A stretch of 64,000 nt of DNA from Shimia sp. Alg240-R146 (lineage in GTDB: Bacteria; Pseudomonadota; Alphaproteobacteria; Rhodobacterales; Rhodobacteraceae): NCBI RefSeq assembly GCF_947331465.1, contig NZ_CAMZOK010000003.1, positions 124,001 through 188,000 of the forward strand, written 5' to 3'. The translations under genes were made by a program, and so were the position numbers. Below the pieces are notes generated by a model that saw only the letters and a list, made by a program, of their open reading frames with translations, was not told the DNA's origin and did not search any database. Positions 1 through 64,000 of the stretch are shown here, piece by piece; the stretch's first letter is position 1; each line of letters opens with the position of its first letter.

Positions 1-23
1 CTCAGTAGACGAAAGATCCTTCC

Positions 24-608
24 ATGCCGTGGGAAAAAGCATTCGACACCGATGAGGCCTTGGAGCGGGCCGCCGACGCCTTCATGGCGAAGGGGTATGA
101 AGCAACGTCAATTACCCATTTGACCAAGGGGATGGGGATCAACAAGGGCAGCCTCTACAACGCTTTCGGCAGCAAGAAAGAGCTGTTCAAAGAGGTCCTG
201 ACCAAATTCGTGCGCGACAACCAGGGGCCGCTGTTGGCGCAGTTGGCGGCGCTGGATGATCCAATTGCCGCGATCGCGACCCTATTCGACTCCGTAGTGG
301 CGCAGGGGCTGACCGATTCCGAGAAAAAGGGAAACCTGATCATCAACACGGCGCTGGAGATGCCCAACCATGATGAGGACGTGCAAGAAATTGTCCGGGG
401 TGCGCTGGACAACCTCGAACAGTTTTTTCTGGTCCTTGTGCAACGCGGCAAGGACCAGGGGCGCATTCCCGAAACCATCGTGGCAGAGGACGCAGCCCGC
501 TCTCTGGTCTCATTGACCGTTGGTATCCGGGTTCTGGCGCGCGGGGCATTTGACGGCAACCAGATGCTGTCGATCAAGGCCAACGCCTTGCGCCTTGTCG
601 GGAACTGA
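24..608 (+). CDS. TetR/AcrR family transcriptional regulator
   Basis: A 194-residue one-domain regulator. The N-terminal TetR helix-turn-helix covers about residues 12-58, with the recognition helix near INKGSLYNAFG (39-49), a typical TetR signature. The rest is a helical ligand-binding region of unknown specificity. It precedes a LysR gene and a plus-strand catabolic cluster (1592-5264), so it may repress that cluster in response to a substrate or intermediate; this is inference from position. No clear Shine-Dalgarno sequence is visible before the ATG, and only 23 bases of upstream sequence are present, so the promoter cannot be judged. Confidence 0.9.
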   Translation: MPWEKAFDTDEALERAADAFMAKGYEATSITHLTKGMGINKGSLYNAFGSKKELFKEVLTKFVRDNQGPLLAQLAALDDPIAAIATLFDSVVAQGLTDSEKKGNLIINTALEMPNHDEDVQEIVRGALDNLEQFFLVLVQRGKDQGRIPETIVAEDAARSLVSLTVGIRVLARGAFDGNQMLSIKANALRLVGN

Positions 609-625
609 AGGGTGCCGGGCACATC

Positions 626-1492
626 TCAGGACGTGGCTGATATTTTGGTAAATTCCAGGAATGCACTGACACCTGCCGACCGGGGTTCCTTCCAGCAGCA
701 GATCAGGTTCCGTTTCAGTTCGTGATCTTCGACCTCAAGGACATGCAGATCATCGCTGACCAGGCTTTTCGGAAAGAGGCCGACACCCAACCCCGCACGG
801 ACAAGATCCAGGGCGCGCTGATCCTGCGAGGTGCGATAGGTTACCTTGGGACGGATGTTTTGCTGTGACAAAAGCTGTCCGAAGACCTTGCGGTATTCGC
901 AATGCCTACGCGCGATGAAGGGGAGGTCATGCAGCGTGGTGAGTGGAGCCGATTTCTGCTCAGCGAGGCGGTGGTCTTGCGCCGTGGCAATGACATAGTG
1001 CTCGGTCGACAGAACGTGTTTTTCCCAGGAAGGCGGCAGATTTTCGTCTCCTGTGTCGGCCAGGAACACGATATCTTGCCGTCCGTTGGCCAACTGGTCG
1101 ATCAATGTCTGACTGTTGTCTTCCCAGACCTTGAGGCGGACAAAGCCATGGTTGCGCCGGAACTGCTCCAGCGTGGCGGCCAGGGAGGGCAGATCCATCG
1201 TGTCGCAGATACCTATGGACAGCACCTCGCGCTCGGCCGTCTGTTTCAGGGCCGAGCGAACAGTCTCGCATTCACCGACGATGGTCTTGGCGCTGGCCAT
1301 CAGGCGATGGCCTTCTGACGTCAGGGTGACCTGCCGAGCCAACCGATTGAACAGTTGCACCCCAAGATCATCCTCAAGCTTACCTATGGCCGTGGACAGC
1401 GCGGGTTGAGACACATGCGCCCGGGCAGCCCCTTTTGAGAAACTGCCGGTTTCGGCCACGGCGAGGAATTGTTCGAGCTGTCTGAGGTTCAC
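626..1492 (-). CDS. LysR family transcriptional regulator
   Basis: LysR-type activator or repressor with a winged helix-turn-helix in the first 60 residues (NLRQLEQFLAVAETGSF, then SQPALSTAIGKLEDDLG) and a periplasmic-binding-protein-like effector domain. The frame is open back to a TTG at 1522, but the family usually begins right at NLRQLEQF. I therefore prefer the GTG at 1492, which leaves the palindrome ATACACATCATGTAT (1496-1510) in front of the gene as a possible operator. It is divergent from the SDR gene at 1592, the usual LysR-target arrangement. The start is uncertain by up to 30 bases. Confidence 0.88.
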   Translation of the reverse strand: MNLRQLEQFLAVAETGSFSKGAARAHVSQPALSTAIGKLEDDLGVQLFNRLARQVTLTSEGHRLMASAKTIVGECETVRSALKQTAEREVLSIGICDTMDLPSLAATLEQFRRNHGFVRLKVWEDNSQTLIDQLANGRQDIVFLADTGDENLPPSWEKHVLSTEHYVIATAQDHRLAEQKSAPLTTLHDLPFIARRHCEYRKVFGQLLSQQNIRPKVTYRTSQDQRALDLVRAGLGVGLFPKSLVSDDLHVLEVEDHELKRNLICCWKEPRSAGVSAFLEFTKISATS

Positions 1493-1495
1493 GTC

Positions 1496-1510
1496 ATACA
1501 CATCATGTAT
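1496..1510. promoter_or_regulatory. possible LysR operator (T-N11-A palindrome)
   Basis: The perfect inverted repeat ATACA-N5-TGTAT fits the T-N11-A form of LysR sites. It sits between the divergent LysR and SDR genes, provided the LysR gene starts at 1492. Binding is inferred, not shown. Confidence 0.4.
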
Positions 1511-1591
1511 ATCAGAGATCAAAACTATAAATTGGATAAATGAAAAGGCGTCGGGTAGTCAAGAGACATGGCCACCAAAAGGACACGCCCC

Positions 1592-2308
1592 ATGACCCAG
1601 ACCGCCCTTGTCATTGGCGCCGGAGACAATCTCGGCTCTGCGATTGCCCGCAGGTTTGCGCGGGAAGGTCTGCATGTGGTGGCCTCTCGTCGGCGAGGAG
1701 ATTTGTCGCCTCTGATTGACGAGATCGAAACTGCTGGCGGGCAAGCCACTGGGGTGCATTCCGATGCGCGGGATGAAGATGCGGTCAAGCAGGTGGTCGC
1801 AGAAGCCGAAGATATAGGCCCCATCGCGGCATGTGTCTTCAACGTCGGCGGTAACGTCCGCTTCCCCATCACCGAGACCACGACCCGTGTGTATCGCAAG
1901 GTTTGGGAGATGTGCGCGCTGGCCGGGTTCCTGGTGGGCCGAGAGGTTGCGGGACGCATGAAAGAGCGTGGCGAGGGCACCATCCTGTTCACCGGCGCCT
2001 CGGCCTCGCTGCGTGGCAATGCCGGGTTCGCAGCCTTTGCCGGGGGCAAACACGCCTTGCGGGCTCTGGCCCAGAGCATGGCACGAGAGCTTGGCCCAGA
2101 AGGGGTGCATGTGGCCCATGTCATCATCGACGGGCTGATCGACAATCCGAACACCAAAGACCTGTTCCCCGCGATGTTCGAGGCCCGTGGTGAAGACGGC
2201 ATCCTGAAGCCTGACCACATCGCCGAAGCCTATTGGCAGCTGCACGCCCAACCCCGGACCGCCTGGAGTTTCGAGATGGACCTGAGGCCCTTCAAGGAAC
2301 CCTGGTAA
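1592..2308 (+). CDS. SDR family oxidoreductase with Phe at the catalytic Tyr position
   Basis: A 238-residue short-chain dehydrogenase/reductase, counted from the ATG at 1592, which has AAAGGA upstream; an in-frame ATG at 1568 is less likely. The Rossmann nucleotide-binding loop is GAGDNLG (9-15), the NVGG motif lies near 84-87, and the Ser region is TGASAS (134-139). Where the family has YxxxK, this protein has FAGGK: Phe149 replaces the catalytic Tyr and Lys153 is kept. It may work by a different mechanism or as a binding protein. It is the first gene of a tandem set with the isomerase, transporter, dehalogenase and tautomerase genes, so its substrate is probably an intermediate of that pathway. 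Confidence 0.85.
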   Translation: MTQTALVIGAGDNLGSAIARRFAREGLHVVASRRRGDLSPLIDEIETAGGQATGVHSDARDEDAVKQVVAEAEDIGPIAACVFNVGGNVRFPITETTTRVYRKVWEMCALAGFLVGREVAGRMKERGEGTILFTGASASLRGNAGFAAFAGGKHALRALAQSMARELGPEGVHVAHVIIDGLIDNPNTKDLFPAMFEARGEDGILKPDHIAEAYWQLHAQPRTAWSFEMDLRPFKEPW

Positions 2309-2330
2309 CCCCTGCCACAAGGAAAGACCC

Positions 2331-2921
2331 ATGACAAAATCATTCGATTTCTATTTCGACTTCGCGTCGCCCTATGGCTATCTGGCCAGCCGCAAGGTGG
2401 GGGCGCTCGCCGCAGCCATCGGGCGTGACGTGAACTGGCGGCCCTTCCTGATCGGCGCGGTCTACAAGGCGCATGGCGGGGCTCCTTTGGCCCATCCCTT
2501 AAAGAGCGACTATGTGTTCAAGGACGTGTTCAGACGCGCTCGGATCGACGGCGTGGAGGGCATGCAAATGCCCGCGAATTTCCCGACCAGTTCCGTGCCG
2601 CCCTCGCGCTTGACCTATTGGGTGGAACGCGAAGCCCCCGAAAAGACGGGCGCCTTCGTTGAGGCGGCTTACAAGGCCTACTGGATTGAGGGACGTGATA
2701 CCGCCGACCCGAATATCGCGCTCGACGCTGCTGAAAGCATTGGCTTTGACCGGGATGAAGCGATGGCGGGTGCACAGGATCAAGCCATCAAGGATCGTCT
2801 GCGGGAGGTGACCGAAACTGCACTGGAACGCGGCGTCTTCGGTTCGCCTTTCATTCTGATTGATGGGGAGCTCTTCTGGGGCGGAGACCGCTTCGCGGAT
2901 ATCGAGGCGCTTTATGGCTGA
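2331..2921 (+). CDS. 2-hydroxychromene-2-carboxylate isomerase-like (DsbA/kappa-GST fold)
   Basis: A 196-residue thioredoxin-fold protein of the HCCA isomerase (NahD) family. These enzymes use glutathione to isomerise 2-hydroxychromene-2-carboxylate in naphthalene-type aromatic breakdown. The N-terminal FYFDFASPYGYL places Ser13 where the family binds the glutathione thiol, and the C-terminal GVFGSPFILIDGELFWGGDR segment is typical. The actual substrate may differ, since the family is broad. It has a good ribosome site (AAGGAAAG) 22 bases after the SDR stop, and its end overlaps the start of the transporter gene by 8 bases, which suggests translational coupling. Confidence 0.87.
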   Translation: MTKSFDFYFDFASPYGYLASRKVGALAAAIGRDVNWRPFLIGAVYKAHGGAPLAHPLKSDYVFKDVFRRARIDGVEGMQMPANFPTSSVPPSRLTYWVEREAPEKTGAFVEAAYKAYWIEGRDTADPNIALDAAESIGFDRDEAMAGAQDQAIKDRLREVTETALERGVFGSPFILIDGELFWGGDRFADIEALYG

Positions 2922-4155
2922 TGCAATGACAGCCCAAAGGCCGGGTAAGTTGCACTATGCGTGGATCGTTGCAATCGCTGGCGGCGTGGCCACCTTCTGC
3001 GGTTTGGGGCTGGCGCGTTTTGCGTTCGGAATGCTCCTGCCGTCTATGTCGGCATCGCTGGGCCTGGACTACGGCCAGAGCGGCGTGCTGGGCTTCGCCT
3101 ATCTGATAGGCTATCTGGTCGCCGTTACCCTGGTGCCGGTTGTCCTGCGCCGATTTGGAAACCGCATCACAACCAGCGCCAGCCTTGTCCTCATCGCAGC
3201 CACCATGCTGGGCATTGCGCTTGGGCAGGACTTCCTGCTTCTGTGGCTGCTCTATGCTTTGACCGGTGTCGGCAGCGGCGGCGTGATCGTGCCAGTGATG
3301 AGCCTGGCCTCGCATTGGTTCCACCCCTCCCACCGAGGCCTTGCGGCGGGCATCCTGATGTCTGGCCCCGGATTGGGCGTGATCATCTCCGGGTTTGTCG
3401 TGCCGAAACTCACCCCCATGGCCGGGTTCGAAACATGGCAATTGGGCTGGCTGTTGTTCGCGGCCATATCGGCGGGCGTCGCTGTTCTAGCCTTTGCCCT
3501 GTTGCGTGACCGTCCCGACGACATTGGCGCCGATCCCTTTGGACGCGCCATGGAAGACCACACGGCCATCCGGGTTGAAATGAGCCGGAGGACCAAGCTT
3601 CGGATGCTGATCCACATGGGTCTGATCTTCGCCCTCTACGGTGCGACCTACATGGCCTATGTCACCTTCATCGTCACCAGCATGGTCGATACCTATGGCA
3701 TGTCGCCCGAGGATGCCGGGAGCCTTTGGGCGGGGTTCGGGTTCCTCAGCCTGTTTTCCGGCATCCTGTTCGGATCAATCTCTGACCGTTTGGGCCGCCG
3801 CGCCGGGATGGCACTGGCCTTTGGGGTTTTGGCAACCGCCTATCTTCTGGTCGGCTTCGGCGCGTGGATGCCCGGCCTTTACCTGTCGATCCTGCTGTTC
3901 GGCCTGGCCGCCTGGAGCATTCCGGTGATCATGTCCGCCTCTGCAGGGGATTATTTCGGCCCGGCAGGAGCCGCGAACGCCCTTGCCGCCCTGGTGTTCG
4001 TGTTCTCGGCTGGTCAGGCCGCCGGGCCGCTGCTTGCGGGCTATCTGGCCGACCTGACGGGGGATTTCACCCTCGGCTATGCCGCGGCAGGCCTCATCGC
4101 CCTTTTGACCATTCTCCTGATCCGGGCATTGCGGCCACCGCCAGTGTCCGGGTGA
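2914..4155 (+). CDS. MFS transporter
   Basis: Major facilitator superfamily permease of about 413 residues with 12 predicted membrane helices, a length typical of the family. A loop after helix 2 resembles the MFS A-motif, and ISDRLGRRAG in the second half is the repeated version. I chose the ATG at 2914, which overlaps the isomerase stop codon (ATGGCTGA). The frame is open 54 bases further upstream, but that part lies inside the isomerase gene; an ATG at 2926 is also possible. It is likely an inner-membrane importer of the compound degraded by the neighbouring enzymes; the substrate cannot be read from the sequence. Confidence 0.9.
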   Translation: MADAMTAQRPGKLHYAWIVAIAGGVATFCGLGLARFAFGMLLPSMSASLGLDYGQSGVLGFAYLIGYLVAVTLVPVVLRRFGNRITTSASLVLIAATMLGIALGQDFLLLWLLYALTGVGSGGVIVPVMSLASHWFHPSHRGLAAGILMSGPGLGVIISGFVVPKLTPMAGFETWQLGWLLFAAISAGVAVLAFALLRDRPDDIGADPFGRAMEDHTAIRVEMSRRTKLRMLIHMGLIFALYGATYMAYVTFIVTSMVDTYGMSPEDAGSLWAGFGFLSLFSGILFGSISDRLGRRAGMALAFGVLATAYLLVGFGAWMPGLYLSILLFGLAAWSIPVIMSASAGDYFGPAGAANALAALVFVFSAGQAAGPLLAGYLADLTGDFTLGYAAAGLIALLTILLIRALRPPPVSG

Positions 4156-4193
4156 TCCGGCCTATCGACATTCAACACGAAAGAGACCACCCC

Positions 4194-4874
4194 ATGCCCC
4201 TCAAAGCCATCGCCTTCGACGCCTACGGAACCTTGTTCGACGTCTATTCCGTCGGTGCCCTTGCAGAAGATCTGTTCCCCGGAAAAGGTGCCCAGCTGGC
4301 CACCATCTGGCGCGACAAGCAGATCGAATACACGCGCCTGCGCAACATGTGCGAACAGTATGCGGACTTCTGGCAGGTGACGGGCGATGCCCTGGACTAT
4401 GCCTGCGAGGCATTGGAGCAGGACCTGACCCCGGACGCGCGCGACCGCCTGATGGGGCAATATGCCGAACTCTCGGCCTTTCGGGAAAACGCCGAACAGC
4501 TGAAACGCCTACAAGGCGCTGGCATAGCCATGTCAATCCTGTCGAACGGAACGCCCTGGATGCTGGATCAGGCTGTGAAGGCCTCGGGCCTTGAGGGGTA
4601 TTTCGACCATGTACTCAGCGTCGACACGGTCAAACGCTTCAAGACCGCACCAGAAGCCTACCAGATGGGGCCAGATACCTTCGACTGTGACGCCGGAGAG
4701 ATCCTGTTTGTCTCTTCCAACTGCTGGGACATCTGCGGCGCCACCTGGTTCGGATACCGGACCATCTGGCTCAACAGATACGGGCTTCCCCTGGAGCGCC
4801 TCGGCGTCGAGCCTCATCGCATTGGTTCCTCCCTGCAGGACGTGGCGGACTATGCCGTTGAGCTGATCACCTGA
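4194..4874 (+). CDS. haloacid dehalogenase, type II (L-2-haloacid dehalogenase)
   Basis: A 226-residue HAD-superfamily enzyme expected to hydrolyse L-2-haloacids to D-2-hydroxyacids. All residues known to act in the Pseudomonas enzyme L-DEX are present, each shifted by one: Asp9 nucleophile in FDAYGTLFDV, Thr13, Arg40, Ser117-Asn118 in SNG, Lys150, Tyr156, Ser174, Asn176 and Asp179 in FVSSNCWDICGA. This supports true dehalogenase activity rather than a generic HAD phosphatase. The start is the ATG at 4194, 38 bases after the transporter stop; longer readings of the frame run into the transporter gene. It belongs to the same plus-strand cluster. Confidence 0.93.
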   Translation: MPLKAIAFDAYGTLFDVYSVGALAEDLFPGKGAQLATIWRDKQIEYTRLRNMCEQYADFWQVTGDALDYACEALEQDLTPDARDRLMGQYAELSAFRENAEQLKRLQGAGIAMSILSNGTPWMLDQAVKASGLEGYFDHVLSVDTVKRFKTAPEAYQMGPDTFDCDAGEILFVSSNCWDICGATWFGYRTIWLNRYGLPLERLGVEPHRIGSSLQDVADYAVELIT

Positions 4875-4901
4875 AACAAAACTCAAACCAAGGAGAATTC
4901 C

Positions 4902-5264
4902 ATGCCCGTCATCCGCGTTGAGGTACCCGAAGGCACCGACTATGACACCAAAACCCGTATCCGCGAAGGTGTGAAACAGGCCGTGCTCGACACGCTTGCC
5001 CCCAAGGAAATCAAGTACGACTATGTCGCCGTGCGCGAAGCATTTGGCATTCTGGGCGATGGTCTGCCACTGGTCACCGTCGATCTGCGCCCTGGTCGGG
5101 ATGCGGGTCGCAAGAAGGCTCTGACCGATGCCATCGCGGACATCTTGCAACAAGAACTGAATTCCGATCCTATCGATCTCTATGTCCTCTTCCGGGAAAA
5201 TCCCGCCGAGAACCACTACACCGGGGGAACTCCATTGCCGGATTGGGTGCCGGCTGATCAGTAG
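4902..5264 (+). CDS. tautomerase family protein (4-oxalocrotonate tautomerase-like)
   Basis: A 120-residue protein of the tautomerase superfamily, which uses an N-terminal proline as general base after Met removal; the sequence starts MPVIRVEVPEG, so Pro1 is present. It is longer than the 62-residue 4-OT subunits and closer to the 115-130-residue CHMI/MSAD-like or single-chain members. Members of this superfamily act in aromatic meta-cleavage and in dehalogenation of acrylates, which fits the neighbouring dehalogenase. The ribosome site AAGGAG lies 8 bases before the ATG. It is the last gene of the catabolic cluster. Confidence 0.85.
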   Translation: MPVIRVEVPEGTDYDTKTRIREGVKQAVLDTLAPKEIKYDYVAVREAFGILGDGLPLVTVDLRPGRDAGRKKALTDAIADILQQELNSDPIDLYVLFRENPAENHYTGGTPLPDWVPADQ

Positions 5265-5606
5265 ACGACTTACCGAAAGCGGTCATTTGTGCAGCTCGCA
5301 GCAAGTGACCGCTCTCCACCCTTGCTGTTTTTCGCTGCTGTCGCAAAGCGTGCAATGCGGTCGTTCGTTTCGAGGGGGCAACGGCCGTTTTGTCCGCTTA
5401 GCAGCCATGCGAAACTCTCTTCGTGGATGTCCGCTTTTTGCACCATGAAGCAATGGAGCCGAGTCCGCTTTGGGCTGGGAGCTGACCTCCGGGAACAAAT
5501 GCGCTCTCCAAAGTGCGCATGAAAATCTCCGAAGGCCGAGCCAACGGCGGCTCTGCGCAGAAAGCGCGCTTTGCAAATTCAATGCCCCACAGTTGCATTG
5601 GCGCAG
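5265..5606. other. gene-poor interval, 342 bases
   Basis: No convincing gene; the short open frames on both strands have poor codon patterns and no ribosome sites. The only structure is an inverted repeat, AGCGGTCA (5278-5285) with TGACCGCT (5306-5313), just after the tautomerase stop. It could end that transcript but lacks a T-tract. Confidence 0.6.
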
Positions 5607-6413
5607 TCACCACGACGATGGATCTAACTGGAACAGCATTGAAAGCTGCTGGTAGACCTCCGGCTCTTCTCGTTTGAGAGATGTTGGCCTTTCAAAGAAA
5701 ACCTCAACCGATACGGCGAAAAACTCTTCGTAGCCTTCTGCGCCATAGGCGTCGATCACGGTCGCGTGCCCCTTTTGAACGAGCTGAACATGCTTGTTAT
5801 ATGCTGTGTCGAACACACGGGCCCATTCCGAAAACTTTTGTTTTGGGCCAAGGTTTGGCACCCCATCAGTGCGCCCTGACAAGTCATCGATCTGATGGGC
5901 GAACTCATGGAACACGACGTTGTGTCCATCCGCGTCGTTTGCCGCTCCTTGCTGGGAATGGGACCAGGACAAGATGACCGGGCCACGCGACCAGCTTTCC
6001 CCCGTTCGAACGATTTCGCGTTCAATCACGACATAGCCATTGTGCTGTGTTTGCCTCGATTTGAAAGCGCCGGGGTAGACCAGAACAGTTGTCAGATTGT
6101 CATACCAAGTATCGCTATTCACGACCAAGAGGCAGGCCTGAGCGGCTATGGAAACTCTAATTTCATCAGTAATTTCCAGCCCGTTGCAGCCGGTGAACCG
6201 AACCTGGTCCAGAAACCGGTTAATCTTGCCTTCCAGTTTGTCGCGCAAATCTATGGGTATTCTGGACGCAATAGGGACCTGTTCTGCTAAAATTGCGCGA
6301 TGATCTGCAGACATGGGCTGTGAAAGAAGGCGTTGCAGGCGCTGACGGTTTGACCAGTATCTGGCTATCAAAGCGAATACGCCTAGGGCCATCACAAAAA
6401 AGAAGACTGCCAT
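5607..6413 (-). CDS. MtfA-like zinc peptidase (M90 family)
   Basis: A 268-residue protein with one N-terminal membrane anchor (about residues 1-18) and a zinc-protease domain. The HEFAHQ motif provides two zinc ligands and the catalytic Glu, and the downstream YEEFFAVSVEVFFE segment supplies the usual third ligand Glu. In E. coli, MtfA binds the Mlc repressor and has aminopeptidase activity; the membrane anchor seen here is common in other proteobacterial homologues. It stands alone between two gene-poor stretches, so context does not refine its role. Confidence 0.85.
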   Translation of the reverse strand: MAVFFFVMALGVFALIARYWSNRQRLQRLLSQPMSADHRAILAEQVPIASRIPIDLRDKLEGKINRFLDQVRFTGCNGLEITDEIRVSIAAQACLLVVNSDTWYDNLTTVLVYPGAFKSRQTQHNGYVVIEREIVRTGESWSRGPVILSWSHSQQGAANDADGHNVVFHEFAHQIDDLSGRTDGVPNLGPKQKFSEWARVFDTAYNKHVQLVQKGHATVIDAYGAEGYEEFFAVSVEVFFERPTSLKREEPEVYQQLSMLFQLDPSSW

Positions 6414-6837
6414 CCGTGCGAACCTCTACCTGCATGAATCGATCTCCTGAATACGGCAGATTGGGTGGCAACAAAACCATACAGATAAAGCCGTCCGAAA
6501 ATCGGGCGCTGCTTGCATCACGCAGCCATTCGCCACATTGCGCGACATTCGGCATGGTTGTCCAAACGACGGCTGTCAGCGTTGGGTTCAACTGATCGGC
6601 TTTCCGCCGTTTCTAAACGAAGCGCTTCTTCACCGAGGAAAAGGCGAGGCTCCTTCAACTTGCGGAGTTTTCGTCGGCCAACACTGAATCAAACGGCAGC
6701 CATCTCCCGTTAGCACGGCGGTTTCTCAAGTTGTTCAGACTTGCTCGGAACAATCCCAGCAAAGATCGGGGAATATCCGGGGAGTAGCGCTTGCTTCACC
6801 CCATAAAGGCAATAAAATACTAATTATATTTAGAATT
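6414..6837. other. gene-poor interval, 424 bases
   Basis: No gene could be supported. The longest minus-strand frame (123 residues, 6220-6591) overlaps the MtfA start region and resembles no family I know. The stretch becomes AT-rich from about 6800 towards the tRNA-Leu 3' end. It may be decayed coding DNA. Confidence 0.5.
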
Positions 6838-6924
6838 TGGTGCGGTCGAGAAGACTCGAACTTCCACGGGTGTTACCCCACAGCGACCTCAACGCTGCGC
6901 GTCTACCAATTCCGCCACGACCGC
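6838..6924 (-). tRNA. tRNA-Leu (GAG)
   Basis: Read on the minus strand, an 87-base tRNA with a 7-bp acceptor stem (GCGGTCG/CGACCGC), discriminator A and encoded CCA. The anticodon arm CAGCG-TTGAGGT-CGCTG gives anticodon GAG. It has the long variable arm of a class II leucine tRNA and the T-arm motif GTTCGAGTC. Confidence 0.97.
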
Positions 6925-6993
6925 ACTTGCCCTGGTGGGTGAGGGGCTAATACCCACCCTTTGCAGGGAAGTGAAGCGAAAAATTCATCGATT

Positions 6994-7491
6994 TCACATT
7001 TTGTTGGCGGCGTCGCGCCGCCGTATCCGCGCCATCAGAAACAGCGCAATCACCAAGGCTGCGATCAAGCCTGTCGCAACGCTTATCTCGACCTGGGCCA
7101 GCAGTACTCTGTGCATAATCCGGCCCGGCAGAAGCGTCAGTGCCCCCGCGATTCCCAGCGCCCAAAACGCCATTCCGCGCATCGCCGCTGCATGCCCCTG
7201 AAAATCCCCAGCCCAAGCGGCGCGCAGGCCGCTCCACAATCCCAGAAAAGTCAGAACCGACAAGAGGTGGATGGGTGAAAACGGCCCCATCACCTCAAAA
7301 CCTGTGATCCAAAAAGAAGACCCCGCAGTCACGCCCATCGCCAACACCCAGCAATAGCCCAACCTCTTATGCCACGCCCCGCGCCGGCGCGGCATAATTT
7401 GCACCGGCGCCAAACAGATCGCAACAACGGCGGCGACCACGTGAACATGCGTGGCGAAAGACGCCTCAATCAATGGAGTTAACGTTGCCAT
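6994..7491 (-). CDS. DUF2306-type integral membrane protein
   Basis: A 165-residue inner-membrane protein with about four to five helices; HVHVVAAVVAICLAPVQ and the RRRGAWHKRLGYCWVLAM segment are typical of the DUF2306 family. The several membrane histidines (HVHV, HKRLGY, HLL, HRVLL) recall heme- or metal-binding membrane proteins, but the function is unknown. It is divergent from the LytTR regulator at 7587, with 95 bases between starts, so the two may share a control region. Confidence 0.75.
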   Translation of the reverse strand: MATLTPLIEASFATHVHVVAAVVAICLAPVQIMPRRRGAWHKRLGYCWVLAMGVTAGSSFWITGFEVMGPFSPIHLLSVLTFLGLWSGLRAAWAGDFQGHAAAMRGMAFWALGIAGALTLLPGRIMHRVLLAQVEISVATGLIAALVIALFLMARIRRRDAANKM

Positions 7492-7586
7492 TCAGACTTA
7501 TCCCTGCGTAAACAAATGTCACGACATCTGATGGCAACCTCCCCCGCTCCGGACCAGCGCCGGTGCGTGAACTGAAGGAAAATCGC

Positions 7587-8372
7587 GTGACCGACACGCC
7601 TCTGCACTTGGCGAAGCGTGAATTGCAGCGCCTGCTGACCAGCCCCAAAGTCTGGATTGGCGTCTTGGCGGTGGGCCTGATCGCGGGGTTGTCCGGTCCA
7701 TTCGGAACCATCGACCACCTGTCGCCCCTCCCGCGCCTGATCTATTGGATCCTTCTCTCCGCTTCGGCCTTCTTTGTCGGCTCCGGCGTTGGCACCTTCG
7801 TGCACAGCGCTCTGCGTCCGCGCCTTCCGGATCTTGTGACGACGCTTGCGGCCGGGCTGTGCGTGGGCATCGTACTGACGGCGATTCTTGCGGCGATCAA
7901 TCGTGTCATCTTTGGCATTTCGCCTCTGGATCCAGAACATCTGCTCGGCACGTTTGCCAATGTCGGCGTGATCTCTCTGATCGTCACTGTCGCCTTTGTC
8001 GCTTTTGACCGTCTGGACGAAACCCCTGACGACACACCGGAAACACCCCGCCCTGCCGATGCCCTTCTACGCCGCCTTCCGCTGGAAAAACGCGGCCCCC
8101 TGCTGTCCCTAAGCGCGACAGATCATTATGTTGAGGTCACAACCCCCAACGGCAGCGATCTGGTCCTCATGCGCCTGAGCGACGCCATCGAACTGGCCAC
8201 CGGCGTGGACGGCCTGCAAGTGCACCGCTCTCACTGGGTGGCACGCGCCGCGGTTGCGGGAACTCGCCGCGATAACGGTCGCTTGATGCTGCGTCTCACC
8301 GACGGGCGTGACATTCCCGTCAGCCGCACCTATGTCTCAGCGGTCAAAGATGCAGGGCTAACTTCGGAGTAA
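7587..8372 (+). CDS. membrane-bound LytTR-domain transcriptional regulator
   Basis: A protein of about 261 residues with four predicted helices in the first half and a C-terminal LytTR DNA-binding domain (about 160-258: [12 protein letters not shown], then [14 protein letters not shown] and [12 protein letters not shown]). Membrane LytTR regulators sense an unknown signal and bind DNA from the membrane. The GTG at 7587 is preferred because AAGGAA lies six bases upstream; an in-frame GTG at 7563 exists. It ends four bases before lipB and is probably co-transcribed with it. Confidence 0.85.
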
Positions 8373-8376
8373 CCCC

Positions 8377-9024
8377 ATGGTGGAATGGATCATCACCGAC
8401 GGTCTAACCGACTACGACACCGCCGTGACCTTCATGGAGGCCCGCGCCGAGGCCATTCACAATGGTGAAGCGGACGAGTGCATCTGGCTGGTAGAACACC
8501 CGCCGCTCTACACCGCGGGCACGTCCGCGCGTATCGAAGACCTGAAAGATCCCGACCGTTTCCCGGTCTATGGGTCCAAACGCGGTGGGCAATATACCTA
8601 TCACGGTCCGGGCCAGCGAGTGGCTTATGTGATGCTTGATCTCAACAAACGCGGCAAGGATGTGCGCCTCTTTGTGCAAATGCTTGAAGAGTGGGTGATT
8701 GCAACGCTGGCAGAATTCAATCTGCGCGGCGAGATCCGCGACGGGCGTGTTGGCGTCTGGGTCGAACGCGACGACAAACCGCTGACCGTCGCCGGCCATA
8801 AAGCGGAGGATAAGATTGCCGCCATTGGTATTCGCCTGCGCAAATGGATCAGCTTCCACGGCATCTCGATCAACGTCGAGCCTGACCTCAGCCATTTTGA
8901 CGGCATCGTACCCTGCGGGATCACCGACTACGGGGTGACCTCTCTGGTGGATATGGGCCTGCCGGTGACGATGCATGATCTGGACAGTGCGCTGCAAAAA
9001 ACCTTTGCCGAACGGTTCTCCTGA
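8377..9024 (+). CDS. lipB: lipoyl(octanoyl) transferase LipB
   Basis: Transfers octanoyl from acyl carrier protein to the lipoyl domains of 2-oxoacid dehydrogenases and the glycine cleavage H protein, the first step of lipoate synthesis, in the cytoplasm. The 215-residue length is typical. It has the [12 protein letters not shown] signature (69-80), the catalytic Lys146 in KIAAIGIR and the acyl-accepting Cys180 in PCGI. lipA is not in the window. Confidence 0.96.
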
Positions 9025-9278
9025 AGGTCCGGTTTTCCGCGCAACACGTTAACGGCACCCTGCTTTATGGCACCGTCGGCGCCGTGCGCGGCAACCTCGA
9101 CACGGGGGCTGGCAGCGTATCTGACAACGGCGTTGCCTATGGCATCGACGTCGAACGCGCCATCGCCAGCAACTGGACCGTCGGTTTTGAGATCCAGCAA
9201 AGCGAGTACAGCAACATCAATGGCGGCAGCAATTTGAAAGACACAGCCGCCACGTTGCGTGTGAACTCCCGCTTCTGA
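9025..9278 (+). pseudogene. C-terminal fragment of an outer-membrane beta-barrel protein
   Basis: From the end of lipB, one frame stays open through GTLLYGTVGAVRGNL... and ends in ATLRVNSRF, with alternating polar/apolar strands and a terminal Phe, the hallmark of outer-membrane beta-barrels. Only about 75 barrel residues remain, with no signal peptide and no start codon before a GTG at 9084. It is best read as the 3' remnant of a porin or OmpA-barrel-type gene, left after a deletion next to lipB. A complete terminator still follows it (9311-9335). Confidence 0.6.
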
Positions 9279-9310
9279 ACGAACCAAAACCCGGGCGGAA
9301 CGATCCAGGG

Positions 9311-9335
9311 GCGCCTCTTTCAGGCGCTCTTTTTT
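9311..9335 (+). terminator. Rho-independent terminator
   Basis: Stem GCGCCT/AGGCGC with loop CTTTC, followed by a T-rich run. It ends transcription from the lipB region and the barrel fragment. Confidence 0.85.
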
Positions 9336-9477
9336 ATGCTACACTCCGAAAATTCCCTCCGAGGGCGGACAGATTGTCGCCTTCCCAGTTTTTCGCGTTC
9401 CTTCCTGCGTTTGACTGCTAAACTGCGCACCACAGGACCGCGACGAAACATTATTCCAGCTTTAAAAGGTCAGAGAC

Positions 9478-9939
9478 ATGAAATCCGTATTTGCTATCGC
9501 TGCTGCATCACTCGCCCTCTCCGCTCCGGCATTTGCCGAAGGCGACGCTGAGGCCGGCAAAAAAGGCTTCAACAAATGCAAAGCCTGCCACGCCATCGTT
9601 GATGCCGAAGGCAACGTGCTCCTTAAAGGCGGCAAAACCGGTCCCAACCTTTATGGCGTTGTTGGCCGCGTTGCCGGGTCCGAAGACTTCAAATATGGCT
9701 CGGGCCTGAAGGACGCCAACGCTGCCGGCTTTGTCTGGACCGCCGAAGAGATCGTGGCCTATTCGGCTGATCCGAAAAAATGGCTGTCTGGCCAAGGCTT
9801 CGCAGCCAAATCCAAAATGAGCTACAAGCTCAAAAAGGGCGGCGAAGATATCGTTGCATTCCTGATCTCCGTAGGTCCAGAAATGCCAGCCGAAGACGCC
9901 GCATCCGAAGAGACCACCGAAACTACCACTTCGGACTAA
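9478..9939 (+). CDS. cycA: soluble c-type cytochrome (c2/c550 type)
   Basis: A 153-residue periplasmic cytochrome with a Sec signal peptide ending AFA-EG (residues 1-20), one heme motif CKACH (Cys34, Cys37, His38) and Met114 in KSKMSYKL as the likely sixth iron ligand. An acidic, Thr-rich tail follows (EDAASEETTETTTSD). It carries electrons between the bc1 complex and oxidases or denitrification enzymes. The symbol follows Rhodobacterales naming by resemblance. The gene is monocistronic and has its own terminator. Confidence 0.9.
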   Translation: MKSVFAIAAASLALSAPAFAEGDAEAGKKGFNKCKACHAIVDAEGNVLLKGGKTGPNLYGVVGRVAGSEDFKYGSGLKDANAAGFVWTAEEIVAYSADPKKWLSGQGFAAKSKMSYKLKKGGEDIVAFLISVGPEMPAEDAASEETTETTTSD

Positions 9940-9970
9940 GTCCCGGCTTCCGTCACCCACATCATTACCG

Positions 9971-10005
9971 CGCCCATCTCAATATCTCTGAGGTGGGCGT
10001 TTTTC
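9971..10005 (+). terminator. Rho-independent terminator of the cytochrome c gene
   Basis: Stem CGCCCATCTC/GAGGTGGGCG (one G-U pair), loop of nine bases, then TTTTT. Confidence 0.88.
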
Positions 10006-10062
10006 GTTTTCGGGATGGGGTCAGCGCGCTAGTCTCACCGCTATCAAGCAAGGATCAAGACC

Positions 10063-10557
10063 ATGATCACAACGCCACGACTCAAACTCCGCCGCGCCCA
10101 GGCCGGTGACCTTGACGATCTGCACCGCATTTTGTCCAACCCCGACGCGATGCGCTATTGGGACACCCTGCCTCATGTCGATAAAGCACAGACCAAGGCG
10201 TTTCTGGATGCCACCATCCACGCACCACCCGATCAAAGCGATGATTTTATGCTTGAACATCAGGGGCGGGTAATCGGCAAGGCGGGATGCTGGAGAATTC
10301 CGGAAATCGGCATCATCCTGCATCCCGACTATTGGGGCAAAGGTCTCGCAAGCGAGGCCCTGTCTGCCGCTATTCTCCACGTCTTTGACACTCTGCCCGT
10401 GGAAAGCCTTACCGCTGACGTTGATCCAAGAAACACTGCATCTTTGACATTGCTCAACCGCTTTGGGTTTGTCGAAACCGGCCGTGCTGAAAAGACGGTC
10501 CTTCTTGGCAACGAATGGTGTGACAGCGTCTATCTCGAACTGCGCCGCCCGTCATAA
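10063..10557 (+). CDS. GNAT family N-acetyltransferase (RimJ/RimL type)
   Basis: A 164-residue acetyltransferase beginning ITTPRLKLRRAQAGDLDDL, as in RimJ/RimL-like proteins. The acetyl-CoA loop is near HPDYWGKGLASEAL and the C-terminal ASLTLLNRFGFVETGR motif is present. It transfers an acetyl group to an amine of a protein or small molecule; the substrate is not evident. It stands alone between the cytochrome gene and a convergent minus-strand gene. Confidence 0.88.
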   Translation: MITTPRLKLRRAQAGDLDDLHRILSNPDAMRYWDTLPHVDKAQTKAFLDATIHAPPDQSDDFMLEHQGRVIGKAGCWRIPEIGIILHPDYWGKGLASEALSAAILHVFDTLPVESLTADVDPRNTASLTLLNRFGFVETGRAEKTVLLGNEWCDSVYLELRRPS

Positions 10558-10581
10558 CCCCACGCCGCCGCGCTCGCACAT

Positions 10582-11439
10582 TCACCCATCTCGTTTGTCC
10601 AAAGCCTCGCCTCGCATCATCCCCATCAACTCCGTGCCGGGCATCGCGTCTTGCGAATACCCAAAGGTACCCTGCCCCAAAACCTCGGCAGCAGCCTTCT
10701 GCAACGCACCATATGCAGCCCGCGCCATCGACCCGCCCACGCTGATCCGCGCCACACCTGCCTCTTGCAGCTCGGTCACCGAATACAACGGCGCGCGCAG
10801 TCCCATCACAACGTTCACCGGCTTTTCAACTTCAGCACAAACCGTCCTGATCGCATCCAGATCGGGCAACGCCGGTGCATAAAGAACATCCGCACCCGCC
10901 TCACCGTAAGCCTGCAATCGTGCAATCGTGTCCCTCAGATCAGGCCGCCCGACAAGGTAGTTCTCCGACCGCGCCGTCAAAACAAACCCAACCTCCCGCG
11001 CCGCTTCTGCCGCCGCCGCGACACGGTTCGCCGCCTCTGCAATCTCGTAAACGCCGCCGTCCGGCCCGCCGGTCACATCCTCGATTGAGCCCCCCGCCAA
11101 ACCGACGCCAGCCGCCAGTCGCACGGTTTCCGCGCAAACCTCAGGCGCAGGCCCGAAGCCATCCTCAAGGTCTGCCGAGACCGGCACATCAACTGCCGCC
11201 ACAATCGCCGCCGCGTTTTCAAGAATCATCGCCCGCGACACAGCCGCCACCCCGTCCCGGTACCCTGCACTGACCGCACAGCCCGCGCTTGTTGTGGCCA
11301 ACGCCGCGAATCCCATCTGCTCCAGTATCCGCGCCGACCCTGCATCCCATGGGTTGGGCATCACAAAACCCGCGCCCATTTTATGCATTTTGTGGAATCG
11401 GCCCGTTCTGGCCCTCTGCAATTCCGAATTCTCGCCCAT
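10582..11439 (-). CDS. isocitrate lyase/PEP mutase family protein
   Basis: A 285-residue (beta/alpha)8 enzyme of the PEP mutase/isocitrate lyase superfamily, which makes or breaks C-C or P-C bonds next to carboxylates (oxaloacetate lyases, methylisocitrate lyase-like). Visible motifs are [24 protein letters not shown] (metal site), [13 protein letters not shown] and GGSIED. The ATG at 11439 has a strong GGGAGG site; the frame stays open much further upstream, but that region lies across the ctaD promoter and gene. The substrate is unknown. Confidence 0.88.
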
Positions 11440-11551
11440 TTCACCCTCCCTGACTGGCTTCCATCCCATCAAATCAGAACAAACAGGAAACAAACACCCC
11501 CTGCGACACCTTGTAAATTGACCGAACCCCGGTGGGGTGCGACACTTTTTT

Positions 11552-11565
11552 TTGATCTGCGTCAA
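11552..11565 (+). promoter_or_regulatory. FnrL-like box upstream of ctaD
   Basis: TTGATCTGCGTCAA matches the FNR/FnrL palindrome TTGAT-N4-(A/G)TCAA with one deviation. It lies 102 bases before the ctaD start, so oxygen-dependent control of the aa3 oxidase is likely. Confidence 0.65.
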
Positions 11566-11667
11566 ATACGGAGATTGCGACTGCGCTCCGTAGTCCCTAA
11601 AAACAGCCCGGAATGGGCGTCGGCAAGAATCCGCGCGCCCCAGAAATGTATCAACAGGAGGCGAGGC

Positions 11668-13347
11668 ATGGCAGACGCAGCCATTCAAGGCCACGAACAT
11701 CATGACGAGCGCAGCTTCTTCACTCGCTGGTTCATGTCCACCAACCACAAAGACATCGGTCTGCTTTATCTGGTCGTGTCGGCACTGGCCGGTTTCATCG
11801 CGGTGTTTTTCACCGTTCTGATGCGCATGGAGCTTATGGAGCCCGGCGTTCAATATATGTGTCTGGAAGGCGCGCGCTTCCTGAGCCTCGGCGCAGGTGA
11901 CGGCCCCTGTACTCCAAACGGCCACCTCTGGAACGTTCTGATCACCTACCACGGTGTGTTGATGATGTTCTTCGTGGTGATCCCTGCGCTGTTCGGCGGC
12001 TTTGGCAACTACTTCATGCCACTGCAAATCGGCGCGCCGGATATGGCCTTCCCTCGCATGAACAACCTGTCGTTCTGGCTCTATGTGGCTGGTACATCGC
12101 TCGGTGTGGCTTCGATGCTTGCGCCAGGCGGCAACGGTCAGTTGGGTTCTGGCGTGGGCTGGGTGCTTTATCCGCCGCTGTCCACGTCCGAAGGCGGCAT
12201 GTCCATGGACCTCGCCATCTTCGCTGTGCACGTCTCTGGTGCCTCGTCGATCTTGGGCGCGATCAACATGATCACCACCTTCCTGAACATGCGCGCACCG
12301 GGCATGACGCTCTTCAAAGTGCCGCTGTTCTCATGGTCGATCTTCGTGACCGCATGGCTGATCCTTCTGGCTCTGCCGGTTTTGGCTGGCGCCATCACCA
12401 TGTTGCTGACCGACCGCAACTTCGGCACAACCTTCTTTGATCCTGCCGGTGGCGGTGACCCGATCCTTTATCAGCACATCCTGTGGTTCTTCGGTCACCC
12501 CGAAGTCTACATCGTGATCCTGCCGGGCTTTGGTATCATCTCGCACGTGATCGCTACCTTCTCGCGCAAGCCTGTCTTTGGTTACCTGCCAATGGTTTGG
12601 GCGATCATCGCGATTGGTGCTCTGGGCTTCGTCGTGTGGGCGCACCACATGTACACCGTTGGCATGTCGCTGACACAGCAGTCCTACTTCATGCTCGCCA
12701 CGATGGTCATTGCGGTCCCGACAGGGGTCAAGATCTTCAGCTGGATCGCCACCATGTGGGGCGGCTCGATCGAGTTCAAAACCCCAATGCTCTGGGCCTT
12801 CGGCTTCCTGTTCCTGTTCACCGCTGGCGGTGTAACCGGCATCGTGCTGTCACAAGCCGCTGTGGACCGCTACTACCACGACACCTACTACGTGGTTGCG
12901 CACTTCCACTACGTGATGAGCTTGGGTGCTGTTTTTGCCATCTTCGCCGGTATCTACTTCTACTTTGGCAAGATGACGGGTCGTCAGTATCCTGAATGGG
13001 CCGGCAAACTGCACTTCTGGACCTTCTTCATCGGTGCAAACCTGACCTTCTTCCCACAGCACTTCTTGGGTCGTCAGGGCATGCCACGCCGCTACATCGA
13101 CTATCCGGAAGCCTTCGCTTACTGGAACAAGATCAGCTCTTATGGCGCGTTCCTGTCCTTTGCATCTTTCGTGTTCTTCTTCGGCATCGTGATCTACTCA
13201 CTGCTGCGCGGCGCGAAAGTGACCGAGAACAACTACTGGAACGAGTATGCGGACACTTTGGAATGGACTCTCCCGAGCCCGCCCCCAGAGCACACCTTTG
13301 AAATCCTGCCAAAGCAGGAAGACTGGGACAAAGGCCACTCGCACTAA
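11668..13347 (+). CDS. ctaD: cytochrome c oxidase subunit I (aa3 type)
   Basis: The 559-residue catalytic subunit of the aa3 terminal oxidase. It holds heme a, heme a3 and CuB in 12 membrane helices, reduces O2 and pumps protons. Visible signatures are STNHKDIG near the N-terminus, the WFFGHPEVY segment (CuB His and the cross-linked Tyr), WAHHMYTVG (paired CuB histidines) and [10 protein letters not shown] (a/a3 heme histidines). The ATG at 11668 has AGGAGG just upstream. Subunits II and III are not adjacent, as is common in Rhodobacterales. Confidence 0.98.
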
Positions 13348-13373
13348 AGAGCGGTCTCATACCAAAATCAAAG

Positions 13374-13410
13374 AGGCCCCGGAGCATCACCGCCCCGGGG
13401 CCTTTTCTTT
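13374..13410 (+). terminator. Rho-independent terminator of ctaD
   Basis: AGGCCCCGG pairs with CCGGGGCCT around a 12-base loop, followed by TTTCTTTT. Confidence 0.88.
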
Positions 13411-13427
13411 TCCAACTCTGTGCCGTC

Positions 13428-14051
13428 ATGCCTGATTTCGCCAAGATCAAAGCCTCAACCAACACTGTCTATGACCGACAGGCCACCACCTGGGACGCCA
13501 ATCGCAACAAAGACTTGCACGAACGCCCATGGATCGACCGGCTGTTGGCCGGCCTGCCCACTCCCGCCCGCTTGCTTGATCTCGGCTGCGGCTCCGCCCG
13601 CCCGATCGGCCAATATATCGCAAACCTTGGGCATCACCTCACAGGCATCGACGCCAGCCCCACCATGATTGCACTGGCCCGGAAAAATGTGCCCACCGCC
13701 AACTTCCATCAAATGGACCTAACAGCGCTCAGCCTCACAGGCACCTTCGACGCCGTGCTCAGCTGGGACGGTACATTCCACCTTTCTGTCGCAGAACAAC
13801 GCGCCCTTCTCCCTCAGCTTGCCGGCCTGACCGCCCCCAAGGGAAACCTGCTCCTGACCATCGGACACGGCGAAGGCGAGGTCACCGGCACTGTGGCAGG
13901 CGAAACCGTCTACCACGCCTCTCTACACCCGGCCGAATACATCCAAACACTGACCCGACTCGGCTTTGAATCCGTAACCTACACAGCCGACGACCCAACG
14001 ACGTACGGCCACCACATCCTGCTCGCCACCAACAAGACAACTGCCACATGA
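13428..14051 (+). CDS. class I SAM-dependent methyltransferase
   Basis: A 207-residue Rossmann-fold methyltransferase with the SAM-binding motif LLDLGCGSARPIG (about 47-59), the acidic GIDAS motif that contacts the ribose, and a later FDAVLSWDGTFHL motif. The substrate is unknown; the family includes small-molecule and lipid methyltransferases. It starts about 18 bases after the ctaD terminator and is probably transcribed separately. Confidence 0.88.
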   Translation: MPDFAKIKASTNTVYDRQATTWDANRNKDLHERPWIDRLLAGLPTPARLLDLGCGSARPIGQYIANLGHHLTGIDASPTMIALARKNVPTANFHQMDLTALSLTGTFDAVLSWDGTFHLSVAEQRALLPQLAGLTAPKGNLLLTIGHGEGEVTGTVAGETVYHASLHPAEYIQTLTRLGFESVTYTADDPTTYGHHILLATNKTTAT

Positions 14052-14077
14052 CACCCGCCCCCTCTTCCTTTTGCCAC

Positions 14078-14132
14078 AAGTATCCCGGGGTGAATTGCCT
14101 ACTGGGCAAGAGGGGCCGGCCCCTTCCCGCCG
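14078..14132 (+). repeat. Rhodobacteraceae-type intergenic element, copy 1
   Basis: TTTGCCACAAGTATCCCGGG followed by a G/C-rich palindromic part (GGGGCCGGCCCC). It resembles the element at 18881-18940, and similar 'TTGCCAnAAnTATCCnGGGG' stretches occur next to many genes in this family of bacteria. Its function is unknown; it lies between two genes. Confidence 0.5.
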
Positions 14133-14145
14133 AAAGATCCGCCTG

Positions 14146-14634
14146 ATGCCGCACCGCTGGACAGACACGCCCACGCCCGACAAACCGGTCCTAATCCTCT
14201 GGCCGCACCGCTCGTTGCCCCGTCGCGGCTTTGCAGCGATGATCCTCTTCGCCTTCACGATGGGCACCATCCCGCTCTACGGGCTTCTGGGCACCATCTT
14301 CTTCTGGACCATCCTGCCGTTCATCCTTGCGATGGTGGCCGCTCTTTGGTGGGGCTTGGAACGCTCCTACAAAGACGGCGACATAATCGAAGAACTCCGC
14401 CTGACGGGTGACACCTTGCACCTCATCCACAGCCCAGCAAAAGGCGCGCCCAAAAGCTGGGACTGCAACGTCTATTGGGTGCGCGTTGACATGCATGTCT
14501 CCGGCGGCCCCGTGCCTCACTACGTCACACTTTCCGGAAATGGCCGCACCGTAGAAATTGGCGCCTTCCTGTCAGAAGACGAACGCAAACTGCTTTTCAC
14601 AGAACTCACCGACTTTCTAAAACGCACCGCCTGA
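14146..14634 (+). CDS. DUF2244 family membrane protein
   Basis: A protein of about 162 residues from the ATG at 14146, which falls where family members begin (MPHRWTDTPTPDKP). Upstream in-frame codons lie in the intergenic element. It has two central membrane helices (about 32-75, FAAMILFAFTMGTIPLY and FFWTILPFILAMVAAL), then a soluble beta-rich tail. DUF2244 proteins are often found near cytochrome oxidase genes in alphaproteobacteria, which fits the proximity to ctaD, but no function is established. Confidence 0.82.
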   Translation: MPHRWTDTPTPDKPVLILWPHRSLPRRGFAAMILFAFTMGTIPLYGLLGTIFFWTILPFILAMVAALWWGLERSYKDGDIIEELRLTGDTLHLIHSPAKGAPKSWDCNVYWVRVDMHVSGGPVPHYVTLSGNGRTVEIGAFLSEDERKLLFTELTDFLKRTA

Positions 14635-14739
14635 GCAACCCGACATTTCTGCCGCCACGTCGCTGCCGACGATTTTCTCCGCAATCTGGCGCCACACCGC
14701 TAGGCTGTCCCTGAGGACCGGTCATTCACGGAGGACACC

Positions 14740-15051
14740 ATGCCCGTTTCAATGCAAGTACTTTACCCAGTTGCCGAAGGCACCACCTTTGATCACGACT
14801 ACTACGCGACAACCCATATGGGCCTCGTGGCCGAACACATGGGCCCGCACATCACCTCTGCTCAGGCCAGCAAAGGCCTCGGCGGCGGCGGCCCCGACGT
14901 GCCAGCACCCTACCATGTCATCGCGACGATCGTTTTCCCGGATCAACCCTCAATGGATGCGGCCATGGCAGCTTCCGGCCCAGTGATGGCGGACGTGCCA
15001 AACTTCACAAACATCCGCCCCACAGTGATGATCGGTGAAGTGCTCGGCTGA
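14740..15051 (+). CDS. EthD family reductase-like protein
   Basis: A 103-residue ferredoxin-like alpha/beta barrel protein of the EthD family. It has the typical VLYPVAEGTTFDHDYYATTHM start, the histidine in the THM motif and the closing TVMIGEVLG. EthD proteins are small dimeric proteins linked to oxidative degradation in some actinobacteria; the role of stand-alone copies is unknown. It is preceded by GGAGGA and appears monocistronic. Confidence 0.85.
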   Translation: MPVSMQVLYPVAEGTTFDHDYYATTHMGLVAEHMGPHITSAQASKGLGGGGPDVPAPYHVIATIVFPDQPSMDAAMAASGPVMADVPNFTNIRPTVMIGEVLG

Positions 15052-15113
15052 TCAATACGGGAACGACATGCCCGTCCCCACGCCAAACTCACATCCGAGC
15101 ATTGAGGGGCGGA

Positions 15114-15932
15114 CTACTCCGGATCTGTAGGCACAATCCGCTGATAGAGATGCCACGTGGTATGACCCAGAACGGGCAACGTTACGACCAGCCCCAAAAA
15201 TGCCGGCACGAGCGAAAGCAAAATGGTCAGCGATACAATCGCTGCCCAACACAGCATGATCACAGGATTTTCCGTAACCGCACGCACCGATGTGATCATG
15301 GCGGACACAAAATCGATCTGTCGATCAAGCAGCATCGGCATGGCAACGACTGTCACCGAAAACAGCGCCGCCGATAAGAAAGCCCCCGCACAAGTGCCGA
15401 TGGCAAGGAAAGTCCACCCTTCCGGCGTGAAAAAGACGGCCGTTACAAACCCGTCAAAGCCCGAGAACGACACATCTTTGAGGATGATCGCCAGCCACAA
15501 CCGTATCTGGTAAATCCACACCCAAAATACGAACAAAGTGACAAAAGCCATCCAGCCCAACTCTCGTTTGCGCTGATTGGCCATCACGGTGAGGATATCT
15601 GTCCAGCCGAAAGACTCGCCCGCTTGCATGCGGCGCGACATCTCATAGAGGCCTGCCGCCGCAAATGGCGCCACCAATGGAAAGCCGACGATGGCCGGAA
15701 TGATCATCCATATCTGCCCAAGCCACAGCAGGCTCCAGACAAACAGCAATCCGAATACCGCATAGAAGAGGCCAAAAAAGCCGCTCATGATCGGACGCGC
15801 CAGAAAATCTGCCACACCAGCCCTAAGAGCAAAAGCAATATCGCTGGCGCTCACCTGACCAACCTGCGGCAATGCCGGTGGCGCGGGCGTCTCTGTTGCG
15901 GCGGTCTCGGAGTTCTCGGGTTTGGATGTCAT
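15114..15932 (-). CDS. DUF2189 family integral membrane protein
   Basis: A 272-residue protein with a Pro/Thr/Glu-rich cytoplasmic N-terminus (1-28) and about six membrane helices. The GFFGLFYAVFGLLF, PLVAPFAAAGLYEMSRR and WTDIL segments match DUF2189. The function is unknown. It has GGAGG before the ATG and stands alone between convergent and divergent neighbours. Confidence 0.82.
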   Translation of the reverse strand: MTSKPENSETAATETPAPPALPQVGQVSASDIAFALRAGVADFLARPIMSGFFGLFYAVFGLLFVWSLLWLGQIWMIIPAIVGFPLVAPFAAAGLYEMSRRMQAGESFGWTDILTVMANQRKRELGWMAFVTLFVFWVWIYQIRLWLAIILKDVSFSGFDGFVTAVFFTPEGWTFLAIGTCAGAFLSAALFSVTVVAMPMLLDRQIDFVSAMITSVRAVTENPVIMLCWAAIVSLTILLSLVPAFLGLVVTLPVLGHTTWHLYQRIVPTDPE

Positions 15933-16073
15933 GGGCGCACCTCCTTGCAGATCGCGCCGCCGGTTGCGCTTGCCAACAAACGCTGCGGTTACGACGCCAC
16001 TCTCCTCAGCTCAAAGGGTGCGCTGACAAGGGTTCAAGAGCAAGCCCGTCGTGTAAGTAAGCGCGCACAAAAG

Positions 16074-16097
16074 AAGGGGCACCGTTTGGCGCCCCTT
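16074..16097 (-). terminator. Rho-independent terminator of the Mrp gene
   Basis: On the minus strand, AAGGGGCGCC pairs with GGTGCCCCTT around loop AAAC, followed by CTTTTG. It lies just after the Mrp stop codon. Confidence 0.8.
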
Positions 16098-16119
16098 TTC
16101 TGTGTTCTGCTACCAGTGC

Positions 16120-17214
16120 TTAGGCCATGCCGCCACGCACCAGCCCGTCAGCAATCCGCGCATAGGCCTGCGCCATCTCACTGTCGCCTGCAGCAATCGG
16201 TGTGCCACCGTCACCTGCCAGCCGAGTGTCCAGATCAATCGGCAAGGCACCCAGCAACGGCACACCCAGCTTCTCGGCCTCGGCAGCCACTCCGCCATGG
16301 CCAAAGATATGGGATTCATGTCCACACTTCGGGCAATGGAACAGGCTCATGTTTTCAATCAGCCCCAGCACCGGCGTTTTAAGCTGATCAAACATGCCCA
16401 ACGCCTTTCGCGCATCCAAAAGCGCCACATCTTGCGGGGTGCTGACAACGATCGCGCCGGTCAGTTCTGTCTTCTGACACAGCGTCAATTGCACGTCGCC
16501 GGTGCCCGGTGGCAGATCCACGATCAACACGTCCAGATCGCCCCACTGCACTTGCGTCAGCATCTGCTGCAACGCGCCCATAAGCATTGGCCCACGCCAC
16601 ACCACGGGTTTGTCTTCCTCCAACATAAAGCCAAGCGACATGATCGTTACGCCATGAGCATGTAAAGGAATGATGGTTTTGCCGTCTGGACTAGCAGGGC
16701 GTTTGTTCACCCCCATCATGCGCGGCTGGCTTGGGCCATAAATATCCGCATCCAACAGTCCGACTTTGCGACCCTGCTTGGCCAAGGCCACCGCAAGATT
16801 TGACGACACTGTCGATTTGCCCACGCCACCTTTGCCAGACCCAACCGCCAGAATGCGATCCACACCGGCTACCTTCATCGGACCAGCTTGCGGCTTAGGA
16901 TGCCCGCCAATTTTCAGACTCGGCGGCGCAGCAGCAGGCGCCGCAGCAGGCGCTGCCTGCCCGCCGGAATGTGCAGTCAACACCACCGACACCTCACTGA
17001 CGCCGTCCATTGATGCCACCAAATCCTCCGCCGCCTGACGCAACGGTCCCATTTTCTGCGCGATCTCTGCGTTTGGCGCCTCGATCACAAATCGCACCAC
17101 ACCTTCCGTCACGGAAAGCGCCCGCACAAAATCATGCGACACAAGATCGCCACCATCCGGCAGAGAGATCCGACGTAACGTCGCAAGCACTGACTCTTTT
17201 GTTACCGCCACCAT
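16120..17214 (-). CDS. apbC: Mrp/ApbC-type iron-sulfur cluster carrier ATPase
   Basis: A protein of about 364 residues that carries and delivers [4Fe-4S] clusters in the cytoplasm. The N-terminal MIP18/DUF59 domain (about 5-80) joins through an Ala/Pro-rich linker (84-112) to the ParA/MinD-like ATPase with the deviant Walker A SGKGGVGKST (126-135). The C-terminal HCPKCG motif holds the CxxC that binds the bridging cluster. The ATG at 17214 has GAGG four bases upstream; in-frame codons up to 17259 lack a ribosome site. It is divergent from the DUF1127 gene. Confidence 0.95.
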   Translation of the reverse strand: MVAVTKESVLATLRRISLPDGGDLVSHDFVRALSVTEGVVRFVIEAPNAEIAQKMGPLRQAAEDLVASMDGVSEVSVVLTAHSGGQAAPAAAPAAAPPSLKIGGHPKPQAGPMKVAGVDRILAVGSGKGGVGKSTVSSNLAVALAKQGRKVGLLDADIYGPSQPRMMGVNKRPASPDGKTIIPLHAHGVTIMSLGFMLEEDKPVVWRGPMLMGALQQMLTQVQWGDLDVLIVDLPPGTGDVQLTLCQKTELTGAIVVSTPQDVALLDARKALGMFDQLKTPVLGLIENMSLFHCPKCGHESHIFGHGGVAAEAEKLGVPLLGALPIDLDTRLAGDGGTPIAAGDSEMAQAYARIADGLVRGGMA

Positions 17215-17460
17215 TTTCCTCACTTTCTGCATTGCAGCATACTTTTTAGGCACGCTCACTTTTACAATTTCTTCACAAATAGGCCTTTGTTTTCCGTATC
17301 TTGCCTAAATTGCTGCCTTTTCCAAGGTGACGCTACGTTCGTATTCCACTGACGCATAGCTGCTTTGCACAGCCGGGTATTGTGCACCTGCAGCAACACC
17401 CTATATCACCATCATCAAGACGAAACGAAACGAACACCGCACGATGCTCGAGGTATCAAG

Positions 17461-17679
17461 ATGGCATATGTAACAAACACAAACACCGTGGCAACCGCCA
17501 CCGAAGCCCGCGGCCTCTCGGTTCTGTTTTCGAACCTCGCAGAGAAATGGCGCCAATACCGCGTTTACCGCGAAACATACTCCGAGCTGATGGACCTGTC
17601 TGATCGCGATCTCGCTGATCTGGGCCTGAACCGCTCGATGATCCGCCGCCTGGCCATCGAGGCCAGCCGCGAGCACTAA
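17461..17679 (+). CDS. ccaF1: DUF1127 protein, CcaF1-like
   Basis: A 72-residue basic protein with an N-terminal Thr/Ala-rich part and the C-terminal DUF1127 motif (LSDRDLADLGLNRSMIRRLA, 46-65). In Rhodobacter sphaeroides the DUF1127 protein CcaF1 is encoded directly upstream of, and co-transcribed with, the CcsR1-4 sRNAs, and acts as a small RNA-binding protein that influences RNA maturation. The same order occurs here, with the hairpin array starting nine bases after the stop. The symbol is assigned by this synteny. In Rhodobacter the locus depends on the RpoHI/RpoHII stress sigma factors; I could not place that promoter securely in the 246 bases before the gene. Confidence 0.88.
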   Translation: MAYVTNTNTVATATEARGLSVLFSNLAEKWRQYRVYRETYSELMDLSDRDLADLGLNRSMIRRLAIEASREH

Positions 17680-17687
17680 AAATTTCG

Positions 17688-17755
17688 GGAAGCCGCTCCT
17701 CCCTCAGGCTTTCCAATTCAGCGATGGTGTCTCTCCTCCTCCCTGACATCATCGC
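17688..17755 (+). ncRNA. CcsR-like sRNA, unit 1 of 4
   Basis: Two hairpins. The first (17688-17714) has stem GGAAGCC/GGCTTTCC with loop GCTCCTCCCTCA, the most diverged loop of the array. The second (17721-17755) has stem GCGATGGTGT/ACATCATCGC with the standard 15-base loop CTCTCCTCCTCCCTG. The loop contains CCTCC(T), the same sequence as the 16S rRNA anti-Shine-Dalgarno. The boundaries given are the hairpin edges; true ends after processing are unknown. Confidence 0.85.
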
Positions 17756-17786
17756 AAGAACATCGGGCCCAAAGGCCCAACGGAAT

Positions 17787-17862
17787 CAAGGTCTCCTCTC
17801 CTCCTCCCTGGAGATCTTGTGACTAGAGCGACGGCACCTCTCCTCCTCCCTGGTGTCGTCGC
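17787..17862 (+). ncRNA. CcsR-like sRNA, unit 2 of 4
   Basis: Hairpin A (17787-17819) has stem CAAGGTCTC/GAGATCTTG; hairpin B (17828-17862) has stem GCGACGGCAC/GTGTCGTCGC. Both carry the identical loop CTCTCCTCCTCCCTG. A short GGGCC/GGCCC hairpin (17765-17778) precedes the unit and recurs before units 3 and 4, possibly as an RNase processing spacer. Confidence 0.9.
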
Positions 17863-17895
17863 ACCAGAACATCGGGCCACATGGCCCAACGGGAT

Positions 17896-17971
17896 CAAGG
17901 GTTCCTCTCCTCCTCCCTGGAACCTTTGAGACTAGAGCGACGGCGCCTCTCCTCCTCCCTGGCGTCGTCGC
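17896..17971 (+). ncRNA. CcsR-like sRNA, unit 3 of 4
   Basis: Hairpin A (17896-17928) has stem CAAGGGTTC/GAACCTTTG; hairpin B (17937-17971) has stem GCGACGGCGC/GCGTCGTCGC. Both have loop CTCTCCTCCTCCCTG. The spacing to unit 2 is 109 bases. Stem bases differ from unit 2 on both sides in a compensating way, while the loop is unchanged. Confidence 0.9.
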
Positions 17972-18006
17972 ACTACCAACATCGGGCCGATCCGGCCCAC
18001 CGAGAT

Positions 18007-18095
18007 CAGGGCCTTCCTCTCCTCCTCCCTGGAGGGCTTTGACACAAGAACGGCGGCGCCTCTCCTCCTCCCTGGCGCCGCCGTTTCTTTTTTCT
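18007..18095 (+). ncRNA. CcsR-like sRNA, unit 4 of 4, with terminator
   Basis: Hairpin A (18007-18041) has stem CAGGGCCTTC/GAGGGCTTTG with three G-U pairs. Hairpin B (18050-18084) has stem ACGGCGGCGC/GCGCCGCCGT, the most stable of the array. Both carry the standard loop. Hairpin B is followed by TTCTTTTTT, so the last hairpin of the operon also works as its Rho-independent terminator. Confidence 0.9.
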
Positions 18096-18136
18096 CAAGG
18101 CTGTTTTCGGGGTCAGCTCCCCTATGTGTTAAGGCG

Positions 18137-18766
18137 TCAAAGACCCGCGCTCGGTCGCGCCTTTATCTTCTCGAACCACGCCTGCGAGGCCGCGTTTCCT
18201 TCAGGTATGCCTTGCTTCACGATCCGCGCAAAATCGCAGAATACAAACCCCGTGATATCGGCCATCGTGAAATCATCCCCCGCAAGGAACGCACTTTCCG
18301 ACAACCGCGCCTCCAACGTATCAAAGAACCGTCCCAGCCGCAGAATGCCCCGCTCCGCCAACGCCGGAATCTGCGCGTAATCCACTGCCCCCGGCAACGC
18401 CCGCCCCTTCAGAGCAGGCGTCGAATTGCGCAACGCCTCTGCGATGGCCATGCCCGCATGAAACTCGCAGATCGCGTTCCACATCAACACTTTGCCCTTC
18501 TCATCAGGCGTCACGCCCATCAACGGCGGCTCAGGGCACATCGCTTCCAAATAGCCCGCAATGGCGATGTTTTCGGTCAGCGGTGCACCCTCATCTGTCA
18601 CAAGAACCGGCACGGTGCCATGAGGGTTGATTGCTAAAAATTCGGGCTTCCGGTGCGCATCGTGGCGCAAATCCACCTGCTGCACCTCCACATCAATGCC
18701 CTTTTCGGCCATAAACATGCGCGCGCGCCGCGGGCTGGGCGCTGTGGAACAGTCGTAAAAGATCAT
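18137..18766 (-). CDS. glutathione S-transferase family protein
   Basis: A 209-residue protein with an N-terminal thioredoxin-fold domain (IFYDCSTAPSPRRARMFMAEKG; NPHGTVPVLVTDEGAPLTENIAI with the cis-Pro and the Glu-Asn glutathione contact) and an all-helical C-terminal domain (FLAGDDFTMADITGFVF). It is expected to conjugate or reduce electrophiles with glutathione in the cytosol. It converges on the CcsR array, which in Rhodobacter influences glutathione levels; that link is suggestive only. Confidence 0.9.
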   Translation of the reverse strand: MIFYDCSTAPSPRRARMFMAEKGIDVEVQQVDLRHDAHRKPEFLAINPHGTVPVLVTDEGAPLTENIAIAGYLEAMCPEPPLMGVTPDEKGKVLMWNAICEFHAGMAIAEALRNSTPALKGRALPGAVDYAQIPALAERGILRLGRFFDTLEARLSESAFLAGDDFTMADITGFVFCDFARIVKQGIPEGNAASQAWFEKIKARPSAGL

Positions 18767-18880
18767 GAAGGCCTCCTCTGGTTGCTCCCAGCCAACGCCG
18801 CAAGCGGCAAACTGTCAATCAGATCACCCCCGTCTGACGCCTCGTCAAAGCGTCCGCCCGCCAGTAAACGAAAGCCGCTT

Positions 18881-18940
18881 CCTCTTGCCAAAAATATCCT
18901 GGGGGAGCGCCAGCTTGCTGGCGCGGGGGCAAAGCCCCCC
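18881..18940 (+). repeat. Rhodobacteraceae-type intergenic element, copy 2
   Basis: CTCTTGCCAAAAATATCCTG followed by two hairpins, GCGCCAGC-TT-GCTGGCGC (18907-18924) and GGGGGC-AAA-GCCCCC (18925-18939). It is similar to 14078-14132. It lies in the 195-base gap between the GST start and the uvrD stop, and may help end the minus-strand uvrD transcript. Confidence 0.55.
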
Positions 18941-18961
18941 TAGCTATTCAAAAAATCGACC

Positions 18962-21397
18962 TCAAAACGGAACATCACCCGGCGCAGTCACAAATCGTGC
19001 GACAACTTTTTTCTCGCCCGCTTTCTCAAAATCCACGGTCAGCTTGTCACCCTCGATATCGGTCACCACGCCATAGCCAAATTTCTGGTGAAACACCCGA
19101 TCATCAACGGTGAAACTGCTCACCGCTGTCAAATCTATTGCCGCGGCTTTGCTTTCCTTGGGTTGGCTGGTGCCATAGTGCCCGCTGCGCGATTGCATCC
19201 GCTTCCAACCGGGCGAATTATAGACATTCGCGTCCGCAACTTTCGCCTCAAGCCCCGACGACATGCCGCCGCCGCCTCCGCCACCGGTATGCCCGTAAAG
19301 GCCAGGAGGCGTGAGTACTTCAACGTTGTCTTCGCTCAGTTCATCAATGAACCGGCTTGGCATCTGGCTTTGCCACTGCCCAAACACACGCCGGTTGCCG
19401 GCAAAGGAAACCGTGCAGACTTCTTCGGCCCGCGTGATGCCCACATAGGCCAACCGCCGCTCTTCCTCGAGCCCTTTAAGGCCGCTTTCGTCCATCGACC
19501 GCTGGCTTGGAAACAGCCCGTCTTCCCACCCCGGCAAGAATACGGCAGGGAACTCAAGCCCCTTGGCGCCGTGCAGGGTCATAATGGTAACTTTTTCATC
19601 ACCATCATTGTCGTCCCGATCCATGATCAGGCTGACGTGCTCCAGAAATCCCTGAAGATTGTCAAAGCTTTCCAATGCCTTGACCAACTCCTTAAGGTTT
19701 TCAAGCCGCCCCGGCGCTTCCGGCGTTTTGTCGTTCTGCCACATAGCGGTGTATCCCGCCTCATCCAGAATGACCTGCGCCAGCTCAACATGGCCAAGCT
19801 CTGGCTGGCCCTCTTGAAGACGCGTCGCCTGCACTGTGGCGCCATCATCAATCACGGCATCGTCGTCCAAAGCCACCCCGACAACCGGCGCAGCCCCCTG
19901 CCGACGCCAGCGGTCCACACCATCCAGCAAGATCGCCAGTTCCTTGGCCCCTTTGCCGCCGATGCCTTTTTCTTCGATCAAAATGCGTGCGCCTTCCAAA
20001 AGGCTCACCCCATTGGCCCGCGCGCAGGTCTGGATTTTCTGCTGTGCCACATTGCCAAGGCCCCGCTTGGGCGTGTTCACAATCCGCTCAAATGCCAGAT
20101 CGTCTTCCGCACTCACAACCAGCCGGAAATAGGCCATCGCATCGCGAATTTCGAGCCGCTCGTAAAACCGCGGCCCGCCAATCACACGATAAGGCAGGCC
20201 AATCGTCAGAAAGCGATCTTCAAAGGCGCGCATCTGATGGCTTGCCCGCACCAAAATCGCCATATCCTCCAGCGACTTGCGCTCCATGCCGCGTGTGCCG
20301 CGCTGCATCGCTTCAATCTCTTCGCCAACCCAGCGCGCTTCTTCCTCGCCATCCCAATGGCCGATCAAACGCACTTTCTCGCCGTCGTCCGCCTCCGTCC
20401 AAAGCTCCTTGCCTAGCCGGTTTTCATTGCCGCGAATGACTGAACTCGCCGCCGCCAGAATATTGCCCGTCGAGCGGTAATTCTGCTCAAGCCGAACCAC
20501 ATGCGCGCCCTCGAAATCTTTCTCAAAGCGCAGGATGTTGCCCACCTCGGCCCCGCGCCAGCCGTAAATCGACTGATCATCGTCGCCCACGCAGCAGATG
20601 TTTTTGTGCCCCTGCGCCAACAGGCGCAGCCACAGATACTGCGCGACGTTGGTATCCTGATACTCGTCGACCAAAATATAGCGGAACCAGCGCTGATACT
20701 GCGCAAGCACATCGGGGTGTTGCTGAAAAATTGTCACCACATGCAGCAGCAAATCGCCAAAATCACAGGCATTCAGCTCTTTCAAGCGCACCTGATACTG
20801 CGCATAAAGCTTGCCGCCGCGATGGTTATATGCCCCTGCATCCGCCGCCGACAGCTTCTCCGGCGTCAGCGCCTTGTTCTTCCAGCCATCGATCAACGAC
20901 GCCAGCTGACGCGCCGGCCAACGCTTGTCGTCAATATTGGCGGCGGACACCAACTGCTTGAGCAGGCGCAGCTGATCGTCCGTGTCCAGAATGGTGAAAT
21001 TGCTCTTTAACCCCACCAGTTCCGCATGGCGCCGCAAAAGCTTCACACAGATTGCGTGGAACGTGCCAAGCCACGGCATGCCCTCAATCTGATGGCCCAG
21101 CATGTTGCCCACGCGGGTCTTCATCTCTTTGGCGGCCTTATTTGTAAACGTCACCGCCAAAATCTCATTTGGCCGTGCCTTGTTCATATTGAGTAGATGC
21201 ACAATCCGCGCCGTCAACGCCTTGGTCTTGCCCGTGCCAGCGCCCGCCAGCATCAACACCGGCCCGTCCATTTGCTCCACCGCTTCGCGCTGCGCTGGGT
21301 TCAGCTCGTTCAGGTATGGCATCGGCCGCGCCATCATCGCGCGGGCCGACAGGGATGCGCCTTCGAAGGCGGCGAATTCATCGTCAAAACTGCTCAT
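18962..21397 (-). CDS. uvrD: ATP-dependent DNA helicase UvrD/PcrA (SF1)
   Basis: An 811-residue 3'-5' helicase for nucleotide excision and mismatch repair and for removal of stalled complexes. Motif I (GAGTGKTKAL, about 52-61), the DEYQDTN motif II, GDDDQSIYGWRGA motif III and the GLEFPAVFLPG and YVGITRAE motifs are intact. A Gly-rich linker leads to a C-terminal Tudor-like segment (FHQKFGYGVVTDIEGDKLTV) known to bind RNA polymerase in PcrA/UvrD. The ATG at 21397 is preferred; a TTG three codons upstream is possible. Confidence 0.96.
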   Translation of the reverse strand: MSSFDDEFAAFEGASLSARAMMARPMPYLNELNPAQREAVEQMDGPVLMLAGAGTGKTKALTARIVHLLNMNKARPNEILAVTFTNKAAKEMKTRVGNMLGHQIEGMPWLGTFHAICVKLLRRHAELVGLKSNFTILDTDDQLRLLKQLVSAANIDDKRWPARQLASLIDGWKNKALTPEKLSAADAGAYNHRGGKLYAQYQVRLKELNACDFGDLLLHVVTIFQQHPDVLAQYQRWFRYILVDEYQDTNVAQYLWLRLLAQGHKNICCVGDDDQSIYGWRGAEVGNILRFEKDFEGAHVVRLEQNYRSTGNILAAASSVIRGNENRLGKELWTEADDGEKVRLIGHWDGEEEARWVGEEIEAMQRGTRGMERKSLEDMAILVRASHQMRAFEDRFLTIGLPYRVIGGPRFYERLEIRDAMAYFRLVVSAEDDLAFERIVNTPKRGLGNVAQQKIQTCARANGVSLLEGARILIEEKGIGGKGAKELAILLDGVDRWRRQGAAPVVGVALDDDAVIDDGATVQATRLQEGQPELGHVELAQVILDEAGYTAMWQNDKTPEAPGRLENLKELVKALESFDNLQGFLEHVSLIMDRDDNDGDEKVTIMTLHGAKGLEFPAVFLPGWEDGLFPSQRSMDESGLKGLEEERRLAYVGITRAEEVCTVSFAGNRRVFGQWQSQMPSRFIDELSEDNVEVLTPPGLYGHTGGGGGGGMSSGLEAKVADANVYNSPGWKRMQSRSGHYGTSQPKESKAAAIDLTAVSSFTVDDRVFHQKFGYGVVTDIEGDKLTVDFEKAGEKKVVARFVTAPGDVPF

Positions 21398-21497
21398 GAC
21401 CGGCAATCTATCGCGCCAAATCCGCGATTGAAAGTTCTCTTTATGTTCACTTGGCTTGTAAGTCAGATACTGCTTTCATGTAATCAGGAGAGAGCTT

Positions 21498-21872
21498 TTG
21501 GGTAAATCAAATTACATAGGCGGACATTCGACAATCTCGCGGACCGGAGCCTGGGGAACCTGGGATCCAGCGGAGGAGAAGAAAAAACCAAAGAAGGCAA
21601 AGGCTAATTCACCGTCGACGTCCAATGAAAGAACCGCAAACTCAGTTAAAGTATCCAAAAAGCAGCGCAGACTCGACGCTCAAAAAGCAAAGCAAAAACT
21701 AATGGACAATTTCGCAATGAGATGCGCTCTAGCTGAGATCCACAACAAACCTCGACCGGATCAACCCAGCGGCCTAAGACTAAAACGTAAACACACTAAG
21801 CGGATCGCCAAATTTGAAGAACGAGTGATAGAATGGCGGAAGAAGTTCTCTTGGAAGGCTTCCGACCAATAA
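21498..21872 (+). CDS. hypothetical basic protein, TTG start, coupled to the next gene
   Basis: I do not recognise this 124-residue protein. It is rich in Lys/Arg, with several charged helical stretches (EEKKKPKKAK, KKQRRLDAQKAKQK, LKRKHTKRIAKF) and no membrane segment, which suggests nucleic-acid or ribosome association. The TTG at 21498 has AGGAGAGA upstream. The gene is visibly AT-richer than its neighbours, which may indicate recent acquisition. Its TAA stop overlaps the ATG of the following dehydrogenase gene (TAATG). Confidence 0.6.
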   Translation: MGKSNYIGGHSTISRTGAWGTWDPAEEKKKPKKAKANSPSTSNERTANSVKVSKKQRRLDAQKAKQKLMDNFAMRCALAEIHNKPRPDQPSGLRLKRKHTKRIAKFEERVIEWRKKFSWKASDQ

Positions 21873-23005
21873 TGAATCTGCACGCCAAATACCCCGCACT
21901 CAGCGACCTTCGCGCCAAGGCACAACGCCGAATCCCCAAATTCGTGTGGGAGTATCTCGACAGCGCCACCGGAGAAGAGCGCACCAAGGCCCGCAACCGC
22001 GCCAAGCTGGACGACATCCTGTTCAATCCCTCAATTTTGCACGGCGACATCACACCCGACACCACAACCACGCTTTTGGGTCAGCGCTATCCGCTGCCGG
22101 TCGGCATGGCCCCGATAGGCATGTCCGGCCTGATGTGGCCCGACGCTGAGTTTTCGCTCGCCCGCGCCGCCGCCACAGCAAATGTGCCATATTGCATCTC
22201 GACTGTCGCAACCAAGACACCCGAAGAGATGGCGCCACACATTGGCGAAAACGCGTGGTTCCAGCTGTATCCACCCCGCGACGAAGGCATCCGCAAAGAC
22301 CTCCTGTCCCGCGCCAAAACTGCCGGATTTTCCACATTGGTTCTGACTGTCGACGTGCCCATCGCCAGCCGCCGCGAACGTCAGGTGCGCTCGGGCCTGA
22401 CAACGCCCCCCCGTTTGACCCCCCGCTTGCTGGCACAAGTGGCAATGCGTCCGGCTTGGGCTTTGGCCACCGCGCGCGCCGGCATGCCCCGCATGAAGCT
22501 GATTGACGACTATGCCGAGGAGGTCAGCGGCCTCAGTTCCACCGCGCACGCAGGCTATCTTCTGCGCACCTCGCCGGATTGGGATTACCTCAAATGGCTG
22601 CGCGATCATTGGGACGGCCCGCTTGTGGTCAAAGGCGTGATGCGGCCTGATGACGCCAAACGCCTCACGGCCACAGGCGTTGACGCACTTTGGCTGTCCA
22701 ATCACGCAGGCCGTCAATTCGACGCAGCTCCTGCGCCCATTGAGGTCCTGCCAGCCGTCCGCGCGGTCACCGACTTGCCACTGATCGTCGACAGCGGCTT
22801 TGAAACCGGCTTGGACATCCTTCGGGCGTTGGCTTTGGGTGCCAACTTTGTCTTTATGGGACGCGGATTCCACTACGCAGTTTGCGCCTTGGGTGAAACC
22901 GGCCCCGCGCATCTTCTCGATATTCTGGCCAAAGACCTGGAGGCCAACATGGGCCAGCTGGGTGCGAGAACTTTTGCCGATGTGCCGGCCGCATTGGTGA
23001 CGTAG
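21872..23005 (+). CDS. lldD: FMN-dependent alpha-hydroxyacid dehydrogenase (LldD type)
   Basis: A protein of about 377 residues with the (beta/alpha)8 FMN fold, which oxidises L-lactate or a related 2-hydroxyacid and passes electrons to quinone. Motifs are the N-terminal PKFVWEYLDSATGEE, the PVGMAPIGMSGLMWPD FMN loop and LSNHAGRQFD with the catalytic His; most family members have SNHGGRQLD, so Ala replaces a Gly here. The GFETGLDILRALALGA phosphate site follows. The ATG at 21872 overlaps the upstream stop codon. The exact hydroxyacid is uncertain, so the symbol is tentative. Confidence 0.88.
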   Translation: MNLHAKYPALSDLRAKAQRRIPKFVWEYLDSATGEERTKARNRAKLDDILFNPSILHGDITPDTTTTLLGQRYPLPVGMAPIGMSGLMWPDAEFSLARAAATANVPYCISTVATKTPEEMAPHIGENAWFQLYPPRDEGIRKDLLSRAKTAGFSTLVLTVDVPIASRRERQVRSGLTTPPRLTPRLLAQVAMRPAWALATARAGMPRMKLIDDYAEEVSGLSSTAHAGYLLRTSPDWDYLKWLRDHWDGPLVVKGVMRPDDAKRLTATGVDALWLSNHAGRQFDAAPAPIEVLPAVRAVTDLPLIVDSGFETGLDILRALALGANFVFMGRGFHYAVCALGETGPAHLLDILAKDLEANMGQLGARTFADVPAALVT

Positions 23006-23015
23006 GCGGGCCGGG

Positions 23016-23474
23016 CTATTCCGCTGTCAAATCCTTCGGCATTGCGTCAAACGCCACCTGCGCTGTAACCACCGGCAATCCAGACGTGATCCAGCCCGTG
23101 CCGCGCGGTCCGCCAACCATACCTTCGGTCACATCCAGAACGCCCTCGATGCCGTTCTGCGCTAACGCTTGCATCAAACGCCCTGTGCGGTTGCCCGTCC
23201 GGCAGATGATCGCCACCTTGCGTCCGGGATTGCGGTCAATCACCGCCATCAACCAGCCGCCAAAGTCCTGATGCCGCATGTCCAGTGGCCAGGCGCCTTC
23301 GGCGACGCCGGTTTCCTGCCACTCCTGCGGCGTGCGCACATCAATCAAAATCAATTCGCCAGAGGCGAGCGCTTTGCTGGCCGCTCCGGCACTCAAAGTT
23401 TCCACCTCAGCGCGCGCGCCAATTGGGAAACCCAAAGCAGCAGCAGCCATCACAAAAACACGACGAGTCAGCAT
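23016..23474 (-). CDS. exported rhodanese-like domain protein
   Basis: A 152-residue protein with a signal peptide (MLTRRVFVMAAAALGFPIGARA) and one rhodanese domain. The active-site loop CRTGNRTG contains the catalytic Cys, and the LILIDVRTPQEWQ motif is typical. It probably transfers sulfur or binds oxyanions in the periplasm. The ATG at 23474 is chosen because it begins the signal peptide; in-frame codons run upstream to 23534. It is convergent with lldD, 10 bases apart. Confidence 0.88.
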   Translation of the reverse strand: MLTRRVFVMAAAALGFPIGARAEVETLSAGAASKALASGELILIDVRTPQEWQETGVAEGAWPLDMRHQDFGGWLMAVIDRNPGRKVAIICRTGNRTGRLMQALAQNGIEGVLDVTEGMVGGPRGTGWITSGLPVVTAQVAFDAMPKDLTAE

Positions 23475-23756
23475 AAACACATTCCAATTATTGCGTATGT
23501 TTTTTGCCATGCAGGGCATTAATGCGCAAGGCACTCACCTGCGAAAAAATCGACCAAGTTACAATAGTACCCAAATCAACGACTTTCAGCACGATTCAGT
23601 CTCGGCACCACCGTGTTATCGCTGACACCTATAGGCACGCCTTCAAATGTAACACAAATCTTACAAATACGGGTCTCTGGGTATTGCGCTGCATTGCGGC
23701 GAACGGCTAGCAATTCGCGCAAACACCGACAGAGCCACAAAGGGGGAAGCCTGCCG

Positions 23757-26700
23757 ATGCCCGATTTCCAAAAGATCCTGATCGCCAACCGCGGCGAAAT
23801 TGCCATCCGCGTCATGCGTGCCGCGAACGAGATGGGCAAAAAGACGGTCGCCGTCTTTGCCGAAGAAGACAAACTTGGTCTGCACCGCTTCAAAGCCGAC
23901 GAAGCATACCGCATCGGTGAAGGCATGGGGCCCGTTGCCGCCTATCTCTCGATCGAGGAAATCATCCGCGTCGCCAAAGAATGTGGCGCCGACGCGATCC
24001 ACCCCGGCTACGGCCTGCTGTCGGAAAACCCTGACTTCGTGGATGCCTGCGCCGCCAATAACATCACCTTCATCGGCCCCAAAGCCGCAACCATGCGCGC
24101 CCTTGGTGACAAAGCCTCAGCCCGCAATGTTGCGGTCGAGGCCGGTGTGCCCGTCATCCCTGCCACCGAAGTGCTCGGCGACGACATGGACGCCATCAAG
24201 AAGGAGGCCGCCGAAGTTGGCTACCCTCTGATGCTCAAAGCCTCCTGGGGCGGCGGTGGCCGCGGCATGCGACCCATTTTCTCCGAAGATGAAGTTGAGG
24301 AGAAAGTCCTCGAAGGCCGCCGCGAAGCCGAAGCTGCTTTTGGCAACGGCGAAGGCTATCTGGAAAAGATGATCACCCGCGCCCGCCACGTCGAGGTGCA
24401 AATCCTTGGCGACCAGCAGGGCAACATCTATCATCTGTATGAACGCGACTGTTCCGTTCAGCGCCGCAACCAAAAGGTCGTTGAACGCGCGCCGGCACCG
24501 TATCTCTCTGAGGCACAGCGCGAGGAAATCTGTGAACTGGGCCGCAAAATCTGCGCCCATGTGAACTACGAATGCGCCGGCACCGTCGAATTCCTGATGG
24601 ATATGGAAACCGGCAAGTTCTACTTCATCGAGGTGAACCCCCGCGTGCAGGTGGAACACACCGTAACTGAGGAAGTCACCGGCATCGACATCGTTCAGGC
24701 CCAGATCCTGATCGCCGAAGGAAAATCGCTGGCCGAGGCCACCGGCAAATCCAGCCAGTATGACATCCGCCTCAACGGTCACGCGCTGCAAACCCGCGTC
24801 ACCACCGAGGACCCGCAGAACAACTTCATTCCGGACTATGGCCGCATCACCGCTTATCGCTCAGCGACTGGCATGGGCATCCGTCTCGATGGTGGAACCG
24901 CTTACGCTGGCGGCGTCATCACCCGGTTTTATGACTCGCTTCTGACCAAAGTCACCGCCCACGCTCAAACACCGGAGAAGGCGATCAAGCGCATGGACCG
25001 CGCGCTGCGTGAATTCCGTGTGCGGGGCGTGTCGACCAACATCTCTTTTGTCGAAAACCTGCTGAAACACCCGACGTTTCTAAACAACCAGTATACGACA
25101 ACCTTCATCGACCAGACGCCGGAACTGTTCAAATTCGCCAAACGGCGTGACCGCGGCACCAAGGTTTTGACTTACATCGCCGACATCACCGTCAACGGCC
25201 ACCCCGAGACAACTGACCGTCCCGCGCCCGCCGCTGACATGAAAACGCCGATTGCACCTGCCAAAAAAGCCGCGCCTGCATATGGCACGCGCAACCTGCT
25301 TGAGGACAAAGGCCCGCAGGCTGTGGCCGACTGGATGAAAGCGCAGAAACAACTGCTCTTGACCGACACCACCATGCGCGACGGCCACCAGTCCTTGCTC
25401 GCCACCCGCATGCGCTCGATCGACATGATCAAGGCGGCACCGACCTATGCCGCCAACCTGCCGCAGCTGTTCTCGGTGGAATGTTGGGGCGGCGCGACCT
25501 TTGATGTGGCATACCGCTTTTTGCAGGAATGCCCATGGCAGCGTCTGCGCGATCTGCGCGTGGCCATGCCCAACCTGATGACACAGATGTTGCTGCGCGC
25601 CTCCAACGGCGTCGGCTACACCAACTACCCCGACAACGTCGTGCAGGAATTTGTCCGCCAAGCGGCCGAAACCGGCGTCGACGTATTCCGCGTGTTTGAT
25701 AGCCTCAACTGGGTCGAGAACATGCGCGTCGCGATGGATGCTGTGGTCGAGAGCGGCAAGGTCTGCGAAGGCACAATCTGCTACACCGGCGATCTTTTGG
25801 ATCCAAACCGCGCCAAATATGACATCAACTATTATGTCTCGATGGCCAAAGAGCTTGAGGCTGCAGGCGCCCACATCCTTGGCCTCAAAGACATGGCCGG
25901 CCTGATGAAACCCGCCTCCGCTCGCGTGCTGATCAAAGCGCTCAAGGAAGAGGTCGGCCTGCCAATCCACTTCCACACCCACGACACTTCCGGCATTGCC
26001 GGCGCAACCATTCTCGCCGCCGCTGATGCTGGCGTAGATGCCGTTGACGCCGCAATGGATGCCTTCTCGGGGGGCACCTCGCAACCGTGCCTCGGCTCCA
26101 TTGTTGAGGCCACACGCAACACCGACCGCGACACCGGCCTTGATATCAAAGCCGTGCGCGAACTGTCTGAATATTGGGAAGGCGTACGCGCCCAATATAC
26201 TGCGTTTGAAAGCGGCCTCGCCGCGCCTGCCTCCGAGGTCTATCTGCACGAAATGCCCGGCGGACAGTTCACCAATCTCAAAGCTCAGGCCCGCAGCCTT
26301 GGCCTTGAGGAAAAATGGCACGAGGTCGCCCAGACCTACGCCGACGTGAACCAGATGTTTGGCGACATCGTCAAAGTGACGCCGTCGTCCAAAGTGGTCG
26401 GCGACATGGCCCTGATGATGGTCTCCCAAGGCCTCACCCGCGAAGAGGTCGAAAACCCCGACACCGACCTGTCTTTCCCTGACTCGGTGGTGGACATGAT
26501 GCGCGGCAACTTGGGCCAGCCCCACGGCGGCTTCCCCTCCGCGATCATCGACAAGGTGCTTAAAGGCGAAAAACCAAACCTTGAGCGGCCCGGCAAACAC
26601 CTTGCCCCCGTTGATCTCGAAGCCACCCGCGCCGAGCTGTCCAAAGAACTCGAAGGCTTTGAAGTCGATAACGAGGATCTCAACGGCTACCTGATGTATC

Positions 26701-27197
26701 CCAAGGTCTTCCTCGACTACATGGGCCGCCACCGCCAATACGGCCCAGTGCGCGCCCTGCCGACTCGCGCGTTCTTCTATGGGATGGAACCCGGCGAAGA
26801 AATCACCGCCGAAATCGACCCGGGCAAGACGCTAGAAATCCGGCTTCAAGCGATTGGCGAAACCGACGAGAACGGCGAGGTCAAAGTCTTCTTCGAACTC
26901 AACGGCCAACCCCGCGTGATCCGTGTGCCAAACCGTCTGGTCAAATCGTCCACTGCCACGCGCCCCAAAGCCGAAGTCGGCAACAAAAACCACATCGGCG
27001 CGCCGATGCCTGGTGTTGTCGCCTCGGTTGCCGTGACCGTCGGCCAAGAGATCAAAGAAGGCGACATGCTATTGACGATTGAAGCCATGAAAATGGAAAC
27101 CGGCATCCACGCGGAGCACGACGCCACGGTCAAAACCGTACACGTCGGCCCCGGCGGTCAAATCGACGCCAAAGACCTGCTGATCGAGCTGGAATAA
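23757..27197 (+). CDS. pyc: pyruvate carboxylase
   Basis: A 1146-residue single-chain biotin enzyme that makes oxaloacetate from pyruvate, HCO3- and ATP, replenishing the TCA cycle. Domains in order: biotin carboxylase (about 1-455; KILIANRGEIAIRVMRAANE, ASWGGGGRGMR ATP loop, FIEVNPRVQVEHTVTE), carboxyltransferase (about 535-1000; LLTDTTMRDGHQSLLATR, FHTHDTSGIAGA metal and substrate site) and the C-terminal biotinyl domain with EAMKMETG, whose Lys carries biotin. The ATG at 23757 follows AGGGGGAAG; codons upstream to 23613 lack a site. Its length equals that of known alpha4 enzymes. Confidence 0.98.
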   Translation: MPDFQKILIANRGEIAIRVMRAANEMGKKTVAVFAEEDKLGLHRFKADEAYRIGEGMGPVAAYLSIEEIIRVAKECGADAIHPGYGLLSENPDFVDACAANNITFIGPKAATMRALGDKASARNVAVEAGVPVIPATEVLGDDMDAIKKEAAEVGYPLMLKASWGGGGRGMRPIFSEDEVEEKVLEGRREAEAAFGNGEGYLEKMITRARHVEVQILGDQQGNIYHLYERDCSVQRRNQKVVERAPAPYLSEAQREEICELGRKICAHVNYECAGTVEFLMDMETGKFYFIEVNPRVQVEHTVTEEVTGIDIVQAQILIAEGKSLAEATGKSSQYDIRLNGHALQTRVTTEDPQNNFIPDYGRITAYRSATGMGIRLDGGTAYAGGVITRFYDSLLTKVTAHAQTPEKAIKRMDRALREFRVRGVSTNISFVENLLKHPTFLNNQYTTTFIDQTPELFKFAKRRDRGTKVLTYIADITVNGHPETTDRPAPAADMKTPIAPAKKAAPAYGTRNLLEDKGPQAVADWMKAQKQLLLTDTTMRDGHQSLLATRMRSIDMIKAAPTYAANLPQLFSVECWGGATFDVAYRFLQECPWQRLRDLRVAMPNLMTQMLLRASNGVGYTNYPDNVVQEFVRQAAETGVDVFRVFDSLNWVENMRVAMDAVVESGKVCEGTICYTGDLLDPNRAKYDINYYVSMAKELEAAGAHILGLKDMAGLMKPASARVLIKALKEEVGLPIHFHTHDTSGIAGATILAAADAGVDAVDAAMDAFSGGTSQPCLGSIVEATRNTDRDTGLDIKAVRELSEYWEGVRAQYTAFESGLAAPASEVYLHEMPGGQFTNLKAQARSLGLEEKWHEVAQTYADVNQMFGDIVKVTPSSKVVGDMALMMVSQGLTREEVENPDTDLSFPDSVVDMMRGNLGQPHGGFPSAIIDKVLKGEKPNLERPGKHLAPVDLEATRAELSKELEGFEVDNEDLNGYLMYPKVFLDYMGRHRQYGPVRALPTRAFFYGMEPGEEITAEIDPGKTLEIRLQAIGETDENGEVKVFFELNGQPRVIRVPNRLVKSSTATRPKAEVGNKNHIGAPMPGVVASVAVTVGQEIKEGDMLLTIEAMKMETGIHAEHDATVKTVHVGPGGQIDAKDLLIELE

Positions 27198-27240
27198 AAC
27201 CCACTGGGTTTTGGTCCACAATCGGATCGCTAGACATAAG

Positions 27241-27276
27241 AACGCCGCCGGAGACCACCGGTGGCGTTTTTTCTTT
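27241..27276 (+). terminator. Rho-independent terminator of pyc
   Basis: AACGCCGCCGG pairs with CCGGTGGCGTT (one G-U), followed by TTTTTCTTTT. Confidence 0.88.
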
Positions 27277-27415
27277 TACTCGATGAAGCGCACCAGTTTT
27301 CGGTGAGGCCGCGGCGCGGTGACGCCACGCGATATCATGACGTCGAAGTCTCCACGATACGTCCGGCCACCAATCAACCACCACGCCTGAAATCAGAGCA
27401 GCCTTGATCTTACGG

Positions 27416-27446
27416 AAGTGAGATACAATAACATAACAATATACTG
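27416..27446 (+). promoter_or_regulatory. AT-rich candidate Zur operator
   Basis: AT-rich block with ATAACATAACAATAT, which loosely resembles alphaproteobacterial Zur sites, about 40-65 bases before the ZrgA-like gene. The match is imperfect and not clearly palindromic, so this rests mainly on gene context. Confidence 0.3.
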
Positions 27447-27481
27447 CGAATCTTTCAGTACGTTCCAACCGGAGACACCCC

Positions 27482-28138
27482 ATGACCCTCAAATCCGCTC
27501 TTCTTTGCTCGACGATTATGTGCGTCGCAATGCCCGCCCTCGCGGAGGAAAAGCGCGAGCTTTCCGCCCATATGCACGGGCATGGGGCGCTGAATATCGC
27601 TCTTGAAGGCAGCCAGCTTATGATGGAACTGGAAGCTCCTGGCTTCGACATCGTTGGCTTTGAACATGCCGCCACGTCAGATGCCGACAAAGCCGCAATT
27701 GAAACGGCACTCGCGCAGCTTTCCAAACCGATGGACTTGATTTCCTTACCCGAAGGTGCAGCTTGCCAATTGAGTGAGGCGTCTGTGGACCTGCATGGCG
27801 AAGAAGATCAGGGGGAGGACCACCACGACGAGGAACATGAGCACGAGCACGATGATCACGGTAGTGAGGATCACGCGGATGACCATGATGACCATGATGA
27901 CCATGATGACCATGATGACCATGATGACCATGATGACCACTCCGAAGGCGAAAGCCACTCCGAATTTCACGCATCTTACGAATTCACCTGCGATGACCCC
28001 TCAAAGCTGACCAAGATCGATTTGACCTATTTCAATGTCTTCCCAAATGCGGAAGAGTTGGAGGTGCAAGTCGTCACCGATGCAGGTGCCTCCAAAGTTG
28101 AAGCCTCCGCCGATATGCCGACGATCAAACTGAACTAG
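27482..28138 (+). CDS. DUF2796/ZrgA-like exported His-rich metal-binding protein
   Basis: A 218-residue periplasmic protein with a signal peptide ending PALA-EE (1-21). The core has SAHMHGHGALNIALEG near the N-terminus, as in DUF2796/ZrgA proteins (zinc-regulated periplasmic zinc-binding proteins in Vibrio). The middle (about 105-158) is extremely rich in His, Asp and Glu, including seven DDH units encoded by the 9-base repeat GATGACCAT. It is the first gene of an operon with an ABC ATPase, permease and DUF3299 protein, and probably supplies or buffers zinc. Confidence 0.85.
   Translation: MTLKSALLCSTIMCVAMPALAEEKRELSAHMHGHGALNIALEGSQLMMELEAPGFDIVGFEHAATSDADKAAIETALAQLSKPMDLISLPEGAACQLSEASVDLHGEEDQGEDHHDEEHEHEHDDHGSEDHADDHDDHDDHDDHDDHDDHDDHSEGESHSEFHASYEFTCDDPSKLTKIDLTYFNVFPNAEELEVQVVTDAGASKVEASADMPTIKLN
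27878..27940 (+). repeat. 9-bp tandem repeat coding for (DDH)7
   Basis: Six exact copies of GATGACCAT and a seventh ending in CAC, in frame within the ZrgA-like gene. Copy-number change would alter the metal-binding tract by three residues per unit without a frameshift. Confidence 0.95.
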
Positions 28139-28160
28139 ACCAGAGGACGCCCCCCTGCGA

Positions 28161-28856
28161 ATGACCGCCGCTGTAGAAATCAACGACGTGACATTTACGT
28201 GGCGTGGTCGCACTTCGTTTTCGCTCGCCATACCGGAACTTTCGGTCACGGCGGGCGAAAAGCTGTTTTTGCTCGGCGAAAGCGGCAGCGGGAAATCCAC
28301 ACTTCTCAGTTTAATCTGCGGCATCAACACACCGGATCGGGGTATGATCTCGATTGGCGGGGTGTCTTTGTCTGATCTCAGGCCGGCTGCCCGCGACAAA
28401 TTTCGCGCCGAGCACATTGGCGTCATCTTTCAGATGTTCAACCTTTTGCCCTACGCCTCCCCGCTGGAAAACATCCTTCTGCCGTTGTCCTTTGCGCCAG
28501 CGCGACGCGCTCAGGTCGACGTCCCCAAAGACGAGGCGATGCGCTTGGCGACGGCTCTGGGACTTCCAGAGGAAATGGTGACGCAGGCCAACACCACCGA
28601 ACTCAGCATCGGCCAACAACAACGAGTGGCCGCCGCCCGCGCATTGATCGGAAAACCCAAGCTCATCATCGCAGATGAGCCGACCTCTTCTTTGGACGCC
28701 TCCACGCAAGAGGCCTTTATCAAGCTTCTTATGACCCAGACCGAGGACGCAGGCGCGACACTGATCATGGTGTCCCACGATCAACGCCTGTCCGCGCAAT
28801 TTGATCGCAGCTTGGATCTGGCGCATGTGTCCCGGATCACGCGGGGGACACCATGA
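28161..28856 (+). CDS. ABC transporter ATP-binding protein (MacB/LolD type)
   Basis: A 231-residue ATPase with Walker A GESGSGKST (39-47), the Q-loop FQMFNLLPY, the signature LSIGQQQR, Walker B LIIADEPTSSLD and the switch His in MVSHD. The LolD/MacB-like form pairs with FtsX-type permeases, here the next gene, which it overlaps by four bases (ATGA). Such pairs usually act on periplasmic or outer-membrane substrates rather than importing solutes; with ZrgA-like partners they are linked to metal handling. Confidence 0.93.
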   Translation: MTAAVEINDVTFTWRGRTSFSLAIPELSVTAGEKLFLLGESGSGKSTLLSLICGINTPDRGMISIGGVSLSDLRPAARDKFRAEHIGVIFQMFNLLPYASPLENILLPLSFAPARRAQVDVPKDEAMRLATALGLPEEMVTQANTTELSIGQQQRVAAARALIGKPKLIIADEPTSSLDASTQEAFIKLLMTQTEDAGATLIMVSHDQRLSAQFDRSLDLAHVSRITRGTP

Positions 28857-30103
28857 TCCTCTTTCGCCTCGCCTTCAAATCCCTGCTCAGCCGAATTCTG
28901 ACCGTCAGCCTGACTATTTTTGCGATCGCCCTGTCGGTTGCGCTGTTTCTCGGGGTGGAAAAAGTTCGAACCGGCGCCAAAGCCAGCTTTGCGGACACAA
29001 TTTCCGGAACCGACCTGATTGTCGGGGCACGGTCAGGCGGTGTGCAACTGTTGCTCTATTCCGTGTTCCGCGTCGGAAATGCCACGAACAACGTCACTTG
29101 GCAAAGCTATCAGGACATCGCAAACCGCGACGAAGTCGAATGGATTGTGCCGTTGTCTCTGGGCGACAGCCATCGCGGATTTCGCGTCTTGGGCACAACG
29201 GCTGAATTTTTTGACCGCTACAAATACCGTGGTGGCCGAGACGTCCAATTCGTGGACGGTCTAGCGTTTGGCGACCTATTTGACGCCGTGATCGGCGCTG
29301 ATGTAGCGGCCGCTTTGGACTACACCCTTGGCGACGAGATAATCGTTGCACACGGGATCGCGTCTTTCACCGAGCATGACGACAAACCTTTCAAAGTCTC
29401 AGGCGTTCTCAAGAAAACCGGCACCCCGGTAGATCGCACCGTCTTTGTCAGTCTGGAAGCGATCGAAGCCATTCACATCGACTGGCAAGGCGGCGGTCGT
29501 TCGCAAAACACAATCAGCGCCGAAGACGTGCGGCAGATGGAGTTAAAACCCAAAGCCGTCACAGCCGCCTTGGTTGGGGTCACTTCGCGACTCAAGATAT
29601 TCGGTCTGCAACGCTGGGTGAATGAATACTCCGAAGAGCCCCTCTTGGCGATTTTACCCGGTGTTGCGCTCAGCGAGCTATGGAGCCTAATTGGCGTGGC
29701 TGAAACCGCTCTGGTCGGGGTTTCGATCATGGTCGTCATCACCGCGCTTCTGGGCATGGTGGCGATGATTTTCTCCGGCTTGAACGAGCGACGACGGGAA
29801 ATGGCTTTGCTGCGCGCAATAGGCGCGCGGCCCCGAACGATCCTGATGCTTCTGACCACCGAGGCCGCTTTGATGAGCTTCGTGGCCGTTTTACTGGGCG
29901 TGACGCTGCTCTACACAGGATTGTTTGTTGCACGATCCCACATTGATGCTGCATTTGGACTGTATCTGGACATAACATGGCCCACGGCACGCGAATATAT
30001 CGTCTTGGCGCTGGTTGTTGTGGCTGGAACGGCAGTGAGCTTGATCCCTGCCCTACGTGCTTACTTCCTGTCTCTCGCAGACGGGATGCAGGTGCGCAAC
30101 TGA
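28853..30103 (+). CDS. ABC transporter permease, FtsX family
   Basis: A 416-residue permease with one N-terminal helix (about 11-33), a large periplasmic domain (about 35-265) and three C-terminal helices (LVGVSIMVVITALLGMVAMI; ALMSFVAVLLGVTLLYTG; EYIVLALVVVAGTAVSLIP). RRREMALLRAIGARPRTI is the FtsX cytoplasmic motif that contacts the ATPase. It forms a complex with the 28161 ATPase. Its place in the metal operon suggests metalloprotein or metal-chaperone release, but this is inferred. Confidence 0.92.
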   Translation: MILFRLAFKSLLSRILTVSLTIFAIALSVALFLGVEKVRTGAKASFADTISGTDLIVGARSGGVQLLLYSVFRVGNATNNVTWQSYQDIANRDEVEWIVPLSLGDSHRGFRVLGTTAEFFDRYKYRGGRDVQFVDGLAFGDLFDAVIGADVAAALDYTLGDEIIVAHGIASFTEHDDKPFKVSGVLKKTGTPVDRTVFVSLEAIEAIHIDWQGGGRSQNTISAEDVRQMELKPKAVTAALVGVTSRLKIFGLQRWVNEYSEEPLLAILPGVALSELWSLIGVAETALVGVSIMVVITALLGMVAMIFSGLNERRREMALLRAIGARPRTILMLLTTEAALMSFVAVLLGVTLLYTGLFVARSHIDAAFGLYLDITWPTAREYIVLALVVVAGTAVSLIPALRAYFLSLADGMQVRN

Positions 30104-30123
30104 CACGTTCAAAAAGGAAAACC

Positions 30124-30636
30124 ATGCAGTCACGTCGCGCGTTTCTGGCCAAAATGGCCGCCACTGCCATCGTCGCAAATGTCTCGCCAGCAATGGCGCG
30201 CGACCTGCTGGAGTTGGATTGGGCAGATCTCATACCCGAAGGAGACACCGGACAGCTGATTGAACAACTGCGCGGGCTTGGTGTGGTACAACACAACCAG
30301 CTGTCCACAGGATTTGAACAACTGGAATCCAGCGGCGTAACAGACGCGTTTGACGGAAAAATCGTGCGTTTGCCCGGCTTCGTCGTCCCTTTAGATTTCA
30401 GCGCAAGCGGCGTGACAGAATTCATCCTCGCGCCATTCGTCGGGGCCTGCATTCACGTACCGCCCCCGCCGGCGAACCAACTTGTTCTGGTGAGCGCAAA
30501 AAAACCGTATGTGATGAAAGACATGTTTGATCCCGTAGAAGTCACGGGCGTATTTGGTACAAGTTCCAACCAAACCGAGCTTGCCGAGATAGGCTATACG
30601 ATGATGTCCGCGAAAGTGCGCCTCCATCGGCCATAG
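30124..30636 (+). CDS. DUF3299 family exported protein
   Basis: A 170-residue protein with a twin-arginine-like signal (SRRAFLAKMAATAIVANVSPAMA). The GKIVRLPGFVVPLDF and FILAPFVGACIHVPPPP motifs are typical of DUF3299; the Cys and His in the second motif may bind metal. DUF3299 proteins commonly follow ZrgA-like and FtsX/LolD genes, so it is probably a periplasmic part of the same metal-related system. It starts 20 bases after the permease, with AAGGAAAA upstream. Confidence 0.85.
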   Translation: MQSRRAFLAKMAATAIVANVSPAMARDLLELDWADLIPEGDTGQLIEQLRGLGVVQHNQLSTGFEQLESSGVTDAFDGKIVRLPGFVVPLDFSASGVTEFILAPFVGACIHVPPPPANQLVLVSAKKPYVMKDMFDPVEVTGVFGTSSNQTELAEIGYTMMSAKVRLHRP

Positions 30637-30663
30637 CGCGCGATCAAATCCAAACCTGTACTT

Positions 30664-30679
30664 ACGGACGGCCGTCCGT
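30664..30679. promoter_or_regulatory. perfect 16-bp palindrome before yaeQ
   Basis: ACGGACGGCCGTCCGT is a perfect palindrome 71 bases before the YaeQ start and lacks a T-run, so it is not a classical terminator. It has the form of a TetR-type operator; the cognate regulator is unknown. Confidence 0.4.
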
Positions 30680-30749
30680 TACGGCAGGGGTGACGCAAAC
30701 AAGACCAGTCGCAACTGGCATCGCCCCCTTGCAACTTCAGGAACCAAAC

Positions 30750-31301
30750 ATGGCGCAAAAAGCCACAATCTACAAAATTGAGCTTTCTGTCTCGGACATG
30801 GACCGTCACTACTATGACACCCACCGATTGACCGTCGCAAAGCATCCCTCAGAGACTGACGAGCGGTTGATGGTACGTGTTCTGGCATTTGCCCTGAATG
30901 CCCAAGAGGGCTTGGAAATGACCAAGGGACTGTCCACAGATGATGAGCCGGACGTCTGGAGAAAAAGCCTAAGCGGCGAGTTGGAGTTATGGATCGCTTT
31001 GGGGCTTCCGAGCGAAAAGATCGTGCGGCAATCCTGCGGCAAAGCCAAAAATGTAGTGATCTACAGCTACGGCGGCAGAACCGCCGAGATGTGGTGGGAC
31101 AAACTCAAAAACAGCACCTCTAGGTTTGACAATCTCCGGGTTGTGAACCTGCCCGAGACCGCCACCTCTGATCTGGCAAAACTGGCGAGCCGCTCGATGA
31201 AGCTACAAGTGAACATTCAGGATGGCGATGTGATGGCCAGCGTCGATGACGGCATTGTTTACATCACGCCAATCGAGCTGAAAGGCGCCGCATCTCAGTA
31301 G
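30750..31301 (+). CDS. yaeQ: YaeQ family protein
   Basis: A 183-residue protein of the YaeQ family, which has a PD-(D/E)xK nuclease-like fold. Family motifs are the start ATIYKIELSVSDMDRHYYD, HPSETDERLMVRVLAFAL and EPDVWRKSLSGELELWIALG. In E. coli, YaeQ can suppress the effect of losing the elongation factor RfaH, but its molecular role is unclear. The ATG at 30750 has AGGAA upstream; an in-frame start at 30690 would add 20 unconserved residues. Confidence 0.92.
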   Translation: MAQKATIYKIELSVSDMDRHYYDTHRLTVAKHPSETDERLMVRVLAFALNAQEGLEMTKGLSTDDEPDVWRKSLSGELELWIALGLPSEKIVRQSCGKAKNVVIYSYGGRTAEMWWDKLKNSTSRFDNLRVVNLPETATSDLAKLASRSMKLQVNIQDGDVMASVDDGIVYITPIELKGAASQ

Positions 31302-31491
31302 AGCCGCAAGACGGCCCAAGTTCTTGTATTTCTTTGGCGCCCAGCGCTGAAGTCTTGGGCGTAAAAAGAGCGTCCTTCCTAACCGTTTTTAAAAACATCC
31401 TAGTTCCGGCAGACGAGACTCAAGAGCGCATTCAAGACGATTTGACCTTTCCGGTACCGCACGATTGACCATTGGCTCCATTGATCTCAGG

Positions 31492-32757
31492 TCATGGGAC
31501 GATGGTCGGCTCCGCCGCGTTCAAGGTATCGCGCGCAAATCCCGCGGCGGCTTTGTATTTTGCCATAAAGTCTTCGCGCTCGACTTTGGCGATAACAGTG
31601 TCGATGTCGTCAAATTCCCCACCGCAGCGGTCGTTCACCATATTCAGAAGCCCAAACGGCCCTGCCCCGCGGTTGCGCAAAATCAGTTCTGAAACCGGCC
31701 CACACAGCACATCGTTATAAGCCGCCAGCGCCTGCACGCCGACACCGTGTTCCAGAAACATGGCGCCAAGGGTTCTCGCGTCAATAATCGCCTGACTGGC
31801 CCCGTTTGATCCGGTTGGATACATCGCGTGCGCCCCGTCCCCCATCAATGCCACAGGTCCGTCTACCCATGTGGGCACCGGATCGCGGTCGATCATAGGG
31901 TTTTCGTACGCCACGTCTGCCCCACGTATCATCGCGGGAACATCCAACCAGTCAAAAGTCCAATTCTCAAAATGATGGATGAAATCCTGCAATTCCACTT
32001 GCTTGAACCACCCCTTGGTTCTTCGGGACTCAGGATCCTCCTCAACGACTTCCGCAATCCAATTGACCAACGCCAGGCCGGTGTCCGGATCAGGGGGCGA
32101 AATCGGATAAATCACCATGCGTTGTGCATGTGTGCCAAGACCGACAAACGATGATCCGGTCCTCACCGGCTTGGCCCAAGATGTGCCCCGCCACATCACA
32201 GCGCCGCCCCAATGAATGTCTGGCTGATCGGGATGCATATGCGCCCGAATGGCGGAATGGATGCCGTCTGCTCCGATCAACACTGTGCCGGTTTCCCGCA
32301 CTTCCTGTCCGTCTTTTTGAAGGACTAGCGTTGCGCGACCGTCGTCTTCGATCTCATACCCCGTCGCACGGTGGCCCAGCCGTACCGCGTCAGGGCCAGC
32401 AAGCTCTACAAACCGCCGATAGAGCGCCATGTGGAATTCACCGCGATGAACGGCGTATTGCGGCCAGTGATAGCCCGCCTCGGTGCCGCGCGCTTCTGCA
32501 TAGATCTCCTGACCATTCTGCCCGACCAGCGCCCATTCCTTCACAGGAACGCCGATTTGATCCAGATCGGCAGCACCAAAGCCCAGATCATAAAGCTCGC
32601 GCACCGCGTTTGGTTGCAAATTGATCCCGACGCCAAGCGGCTTCAAATCGCGCACCGCTTCAAACACGACGCACTCAACGCCAATCTGATGAAGGGTCAG
32701 CGCAAGCGACAGCCCCCCGATGCCACTGCCTGCGATAAGAACTTTTTGCTGGGCCAT
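31492..32757 (-). CDS. FAD-dependent monooxygenase (flavin-dependent oxidoreductase)
   Basis: A 421-residue class A flavoprotein monooxygenase-like enzyme. The N-terminal GxGxxG motif GSGIGGLSLAL (10-20) binds FAD, the middle has the LIGADGIHSAIR DG motif, and VALMGDGAHAMYPTGSNGAS is the second FAD motif. It probably uses NAD(P)H and O2 to hydroxylate an aromatic compound; the C-terminal part resembles PhzS-like or UbiH-like proteins. It follows the nitroreductase gene on the same strand. The substrate is unknown. Confidence 0.9.
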   Translation of the reverse strand: MAQQKVLIAGSGIGGLSLALTLHQIGVECVVFEAVRDLKPLGVGINLQPNAVRELYDLGFGAADLDQIGVPVKEWALVGQNGQEIYAEARGTEAGYHWPQYAVHRGEFHMALYRRFVELAGPDAVRLGHRATGYEIEDDGRATLVLQKDGQEVRETGTVLIGADGIHSAIRAHMHPDQPDIHWGGAVMWRGTSWAKPVRTGSSFVGLGTHAQRMVIYPISPPDPDTGLALVNWIAEVVEEDPESRRTKGWFKQVELQDFIHHFENWTFDWLDVPAMIRGADVAYENPMIDRDPVPTWVDGPVALMGDGAHAMYPTGSNGASQAIIDARTLGAMFLEHGVGVQALAAYNDVLCGPVSELILRNRGAGPFGLLNMVNDRCGGEFDDIDTVIAKVEREDFMAKYKAAAGFARDTLNAAEPTIVP

Positions 32758-32877
32758 CTGAAACTCCTGTTAGAATTACCCGTTTATCACAATGGACAAT
32801 CAGGTCGACAGGGCGAGAGAGCGCAGCCCTTTTAGCAAACACAAGTGGCGCGACTGACCAGACCCGCCAATGTGACC

Positions 32878-33555
32878 TTAGCCCTCAAACCCCAGAAACC
32901 GCGCCGCGTTCTCCACCGGACGGCGACGGGAAACCACTGAATTGGCCACAAAATCCTCGTCTGGCCAGCCCAGCGCCACGCACGTCAAGATGACTTGATC
33001 CTCGGGGATCTGCGCCACTTCCCGCACAACAGGGCTTTGCATGATGCCCTGCCCGTTGATCACCGCACCAAGGCCGCGGTTCCACGCCGCGAGAACCAAC
33101 CCATAGGTCATGGCACCGGTGTCAAAATGCGCAATCGTGTTGCTCAGAAGACTGCGGTCAAAACAGACCACAATCGACACCGGCGCATCAAACTGCCGAA
33201 ACCCACGCATGACCCAATCCTGACGGCGCTCCTTGTCGTTGCGCTCAATGCCCATCGCCTCAAACAACTGCACCGCGATTTCGATTTGCCGCGCGCGATG
33301 CTCGCCTTCGTAGGCGGCGTAATCCTCGATATCCCGCGTCGGTGTCACACCGCCAAGCATGCGTTCTGTGTTGCCCCGCCGCACCCGCTCAAGCGGTTCT
33401 CCGGTCAGAACATGCAAATGCCAGGGCTGTGTGTTCATTGACGACGGCGCACGGTTTGCCAACGCAATCACCTCTTCCAGCAACTCCCGCGACACTGGCT
33501 CATCCGTAAACCCCCGAATGGAGCGGCGCTCCTGTATTGCCTGATCAAGTTCCAT
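32878..33555 (-). CDS. nitroreductase family protein
   Basis: A 225-residue FMN-dependent oxidoreductase with the family's N-terminal IQERRSIRGFTDEPVSRELL (FMN phosphate contacts) and ANRAPSSMNTQPWHLHV. The C-terminal GWPDEDFVANSVVSRRRPVEN segment is typical of the BluB/NfsA-like lineage. It reduces nitro, quinone or enone groups using NAD(P)H. It lies 121 bases upstream of the monooxygenase on the same strand. The physiological substrate cannot be read from the sequence. Confidence 0.9.
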   Translation of the reverse strand: MELDQAIQERRSIRGFTDEPVSRELLEEVIALANRAPSSMNTQPWHLHVLTGEPLERVRRGNTERMLGGVTPTRDIEDYAAYEGEHRARQIEIAVQLFEAMGIERNDKERRQDWVMRGFRQFDAPVSIVVCFDRSLLSNTIAHFDTGAMTYGLVLAAWNRGLGAVINGQGIMQSPVVREVAQIPEDQVILTCVALGWPDEDFVANSVVSRRRPVENAARFLGFEG

Positions 33556-33754
33556 GTCCGCGCCTCTATTTTGATGCTGTGCCTCCGGCCACTGCCGGTC
33601 TTGCTGATGGAACCGCGAAATCGACGGTCACACAATGCAAACCCATCCAATTGCCGCCCCGTCACTGGACACACCGCCCCCACAAAAGAGCCGGCGGCCT
33701 CCCCCAAGGAAAGCCGCCGGTCAAACGGTCATAACAAGTTTGGCAAATGCGCCG

Positions 33755-35260
33755 TCAGTCCGACACGCCGCGCCCAATCGGGACAGGCGCGACCAGATAC
33801 TCGTCCGCACGATGGCCAAACTCGGCCGCGTCCTTAGCCGCGTAGAAGTTGGTCAGAGAGATCGCCACCTGAAAGCTAAAGTCGGTCGAGTAGGCCGAAG
33901 CGTTGCTTGATGTCGCCGCTGGAATGTTCTGGAACCAGAACATCCACTCGTCCATGTCTTTGATGTCAGGCGGGTTGGGGCCACCGTCCGGCACCGATCC
34001 CGGAGGCACCAACGACGTCAAAGCCGGATACTGCGCCATGATGTGACACGCCAAACAGGAGGTGGTGTTCAAATCCGCCGGTCCGTTCAGACGCCCGTTC
34101 CATCCCAGATGCTGCGCCGGAAGATTGGCGCTGTCGGTGATGATGGTTTCTTTCAAATCAGGATTGATCACGGTCTTCGTGGGCGGGAATGGTGTGGTGG
34201 TATTGGTGGTGTCCTGCGGATCGTTGCCCCACATCAACCCGACCGGGATCAGGTTGTGATGCAGCTTCTCGGCGTCGCTGCGATCGGCGGGCGCAGGCGC
34301 ACCTTTGACATCCGCTTGACCGTTATAGGCAAAGGTTCCCAGCACCCAATTGGTCACCGGCGCCGTGCTGTCGCGCACCATAATGTCCATCTGCAACAGA
34401 TTGACCTGATGCACTTCACGCGTGACTGGCCCGTCGCCAACCGGATCAAAGGTCGGTGTGATATAGCCAAACCAGGAATAGGGGTTTTCAAGGAACGGAA
34501 TGTTGCCCTTGTCGCTGCCCCGCGGCGCATCTGTGAACAGCAACTTGGCAAACACCGCGCCGTCCTTGAAACCGCCACCATAGCGCGCATCTGTTACACG
34601 CGGATCTGGTCCTTCGGGGTTCTTCCACATCTCATGCAACGTATAGGCGGCAATGTCGTTCACCAACGTGATCGCATAGACGGAATAGTTGCCGTCCTGT
34701 CCGTCCTGCCCCGCCGAAATCTGATGCGGGCTCATCGGGGCTTCTTTGATCAGACCACGAAACCCTTCGGTGCCGCCATTGGGCGGATAGGCCGTCGGAG
34801 AGCTGTGCAGCCACGGAATGTGATACCAGTTCGCCTCTGTGTTCTCGAACGGGTTCCAGTTCGGCGTGTTGCCCGTCAGGGAATAGCGTTTGACCTTCTC
34901 CAGATACTCCGCCGCCGTGCTTGGGTCCATGAACTCACCGGTGCCCACAAAATCCGGTACCGTGTCAGGCAACGTGTTGGGGAAATCGGTCTTCAGGCGG
35001 AAAATCGGCTGATCGGACCAGCAGAAAAAATACTCCTGCTGGCTGACCATAAAGCCAAAATCAGGATAGGGGCTGTTGTGAAAATCAAACGCCGCCGGAT
35101 CGGTTTGCGGGTTCACCGGCTTGTTCGCATTTGGCGGCAAGGGTGCGCTGGAATTGTCCGGGCACAGCGGATTGATGTCGCTTGGCTTGCCCTCGGCGAT
35201 GGCCATCGCGGGCAATGCCAAGGCAACCACGCCTGCTAGGCAAATTTGTCTGTGTCTCAA
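33755..35260 (-). CDS. exported mono-heme cytochrome c-like protein of unknown family
   Basis: A protein of about 501 residues starting at a TTG (35260) placed correctly after GGGAGGACAG. The signal peptide runs to AMAIAEG (about residue 22). A single heme motif CLACH (Cys402, Cys405, His406) lies near the C-terminus, after a long Trp/Pro/Tyr-rich domain I do not recognise. It follows the molybdenum hydroxylase by 28 bases and is probably its periplasmic electron acceptor or a partner heme protein, though the hydroxylase itself has no export signal. Confidence 0.78.
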   Translation of the reverse strand: MRHRQICLAGVVALALPAMAIAEGKPSDINPLCPDNSSAPLPPNANKPVNPQTDPAAFDFHNSPYPDFGFMVSQQEYFFCWSDQPIFRLKTDFPNTLPDTVPDFVGTGEFMDPSTAAEYLEKVKRYSLTGNTPNWNPFENTEANWYHIPWLHSSPTAYPPNGGTEGFRGLIKEAPMSPHQISAGQDGQDGNYSVYAITLVNDIAAYTLHEMWKNPEGPDPRVTDARYGGGFKDGAVFAKLLFTDAPRGSDKGNIPFLENPYSWFGYITPTFDPVGDGPVTREVHQVNLLQMDIMVRDSTAPVTNWVLGTFAYNGQADVKGAPAPADRSDAEKLHHNLIPVGLMWGNDPQDTTNTTTPFPPTKTVINPDLKETIITDSANLPAQHLGWNGRLNGPADLNTTSCLACHIMAQYPALTSLVPPGSVPDGGPNPPDIKDMDEWMFWFQNIPAATSSNASAYSTDFSFQVAISLTNFYAAKDAAEFGHRADEYLVAPVPIGRGVSD

Positions 35261-35288
35261 GGGTCTGTCCTCCCATTTTTGTTGAAAT

Positions 35289-38200
35289 TCAGGATGTTGA
35301 AAACTGCTCTGGTGTGACTTCAAGCGCGGTGCTGACCGCATCGACCGTGGCGGGCGCATCCAGCACAAAGAACGGATCAAGTCCGCGCTCGACCCGGCTT
35401 GCCCGCACCGCGTTGCGCACCGCTAGGAAAACGCTGGTGGCCAACACAAGCGGCGGTTCACCCACTTCCTTGGACGACAGCACGCCTTCGGTGGGGCTCA
35501 ATTCAAACGGCACCTTGCTGCGCGGGAACAAATGCGTGTCCAGTCGCAGCGGAATAGTGGTGGTCGCCGGAATCTTATACCGCCATGTGTTGACTGTGTT
35601 CAGCCGCCCTTCGTCGTCCGCCCCTTTGGGCTGGAACGCCATTTTCTCGGTCAACATCAACCCGACGCCTTGCACAAAGGCGCCCTCGACCTGCCCGATA
35701 TCCACCGCCGGATTGAGGCTCATGCCCATGTCATAGGCCAGATCGGCCGACAGGACCTTGGTCTCACCGGTCAGCACATCCACTTCGACAACCGCGCAGG
35801 CTGCCGAATAGGTCCACCCACAGAACTCCGTAAATGCCCCGGGAATGGGGGTGTCGCTCACGGTGTATCCCGGAATAGACGGCTGATCTTTAGGGTTGGA
35901 CGATTTGTAGGTGATGTTTGGCATGTCATCCAAACCACCCTCGATCTGCGCATTGTGTGTCGCCGTCAGGTTCACCCGATCGCCATAGGCCTGCGTAATC
36001 AGGGTCGGCCAGATCTGTTTGCCGGTAACGGTACTGATCGCCTGCCAGCCCTCATGCTTATAGTTCCAATAGTCCACACCGAGATTGACACACCACTGCT
36101 CGCCGTTCTGATCGCGCAGATAATCGGCATAGGCCATCAACCGTTTGCGCATTTCCTGACACAGCTGTTTGACCGCCTCTGCATTGTAGGACGTGCCCGT
36201 AGAGCCGCCTGTCGATGTCGGGTTCGGCGTGACCGCGGTGTGGGCGTTTTCCACTCGTACCATGTCCATCGGAATGTTGAGGACCATCGCGGCTACCTGC
36301 CGCGCCACGGTCAACAAACCCTGCCCCATTTCCACACCGGACTGATGGATCACCACTGTGCCGTCGGACTGATAAATCGCCAAACTGGCTGTGGCCTGCT
36401 CCAGCAGCGGCAGGTTGTAGCCCGAGCCATATTTAACCGGTAGCATCGCGACACCGCGCTTGCGCCAACGGTTCTTGGCGTTGAATTCAGCGACCTCTTG
36501 CTGCCGCGCCGCCAGATCCGCCTTGTCCTTCAGCCACTCCCAGACTTCCTGCATATAGCAATAGGTCAGCGCCTGCCCAAACGGCGTCGCCTGGCCGCGC
36601 ACATAAAGGCTCTTTTCTCGCACCTCCTCGCCGGTGATCGCGTCACCCTTCAGGCTCAACGCATACGCCGCGTCATCAATCGCTGCCTCCACGATGGCCT
36701 TGGATTGAATGTCGCCAAAGGCCCGCATCGCTGTTGATGGCGCGGTGTTGGTGCGACACACGTCGATCTGCGCCTGATAATTTGGCACTGAATACGCATT
36801 GTCCGCCCGCGTGATGATGCAGTTTGAGACAATAAACGAGCAGTCATAAAACGCGCCGCCATCGCCCCACAACTCAATGTTCTGACCGCGAATACGCCCC
36901 CGATCCGCCGGATCAATGTCGCCATTGTCCAAGGCAATCTGCACTTTACCGAAATAGCCGTGCCGCTTGCCGATCATCGACGTGTCCTCGTCACGGCTCA
37001 GCGCAAGGCGCACGGGTTTGTCAGTAGCACTGGCCGCCACCACGGCAGGCCCCACCACAAAACGCGTCTGCTCGGTCTTGCCGCCAAAGCCACCGCCCAC
37101 TGGCGGCACGTTGACTTGCAAGTGGTTGTATTGCGCCCCAATCGCCATGGCGCTGGTCTGGTGCATTTCCTGTGGGCTTTGCGTGGACGGATATACCGTC
37201 ATCGTATGTGCGTCTCCGGGTTCCACCAGAACGGCTTGCGGCTCCATATAGAAATGCACCTGCCCGCCGATCTTGTGGGTGCTGCCAGACACAGTGCAGC
37301 TGACGCCATCAATGCTGATCTGATCATCCCGTGTCGGGCGCGTGATTGGGTCCGCATCCCAATCGCTCCACCCCATTACGCTGCCAGGGCGGGTGATTTT
37401 CCAGATGTGAGAGACAAAACTCGCCTGTGACGGCCAATCCGGATAGACCGATCCAACGCTGATCGCGTCCTCCAGTGTCAGAACCGGCTGGTCCCACCAC
37501 GCCGGTTTTTCCCCGCCATCGGGCGCCTCATAAACTTTGGCCGTGTAGCCAACGCACTTCGCCTGAACAAATTGCGCGATCTCCTCGGAGGCCATTGGCG
37601 ATGTCGCCGCCACAAGTGCCAAACACTGGCCGACATAAACCACCGTTCCGTCGCTCAACAGCGGTTGATCCGCGCCCATCCCTTGAGGGTTGATGCCCGT
37701 CTTCGGCACGTTTTTACAGGTGATCAGCTCCTCAAATGCAGCAAACCTCTCAGCCAGAAACTCCGACATCTCCTTAACGGTCAATTTGGCACCGCTCTCC
37801 GGATGTTTAAAATGGAACACGCCCAACGCCACCGAGCTGTGCACAAGGCTGGCAAACAGGGTGCCATACGGGCTTGGCAGCTCGTGAGTATAGCGCAGCT
37901 TGCCCGCAGTTTGCTCCATGCCCAGATATTTGATGTAGGGCACACCCACAGGTTGACGTTCCATCGGCGCATCGGATTCCCAGCTCTGATGCCCGTGGCT
38001 CACTTCCCAGTTGCCCCAGCTTTCCACGCCGGCCGACTGATCCGGCGCTGGCACAAGCCCGCCGGTTTGCTCCAAGCCGTTGACGTAGGCTTTGTAGAGG
38101 AAACTGGTCGCCAACTGCGCCTTGTACGCGTTGGACACGCCTTCGTAAGGCAAGCCCGCCATCCGCTCATTCTGCGCGTCAAATTCCGCCAGAACCTCTT

Positions 38201-39893
38201 TCAAAAGGCTCTCGGCAATTTCTCCAATCGCATCCAGATTAAAAGGCTTTCCGAGCATCAACTGCTCGGTCTGCCGCGCACGCCAAGGGTAAGGCGCCAC
38301 ACCGCCAAACGTAAGGTTAACGTGCCTGATCAGCCCGTCATCATCCAACGTGATTTGCGATGTCGTGTTCACCAGAGAATGTGAATTCACCTCCCGCAAC
38401 GCCACCTTTTGCGCCAACGTCAGCACGCCTTTTTCCTGCGCCAGCAGCACCTGAAAACGGGTAAGGACCATGTGCTTCGCAATGCTCGCGTCCCGGCTCA
38501 GCTCATCAAACAGGTCGTCAATTTTGCTCCACTTAGGCTCCGGTCCACACCGGACATCGACCCATTCCACCCAGGATTCCGTCCCGGTAAGCGCCGTGGC
38601 CGCATCAGACGGAAACGGCTCGCCCTCGGCGACATGATGCGCGACCAACATAAAGTTGCCGCCAATCGTCGCCGCGTTGCGCACCAAACGTCCCGCCGTG
38701 CGCATCGCCATGTGATGCAGCGCGCCCAGCGGCGACGTGCTGGGATAGATGATCCGCCCGTCCGGATCGGTGGTGGTCAGGCCCAACGCCAGCATCTCTT
38801 TTTCCAGCTTCGTCAACAGGGTGCTGTAATCCGTTCCCGCCGGAATGTTGTAATACCCGTGCTCCTGACACAGCTCGCCCTGCAATTCAGGCACGGCGCG
38901 CACGTCTATCAACACATCTGCCGCCTGATATTCATCCGCGTAGATGCCATAAGAGGTGTTGGCATGCACCAACCGCGCCTCGGGAAGTGCGTTCATCAAC
39001 TCCACAAGCTCGGCCATCGACGTCGGCGCAAGCCATTTGCGTGCTCCATCTGTCTGCGCAGCAGGCGTCGGGGCCGCCTCTGCCGCTTCGGGAAACGGGA
39101 TCGTGATCTTTGAGGCAGGAATTTGCGTCCGCGCCTCGTGATCCAGACGGCATTTCATCCGCTCTTTCTCGTCTTCCTCGCTCCAGTCCCCGGCAAAGGT
39201 CTTCATCCCGGTCAGGATCGCGCGGTATCCGGTACAACGGCACAGATTGCCATCCAGCGCCTGTTCGATCTCGCGCTTTGTCGCGTTGTGATTGTTGAAC
39301 AGAAACTCGGTCATGTTCATGACAAACCCGACCGAGCAATAACCGCATTGCGTGCCATTGTTGGCCGCCAATCGATGGGCAACAGGGTTCATGCCACCAT
39401 GCAGCGGCAGCTGGGACAGATCGGCATTTGCTCCGTCTTTCACCACCTGCGCGGCGGTTTCGGCTTTGGCAACAACCTCCTGATGCACCGCTTTGGCAGC
39501 ATTGACGGACTTTAGCGGATCAGGGGCGACGCGATCCTGACTGCCCATTCTCGGCGCGCCCGCCCGCCCCATCACAAGGTTATGCTCGATCCGCGCCGGC
39601 AGCGGCTGGTTCGGCGTGCCGGTGCCTTCCACTGTTGTCACCACCAACCCATTCAAAGCCGTCACAGGCCGCAAGCAGGAATTGATCGCGCGATGCCGCG
39701 GCTTATGGATCTTTTCGTCCCAGTCTGACAGGATCACAGTACAGCCCCCACAGCCGCCCTGACCACAGGGTTTCTTGGGGCCCGTCAAATTCACATCAGG
39801 CGATTTCAAATAATCGATCAACAGCATGTCGGGCGATGGCGCGTCCAACGTCACCTTCTTACCGTTCAGAAAAAACGAAACTTGGTTGTCCAT
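35289..39893 (-). CDS. single-chain molybdenum hydroxylase (xanthine dehydrogenase/aldehyde oxidase family)
   Basis: A 1534-residue protein that fuses all domains of the family in eukaryotic order. The plant-type [2Fe-2S] domain has Cys43, 48, 51 and 73, the same numbering as bovine XDH. The second [2Fe-2S] domain has Cys183, 186, 218 and 220. Then come a CO-dehydrogenase-type FAD domain (about 270-560) and the molybdopterin domains, with GGGFGGK, STAMRAFGDIQ and the catalytic Glu in KEVGEPPL. An insertion of about 70 residues separates the two Fe-S domains. It hydroxylates a heterocycle or aldehyde; the substrate is unknown. The start at 39893 follows GAGGG. No XdhC-type maturation gene is nearby. 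Confidence 0.92.
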   Translation of the reverse strand: MDNQVSFFLNGKKVTLDAPSPDMLLIDYLKSPDVNLTGPKKPCGQGGCGGCTVILSDWDEKIHKPRHRAINSCLRPVTALNGLVVTTVEGTGTPNQPLPARIEHNLVMGRAGAPRMGSQDRVAPDPLKSVNAAKAVHQEVVAKAETAAQVVKDGANADLSQLPLHGGMNPVAHRLAANNGTQCGYCSVGFVMNMTEFLFNNHNATKREIEQALDGNLCRCTGYRAILTGMKTFAGDWSEEDEKERMKCRLDHEARTQIPASKITIPFPEAAEAAPTPAAQTDGARKWLAPTSMAELVELMNALPEARLVHANTSYGIYADEYQAADVLIDVRAVPELQGELCQEHGYYNIPAGTDYSTLLTKLEKEMLALGLTTTDPDGRIIYPSTSPLGALHHMAMRTAGRLVRNAATIGGNFMLVAHHVAEGEPFPSDAATALTGTESWVEWVDVRCGPEPKWSKIDDLFDELSRDASIAKHMVLTRFQVLLAQEKGVLTLAQKVALREVNSHSLVNTTSQITLDDDGLIRHVNLTFGGVAPYPWRARQTEQLMLGKPFNLDAIGEIAESLLKEVLAEFDAQNERMAGLPYEGVSNAYKAQLATSFLYKAYVNGLEQTGGLVPAPDQSAGVESWGNWEVSHGHQSWESDAPMERQPVGVPYIKYLGMEQTAGKLRYTHELPSPYGTLFASLVHSSVALGVFHFKHPESGAKLTVKEMSEFLAERFAAFEELITCKNVPKTGINPQGMGADQPLLSDGTVVYVGQCLALVAATSPMASEEIAQFVQAKCVGYTAKVYEAPDGGEKPAWWDQPVLTLEDAISVGSVYPDWPSQASFVSHIWKITRPGSVMGWSDWDADPITRPTRDDQISIDGVSCTVSGSTHKIGGQVHFYMEPQAVLVEPGDAHTMTVYPSTQSPQEMHQTSAMAIGAQYNHLQVNVPPVGGGFGGKTEQTRFVVGPAVVAASATDKPVRLALSRDEDTSMIGKRHGYFGKVQIALDNGDIDPADRGRIRGQNIELWGDGGAFYDCSFIVSNCIITRADNAYSVPNYQAQIDVCRTNTAPSTAMRAFGDIQSKAIVEAAIDDAAYALSLKGDAITGEEVREKSLYVRGQATPFGQALTYCYMQEVWEWLKDKADLAARQQEVAEFNAKNRWRKRGVAMLPVKYGSGYNLPLLEQATASLAIYQSDGTVVIHQSGVEMGQGLLTVARQVAAMVLNIPMDMVRVENAHTAVTPNPTSTGGSTGTSYNAEAVKQLCQEMRKRLMAYADYLRDQNGEQWCVNLGVDYWNYKHEGWQAISTVTGKQIWPTLITQAYGDRVNLTATHNAQIEGGLDDMPNITYKSSNPKDQPSIPGYTVSDTPIPGAFTEFCGWTYSAACAVVEVDVLTGETKVLSADLAYDMGMSLNPAVDIGQVEGAFVQGVGLMLTEKMAFQPKGADDEGRLNTVNTWRYKIPATTTIPLRLDTHLFPRSKVPFELSPTEGVLSSKEVGEPPLVLATSVFLAVRNAVRASRVERGLDPFFVLDAPATVDAVSTALEVTPEQFSTS

Positions 39894-39928
39894 CGGTTTA
39901 CCCTCTAACTCTCTGTTGAAATTGTCTT

Positions 39929-42016
39929 TTATGATTTTTTGGACCGTGCCTGATATCCTGCACGGGTCCACTTCACGACCTTGCTGCTGGCATCGCGCCA
40001 GACCATCACCATCCCGCCCGCACCATCTTCGCAAAGCGCGTGCTGACCGCCTTCTGGCAGTACAGCGCCCGGAACTTCGGCTTCCCGCGTCCACCCCGCC
40101 TGATCCAGAGTGCCAAACCCGTTTGATTTTGCTGATGCTGTGGACAGAACGCCGGTCAGCCCAAAAACCGCGTCATAGGCCTGCGGCGTGTCTGGATATG
40201 CGCCGCGATGCACCAAATGCAGTTCGCCTTCCATCGTGGCCAGCGTCAGCTTGCCATCCGCCAGATATTCATGTGCCACCGCAGCCAGTTTCTTGGCGAA
40301 ATTCCCAACAGCAAAATCCGCAATCGTCCAGGTGTATTGCGTGGTGTCGTTGTCAGGCGCCGGGTTGCCTTGGAAATCCTTCGCCTGCAACGCGTTGAAA
40401 TCGGCAAGGTTATAAGACGTCACGCGCATCGCCTGCGTGTTGCGCTCCTTGTAAACAAGGAACAATGACGCCCCCAACTGGCCCAGCGCCATTGGCCCGT
40501 CCGACAACTGCCCAACCGCAACTGCCGCACCCCAGCGCTCTCCGTCAAACACTGCGCTTTGAATGAACCCGTGGGCATCCTGCCAACCCATCATCATCTT
40601 GCGCCGATCACTGTCACCGACATCGCAATAGCCAAGCAGCGCGGGATTGCTGCCCCGCATCTCGTCGGGCAAAGTTTGCCAGTCCACCCAATCACAGCCG
40701 TCTTTGGACCGACTAAACACAAATCTGTCGTCCTTTGTCTGCGCAACCATCATCAAGCCATGGGCGTCTGACCCAAGGCAGATCGCGCCCCCAAACGTGG
40801 GCAATCCAATCGGCTCTGCCGCGCTCCAGGCGCCGTCTTCAAGTCGCGACAACGTCAAGGGCCCGTCGTCAGGCGTATCGGTCACCAGACATGGCACCCC
40901 ATGGCACAGCGCCGCTTCCGCCTCATTGCCCAGCTCAAGCCCAGTCTCTTGTGGTGCCGACCAGTCAAACGACTGTCCCCACAACGACCGCACCCACCCC
41001 GCACCGCGATCGTTGGTCTTCAGCGTGCCAAGATTAAAGTTTTCCTCAACCGTGCGCAGCAGGCTGTAGTGGTTGAACGGCCGATCCCACGTGCTGCCCG
41101 GTGTGATCATGTCCCCCAACAGGACCGAGTAGATCTGGTTGGGCCCGTCGTAATTGGTGTCATATCCAACTGCGTCGTAATCCGCCTCGTCAAACGTAAC
41201 CATGATCAAAGTGCCGGGCGGAACCCGTGATGCTTTCCATGCTGCCGCCGGATCGCTCAGCAACATATCTACATCCAGATCAAGCCCGATATTGCTCAGC
41301 CTCGATCCCGCCGCGCCTTGGACGTTCTCCACTCCGGGATTGCCGAAAAACACGAACTCCAGCCAGGCCGACAATTGCGGCACAAGCCGCGTACGCGGAT
41401 TGGTGTCAAAATGGGTGTTGTAAAGGTAATGACCGTCGTTCCAGATGTCCGGCGTGAACCACGCATAGTCCGGCAAATCGCCGCCTTCGACGTCCTCCCA
41501 AAAAGCCGCCTCATCTACAATCTTTGCCCAACGGTCAGGTTGCGACTGCACCGACTGAAACGACGCAAACGCGTTGTGTTTGCGAAAATATCGCGCCAAT
41601 GCGTCATTCGTGTTGGGGTACTGCTCAAGCGGCGCTTCGGGCGCCGGATAGGTCGGGTCCGCCCAAACGGGGTTCCACGCCTGCTGCGGCAACGCCTCCA
41701 TATAGGCTTTCCAACTCACACCCTTGTTTTCCAAAAGATCGACAAGGTTCGCCTGTGGCAACGCCGCAGTGGGTGCGTCGTCATTTGTCACATCACATAA
41801 CTGCCCGGCCAACGCCGCCACATAGTTGGTCTGCGACGGGTGAAAACACCCAAACGAATTGCTCAGAGACATCCCCGCCCGCGCGAGCTTTTCCATGAAC
41901 GGATCTGCCAACACATAATTGCGGTATTGGTTCTCCATCATCACAACGAGTATCCGCTCAAACGCGTGCCGCACGCGGGCCTCCTCTGCGTGCTCAAGGA
42001 CACGCATAAAATACAT
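39929..42016 (-). CDS. phosphoesterase (phospholipase C/acid phosphatase-like) with C-terminal repeat region
   Basis: A 695-residue protein. The N-terminal half (about 18-370) is an alkaline phosphatase-superfamily phosphoesterase; VVMMENQYRNY supplies metal ligands, FHPSQTNYVAALAG contains the nucleophile region, and LIMVTFDEADYD gives further metal ligands. The C-terminal half (about 385-690) has repeated SRLEDGAWSAAEPIG-, SKDGCDWVDW- and FDGERWGAA-like segments, which suggest a beta-propeller lectin- or sialidase-like fold. No signal peptide is seen. It is transcribed just before the molybdenum hydroxylase (35-base gap). A start at 42007 is equally possible. Confidence 0.78.
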   Translation of the reverse strand: MYFMRVLEHAEEARVRHAFERILVVMMENQYRNYVLADPFMEKLARAGMSLSNSFGCFHPSQTNYVAALAGQLCDVTNDDAPTAALPQANLVDLLENKGVSWKAYMEALPQQAWNPVWADPTYPAPEAPLEQYPNTNDALARYFRKHNAFASFQSVQSQPDRWAKIVDEAAFWEDVEGGDLPDYAWFTPDIWNDGHYLYNTHFDTNPRTRLVPQLSAWLEFVFFGNPGVENVQGAAGSRLSNIGLDLDVDMLLSDPAAAWKASRVPPGTLIMVTFDEADYDAVGYDTNYDGPNQIYSVLLGDMITPGSTWDRPFNHYSLLRTVEENFNLGTLKTNDRGAGWVRSLWGQSFDWSAPQETGLELGNEAEAALCHGVPCLVTDTPDDGPLTLSRLEDGAWSAAEPIGLPTFGGAICLGSDAHGLMMVAQTKDDRFVFSRSKDGCDWVDWQTLPDEMRGSNPALLGYCDVGDSDRRKMMMGWQDAHGFIQSAVFDGERWGAAVAVGQLSDGPMALGQLGASLFLVYKERNTQAMRVTSYNLADFNALQAKDFQGNPAPDNDTTQYTWTIADFAVGNFAKKLAAVAHEYLADGKLTLATMEGELHLVHRGAYPDTPQAYDAVFGLTGVLSTASAKSNGFGTLDQAGWTREAEVPGAVLPEGGQHALCEDGAGGMVMVWRDASSKVVKWTRAGYQARSKKS

Positions 42017-42267
42017 TTTCGCTAAATCTTCGCGTTAAAGGTGCGGCAAGATCTCACCTTAAATCAACCCCTGATTAAATCTTTTTTTAACATTCAACCC
42101 ATGGGTAAGCTGACCCAACACAGCCCCACCGGGCTTTGGGCTCCAGTCCAGAGCGCAGATCATTGCTGGCCACGCGACGGATTTTTGGTTCGCCGTATCA
42201 ATTGCAACGAACCCCTGGACAAACGTTCAGCTTAGTGGAGATGACGCAGGTAAATTACACCAAGCAG

Positions 42268-43377
42268 TCAACCAAAACGCCGCACTGGCATTTGCAAGAT
42301 CGTGCTGTCTTTCTGCGCCGCCGGCCGCACCGCCACGTCACATGGATTTGCCGCGCGCTGCTCCTCACAGGTGACCCGGAATTGGCGCGGGGACATCCCG
42401 TTCCAGCGGCGGAATGCCGTCGCAAAGGACGCTTGGTCCGAATATCCCAGCGCATAGGCAATCTCGCTGATGCGGACCTCGTCCTTGATCAGGGATTTGG
42501 CCAGATTGTTGCGCAACTCGCCAACAATGTCGCGGAAACTGACGCCTTCCCGCAGCAATCTGCGGTGCAAAGTGCGCGTGCTCATGCCCAGTTCTTCGGC
42601 AACTTTCTCGACCGCTGGCATGTGATTTGGCAAGGCTTCGGTCAGCACGTTTTCCACGCGTGCCCGCAAAGGGTTCGGTACGGGGCCTTCTTCCGCCAAC
42701 AGCAGTTGGCCGTATCCCGTCAAATGCGCCAGCAGATCAGGATCGTGTGTGGGGATCGGTGTATCAATGGCAGTCAGCGAAAACACCAAGGCGATCTCGT
42801 CGCTGCCAAACACCACCGGACAGGCCGCCACTTGGCGATACCGCTCGGCATCGTCTGCCACACGGTGCGTAAACCGGATTTCGATAGGCGCCACAACGGA
42901 CTGCGTCGCCGCCCTGATACGCGCAAGCGCTGTGAACACTGCGAATTCCACAAGCCGGTGGTCCGCAAGGTGTTTTGCATCGCGCCAGACAAAAACCATG
43001 CGCGCCTCGTCTTCTGACTCTTGCAACGACCAGCTCAGCGCAGGGCTGTCCAACCTGTGCAAACGCGCCGTGCTCTCAATCGCAGACCTCAGATCGCGCG
43101 CGGTGCGTCCGATATACTCGACCAGGTTTCCATCCCGCCGCAGCGCGAGCCCAATCCGCGCAGCAAATGTGGTGTTTTCCGTAGCATCACAGGCCGCGTG
43201 GACCCACATCGCCTGCCGATCCGCCCAGTCAAGATCACGCCCGCCCCGCGTCCGCGCCAAACGGTCCGAGAAGCTCAGCTTGATATGCGCCATGTCGCGC
43301 GGGCTCGCTCCAGCCCGTGACATTGCTGCCAGCAGGAACGCTTCAGAACGCTCGGCGCCACTACATTGCACGGTCAT
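42268..43377 (-). CDS. AraC family transcriptional regulator
   Basis: A 369-residue regulator with an N-terminal Arabinose_bd-type effector domain (about 25-230) of the OruR/ArgR-like lineage and a C-terminal double helix-turn-helix (about 255-345; VAEELGMSTRTLHRRL and ISEIAYALGYSDQASFATAFRRWNG). It lies 251 bases upstream of the phosphoesterase/molybdenum-hydroxylase genes on the same strand and may activate them. The resemblance to ornithine-utilisation regulators and the ADI operon on the other side make control of arginine metabolism an alternative. Confidence 0.9.
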   Translation of the reverse strand: MTVQCSGAERSEAFLLAAMSRAGASPRDMAHIKLSFSDRLARTRGGRDLDWADRQAMWVHAACDATENTTFAARIGLALRRDGNLVEYIGRTARDLRSAIESTARLHRLDSPALSWSLQESEDEARMVFVWRDAKHLADHRLVEFAVFTALARIRAATQSVVAPIEIRFTHRVADDAERYRQVAACPVVFGSDEIALVFSLTAIDTPIPTHDPDLLAHLTGYGQLLLAEEGPVPNPLRARVENVLTEALPNHMPAVEKVAEELGMSTRTLHRRLLREGVSFRDIVGELRNNLAKSLIKDEVRISEIAYALGYSDQASFATAFRRWNGMSPRQFRVTCEEQRAANPCDVAVRPAAQKDSTILQMPVRRFG

Positions 43378-43421
43378 CGTCTTTTCCTTCCGTCAAGCAT
43401 TTGGTGAACCGGCCAGTCCGT

Positions 43422-43598
43422 TTACTTCCATTGGGTCATGCTCGTTCGGTCACTCGGTCTTTTTGCAAAATGTTGTTCGCGTGCCAGCGCAGCCAAGGCT
43501 TCGGCGGCCTTGCGCACACTGGCTTTTTGGTTGTCAGCGGTCATTTTCTGATCGCGCTGAAGGAGGGCGTTGGTACCCAAAGAGACAACAATCTTCAT
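43422..43598 (-). pseudogene. truncated carbamate kinase remnant (second arcC)
   Basis: Starting at the ATG at 43598, about 43 residues (MKIVVSLGTNALLQRDQ..., ending ALAREQH) align without gaps to the N-terminus of the intact ArcC at 47236-48171 ([17 protein letters not shown]...). The similarity then stops abruptly and 15 unrelated residues follow before the stop. The conserved GGNALL has become GTNALL. The remaining 260 or so residues of the enzyme are missing. It is a decayed duplicate or the scar of a replaced ADI operon. Confidence 0.8.
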
Positions 43599-43736
43599 GG
43601 ATATTGACCTATCTGCTGTGAAGCACACCCGACGCAGCGACCCGAAAATGCGACTTGTGTGAATTTGGAAACCCAAGACGGATGAGGGAGATCCGCCTCA
43701 GGCTTTCGACCGATCGGTTTCGCAGGCCGATCAGTT

Positions 43737-43952
43737 TTAGAAGGACAGCAATGCCGACAGACGCTCTCCTTCTTCTGAATGAAAATGGGCACGAAAATCC
43801 TGCGCCAGACGGTCACAGATTGCGCTGGCCTCGCCACCATTCGTGGCCAAATGGCTGCGCTCTTCAAAGCCAAAGGACCGGCTCAACACCTCTTCCTCAG
43901 CTCCGCCAAAGCCACGCGCTCCGTGACCATGAAATGTTTTATCTCTTTGCAT
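43737..43952 (-). CDS. small hypothetical protein
   Basis: A 71-residue frame with AAGAGG seven bases before the ATG at 43952. It is charged, with several His (MQRDKTFHGHGARGF, then RAHFHSEEGERLSALLSF) and no membrane segment. I do not recognise a family. It is on the same strand as the arcC remnant and about 140 bases upstream of it, so it may be a leftover of the same lost operon or a real small gene. Confidence 0.4.
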   Translation of the reverse strand: MQRDKTFHGHGARGFGGAEEEVLSRSFGFEERSHLATNGGEASAICDRLAQDFRAHFHSEEGERLSALLSF

Positions 43953-44362
43953 GTTGGCCTCTTCCCACTCGCAAACGCCCCTCCAGTCAGGACAAACGCA
44001 AGCCTCTCTTCACTTCGATCACCACATCCTGCGGCGACCATCAATTGCATACTGATTGCAAGTTACCATTTGTTAACGCTTTTATCAAGGTCTTTGATTG
44101 CAAGTCGCACCCATCATGATTGCGCCCCTCAATCACACTGCCGCCCGGCGGCGCCACATGGGCCGCTCCACGGCTAACCAAATGAATTTTAAAGACGAAT
44201 TTATCCGCCCGGCGCACGGCCTTGGACAAGGCCGGCTTCTTGCAGCGAAAACGTCAGCGTAAATCCAAAGGCGATGATCGAGATCGGGTGGGTTCCGGCG
44301 AATCGCCCTCTCGATTTAACGGCTGCGAAAACCGCCAAAACCCAGCCGTGACGGACGGAACG
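43953..44362. other. intergenic interval, about 410 bases, with two GATTGCAAG motifs
   Basis: No gene is supported. It holds TGATTGCAAG (44053-44062) and TTTGATTGCAAG (44093-44104), a motif also found upstream of arcD, and ends at the ADI operon terminator. It may contain the promoter of the small gene at 43952. Confidence 0.5.
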
Positions 44363-44391
44363 AAAAAGGGCGGCCGCTGCTGCGACCGCCC
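44363..44391 (-). terminator. terminator of the ADI/P-type ATPase operon
   Basis: On the minus strand, GGGCGGTCGC pairs with GCGGCCGCCC (loop AGCA) and is followed by TTTTT, 27 bases after the ATPase stop codon. Confidence 0.9.
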
Positions 44392-44417
44392 CTTTTCCAA
44401 ATGTATCCCGGAAGGAC

Positions 44418-47156
44418 TTAGAGCCACTTCCAGCCAAAGACTTCCTTGGCACCCGACAGCAGGAACGTCGGCAACGCAGCCACAAAGGCACAGCCCAGCA
44501 GGAGGTATACGGACAGGCTTGTGGTGCCTAGAACGAAGTGCCCCAGTGGGGTGAAGACCGCGATTGCAGACAGCGCCAGCGACAGAGCCACAGCCATCAG
44601 CAGTTTCGGGTTGCCAAACGGCGACTTGCGGAACAGCGATGTATTGGTGCGAGCGTCAAACACGTGCCACAGCTGGGCAAACATGATGGTCACAAAGGCC
44701 ATTGTTTGCGCGGTTTCAAGACTAAGACCAAGGCTCAGACCTTCCTTGAACGCGAGATAGCTGACAAAGCCAACCGCAAGGCCGCGCACCAAGATCCGCT
44801 CTTTCAAACCACCAGCAAAGATGTCTTCGTCTTTTGCCCTTGGTTTGCGCTCCATGATATCGTCGTCGGCTTTCTCAAAGCCAAGCGCCAGAGCAGGGAT
44901 ACCATCCGAAACCAGGTTCACCCAAAGGATCATCAGCGGCGTCAGCGGCATCAGCGGATCGGCACCCATCAACATGAACGCAAAGAGGATCGTCGACACC
45001 TCGGCCACGTTTGCGGTCAACGCCTGACGCACGAACTTCAGCAGGTTGTCATAGATCCGACGACCCTCTTTCACCGCTTTCACGATGGTCGAGAAGTTGT
45101 CGTCCAACAGCACCAACGCGGCACTGTCTTTCGCCACCGAGGTGCCGGCAATGCCCATGGCCACACCGATGTCCGCGGTCCGCAGCGCTGGCGCGTCGTT
45201 CACGCCGTCACCTGTCATTGCGGCCACTTCGCCGGTGTTTTGCATCGCCTTCACGATCCGCAACTTGTGTTCCGGTGTCACACGGGCAAACACAGCCGCA
45301 TTAGGAACGATACCTTCGAGGTCCTTGTCGCTCATCGCGTCGAGTTCAACGCCTGTGTGCACGGTCTGGTCGTCGCGGGTTTTGATGCCGATTTGCTCAG
45401 CAATCGCTTGGGCGGTGACCGCGTGGTCGCCAGTGATCATCACCGTACGGATACCAGCCGAAGTAGCATCTTCCACGGCGCCTCGCACTTCAGGGCGCGG
45501 TGGGTCCATGATGCCATGGATACCGATCAGAATGATGTTCTGCTCCGGATCTTCCGGATCAAACGTCCCATCGTCAGTCTGACGGAAGGCAATCGCCAAC
45601 GTACGCAACGCGCGGCCGCCAAAGTCCTCGATCACGCCCTCGACCTGAGCGCGGATCTCGTCGGTCAGCTCGTGCAACTCGCCGTTCAACCAAACACCTT
45701 TAGCGCGCTTCAGGATCACATCAGGCGCACCCTTAGCGATGAGGAAGTTCTCACCATTTGGCAATTTTGTGTGCACGCTCATCATCTTGCGAGTGCTGTC
45801 AAACGGGAAGGCTTCCATCGTTTGCACTTTGCGTTCCTGCAAACGCGCACGCGACAGGCCAACCTTGGCCGCAGCCACGACAAGCGCACCTTCGGTCGGG
45901 TTGCCCTGCACCGCAGGACGACCGTCTTTGGTGATCAACTCGGCGTCGTTGCAATAGGCAGAGATGTTGAGCATCTGGCGCAGGTCGAATTCCTTGCGGA
46001 TGTCGGCCACGTTGCCGTCCGCATCGACGAATTCACCGTTGGGGTCAAAGCCTTCGCCGCTCACGTCCCAGGTCTTGCCACCGGCCCATGTGCGCATCAC
46101 CTGCATCTGGTTCTGCGTCAGGGTGCCGGTTTTGTCCGAGCAGATGACCGAAGTCGTGCCCAGCGTTTCAACCGAAGACAGTTTGCGGGCCAGCGCATTG
46201 TTGGCCACCATCCGCTGCGACCCGAGGGTCAGAACGATGGTCACAACAGTTGGCAGACCTTCAGGAATGGCAGCCACCGAAAGCGAAATCGCGGTGTTCA
46301 GCATTTCGGTCACATCCATGCCCTGGAAGATGCCGATACCAATCACAATCGCCACAACGCCCAGCGCAGCCGCGATCAGCACTTTGGAGAGTTTCTCGAT
46401 GCGGATTTGCAGCGGCGTTTTGGGGTCTTCAGCGGTCGCCATCAGGTGCGCGATATGGCCCACTTCGGTCGCCATGCCGGTGCCTGTGGCGATGCCCTCA
46501 CCGGTGCCGTTGGTCACTTTTGTGCTCATAAAGCCCATGTTCAGGCGGTCGGCCAGCACGATTTTCTCGTCGTCAATCGGCAGCGTATGCTTGTCGACTG
46601 GCTCGGATTCTCCGGTCAGCGCGGCTTCATCAACGGCCAGTCGCGCCGCTTCGGTAAAGCGCACGTCGGCGGCGATGATGTCGCCTGCCTTAAAGCGCAT
46701 CAGATCACCGGGCACGATGTCCGCGGCAGGGATTTCCACCCAGTTGCCGTCACGCTTCACAAACGCCAACGGCGCGGACATTTCCTTGAGTGCGGCCAGC
46801 GATTGCGCGGCGCGGAATTCCTGCATGAAGCTGATCAGAGCATTCAGGATGACGATAACGGCAATGGCGACCGCATCCACATAATGCTGGGTATAAAATG
46901 AAATCGCCGCACCGATCATCAGAATGATAAGCAGCGGGCTTTTGAACTGTTCGATAAACAGCAAAATTGGGGAAACGCCTTTGGTGTCTGCAAGACGGTT
47001 TGGGCCGACTTCTGCAAGCTTCCGAGTGGCTGCCTGCGTGGACAGACCGGTCTTTGGATCACTGGCGAGTGTTTCGGCCACCTCCTGCGGAGCTTTTGTC
47101 CAGGGCGCTAAACTGCCGCTGAGGTCTTGTTTTTGATTTGTGGCTGAATCGTTCAT
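44418..47156 (-). CDS. cation-transporting P-type ATPase (Ca2+-type, P2)
   Basis: A 912-residue ion pump related to PMR1/SERCA-type Ca2+-ATPases. The N-terminal cation ATPase domain comes first, then the actuator TGESEPV (181-187), PEGLP in helix 4 (298-302), the phosphorylation motif DKTGTLTQN (341-349), TGDGVNDAPAL in the hinge and about ten membrane helices. It likely moves Ca2+ (or Mn2+, possibly monovalent ions) out of the cytoplasm. It is the last gene of the ADI operon, 79 bases after arcC with a hairpin in the gap (47195-47218), so it may use ATP made by arginine fermentation. Confidence 0.92.
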   Translation of the reverse strand: MNDSATNQKQDLSGSLAPWTKAPQEVAETLASDPKTGLSTQAATRKLAEVGPNRLADTKGVSPILLFIEQFKSPLLIILMIGAAISFYTQHYVDAVAIAVIVILNALISFMQEFRAAQSLAALKEMSAPLAFVKRDGNWVEIPAADIVPGDLMRFKAGDIIAADVRFTEAARLAVDEAALTGESEPVDKHTLPIDDEKIVLADRLNMGFMSTKVTNGTGEGIATGTGMATEVGHIAHLMATAEDPKTPLQIRIEKLSKVLIAAALGVVAIVIGIGIFQGMDVTEMLNTAISLSVAAIPEGLPTVVTIVLTLGSQRMVANNALARKLSSVETLGTTSVICSDKTGTLTQNQMQVMRTWAGGKTWDVSGEGFDPNGEFVDADGNVADIRKEFDLRQMLNISAYCNDAELITKDGRPAVQGNPTEGALVVAAAKVGLSRARLQERKVQTMEAFPFDSTRKMMSVHTKLPNGENFLIAKGAPDVILKRAKGVWLNGELHELTDEIRAQVEGVIEDFGGRALRTLAIAFRQTDDGTFDPEDPEQNIILIGIHGIMDPPRPEVRGAVEDATSAGIRTVMITGDHAVTAQAIAEQIGIKTRDDQTVHTGVELDAMSDKDLEGIVPNAAVFARVTPEHKLRIVKAMQNTGEVAAMTGDGVNDAPALRTADIGVAMGIAGTSVAKDSAALVLLDDNFSTIVKAVKEGRRIYDNLLKFVRQALTANVAEVSTILFAFMLMGADPLMPLTPLMILWVNLVSDGIPALALGFEKADDDIMERKPRAKDEDIFAGGLKERILVRGLAVGFVSYLAFKEGLSLGLSLETAQTMAFVTIMFAQLWHVFDARTNTSLFRKSPFGNPKLLMAVALSLALSAIAVFTPLGHFVLGTTSLSVYLLLGCAFVAALPTFLLSGAKEVFGWKWL

Positions 47157-47194
47157 CGAAATTCTCCAGAACGGAAATTGGGGAGTTTTGGTAT

Positions 47195-47218
47195 GGCCTC
47201 CCGGCTAACCGGGAGACC
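47195..47218 (-). other. intercistronic hairpin between arcC and the ATPase gene
   Basis: GGCCTCCCGG pairs with CCGGGAGACC around CTAA. There is no T-run, so it is more likely an mRNA-stabilising or processing hairpin than a terminator. Confidence 0.6.
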
Positions 47219-47235
47219 ATTCAATTTTCAAATAA

Positions 47236-48171
47236 TCAGCTGGCGACAAGCTTCAACTCTGTCACGGATTCAGACACAGTAGTGCCTGTTTCTCCGCGCA
47301 AAGCCGCCTGCACGTCTTTCAATGCGCAGATGATGGCACGTTTGCCGCTGGCGCGGGCAAAGTCCTGAGCTGCTTTGACTTTCGGACCCATGGAGCCGCC
47401 GGGGAACCCGAACTCGTCCATCATGTCAGGCGTGGCTTCGCGGATCGCTTTCTGATCCGCAGTACCCCAATCGAGGAACACAGCTTCGACATCGGTGGCG
47501 ACCACAAACACGTCGGCATCAATCTCGGTCGACAACATCGCAGAGCAGTTGTCTTTGTCGATCACGCATTCTACGCCAGTCAGGTGACCTTCGCGGTCAT
47601 ACATGGTGGGGATACCACCACCGCCGGCCGCAATCACAACCGCGCCTTGATCCAGCATCCATTTGATTGGACGCACCTGGAAAATCCGCTTGGGTGCTGG
47701 CGATGGAACCACGCGGCGCCATTTGTCGCCATCCGGCTTGATCGCCCAGCCTTTTTCATCGGCGTTTTTCTTGGCTTCTTCTTCCGAATAAACCGGTCCT
47801 ATGAATTTGGTCGGATCTTCAAATGCGGGATCTTTCGGATCCACTTCGACCATGGTCAGAACAGTGGCGAGCGGCTTTTCGAACGGCAAAAGGTTGCCCA
47901 TCTCCTGTTCGATCATATAGCCGATCATGCCCATCGTTTCGCCAACCAACACGTCCAGTGGGTATTCGTCCACTTCGGTATAAGCAGCTTCCTGAAGTGC
48001 TAACAAACCAACCTGCGGGCCATTGCCGTGGGTTACGACCAGTTCATGTTCCTGTGCGAGGGGGGCGAGGCTCTCTGCCGCAATCCGCACATTCTCGCGC
48101 TGGTTCTCCGCCGTGAGAGCTTGCCCACGGCGAAGAAGCGCGTTGCCACCAAGGGCGACGACAACACGCAT
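47236..48171 (-). CDS. arcC: carbamate kinase
   Basis: A 311-residue enzyme that makes ATP from carbamoyl phosphate and ADP, the energy-yielding last step of the arginine deiminase pathway. Motifs are [13 protein letters not shown] (4-16), [13 protein letters not shown], the conserved AAGGGGIP and [10 protein letters not shown]. It starts three bases after the argF stop, in keeping with an arcABC-type operon. Its length is normal for the family. A truncated paralogue lies at 43422-43598. Confidence 0.97.
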
Positions 48172-48174
48172 GAT

Positions 48175-49173
48175 TTATGCTCCCAAAGTAGCGACGAGGA
48201 TCGCTTTGATGGTGTGCATACGGTTCTCGGCCTGCTCAAACGCGATGTTTTTGGGGCTTTCGAACACTTCTTCAGTCACTTCCAGCTCGGTCACGCCAAA
48301 TTTGTCAGCGATGTCCTGACCCACTTTGGTTTCCGTGTTGTGGAACGCAGGCAGGCAGTGCATGAACTTGACGTTGGCGTTGTTGGCTTTCGCCATCAGG
48401 TCTGCGTTCACCTGGTAAGGCATCAGCAGTTCGATGCGATCTTTCCAGACTTCGGCTGGCTCGCCCATGGAGACCCAAACGTCTGTGTGGATGAAGTCGA
48501 CGCCGTCAACCGCGTTCACATCATCCGTGATGGTGATGCGCGCACCAGTTTCAGCAGCGATATCCTGCGCCATTTTCTGGATGTTGTCTTCGTTCTGCAG
48601 TTCTTTCGGTGCGATGATCCGCACGTCACAGCCCATCATGGCGCCGAGGATCAGCAGGGAGTTACCCATGTTGTTGCGAGCATCACCCACATAAGCATAA
48701 GCAATCTGGCTGCGTGGCTTGTCGGCGTGCTCCATCATGGTCAGCATGTCGGCCAGCATCTGTGTTGGGTGCCAGTCATCGGTCAGACCGTTGTAGACCG
48801 GAACGCCCGAGTAATCTGACAGTTCTTTCACCAGTTCCTGCGAAGAGCCGCGGTATTCGATCGCGTCAAACATCCGGCCCAAAACGCGCGCGGTGTCTTT
48901 CATCGACTCTTTGTGGCCGATCTGGCTGCCGGCGGGGTCAAGATACGTGACGTTGGCGCCTTGATCGTATGCAGCGACTTCGAAAGCACAACGGGTGCGA
49001 GTCGAGGTTTTTTCAAAGATCAGACAGATGTTTTTGCCTGTCAGGGCCTGCTGCTCGGCGCGGGCATATTTGGCCCGCTTCAGATCACGTGCGAGGTCCA
49101 GCAGGAAGAGCATTTCGCGCTGGGTGAAGTCAGCAATTTTCAGGTAGCTGCGACCGCGAAGATTAAAAGCCAT
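48175..49173 (-). CDS. argF: ornithine carbamoyltransferase, catabolic
   Basis: A 332-residue enzyme that splits citrulline into ornithine and carbamoyl phosphate in the ADI pathway. The phosphate-binding STRTR ([13 protein letters not shown]), the HPTQ motif ([12 protein letters not shown]), the DxxxSMG loop ([10 protein letters not shown]) and HCLPAFH are all present. Its place between arcA and arcC indicates the catabolic form (arcB in other species). The start is the ATG at 49173. Confidence 0.97.
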
Positions 49174-49215
49174 GGTATTGGTTCCTTTGAATGTGTGTAT
49201 TTGGTTTGATTTGAA

Positions 49216-50427
49216 TTAGACGGCGTCACGTTCCAGCGGGCAGGTCATGCAGTGTCCGCCCCCGCGACCGCGGCCAAGCTCTTGGCCATTGATGCCGATC
49301 ACTTCGACGCCAGCGTCTTCCAGTAGTTTGTTGGTAAAGGTGTTGCGGTTGTAGCCAACGACCACACCGGGCTCGAGTGCCACAACGTTGTTACCGTCGT
49401 CCCACTGTTCGCGCTCGGCTTGGAATTCGTTGCCGCCTGTGCCGATCACCTGAAGCTTGTCCAGACCCATTGCGTCTTTGTAGACGTCGAACAGATCGCC
49501 TTTTTCCTTTACAACGCGGCCGTCTTTGTATGCCGAGAAGCACTGGATTTCGGAGCAAACTTCGTGGAAGGCGGTTACCTTGTCCACGTCAAGGCAGCTG
49601 AACACGGTGTCTAGGTGCATCGCGGCGCGCGATTTTGGCATCAAGCATGCAACAACACGCTCAGCGCCACCTTTTTCAAGAAGGGCCTGCGCCACTTGCG
49701 AAAATGCCTGACGGGTGGTGCGTTCGCCCATACCGATCAAAACAGTGCCGTTGCCGATTGGCATGACGTCTCCACCTTCAACGCTGGCGCGCTGGAAGTT
49801 TTGGTCATCGTTGCCCCACCAGAATTCGAATTCTGCTTCGGTGAACATTGGGTGGAAGTTATATACAGCGCGCTGGAACAGAGTTTCCGGCTGACGCGCA
49901 GGCCAGTACATTGGGTTGACTGTTACGCCGCCATAGATCCAGCAAGACGGGTCACGCTGGAACAGAGCATTTGGTACGGCTGGCACCAGAAACTCGCTGC
50001 GAGGCAACTCAGACTTGAGGAAATGTGTCATCTCGTCTTCGGGGATGTCATCGATGATGACGCCACCCAGAAGTTGACGCGCCAGGTCTTTGCCGGACTT
50101 GTCTTTCAGCCATGGGTGCAGAGTTTTGGCAACGCCTGGACCGATGTTGTTTGGAGTGATGATACGGTCCAACACAAAGTCTTTTGCATCGTCGCTGTGG
50201 TCGAACGCTTCCGCCAACAGGTCCTGTACGTCATACACTTCTGTGCCACGTTCACGCATTTTGGTTACAAAGTCGGCGTGGTCGCGACGGGCTTGTTCAA
50301 CCCAAAGAACGTCGTCAAACAGCAGCTCGTGACAATTGCCTGGGGTCAGACGGTCGTGCGCCAGAGAGGGACGTGACACCATGACTTTGCGAAGTTTACC
50401 AACTTCGGAATGCACACCAAATGTCAT
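49216..50427 (-). CDS. arcA: arginine deiminase
   Basis: A 403-residue enzyme that hydrolyses arginine to citrulline and ammonia. [14 protein letters not shown] near the N-terminus, [15 protein letters not shown] (substrate-binding Asp), EGGDVMPIG, the H of [11 protein letters not shown] and the nucleophilic Cys of GGGHCMTCP near the C-terminus are all present. It is the second gene of the ADI operon, after the antiporter. The ammonia released also protects against acid. Confidence 0.97.
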
Positions 50428-50508
50428 TATTTCATCCTTTCGAAAGATTTCTTGTTACGCCACCGACAAAAAATACGAACGGTGACTGGGGAGTACTAAG
50501 GGAATTGA

Positions 50509-50533
50509 ATGGGTGGGACCGTGGCCCCACCCA
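50509..50533 (-). other. intercistronic hairpin between arcD and arcA
   Basis: GGGTGGG (50511-50517) pairs with CCCACCC (50526-50532). There is no T-run on the minus strand. It probably sets mRNA stability or partial termination between the transporter and enzyme genes. Confidence 0.5.
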
Positions 50534-50552
50534 AGGGCCGTTGAGCTTGGCG

Positions 50553-51959
50553 TTAGCTTGTGATTGCGCCAACACTCAGGAATACGGCGATGATCACTGC
50601 CAGGATCAGAACCAGCGGACCGACAAACCGGAGCCAGCGATCGTAAGGCACGCGGCCGATGGCCAGGCCACCCATCACAACTGCGAAGGTCGGGTTGAAC
50701 AAGTTCACCAGGCCGTTTGCAGATTGGTACGCGGTCACAACCAGTTCACGACCCACACCAGCAAAATCTGCCAGCGGCGCCATCACAGGCATGCTGAGAG
50801 CAGCAAGACCGGAGGAAGACGGCACGAGGAAGGACATCAGGAACTGGATACCGAACATCACGTTGATGAACATAAATTCGGACAGGCCAGAGATCATACC
50901 CTCTGCAGAGAACAGAATGGTGTCGGTGATTTTACCGGCATCCATGATGACAACCACACCACGCGCAACACCGATGATCAGAGCAACGCCGAGAAGGTCA
51001 CGGGCACCGTCAACAAAGGTTTCCACAAAGGTGCCTTCGTCCATGCGGGTTTCTTCAGCGAATTTGCCAACAAACCAAACAACGATCGACATCACCAGGA
51101 ACAGGCCGGACATTTCGTCCATCCACCAGTCCAGAGACACAACGCCATAGATCATGATCGCAAAGCTCAGGCCAAACAGGGCCAGGATCAGCTTACGAAC
51201 ACCGGTCAGCTCTGGCATCGCGCCATCGTCAGCGTCGGACAGGAAGTGCGCGCGGTTCTCTTCGGTACGGCTCGCAATCAGCGAAGCGGACGGATCGGCT
51301 TTCACTTTGGCAGCATAGCGCATGACAAAGATGATACCGGCCAGCAAGCTTGTGCCGAGGATCGCAACGCGCAGCATCAGACCGTCGGTGAACGCAATGC
51401 CTGCACCGTCAGATGCGATTACGGTTGCGAACGGGTTGAAGGTAGAGCCCAAAGTACCGATTCCGGCACCCAGCATGATAACAGCCACAGCGGTCAGCGA
51501 GTCATAACCGGCGCGAATGAACACGGGGATCAGCAAGGCGTAGAAGGCCAACGATTCTTCGGCCATACCATACGAGGTACCACCAGCGGCGAACGCGATC
51601 ATCATGATCGGGATCATCCACTGCTCCCGGCCTTTCAGTTTGGCCAGCAGTCCGCCGATTCCTGCATCAATTGCACCGGTTTTCGTAACCACCATCAGGA
51701 AGCCCCCGATGATCAACACGAAAAGCGAAACGTCGATAGCAGCGTAGAAGCCTTGGAACGGCGCCAGGATGACATCCACAATGCCCTGAGGGCTTGCTTC
51801 GACACCTGCGTAGGACCCGGGCACTGGTGCCATGCGTCCCATTTCTTCGCTCATTTCACGAGCGTACTCACCCGCCGGCACGATCCATGTCAGTGCGGCG
51901 ACCACAGCAATAAGCACAAACAGGATTGTGAATGCTGTGGGGAATTTGAACTTGGTCAT
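50553..51959 (-). CDS. arcD: YfcC family arginine/ornithine antiporter-like protein
   Basis: A 468-residue inner-membrane protein with about 12 helices. It belongs to the YfcC/C4-dicarboxylate anaerobic carrier-like family, which serves as the ArcD-type arginine:ornithine exchanger in many ADI operons. Motifs are FTILFVLIAVVAALTWIVPAG (helix 1), GGFLMVVTKTGAIDAG, the GLAALSMPVMAPLADFAGV helix and SANGLVNLFNPTFAVVMGG. It is the first gene of the operon. The function is inferred mainly from position, so the symbol is by role. Confidence 0.88.
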   Translation of the reverse strand: MTKFKFPTAFTILFVLIAVVAALTWIVPAGEYAREMSEEMGRMAPVPGSYAGVEASPQGIVDVILAPFQGFYAAIDVSLFVLIIGGFLMVVTKTGAIDAGIGGLLAKLKGREQWMIPIMMIAFAAGGTSYGMAEESLAFYALLIPVFIRAGYDSLTAVAVIMLGAGIGTLGSTFNPFATVIASDGAGIAFTDGLMLRVAILGTSLLAGIIFVMRYAAKVKADPSASLIASRTEENRAHFLSDADDGAMPELTGVRKLILALFGLSFAIMIYGVVSLDWWMDEMSGLFLVMSIVVWFVGKFAEETRMDEGTFVETFVDGARDLLGVALIIGVARGVVVIMDAGKITDTILFSAEGMISGLSEFMFINVMFGIQFLMSFLVPSSSGLAALSMPVMAPLADFAGVGRELVVTAYQSANGLVNLFNPTFAVVMGGLAIGRVPYDRWLRFVGPLVLILAVIIAVFLSVGAITS

Positions 51960-52392
51960 TGTCCCCTCCTTGGGAAAACTTTTGAGTTCGATTGCGTTTC
52001 GACAGCGGAGTTAATGTGCCTGCAACGCAATTGCAAGTATTTCGATTGTATTTTCACATCATTTTGCTAGCATTTTGATTGCAAGCAACGCAAGCCTCAT
52101 AGGCTATAAGACGCCGATCACTCAAATCGGGCCTACTTCTTTGATTTAACTATGTTTATCCGCTTCGTCAGAATGTCGAAGCCTCAACAGGCAAAGCTAG
52201 CGCGTATTTCTGTGACCAATCTGCCAAGAGTGTGCGAAAGTTAAGTGTCTGTTAACACCCATATAGGCACATCGCCCACTCATCCAATGCGTCAACACCA
52301 AAAAAACGGAAAATAATAGAGCAAGCTTAAGCGCCCTAAGATGCTCATTTCAATAGAAATTTGATCCAGATCAAGTGAGTTTGAAAAGATCC
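51960..52392. other. arc operon upstream region, 433 bases without a gene
   Basis: AT-rich control region. It has GAGGGG before arcD, AATTGCAAG (52029-52037) and TTTTGATTGCAAG (52073-52085), and a perfect FNR box at 52361-52374. No coding frame is convincing. Confidence 0.7.
52361..52374 (-). promoter_or_regulatory. perfect FNR/FnrL box
   Basis: TTGATCCAGATCAA is an exact TTGAT-N4-ATCAA palindrome. The next start on the minus strand is arcD, 402 bases away; on the plus side it lies 18 bases beyond the stop of a hypothetical gene, where it would have no other target. Anaerobic induction of the ADI operon is inferred, with a leader of roughly 360 bases. Confidence 0.75.
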
Positions 52393-52653
52393 TTACAAAT
52401 CAAGACCGTCACTGCGCACCAGACACTTTTGCTCCACGGCAAGAATCCGCCGCTCCAGATCCAGCAACCGACATTGCAGCCCTTCACTTGGCGTCGGGTT
52501 CTCCGCTTTCAACGAATCCAGCAGTTCTTGCAACGATTTCCTGAATTCCGGGCCACCTTTTCGGATCCCGCCAACGGATTGACGCAAAAGCCCCTCAAAC
52601 TGCTCTTCAATCCGCAGATTTACGGCCTTTGTCTTCCCCTGCGTGGCGGTCAT
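52393..52653 (-). CDS. small putative ribbon-helix-helix protein, paralogue A
   Basis: An 86-residue protein from the ATG at 52653, chosen for GGAG upstream. It opens with TKAVNLRIEEQFEGLLRQ, a beta-strand plus helix like a ribbon-helix-helix DNA-binding unit, followed by GGIRKGGPEFRKSLQELL. This block is nearly the same in the neighbouring 52815-53363 protein. The tail is short and probably a coiled coil (LQCRLLDLERRILAVEQK). DNA binding is inferred from shape, not from a known family. TTGATTGCAATTTGCAAG lies just upstream (52717-52734). Confidence 0.65.
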   Translation of the reverse strand: MTATQGKTKAVNLRIEEQFEGLLRQSVGGIRKGGPEFRKSLQELLDSLKAENPTPSEGLQCRLLDLERRILAVEQKCLVRSDGLDL

Positions 52654-52761
52654 GTTGCTTCGCTCCATCTAGAACGGCGGGTCCTTGCCTTAAATCACAC
52701 ACCAATAGTATGTAAATTGATTGCAATTTGCAAGCGCAGCTAACGGGAACGTGTGCAGACG

Positions 52762-52787
52762 TCAAAAAGGCGCCACAAGGGCGCCTT
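52762..52787 (-). terminator. terminator of the five-repeat gene
   Basis: On the minus strand, AAGGCGCC pairs with GGCGCCTT (loop CTTGT), followed by TTTG. Confidence 0.85.
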
Positions 52788-52814
52788 CTACGAATTCGAT
52801 TCTGGTGCGGGGCT

Positions 52815-53363
52815 TTATGCCCCTTCCAGCTTCCGCAACCGCTGCTCTATTTCACCAAACATCGCCCGGATCTCCGTCGCTGGCAGGAACTGTTCCAGAG
52901 AATCACCTTCGCGCGCACCAATCGAGGCTTCAATTGTCGCGAACCGGTCATCAAGTTCCTTGGCCGGGATATAGGCCTCGCTCTCTTCACCCGCCATGCC
53001 AAGCCGCTTCTCGATACGCGCGAACCGCGACAAGACCTCGGGAGCCGCCACAAACCGATCATTGGCATCCTCAAGTGCGGCCTGCATTTGAGCTTCCAGA
53101 GCGTGCATTTTCTCTTCAATGTGCTCAGGCATCACGCCCGCGCCACCATCTATCGACGCTTTGTGAACCAAACGCTCCAACTCTCCGAAACGGGCATGAA
53201 CCTCATGCGCCGGGACATAGGCGGCGGCGTTTTCATCATCAATCAGCGCTCGCAACGCCTTGCGAAACCCGGGACCACCATTGCGAATTCGTGCAAACGC
53301 ATCCCGCACCAACTGTTCGTACTCGTGCTCAATTCTCAAATTGATGGCTTTTGTCGAGGGCAT
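52815..53363 (-). CDS. putative ribbon-helix-helix protein with five tail repeats, paralogue B
   Basis: A 182-residue protein from the ATG at 53363, which has CAGGAG upstream; codons upstream to 53522 read as noise. Residues 1-40 (TKAINLRIEHEYEQLVRD, then RIRNGGPGFRKALRAL) match paralogue A. Residues 49-177 hold five imperfect repeats of about 27 residues built as [YF]-[VIL]-P-A-x-E-[VLI]-x-x-R-F-x-x-[IL]-E (starting near 49, 77, 103, 130 and 158). Each pairs a short strand-like start with an amphipathic helix. I do not recognise the family; it may be a DNA-binding protein with an oligomerising tail. Confidence 0.72.
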   Translation of the reverse strand: MPSTKAINLRIEHEYEQLVRDAFARIRNGGPGFRKALRALIDDENAAAYVPAHEVHARFGELERLVHKASIDGGAGVMPEHIEEKMHALEAQMQAALEDANDRFVAAPEVLSRFARIEKRLGMAGEESEAYIPAKELDDRFATIEASIGAREGDSLEQFLPATEIRAMFGEIEQRLRKLEGA

Positions 53364-53537
53364 GCTGGCGCTCCTGTTGCCGTGGCTTTGCGAGGCAAAT
53401 TCTAGCAATTCAGTGGTAAAATGCAATGAAAAAGGCATGTGGACTTGGAAACAAACACACCCTGCCCTGCCCAGTGAGCGCACATTGCAGTTGCAGCCAA
53501 GCGTGTTACCTTCAGGCCGCAAATTCAGAGGAAAGAA

Positions 53538-54839
53538 ATGTCGTCAGCCTCCTACGCGGATCGATCTCTTGAGCGCGCGGATGCTCAGGCAGAGCAACTC
53601 ATTGGCGTAACCCGCGTTGCCGTGGCCGCAGTTTTGTTGGCCTTCATGGCTTTCTTCGTGCGACGCACAGAACTGCCGTCCATCATGGACCAATCCGCGG
53701 TCATTTTGTCGGTCACTATAATGACAACCTATTTCCTGATCGGGGTGGCCTCGATCACTGTGGTGCGTGCCGGTTTGTTCAAACCCTGGATGCCTTGGGT
53801 GTTTGGCATGGCCGATGTGTTGCTGGTTTTGGGCAACATGTATTTCACTTCAGACATCCGCGGCACCAACCCATCGATTGCACTGGCCTCGCCCGCGTCA
53901 TTCTTCGCCATTCTGGTATTTGTGTCCCAATTGTTCCGGGTTCGCCTGCGTCTTCAGATTGCCCTGACGTTGTGCCTGTTGATAGGGCTGTTCACCTTGA
54001 CCCTCGTGGACGCCGACATATTGCTGTCTCCTCTGGACGAAGCTTATCTGATAGAAAACTACGAAAGTCAGCCCAACATCGCCCGATTGGTGATCGTGGC
54101 CATGATCGGCGTCGTCTGTATCGTGGCGGTCTGGCGCACCCGGCTAATGGTGCACGACATCGCCCACAAATCCGAGCAAAGCCGCAACACCTCCCGGTTC
54201 CTTCCGTCCGAGTTGCGCGGCGACCTCAGCGATCAACGTCTGCACCAGCTGCAACAGGGCCGCTCGGTGGATGTGGTGGTGATGTTCGTCGACATTCGCG
54301 GCTTCACCGCCCAATCTGAAAAAATCGGCCCGCGTAACACCACGAAATTACTGAGCGGGTTTCGGGAATTCGTTCTGTCTAGCACACAGACCCACGGGGG
54401 CGTGGTGGACAAATTTATCGGCGACGGTGCGCTTTTGGTGTTTGGCCTGAACGATCCTGTCGACGTCGCCGCTCTCAACGCGCTCAAGGCTGCCACCGAA
54501 CTCAGCACAGCCATCGCCACGTGGTCAAACGAACGCGCCGCCTGCGGCGAGCATCCGGTAGACGTGGTGATCTGCATACACACCGGACCTGTGATCGCGG
54601 GTGCCATCGGCGGCGACCGTCATCTGGAATTTGGTGTATTTGGCAGCGTCGTGAACGAAGCATCCCGCATTGAAGGGCTGGCCAAACAACAAGATTTGCA
54701 CATTGTGGCCTCTGAACCGGTGTTTAAGGCCGCCGCCCTACCCCCAACCGGCTGGCACGACTTTGGCACAACCGTACTGCGCGGTAGTGCCGACCCCGTC
54801 CGGCTGTTTGGCAAAGACCCCGTCACCCCAGATCCGTGA
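53538..54839 (+). CDS. membrane-bound class III adenylate/guanylate cyclase
   Basis: A 433-residue protein with six predicted membrane helices in residues 25-210 (a MASE-like sensor region without a known ligand) and a C-terminal class III cyclase domain (about 240-400). FVDIRGFTAQ holds the first metal-binding Asp, GDGALLVFG the second, and ICIHTGPVIAGAIGG and FGVFGSVVNEASRIE complete the catalytic core. It makes cAMP or cGMP from the cytoplasmic face. It is divergent from the five-repeat putative RHH gene (174-base gap), which could be its regulator. Confidence 0.92.
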   Translation: MSSASYADRSLERADAQAEQLIGVTRVAVAAVLLAFMAFFVRRTELPSIMDQSAVILSVTIMTTYFLIGVASITVVRAGLFKPWMPWVFGMADVLLVLGNMYFTSDIRGTNPSIALASPASFFAILVFVSQLFRVRLRLQIALTLCLLIGLFTLTLVDADILLSPLDEAYLIENYESQPNIARLVIVAMIGVVCIVAVWRTRLMVHDIAHKSEQSRNTSRFLPSELRGDLSDQRLHQLQQGRSVDVVVMFVDIRGFTAQSEKIGPRNTTKLLSGFREFVLSSTQTHGGVVDKFIGDGALLVFGLNDPVDVAALNALKAATELSTAIATWSNERAACGEHPVDVVICIHTGPVIAGAIGGDRHLEFGVFGSVVNEASRIEGLAKQQDLHIVASEPVFKAAALPPTGWHDFGTTVLRGSADPVRLFGKDPVTPDP

Positions 54840-54995
54840 CCGCTACGCCTCTGATTGTGGCTGCCGCCGACCAATGGCGAGCCCATTGATCTACACGCGC
54901 CCATCAGTTGCTGTCACGTTTCAAGTACCGATATACCTTACTTGCACGCATCTGCGAGGCCTCCTAGGTGTTGACAACTTCAGGAGGCGAACCCT

Positions 54996-55979
54996 TTGAA
55001 ACCACGCACCATTTTTCTGGCGACCATTGTGGCGCCCCTGCTTTTGACCATGGTGGCGCTTGGCTTGTTCCGTCTCGCGGCTCAGGCTCGGGAAACCAAC
55101 GCGCTGACGGTTTTGCCACCCGTATCCGGACGCGCTGTGTCCACGTCCGAAGGGTCAATCTTTGTCATCGAACGTGGCCCAAGTGCGGGCACGCCGCTCC
55201 TGTTTGCACATGGCACTGCCGCTTGGTCCGGCCTTTGGCTTCCAACACTGGATCATATGGCCTCACAGGGGTTTCACGCGATCGCCTACGATCTGCCTCC
55301 CTTTGGCTTCTCGCATCCCGCCGCCGATGGCGATTACAGCCGCCCACGTCAGGCCGAACGCATCATCGCGCTGGTTCAGGCGCTCGACACAAGACCCATC
55401 GCCATTGGCCATTCAGTCGGTGCCGGTCCGCTCGCGGAGGCGGTGATGAAGCGCCCCGATTTGTTTGACGGCTTTGTGGTTGTCGATGGCGCCATCGCGC
55501 TCAACAGCCATCTCGCGCCCAAAACAAACCCAATCTGGTTGCGCTCCGCAGGCCTGCGTCGCCTTCTCACCTCGGCCACCCTGTCCAACCCGCTTTTGAC
55601 CCGGCTCTTTCTGCGCAATTTCATGTCGGTGAAAGACGCGGCCACCCCTGATGTGGTGCAAACTCTCAAAGCGCCGCTCAGCAGAAAAGGCTACACCGCC
55701 GCCGCCGCAGACTGGCTGCCGCAGCTGTTTGCCACGCCGCTCAACGCCCACAGTACGCGCCCGGAACCTTGGCAGGCCCTGCCGCTGCCATTGGCGCTGA
55801 TCTGGGGTGAAACCGACACCATCACCCCGCTGTCCCAAGCCCACGACCTGCAAGCCGCCACCCAAGGCGCAGCGCTCACGATCTTGCCGGACGTCGGGCA
55901 TATCCCGCAAATCGAAGCCCCCGAAGTCTTTTGGCAGGCGCTTCTGGATGTACTAAGACAGATGACGCAGGAGACATAA
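54996..55979 (+). CDS. alpha/beta hydrolase, membrane-anchored
   Basis: A 327-residue hydrolase starting at a TTG (54996) with CAGGAGG upstream. An N-terminal membrane helix (residues 5-24, IFLATIVAPLLLTMVALGLF) anchors it, facing the periplasm. The oxyanion region is LLFAHGTAAW, the nucleophile elbow is GHSVGAG, and the catalytic His lies in GHIPQIEAP. It is the first of five tightly packed genes (to 59198); the next starts two bases after its stop. Confidence 0.9.
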   Translation: MKPRTIFLATIVAPLLLTMVALGLFRLAAQARETNALTVLPPVSGRAVSTSEGSIFVIERGPSAGTPLLFAHGTAAWSGLWLPTLDHMASQGFHAIAYDLPPFGFSHPAADGDYSRPRQAERIIALVQALDTRPIAIGHSVGAGPLAEAVMKRPDLFDGFVVVDGAIALNSHLAPKTNPIWLRSAGLRRLLTSATLSNPLLTRLFLRNFMSVKDAATPDVVQTLKAPLSRKGYTAAAADWLPQLFATPLNAHSTRPEPWQALPLPLALIWGETDTITPLSQAHDLQAATQGAALTILPDVGHIPQIEAPEVFWQALLDVLRQMTQET

Positions 55980-55980
55980 C

Positions 55981-57468
55981 GTGAAAACCCTTGCCCGAAG
56001 AACCTTTCTCGCCGGTCTTGGCGGCGCCGCCGGCTGGATTGCCGCCCAAAAACTGCGGCCCAATCTGCCCGTCAATGACGGCACCGCCCGTATTGTTCCC
56101 GCCAGCGGCCCGCAAATCATGAACGACGCCAGCGAGCTTTCGCAAACGCCGGTCCACAAACACATCATCCTGTCCCAGGATCCGGACGCGGCCCTGATCA
56201 ATGCCATCCGGGAGGAACTCTCCGAGGCCAAATCCGCAAACCGCCCCCTGAACGTCGGCGCCGCACGCCACTCGATGGGCGCCCAAGCGATTCCGCGCGA
56301 CGGCACCGCGATCACCTTTGACAACGGTCTGGTCGAGATCGACAGCCTAGCCCAAACCTACCGCGCCCACGCCGGCGCCCGCTGGTCGCAGGTCATCGCC
56401 GCGCTGGATCCCGCGGGCCTGTCGCCCATGGTGATGCAGTCCAACAACGATTTCGGCGTTGCCGCCACCTTTTCGGTCAACGCCCACGGCTGGCCCGTGC
56501 CCAAAGGTCCGATGGGGTCCACCGTGAAATCCCTGCGCATGGTGCTGCCTTCTGGTGATCTCGTGACCTGCTCGCCATCCGAAAACAGCGACCTCTTCAA
56601 CCTTGCGATGGGCGGCTACGGCCTGATCGGCGTGATCATCGATCTGGAGGTCGAAGCCGCCCGCAACACCCGCCTTGTGCCCAGCTTTGAGGAAATGGCC
56701 GCCAGCGATTATGCCGCCGCCTTTCAGCGCGCCATCAATGATCCCGACGTGACGATGGCCTACGGGCGGCTCAACGTCGAACGCGCCGACTTCTTCACCA
56801 AAGCTTTGCTGATCACCTACCGCGAAACCGAGGACCAAGACGCCCTGCCCGCCGCGACCGGCTCCGGTTGGATGTCCCATGTCGCCAGCCGCATCTATCG
56901 GGCGCAGCTTGGTAACGAGCCGGCCAAATCCTTCCGCTGGTGGAATGAGACCACGCTTGGCCCGATGCTTGGCAGCGGTGAAACCACACGCAACGCGCTA
57001 ATCAACGAACCAGTGGTCACGCTGGACGACGGCGCCTCTGAACGTGTCGACATCCTGCACGAATACTTCATCGGCTTTGATCAATTTGATGCTTTCCTCG
57101 CGGCCTGCCGCGATGTCATTCCCGCCTCCTATCAGGAATTTCTGAACGTCACTCTGCGATATGTCGCCCAAGACGATCAGAGCGTGCTCAGCTACGCCAG
57201 CGTGCCCCGCATCGCGGCGGTGATGTCCTTCAGTCAGGAACTCACCCAACGCGGCGAGGCCGACATGGCCCGCATGACGCAAGCCCTAATCGACCGCATC
57301 GTGGCCGCAGGCGGCGCCTATTATTTGCCCTACCGCCCCCATGCGCGTCTGGACCAACTGAGCGCCGCCTACCCCGGAGCCGCGCAATTCGCCCGCCTGA
57401 AACGTGAGCTGGATCCCGATGGTCTGCTCCGCAACAACCTTTGGGACAGCTATCTGGAGCACCTATGA
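55981..57468 (+). CDS. Tat-exported FAD-binding oxidoreductase
   Basis: A 495-residue flavoprotein from a GTG, with a twin-arginine signal (LARRTFLAGLGGAAGWIAA). The PCMH-type FAD domain (about 70-240) contains NVGAARHSMGAQ, where the His matches the residue that binds FAD covalently in alditol and gulonolactone-type oxidases. The C-terminal YLPYRPHARLDQL and LKRELDPDGLLRNNLW segment is typical of this group. It probably oxidises a sugar, polyol or lactone in the periplasm. It overlaps the next gene (ATGA). Confidence 0.9.
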   Translation: MKTLARRTFLAGLGGAAGWIAAQKLRPNLPVNDGTARIVPASGPQIMNDASELSQTPVHKHIILSQDPDAALINAIREELSEAKSANRPLNVGAARHSMGAQAIPRDGTAITFDNGLVEIDSLAQTYRAHAGARWSQVIAALDPAGLSPMVMQSNNDFGVAATFSVNAHGWPVPKGPMGSTVKSLRMVLPSGDLVTCSPSENSDLFNLAMGGYGLIGVIIDLEVEAARNTRLVPSFEEMAASDYAAAFQRAINDPDVTMAYGRLNVERADFFTKALLITYRETEDQDALPAATGSGWMSHVASRIYRAQLGNEPAKSFRWWNETTLGPMLGSGETTRNALINEPVVTLDDGASERVDILHEYFIGFDQFDAFLAACRDVIPASYQEFLNVTLRYVAQDDQSVLSYASVPRIAAVMSFSQELTQRGEADMARMTQALIDRIVAAGGAYYLPYRPHARLDQLSAAYPGAAQFARLKRELDPDGLLRNNLWDSYLEHL

Positions 57469-57869
57469 CACGCCTTCAATATCTCGCGCTTGGTTATTTC
57501 GTCGCTTTGATGATTGCGGCCTCGATCAACTACATTCCTGGTCTCACCGACGCCGACGGGCTGGCCTTTGGCATTTTTGCGCTCGATCCCTATGACGACG
57601 CCTTGCACGTCGCCTCGGCACTTTGGGCGCTGGCGGCTGGGCTCATTTCACACAAGGCCTCCCGCACATTCATGATCCTCTTCGGCGCGGCCTATCTGGC
57701 GGACGGCGTGTTTGGCATGTTCACCGGCTATGGTTTCCTCGACATGGGCATCTTCACCCACGCCTCGCTTGGTCTCGATCTCTCGCTGGGCCGCTTCCTT
57801 GCAAACCTGCCCCATCTTGGCCTTGGCGGACTGGCTATTGTCGCCGGCTTGCGGGCCCGCACAGCATGA
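57465..57869 (+). CDS. small integral membrane protein
   Basis: A 134-residue protein with four predicted helices (YLALGYFVALMIAASINYI; DALHVASALWALAAGLI; TFMILFGAAYLADGVFGM; HLGLGGLAIVAGL), similar in layout to DUF4383-type membrane proteins. It starts within the stop codon of the flavoprotein gene and ends within the start of the next gene, so all three are translationally coupled. A role as membrane partner or electron-transfer anchor of the Tat flavoprotein is possible but unproven. Confidence 0.8.
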   Translation: MTRLQYLALGYFVALMIAASINYIPGLTDADGLAFGIFALDPYDDALHVASALWALAAGLISHKASRTFMILFGAAYLADGVFGMFTGYGFLDMGIFTHASLGLDLSLGRFLANLPHLGLGGLAIVAGLRARTA

Positions 57870-58915
57870 AACGCCTGTTGCGATGGGCCTTGCGCGGCAG
57901 CCTGTGCCTCGTGCTTTTGCTGGCGCTGCTGTTGTCGCCGGTGGCCTATGTGGAAACCATGTGCCGCGGCGACGCCGCAGCGACAGCCTACACGCCAATC
58001 CTGCCACCCGAGGATCACCGCCCCGAATCCCGCACGCTGATGACCTATCCGGAATGGCACATCGTGCATGCCTATGATGACTACGCCACGGTGATCACCA
58101 CCAATGACCCGCACGACTTCGGCTTTTTCTCCGCCATCGGGGGGTTTTGGTCGTCCCTCTGTGATCTAAGCCGCCAATCGGCCCATCTTGGTCCCGTCGA
58201 TAGCGGCACCAAACAAATGGTCTATGTGATCGGGGTAAGCTTCACCGCCGAATTGGCACTCAAGGCGCTTTATGAGGAAACTTTTGGCCGCGTAACAACA
58301 TGGATTCGCGGGTCAGACCATGCCGCGCTGGACACACTGACCGCGCACCAAGCCGCCGAGTATGCGCAATTCCTGCAACAAGTGCCGTGGTACAAATGGC
58401 ACTTTAGCGAAGACGCCACTGCCCTCGCCGCCACGCCATCCGAAGGCTTTCGCGACACCGAACGCCGACTGGCAGTTGGCCTCGAATATCGCGCCAAGGC
58501 AGCTTACGCCGGTGTCATCGCCCAAGCCGTGGAAAACGTCGGCGCTGACGCTTTGACACTGCGGATGGTGGTTGACGCCAAAGGGCGCGACCTCGCGGCT
58601 TACGACGCGGTCGAAGTCGTTGGCAGCTCTGATGCCCTAACAATTCTGCAAACGCCGCGGTACCGCACCCTGACCCACTTGCTTGCCGAGATGGCCAAGG
58701 ACGGCGTGCAATTTATCGAAATCGCGGGCAATGATGATATCATGTTCACCACCATCGCTCCGTCTTCACAAACACAGGACGCCATTTCCGTCATGCCGCG
58801 CCAAGGTCACACTGACTATCGCCATATTCAAATGGTCAAAGTCCCCGATCTGGCGCAAGCGCTGCGGAATTTGAACGCGCGCGGTCATCGGCTGGAACAT
58901 ATCCATGACTATTAG
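57866..58915 (+). CDS. hypothetical membrane-anchored periplasmic protein
   Basis: A 349-residue protein with an N-terminal helix (MKRLLRWALRGSLCLVLLLALLLSP), then a large soluble domain. I recognise only a conserved hypothetical pattern (LMTYPEWHIVHAYDDYA; FGFFSAIGGFWSSLCDLSRQS). Two Cys follow the signal (Cys near 33, SLCDL), and Trp/Tyr-rich segments suggest a binding function. The ATG overlaps the preceding stop (ATGA). The co-expressed hydrolase and flavoprotein suggest a shared periplasmic pathway. Confidence 0.82.
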   Translation: MKRLLRWALRGSLCLVLLLALLLSPVAYVETMCRGDAAATAYTPILPPEDHRPESRTLMTYPEWHIVHAYDDYATVITTNDPHDFGFFSAIGGFWSSLCDLSRQSAHLGPVDSGTKQMVYVIGVSFTAELALKALYEETFGRVTTWIRGSDHAALDTLTAHQAAEYAQFLQQVPWYKWHFSEDATALAATPSEGFRDTERRLAVGLEYRAKAAYAGVIAQAVENVGADALTLRMVVDAKGRDLAAYDAVEVVGSSDALTILQTPRYRTLTHLLAEMAKDGVQFIEIAGNDDIMFTTIAPSSQTQDAISVMPRQGHTDYRHIQMVKVPDLAQALRNLNARGHRLEHIHDY

Positions 58916-59198
58916 GCAGCTCTCTATAGGTCTGCCCATATTGATCTGCGGCTGGCTCGCAGTACTGGTCGGCATGGGCTTTGTCTCTGACAGCGCCCCC
59001 GCCCAGATGATCCTGTTCCCGCCCTCAGGTCTGATACCAAGCCTCGCCCCCGATGTGGCGATCATCGACAGCAGCCTGGTCAGCGTCACTGTGGCCTCAA
59101 CCGGATCGGATTTCGTGAAATCCCTCTACGCGGCCGGCGCGCTCTTGGTGCTGCCCGCAGGCCTTCCGGGATGCAGCGGAACAGTCAAACGCAGCTAA
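58905..59198 (+). CDS. small hypothetical exported or membrane protein
   Basis: A 97-residue frame that overlaps the end of the previous gene by 11 bases. Its N-terminal helix (LSIGLPILICGWLAVLVGMGFV) looks like a signal anchor, and a second hydrophobic stretch lies at about 74-90 (SLYAAGALLVLPAGLPGC). I do not recognise it. It is probably the last gene of the 54996-59198 operon. Confidence 0.6.
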   Translation: MTIRQLSIGLPILICGWLAVLVGMGFVSDSAPAQMILFPPSGLIPSLAPDVAIIDSSLVSVTVASTGSDFVKSLYAAGALLVLPAGLPGCSGTVKRS

Positions 59199-59269
59199 CA
59201 AAAAACCGCGCCCGTTAGCGCAACCATCAATCGCTTGACCCTCCTCATCTCGCTGCCTAGGGTCACCCC

Positions 59270-59668
59270 ATGCCTGTACACACGCTTGACCACGCCAACA
59301 TCCGCACCACCAATCTTGAGGCCATGATCGCCTTTTATGAGCAGGTGCTGAACATGACCAACGGCCCTCGCGCGGATTTCGATTTTCCGGGCGCTTGGCT
59401 TTATCTGGGGGACAACGCCGTTGTGCATCTGGTGGGTGTTGATGGCAATCCGCAAACAGACGGCGATCTCGCGCTTGAACACGCCGCGTTTCGCGCCACG
59501 GATCTGGCCGCGTTTGTCACCGGTCTGAAAAACCACGACGTCGACTACTTTTTGGGTTTTCCGCCCGGCGTGCCCATAGTGCAAGTCAATATTCACGATC
59601 CGGACGGCAATCACCTGCACGTCGACTTTCACATCGACGAACTTGAGGCCGCTGGCCTGTCCCGCTGA
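59270..59668 (+). CDS. VOC (glyoxalase/dioxygenase) superfamily protein
   Basis: A 132-residue single VOC domain with paired beta-alpha-beta units: LDHANIRTTNLEAMIAFYEQVLNM and LEHAAFRATDLAAFVTGLKNH. His in LDHAN, His in EHAAF and Glu near the end are candidate metal ligands. These proteins include glyoxalase I, fosfomycin resistance enzymes and extradiol dioxygenases; the substrate is unknown. It starts 71 bases after the upstream operon and is probably separate. Confidence 0.9.
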   Translation: MPVHTLDHANIRTTNLEAMIAFYEQVLNMTNGPRADFDFPGAWLYLGDNAVVHLVGVDGNPQTDGDLALEHAAFRATDLAAFVTGLKNHDVDYFLGFPPGVPIVQVNIHDPDGNHLHVDFHIDELEAAGLSR

Positions 59669-59896
59669 GTCTTTTTGGTGAACGCGTCGCGCGGTGCGGC
59701 AATCACAAGGCGGGTCAAAAACCGCACCGTCGCGATACCGACGTCATACCGACGCTTTGCCGACAGGTGTTTTCTGCTGATTCCCCAAAGTTAACGCGTG
59801 CCCTCACCGGTGATCCGTACGTGCGTTGCCAGCTTCGGCACGGGGTGACCGGACAGCTTGAGATTAGAAATCTGGCCGTGAGCCGGATCGGCGTCT

Positions 59897-60031
59897 TCAG
59901 TGCACAGCGTCTGTTGTAGCTGTCATGTCGCACTGCGTCTTGGGCCAACCCTGTGCTTCAGCCTGCGCCACCACTCCAAGCGCCATCGCAATCGCCAAAA
60001 CCACAAGTTTTACATTTTGTTGCTGTCTCAC
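59897..60031 (-). CDS. very small exported peptide (44 residues)
   Basis: This frame starts at a GTG (60031) with AGAGGAG seven bases upstream. The product begins with QQQNVKLVVLAIAMALGVVA, a credible signal peptide, followed by a short mature part containing one Cys (WPKTQCDMTATTDAVH). It follows the gene at 60053 by 18 bases on the same strand. After its stop, the +1 frame stays protein-like for about 37 codons (from CTEDADPAHG to ITGEGTR), so this may be the front of a frameshifted, longer protein. Confidence 0.5.
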   Translation of the reverse strand: MRQQQNVKLVVLAIAMALGVVAQAEAQGWPKTQCDMTATTDAVH

Positions 60032-60049
60032 TGCCCCGCTCCTCTTACG

Positions 60050-60403
60050 TCACATCGTCACGGCAACACGCCCGTTGCCCCTATCTCCGAAATCCAGAAA
60101 AATTGAGAATCTTTCCGGCACATTACCTTGAAAACTAAGGTGTAATTCCGCCTCTATCACGCTTCCCGACAATACCAGCACCGGTTCAAACGCGGTCAGC
60201 GCCGCGTCCGGAACCGCAGCACCAGACAACGTGACGGGCGCCTGAGAGGTGTTGAACAGTGTCAGTGTCACAACAACACCACCGCCCCGCGCGACGCGCC
60301 CTTCGGCCGCCACAGTCAGCGGCAAATGGCTGTGTCCGTCATGCGCCGCTGCCGCTACCGGCATTGCCAGTCCGGCCACTATGAAGGCCCGTCTTGTGAG
60401 CAT
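60050..60403 (-). CDS. exported PCu(A)C-like small protein
   Basis: A 117-residue protein with an RR-type signal (LTRRAFIVAGLAMPVAAAA), then HDGHSH, a possible metal-binding start of the mature protein. The beta-rich remainder (VVVTLTLFNTSQAPVTLSGA; SIFLDFGDRGNGRVAVTM) resembles the PCu(A)C copper-chaperone fold but lacks the usual His/Met copper motif. A role in copper delivery to cytochrome oxidase is possible, not shown. Confidence 0.65.
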   Translation of the reverse strand: MLTRRAFIVAGLAMPVAAAAHDGHSHLPLTVAAEGRVARGGGVVVTLTLFNTSQAPVTLSGAAVPDAALTAFEPVLVLSGSVIEAELHLSFQGNVPERFSIFLDFGDRGNGRVAVTM

Positions 60404-60535
60404 GGTCCATTCTCTCCTTGGATACTGAAACGCCTACTCCGCGTATTTCCGTCGTACAAAGTTTTTTTTGTTTTTGCCGATTTTGGACTTGCAGCCCTGA
60501 CCGACTCTTTATATCTCACGCCTCACCCAAAGGAC

Positions 60536-60610
60536 GCGGGCGTAGCTCAGGGGTAGAGCATAACCTTGCCAAGGTTAGGGTCGTGAGTTCGAATCTCATC
60601 GCCCGCTCCA
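60536..60610 (+). tRNA. tRNA-Gly (GCC), copy 1
   Basis: A 75-base tRNA with acceptor GCGGGCG/CGCCCGC, discriminator T and encoded CCA. The anticodon arm has loop TTGCCAA (anticodon GCC) and the T-arm has GTTCGAATC. Confidence 0.98.
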
Positions 60611-60635
60611 ATTTCCCTCTCAGGGAAAGCCGAAC

Positions 60636-60664
60636 AAGGCGCGGTTTATTCCGCGCCTTTTCGC
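60636..60664 (+). terminator. terminator after tRNA-Gly copy 1
   Basis: AAGGCGCGG pairs with CCGCGCCTT, then TTCGCTTTTT. The identical structure follows copy 2. Confidence 0.85.
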
Positions 60665-60747
60665 TTTTTGACCGTACCGAGAAAATTGCACCATTTAGCC
60701 CTTGCGCCTCGCGCACTCTGCGGCTACATCCGCCTCACCCAAAGGAC

Positions 60748-60822
60748 GCGGGCGTAGCTCAGGGGTAGAGCATAACCTTGCCAAGGTTAGGGTCGTGAGT
60801 TCGAATCTCATCGCCCGCTCCA
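60748..60822 (+). tRNA. tRNA-Gly (GCC), copy 2
   Basis: Identical in sequence to copy 1, exactly 212 bases downstream. Confidence 0.98.
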
Positions 60823-60847
60823 ATTTCCCTCTCAGGGAAAGCCGAAC

Positions 60848-60876
60848 AAGGCGCGGTTTATTCCGCGCCTTTTCGC
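60848..60876 (+). terminator. terminator after tRNA-Gly copy 2
   Basis: Same stem and T-run as after copy 1, displaced by 212 bases. Confidence 0.85.
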
Positions 60877-60959
60877 TTTTTGACCGTACCGAGAAAATTG
60901 CACCATTTAGCCCTTGCGCCTCGCGCACTCTGCGGCTACATCCGCCTCACCCAAAGGAC

Positions 60960-61034
60960 GCGGGCGTAGCTCAGGGGTAGAGCATAACCTTGCCAAGGTT
61001 AGGGTCGTGAGTTCGAATCTCATCGCCCGCTCCA
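60960..61034 (+). tRNA. tRNA-Gly (GCC), copy 3
   Basis: Identical to copies 1 and 2. The sequence after its CCA differs from the repeat, which marks the right end of the duplication. Confidence 0.98.
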
Positions 61035-61050
61035 TTTGGATTTCAAAAGA

Positions 61051-61080
61051 GGCGCAGGTCACCCTGCGCCCTTTTTGTTT
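61051..61080 (+). terminator. terminator after tRNA-Gly copy 3
   Basis: GGCGCAGG pairs with CCTGCGCC around TCAC, followed by CTTTTTGTTTTT. It lies against the stop of the minus-strand deaminase gene and may serve both. Confidence 0.85.
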
Positions 61081-62421
61081 TTAGCCCATCAAAGCCTGTG
61101 CCAAAGCATTTTGCCGCTCAATCACTCGTGGCAGATCAATCGTCGCGACATGGCCATCGCGCACAACTTGCCGACCTTCGACAAACAAATGTTTCACCCG
61201 CGTCGGCCCCGCAAGCAAAAGTGCCGCCGGATCCCAACTGCCCGCTGCTTCGATGCCCGACACATCCCAAATTGCGACATCCGCCCGTTTTCCAACGACA
61301 ATCTGCCCACAATCGGAACGCCCCAAAACCTGCGCACCGCCCCGCGTGGCAATTTCCAATGCCTCACGCGCGCTCATCGCGTCCGCGCCGCGAGACACGC
61401 GTTGTAGCAACATCGCCTGGCGTGCTTCAGACACCAGATTTCCGGCATCATTGCTGGCCGACCCATCCACACCAAGCCCAACAGGTACTCCCGCGTCTCG
61501 CATCTGACGCACCGGCGCGATACCGCTGCCAAGCCGACAGTTAGAGCAGGGACAGTGGGCCACTCCGGTTTGGCTGCGCGCAAAAAGGTCGATTTCCTGC
61601 CCGTCCAATTTCACGCAATGCGCGTGCCACACATCCTCGCCTGTCCAGCCCAGATCCTCGGCATATTGCCCGGGGCGGCAGCCAAATTTTTCGAGAGAAT
61701 AGGCAATATCTTCTTCATTCTCCGCAAGGTGCGTGTGCAACATCACCCCTTTGTCCCGCGCCAATGTGGCTGCGTCACGCATCAATTCACGCGAAACAGA
61801 AAAGGGCGAACAAGGCGCCACACCGACCCGCACCATTGCGCCTTCGCTGGCATCGTGGTGCGCGTCTATCAGGCGGATTGTGTCGTTTAGAATGGCTGCC
61901 TCGTTCTCAACAAGCGAGTCTGGCGGAAGGCCCCCATCGCTTTCGCCAATGCTCATTGACCCACGGGTGGGATGAAACCGCATTCCGATTTCTTTGGCAG
62001 CATCAATCGTGTCATCGAGCCGCGCGCCATTGGGATAAAGATACAGGTGATCCGAGGTCATCGTACAGCCCGACAAAGCCAATTCTGCAAGCCCGATCTG
62101 TGCCGAAATATTTATCTCCTCGGGGCCAAACCGCGACCAGATTGGATACAGGGTCTGAAGCCAGCCAAACAGCAAGGCATCTTGTCCCCCCGGGACCGCT
62201 CGGGTCAGCGTTTGGTACAGATGGTGATGGGTGTTCACCAAGCCGGGGGTGACCACACAGCCCTGAGCCAGCACAATTTCGCCATCGCTATCCAAGTCTG
62301 TGCCGATTTCGACAATCTGTCCGCCTCGCAGCCGCACATCCGCTTCAGACAGCTCTCGCCGCGCATCATCCATAGTCAAAACGACACTGGCTGACTTGAT
62401 AACGGTTTCAGATACTTGCAT
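61081..62421 (-). CDS. 8-oxoguanine deaminase-like amidohydrolase
   Basis: A 446-residue metal-dependent hydrolase of the amidohydrolase superfamily (AtzB/TrzN-like subgroup) in which 8-oxoguanine deaminases fall. Metal ligands are in VNTHHHLYQ (HxH), HTHLAENEED, HAHCVKLD and the Asp of GLGVDGSASND. It is expected to convert 8-oxoguanine to urate with ammonia release. Guanine or triazine deamination is the alternative, since the subgroup is mixed. It is followed (minus strand) by the tRNA region and preceded by HisN. Confidence 0.85.
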   Translation of the reverse strand: MQVSETVIKSASVVLTMDDARRELSEADVRLRGGQIVEIGTDLDSDGEIVLAQGCVVTPGLVNTHHHLYQTLTRAVPGGQDALLFGWLQTLYPIWSRFGPEEINISAQIGLAELALSGCTMTSDHLYLYPNGARLDDTIDAAKEIGMRFHPTRGSMSIGESDGGLPPDSLVENEAAILNDTIRLIDAHHDASEGAMVRVGVAPCSPFSVSRELMRDAATLARDKGVMLHTHLAENEEDIAYSLEKFGCRPGQYAEDLGWTGEDVWHAHCVKLDGQEIDLFARSQTGVAHCPCSNCRLGSGIAPVRQMRDAGVPVGLGVDGSASNDAGNLVSEARQAMLLQRVSRGADAMSAREALEIATRGGAQVLGRSDCGQIVVGKRADVAIWDVSGIEAAGSWDPAALLLAGPTRVKHLFVEGRQVVRDGHVATIDLPRVIERQNALAQALMG

Positions 62422-62530
62422 TAAGCCACACTCCTTTCGCCCCGTTTCGGTGAAGTGTGATCAGGCATCGACAGAAAACGGGCAAAGGACTCGACGCGTT
62501 GCCAATTGTAACGCCGCTGCCTGTTGGGTT

Positions 62531-63325
62531 TCAAGCGTTGCGCAGAATATTCAACGCTGCGGCATGGATTTCGGCATTGGCCGCTGCCAGCACCCGCCCC
62601 CCCTCGTGGGCCGGTCCGCCTGTCCAATCTGTGACACGTCCGCCTGCCGCTTCTATCACCGCGATTGGCGCTTGGATGTCGTAAGCATTCAGACCCGCCT
62701 CTATAACCAAATCAATCTGCCCGGCAGCCAAAAGTGCATAGGCATAACAATCCATGCCATAGCGGGTCAGCTTGCACTGCTCGGCGACGGCCCGAAACCC
62801 TGCGCGCTCCTCTGCGCTACCAACTTCGGGAAAAGTTGTGAAAACAATTGCGTCCTGCAATGCGTCTGTGAATTTGCACTGCAAGGCCTGTGTTCCTGCG
62901 GGACCTGTGACCTCGGCCAAGCCAAAACCACCAACAAACCTTTCGCCAATATAGGGTTGATCGACAATCCCAAAGATCGGCCCGTTGGCGTCAGATAGCG
63001 CGATCAAAACCCCCCACGTTGGCGTCCCGCTAATAAAGGCGCGCGTCCCATCGATCGGGTCCAGCACCCACGTGAGGCCGCTTTCACCCTCAGTTTTGCC
63101 GAACTCTTCTCCAAATATGCCATCTTGAGGTCGCCGCTTTGCCAGCACATCGCGCATCGCCAATTCGGCGGCACGGTCAGCCACTGTCACGGGGTCAAAA
63201 TCGTGATCCAGTTTGTTTTCAGCGGTGAGGTTTTTTGCGCGAAAATGCGGAAGAATGGCCGCACGGGCCGCTTCGGCCATCTCATTGGCCACAGCAATGA
63301 TATCGCTGCGATCTTGATCATTCAT
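62531..63325 (-). CDS. hisN: histidinol-phosphatase, inositol monophosphatase-like (HisN)
   Basis: A 264-residue Mg2+-dependent phosphatase of the IMPase fold. GEEFG holds the metal-binding Glu residues, DPIDGTRAFISG the metal and substrate site, and AGGRVTDWTGGPAHEGG the C-terminal motif. This sequence type matches bacterial HisN, the histidinol-phosphatase of histidine synthesis, but inositol- or adenosine-phosphate activity is possible. The ATG at 63325 has GGAGGAAG upstream; a longer start at 63352 lacks this. Confidence 0.9.
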   Translation of the reverse strand: MNDQDRSDIIAVANEMAEAARAAILPHFRAKNLTAENKLDHDFDPVTVADRAAELAMRDVLAKRRPQDGIFGEEFGKTEGESGLTWVLDPIDGTRAFISGTPTWGVLIALSDANGPIFGIVDQPYIGERFVGGFGLAEVTGPAGTQALQCKFTDALQDAIVFTTFPEVGSAEERAGFRAVAEQCKLTRYGMDCYAYALLAAGQIDLVIEAGLNAYDIQAPIAVIEAAGGRVTDWTGGPAHEGGRVLAAANAEIHAAALNILRNA

Positions 63326-63450
63326 GTAACTTCCTCCGCAGTGGGCGCCCATCTTTGGGCTACTTCACTGCGGAAAAAGAAACAAGCAGCGTCCTCATGA
63401 GGCGAGTGCTCTCAATCAGCGTCTGATTGTGTTCCGGCCTTGGGGCGCTG

Positions 63451-63816
63451 TCAGGCGACGTCGCTCAAGACGCGCGCCAACTCAAACAGGCGGCGGCGTT
63501 GGTTTTCCGGAATTGCGTAATAGCTGCGGATAAGGTCGAGCGCTTCTTTATCGCCCATCAGGTCGGCAGGCACTTTGCTGGCCACGTCGCCTTCTTCCGC
63601 TTCCAGCCCTTCAAAGAAGAAGCTGACCGGCACGTCCAGTGCATCGGCAATATCCCAAAGGCGTGAAGCGCTTACGCGATTGGCCCCGGTTTCGTATTTT
63701 TGAATCTGCTGAAACTTGATCCCAACCTGCTCAGCAAGTTGCTGCTGGGTCATCCCCGTCAGCCAACGCCGTTGTCGCACTTTTTTGCCAACATGCACGT
63801 CCACTGGATGCGTCAT
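63451..63816 (-). CDS. XRE family helix-turn-helix regulator
   Basis: A 121-residue regulator with an N-terminal Cro/C1-type HTH (about 12-66; MTQQQLAEQVGIKFQQIQKYETG) and a short C-terminal helical part, a small-regulator form common in alphaproteobacteria. The ATG at 63816 has AAAGGAGAGG upstream. TTGATTGCAAAG overlaps the region just before this site (63825-63836), resembling the motif seen near the arc operon. Targets are unknown. Confidence 0.9.
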   Translation of the reverse strand: MTHPVDVHVGKKVRQRRWLTGMTQQQLAEQVGIKFQQIQKYETGANRVSASRLWDIADALDVPVSFFFEGLEAEEGDVASKVPADLMGDKEALDLIRSYYAIPENQRRRLFELARVLSDVA

Positions 63817-64000
63817 TCCGCCTCTCCTTTGCAATCAACTTTTGACTTCGCCCAATCAGTATTCGTCACTCAAAGAGCGTTACTCAGTTACCATTATGAA
63901 TTCACCGCGCATCCCTTCGCGGTAAGTCAACTTAACAGTTTTTGCCTTGTAATCAAGGTCCATCCTACAAGCTGACGGTTAAGCCCGCGTCAATATGTAC

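Follow-up and report, generated by a model that had tools for sequence, protein, structure and literature searches.

A probable ccaF1-CcsR-type (cuckoo RNA) operon in Shimia: a DUF1127 gene followed by eight conserved anti-Shine-Dalgarno hairpins

The 64,000 nucleotides of Shimia DNA analysed here (the window) harbour a small protein gene followed on the same strand by a dense array of RNA hairpins (Table 1). The gene belongs to the DUF1127 family, as a profile search with PF06568 gave 50.5 bits against a cut-off of 23.3, and eight hairpins with anti-Shine-Dalgarno (anti-SD) loops follow within 17682-18090. The original prediction of such a gene and eight such hairpins thus held, with every element lying where it had been placed, and so did the grouping of the hairpins into four two-hairpin units, whose spacing, put at about 110 bases, can now be given as 107, 109 and 113. 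A third class of hairpin, located between the units, was absent from that earlier account. A T-run, reading TTTCTTTTTTCT, directly follows the stem of hairpin 8 (18084-18095), and from the sequence this hairpin likely doubles as a terminator; it is absent from a generic terminator scan that permits loops of 3-8 nt only.

Table 1. Features of the DUF1127-hairpin locus (window coordinates)
Feature	Position	Strand	Basis
Promoter region	17352-17406	+	conserved block in alignment of 29 upstream regions
TGC-rich dyad, eroded here	17352-17368	+	part of promoter region
TTGTGCACCTGCAGCA promoter element	17380-17395	+	exact match at G000:C3:141380-141395
CCTATAT, -10-like	17400-17406	+	part of promoter region
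GAGGT, likely ribosome-binding site of DUF1127 gene	17450-17454	+	sequence
DUF1127 small protein gene, 72 aa, CcaF1-like	17461-17679	+	PF06568
Hairpin 1, variant loop GCUCCUCCCUCA	17687-17714	+	predicted fold
Hairpin 2, 13-nt anti-SD loop	17721-17755	+	predicted fold; covariation in alignment
Spacer hairpin 1, GGGCC-CAAA-GGCCC	17765-17778	+	predicted fold; covariation in alignment
Hairpin 3, 13-nt anti-SD loop	17787-17819	+	predicted fold
Hairpin 4, 13-nt anti-SD loop	17828-17862	+	predicted fold
Spacer hairpin 2, GGGCC-ACAU-GGCCC	17874-17887	+	predicted fold
Hairpin 5, 13-nt anti-SD loop	17895-17929	+	predicted fold
Hairpin 6, 13-nt anti-SD loop	17937-17971	+	predicted fold
Spacer hairpin 3, GGGCCG-AUC-CGGCCC	17984-17998	+	predicted fold
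Hairpin 7, 13-nt anti-SD loop	18006-18042	+	predicted fold
Hairpin 8, 13-nt anti-SD loop, then T-run	18046-18095	+	inverted repeat 18049-18060/18074-18085

Seven of the eight loops are identical and one is a variant, as had been proposed, but not with 15 loop bases: the outer C and G pair, leaving an unpaired part of 13 nt, UCUCCUCCUCCCU, and the variant loop of the first hairpin is shorter. The predicted fold of 17680-18100 leaves all eight loops open, and these 421 bases fold at -192.2 kcal/mol versus -136.5 kcal/mol for 100 dinucleotide shuffles (sd 6.0, z -9.4). The 11-base CTCCTCCTCCC occurs seven times in the 4.19-Mb genome, each time at the array and on the same strand, compared to two occurrences of the reversed control pattern. 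Among 234 hairpins the loop is exactly UCUCCUCCUCCCU in 132, CCUCCUCCC is present in 190, the core UCCUCCC in 230 and CCUCC in every one. The original equation of the loop with the 16S anti-SD is therefore correct for CCUCC, which is common to both, whereas the core UCCUCCC extends beyond it. The usual 16S tail is without the last C residues of UCCUCCC, which makes the loop a better partner for GGGAGGA than 16S. Hairpin 1 is specialised, in that CCUCCUCC is missing from the opening hairpin of the array in 20 of the 24 genus loci. Within units, first hairpins are predicted to be less stable (-14.0 kcal/mol, n=96) than second hairpins (-21.8 kcal/mol, n=94), a contrast somewhat blurred by a few miscounted loci because the two were assigned by parity. 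From this asymmetry we infer a protective role for the second hairpin at the 3' end of its unit, and the first may be the easier one to open on meeting a target.

To follow the stems across relatives, we compared arm pairing in 144 hairpins of 29 loci, taking only those with exactly the 13-nt loop, and found that fixed 10-nt arms pair with their own partners at 9.39 of 10 positions, but at 6.35 when one arm is swapped in from another locus (9.0 versus 5.7 over 81 distinct arm pairs). In a count over all 234 hairpins (9.44 versus 5.54) only the own arms had been optimised. In an alignment of hairpin 2 and the first spacer from 23 of the 24 genus loci (L031, in which the region is short, was left out), 97.2% of cells are paired and the covariation score is 0.400, compared to 0.235 for shuffled and at most 0.149 for slid alignments. 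Taken alone, the number of further pair types (17 versus 18.6 in shuffles) and of double-change pairs (7 versus 5.1, matched by 60 of 500 shuffles) is unexceptional. The innermost spacer pair is open in 9 of the 23 rows, which we read as a one-base alignment shift and left in the alignment. The compensating stem changes originally described are thus confirmed, own arms pairing far above swapped arms and covariation exceeding that of shuffles. Many of the variants are G-U pairs; the opposite strand would have A-C at these places, and this identifies the functional RNA as that of the plus strand: it is plus-strand RNA structure that is under selection. An open, conserved loop on variable stems in turn points to pairing with purine-rich mRNA sites.

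The spacer hairpins take the form GGGCC(N4)GGCCC or GGGCCG(AUC)CGGCCC. The 83 gaps between hairpins fold better than their shuffles (mean -9.3 versus -5.6 kcal/mol), and the two strands of the spacer stems vary together (GGGCC in 27, GGACC in 14, GATCC in 6, GGGCT in 4 and GGGTC in 3 of 68 stems of at least 5 pairs). As each of these stems was chosen as the best helix of its gap, the own-pair figure is perfect by construction and hence was not used. We propose that the spacer hairpins may be processing or spacing elements.

A covariance search, the check proposed with the original prediction, recovered exactly the four units with the Rfam CcsR1 model (RF02791; E 1.5e-11 to 1.2e-6, the first match starting at 17682), at scores of 34.8, 43.8, 46.0 and 51.3 bits that stay below the curated cut-off of 65.3. 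Whole-model matches to ar14 (RF02344) gave 38.1, 52.6 and 54.2 bits and likewise did not reach the cut-off of 58.8. As these narrow models are not reached, we place the locus in the wider CIN1/cuckoo class, as CcsR-like, and apart from RF02791 proper. The sequence-level features that mark the CIN1 class are present: a small DUF1127 gene directly upstream on the same strand, repeated two-hairpin units with unpaired CCUCCUCCC loops (seven full and one variant) and, judged by its letters only, a terminator closing the array on its 3' side. At Rfam gathering thresholds the window yields four tRNAs only, the CcsR1 units surfacing in E-value mode. Three tandem tRNA-Gly(GCC) genes, 212 bases apart and with identical sequences and identical spacers, occupy 60536-61034.

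At E 0.001, CcsR1 matched 205 of the 248 genomes drawn from the bacterial family, 10 of which pass the Rfam cut-off, and, among 14 well-known control genomes, one (Thermus composti). The DUF1127 protein of the window is 41% identical over 69 residues to that of the top CcsR1 scorer (L049). In a class-wide draw, 18 of 289 genomes matched at the same threshold, five of them from the window's own family; among the 13 others only L179 and L180, from one genus, have paired CCUCCUCC loops, with no DUF1127 match within 3 kb around either locus, and the remaining 11 are, by the look of the loci, probably chance matches to other hairpins. At least one closely spaced motif pair is present in 31 of 60 relatives (the window's own genome counted) and in 24 of 25 genomes within the genus, where a scripted tally with some miscounts gave 8 hairpins in 18 loci, 10 in two, 7 in two, 9 in one and 12 in one. 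A DUF1127 gene lies upstream of the array in 29 of 30 loci of a first set, the exception (L011, G030:C13) being a second anti-SD hairpin pair on a 5.2-kb contig of a genome that has a full array elsewhere (L047). The same is true for 25 of 32 loci of a second set, chosen for high CcsR1 scores, all 25 with a loop motif within 160 nt after the stop codon; for the other seven, no DUF1127 gene was found in flanks of mostly about 1.5 kb. The two sets overlap in a few genomes (L012 and L071 are from the same genome). By eye, the last anti-SD hairpin lacks a clear T-run at L020, L021, L023-L025, L027, L028, L031-L033 and L035, and several of these Shimia loci have a separate terminator-like hairpin further down, such that fusion of the terminator with the last hairpin varies.

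Upstream of the gene, some 60-120 bases ahead of its start codon, lies a block whose conservation extends from Shimia to the genomes with the best CcsR1 scores; it consists of a TGC dyad, YATTGTGCANNYGCAGCA and a -10-like CCTATAT or CCCATGTT, in this order. The conserved TTGTGC...CCTATAT block is at most consistent with RpoHI/HII control, a promoter scan gave no sigma-70-like match, and by its sequence the block could contain the RpoH promoter that the available part of PMC10253847 reports for R. sphaeroides. Neither a TTGTGCANNYGCAGCA element nor a TGCTGCNNNGCA dyad was detected on either strand at L042 and L044-L046, four further DUF1127 loci of the same genome; the overlapping L044/L045 stretch has one short GCATAGCGGC match, on its minus strand.

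The layout of this block also resembles the double PhaR-type boxes of phaP, whose promoter in all 25 genus genomes (L109-L133) contains two YGC-RNY-GCR dyads 29-30 bp apart, mostly within TGCTGC...GCAGCA; in the window's own genome the second phaP dyad lies between TTGAAA and TAGATAT. A matrix made from 51 phaP boxes (one a wrong site, removed for the scans of window tiles and of the mrp box) scores at least 8.9 in 35 of 54 ccaF1-type promoters (10 of 29 in the first set, 25 of 25 in the second). Reversed sequences score at most 5.6 and shuffles reach the observed median of 13.8 in 0.2% of cases, while 13.8 is reached by 4.5% of random 200-nt pieces of the loci, these promoters included, and 8.9 by 1.25% of 319 window tiles. 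The window species has a degraded first dyad and the 200 nt before its ccaF1 give no matrix match above zero, and the dyad of ccaF1-type promoters in the family has ATR where phaP has RNY; for these two reasons we do not claim PhaR control of the Shimia copy. The best PhaR-box match in the window, TTCTGCATTGCAGCA at 17225-17239, falls within the 5' portion of mrp, a divergent gene, and a strong PhaR-like box occurs at the same place of mrp in 4 of 29 loci. The TTGTGCANNTGCAGCA pattern, with up to two mismatches, occurs 83 times versus 43 for its reversed control, and similar sites with one mismatch lie upstream of genes at L082, L086 and L088 that we take, from their translations, to be a crotonyl-CoA carboxylase/reductase, the transhydrogenase PntA and a peroxiredoxin.

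To look for mRNAs with which the loops could pair, we searched the genome for GGGAGGA 3-11 nt before an ATG and found 105 places compared to 8 for the reversed pattern, an excess that must mostly consist of ordinary strong SD sites. The 8-base GGGAGGAG precedes an ATG at 19 places among the GGGAGGA matches listed, 16 of which gave an ORF, and these 16 inspected genes include pdhA (TIGR03182, over its cut-off). The chance of including one named gene is about 0.5% given some 4,000 genes, a figure to be read knowing that several pyruvate dehydrogenase and C1 genes could count. Also among the 16 are what we presume to be a formate-dehydrogenase-like alpha subunit and two CO/xanthine dehydrogenase-type subunits, with NCBIfam scores under their cut-offs; the remainder we read as transporters and assorted enzymes.

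Because CcsR RNAs of R. sphaeroides, which target flhR mRNA, also affect the pyruvate dehydrogenase complex according to the available text of PMC8307010, we examined the pdhA site across the family. At the ribosome-binding sites of pdhA in 30 loci, the mean longest complementary run is 6.6 nt to the loop and 5.1 nt to the 16S tail, and this gap in favour of the loop is larger than at phaR (4.9 and 4.0, 25 loci), fdh (5.4 and 4.8, 30 loci), mrp (5.1 and 5.4, 38 loci) or phaP (4.2 and 5.1, 25 loci), in gene sets that are unmatched (genus sets for phaP, phaR and, mostly, mrp, family-wide ones for pdhA and fdh) and with pdhA starts chosen with the help of SD strength. A looser procedure retrieved 17 of the 30 pdhA genes with a mean of 6.1 (at least 7 in 5 of the 17; means of 3.1-4.4 for the other genes), another start rule retrieved 27 with a mean of 6.6, and too strict a motif only one. 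Among 56 genomes with pdhA, 55 of which gave a start, the mean longest loop complement is 6.67 in the 46 CcsR1-positive genomes (at least 7 in 26) and 5.11 in the 9 negative ones (at least 7 in 3), an exploratory difference (Mann-Whitney p 0.023) that is confounded, since the negative set also has the weaker 16S complement (4.4 versus 5.1). The formate dehydrogenase-like gene has its 8-base site in the window's own genome, but a run of at least 7 in only 6 of 30 loci across the family. Predicted pairing energies (loop/16S tail, in kcal/mol) are -17.0/-11.3 for pdhA, -20.1/-17.0 for the formate dehydrogenase-like gene and -7.1/-6.5 for phaP, while the 16S tail is predicted to pair more strongly than the loop at ccaF1 (-5.8/-9.4) and mrp (-8.7/-12.5). 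Based on these complementarities, pdhA is a good candidate for a direct repression target, and such pairing could account directly for the effect on pyruvate dehydrogenase that has been reported for CcsR RNAs.

The locus is thus very probably a CIN1-type (ccaF1-CcsR, "cuckoo RNA") operon of Shimia, with trans-acting loops that lower the translation of target mRNAs under stress. To the gene order, conserved loops, terminator-like end and family-wide occurrence that we observe, analogy with the R. sphaeroides system would add co-transcription, cutting by RNase E, stress control and target repression. A single plus-strand transcript would start from a promoter near 17380-17406, take in the DUF1127 gene and end at the hairpin 8 terminator. 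Cleavage of its 3' UTR between units would release four sRNAs, each having two stem-loops with UCUCCUCCUCCCU exposed in an open loop. Pairing of each loop with GGGAGGA-type ribosome-binding sites would then lower translation of the mRNAs concerned under stress, with several copies providing a higher dose and, as we propose, pdhA being a direct target. The DUF1127 protein may assist RNA processing; DUF1127 proteins need not act on RNA, however, as in Agrobacterium they regulate the kinase PhoR, with complementation by CcaF1 itself, and YjiS showed no RNA binding (all from the available portion of PMC12501420).

Since CCUCC is present in each of the 234 hairpins, since eight loops would sit on one transcript and since about a hundred GGGAGGA-type sites precede an ATG, the array could be imagined as a ribosome decoy, the loops mimicking the 16S anti-SD and titrating SD sites or 30S subunits generally to bring down bulk initiation under stress. 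We consider this unlikely, as the conserved core exceeds what is common to 16S and predicted pairing strength differs from gene to gene, pdhA favouring the loop and mrp the 16S tail. It is distinctly unlikely that the hairpins act mainly in cis, stabilising the DUF1127 mRNA or ending its transcription with loops unused elsewhere: the array does form the 3' UTR of the gene, hairpin 8 does carry the T-run and the second hairpins of units are the more stable ones, but stability alone would not preserve the loops (132 of 234 exactly UCUCCUCCUCCCU, 230 with UCCUCCC) while the stems change.

That the repeats encode protein, or are DNA-level repeats of a mobile element, has next to no probability. 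Open frames do exist, and a 175-aa ORF (17853-18380) crosses the repeats, but none of the unit spacings is a multiple of three, G-U changes preserve pairing only in plus-strand RNA and the array stays after a DUF1127 gene across genera; on the spacing and G-U evidence we rejected both versions. RNA loops that act in trans on selected mRNAs remain our preferred reading. A broader idea, prompted by sequence matches and on balance rather unlikely, is that the array serves as a carbon-flow brake, with loops fitting the family pdhA ribosome-binding site and a promoter also read by the PHB-sensing PhaR via the TGC dyad. A link between PhaR and an sRNA has precedent in S. meliloti, as PhaR represses the sRNA MmgR there (available text of PMC12542648). 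If the idea were true, stress and carbon storage would jointly set acetyl-CoA entry, and the PhaR input would be reduced in the window species and its closest relatives.

The Shimia locus is a further instance, from a marine bacterium, of a type of regulatory RNA locus that has been investigated in Rhodobacter before. A family known mainly from R. sphaeroides is thereby placed in a marine genus and its wide spread in the bacterial family is demonstrated, and the exact elements to mutate are supplied (the 13-nt loops, the first-hairpin variant and the spacer hairpins). In a literature search covering sources other than the primary CcsR, CcaF1 and cuckoo RNA papers, the texts available to us do not mention the spacer hairpin, the UCCUCCC core or the pdhA pairing. 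As originally proposed, the layout is that of ccaF1-CcsR1-4 in Rhodobacter (Cereibacter) sphaeroides. The available description in PMC10253847 has the same gene order and loop sequence, likewise four units of two hairpins and, at the end, a hairpin with T-run; common to both loci are a DUF1127 gene followed by four same-strand sRNA units, CCUCCUCCC loops and a 3' terminator. The first loop of a unit has 10 nt in the Rfam CcsR1 consensus, but 13 nt in Shimia units 2-4. The alpha-r14 family (RF02344), for example NfeR1, likewise exposes the CCUCCUCCC anti-SD motif in unpaired hairpin regions, yet its RNAs have three hairpins, each with the motif (as far as the available text of PMC10746234 describes them), whereas Shimia carries an eight-hairpin array in a 3' UTR.
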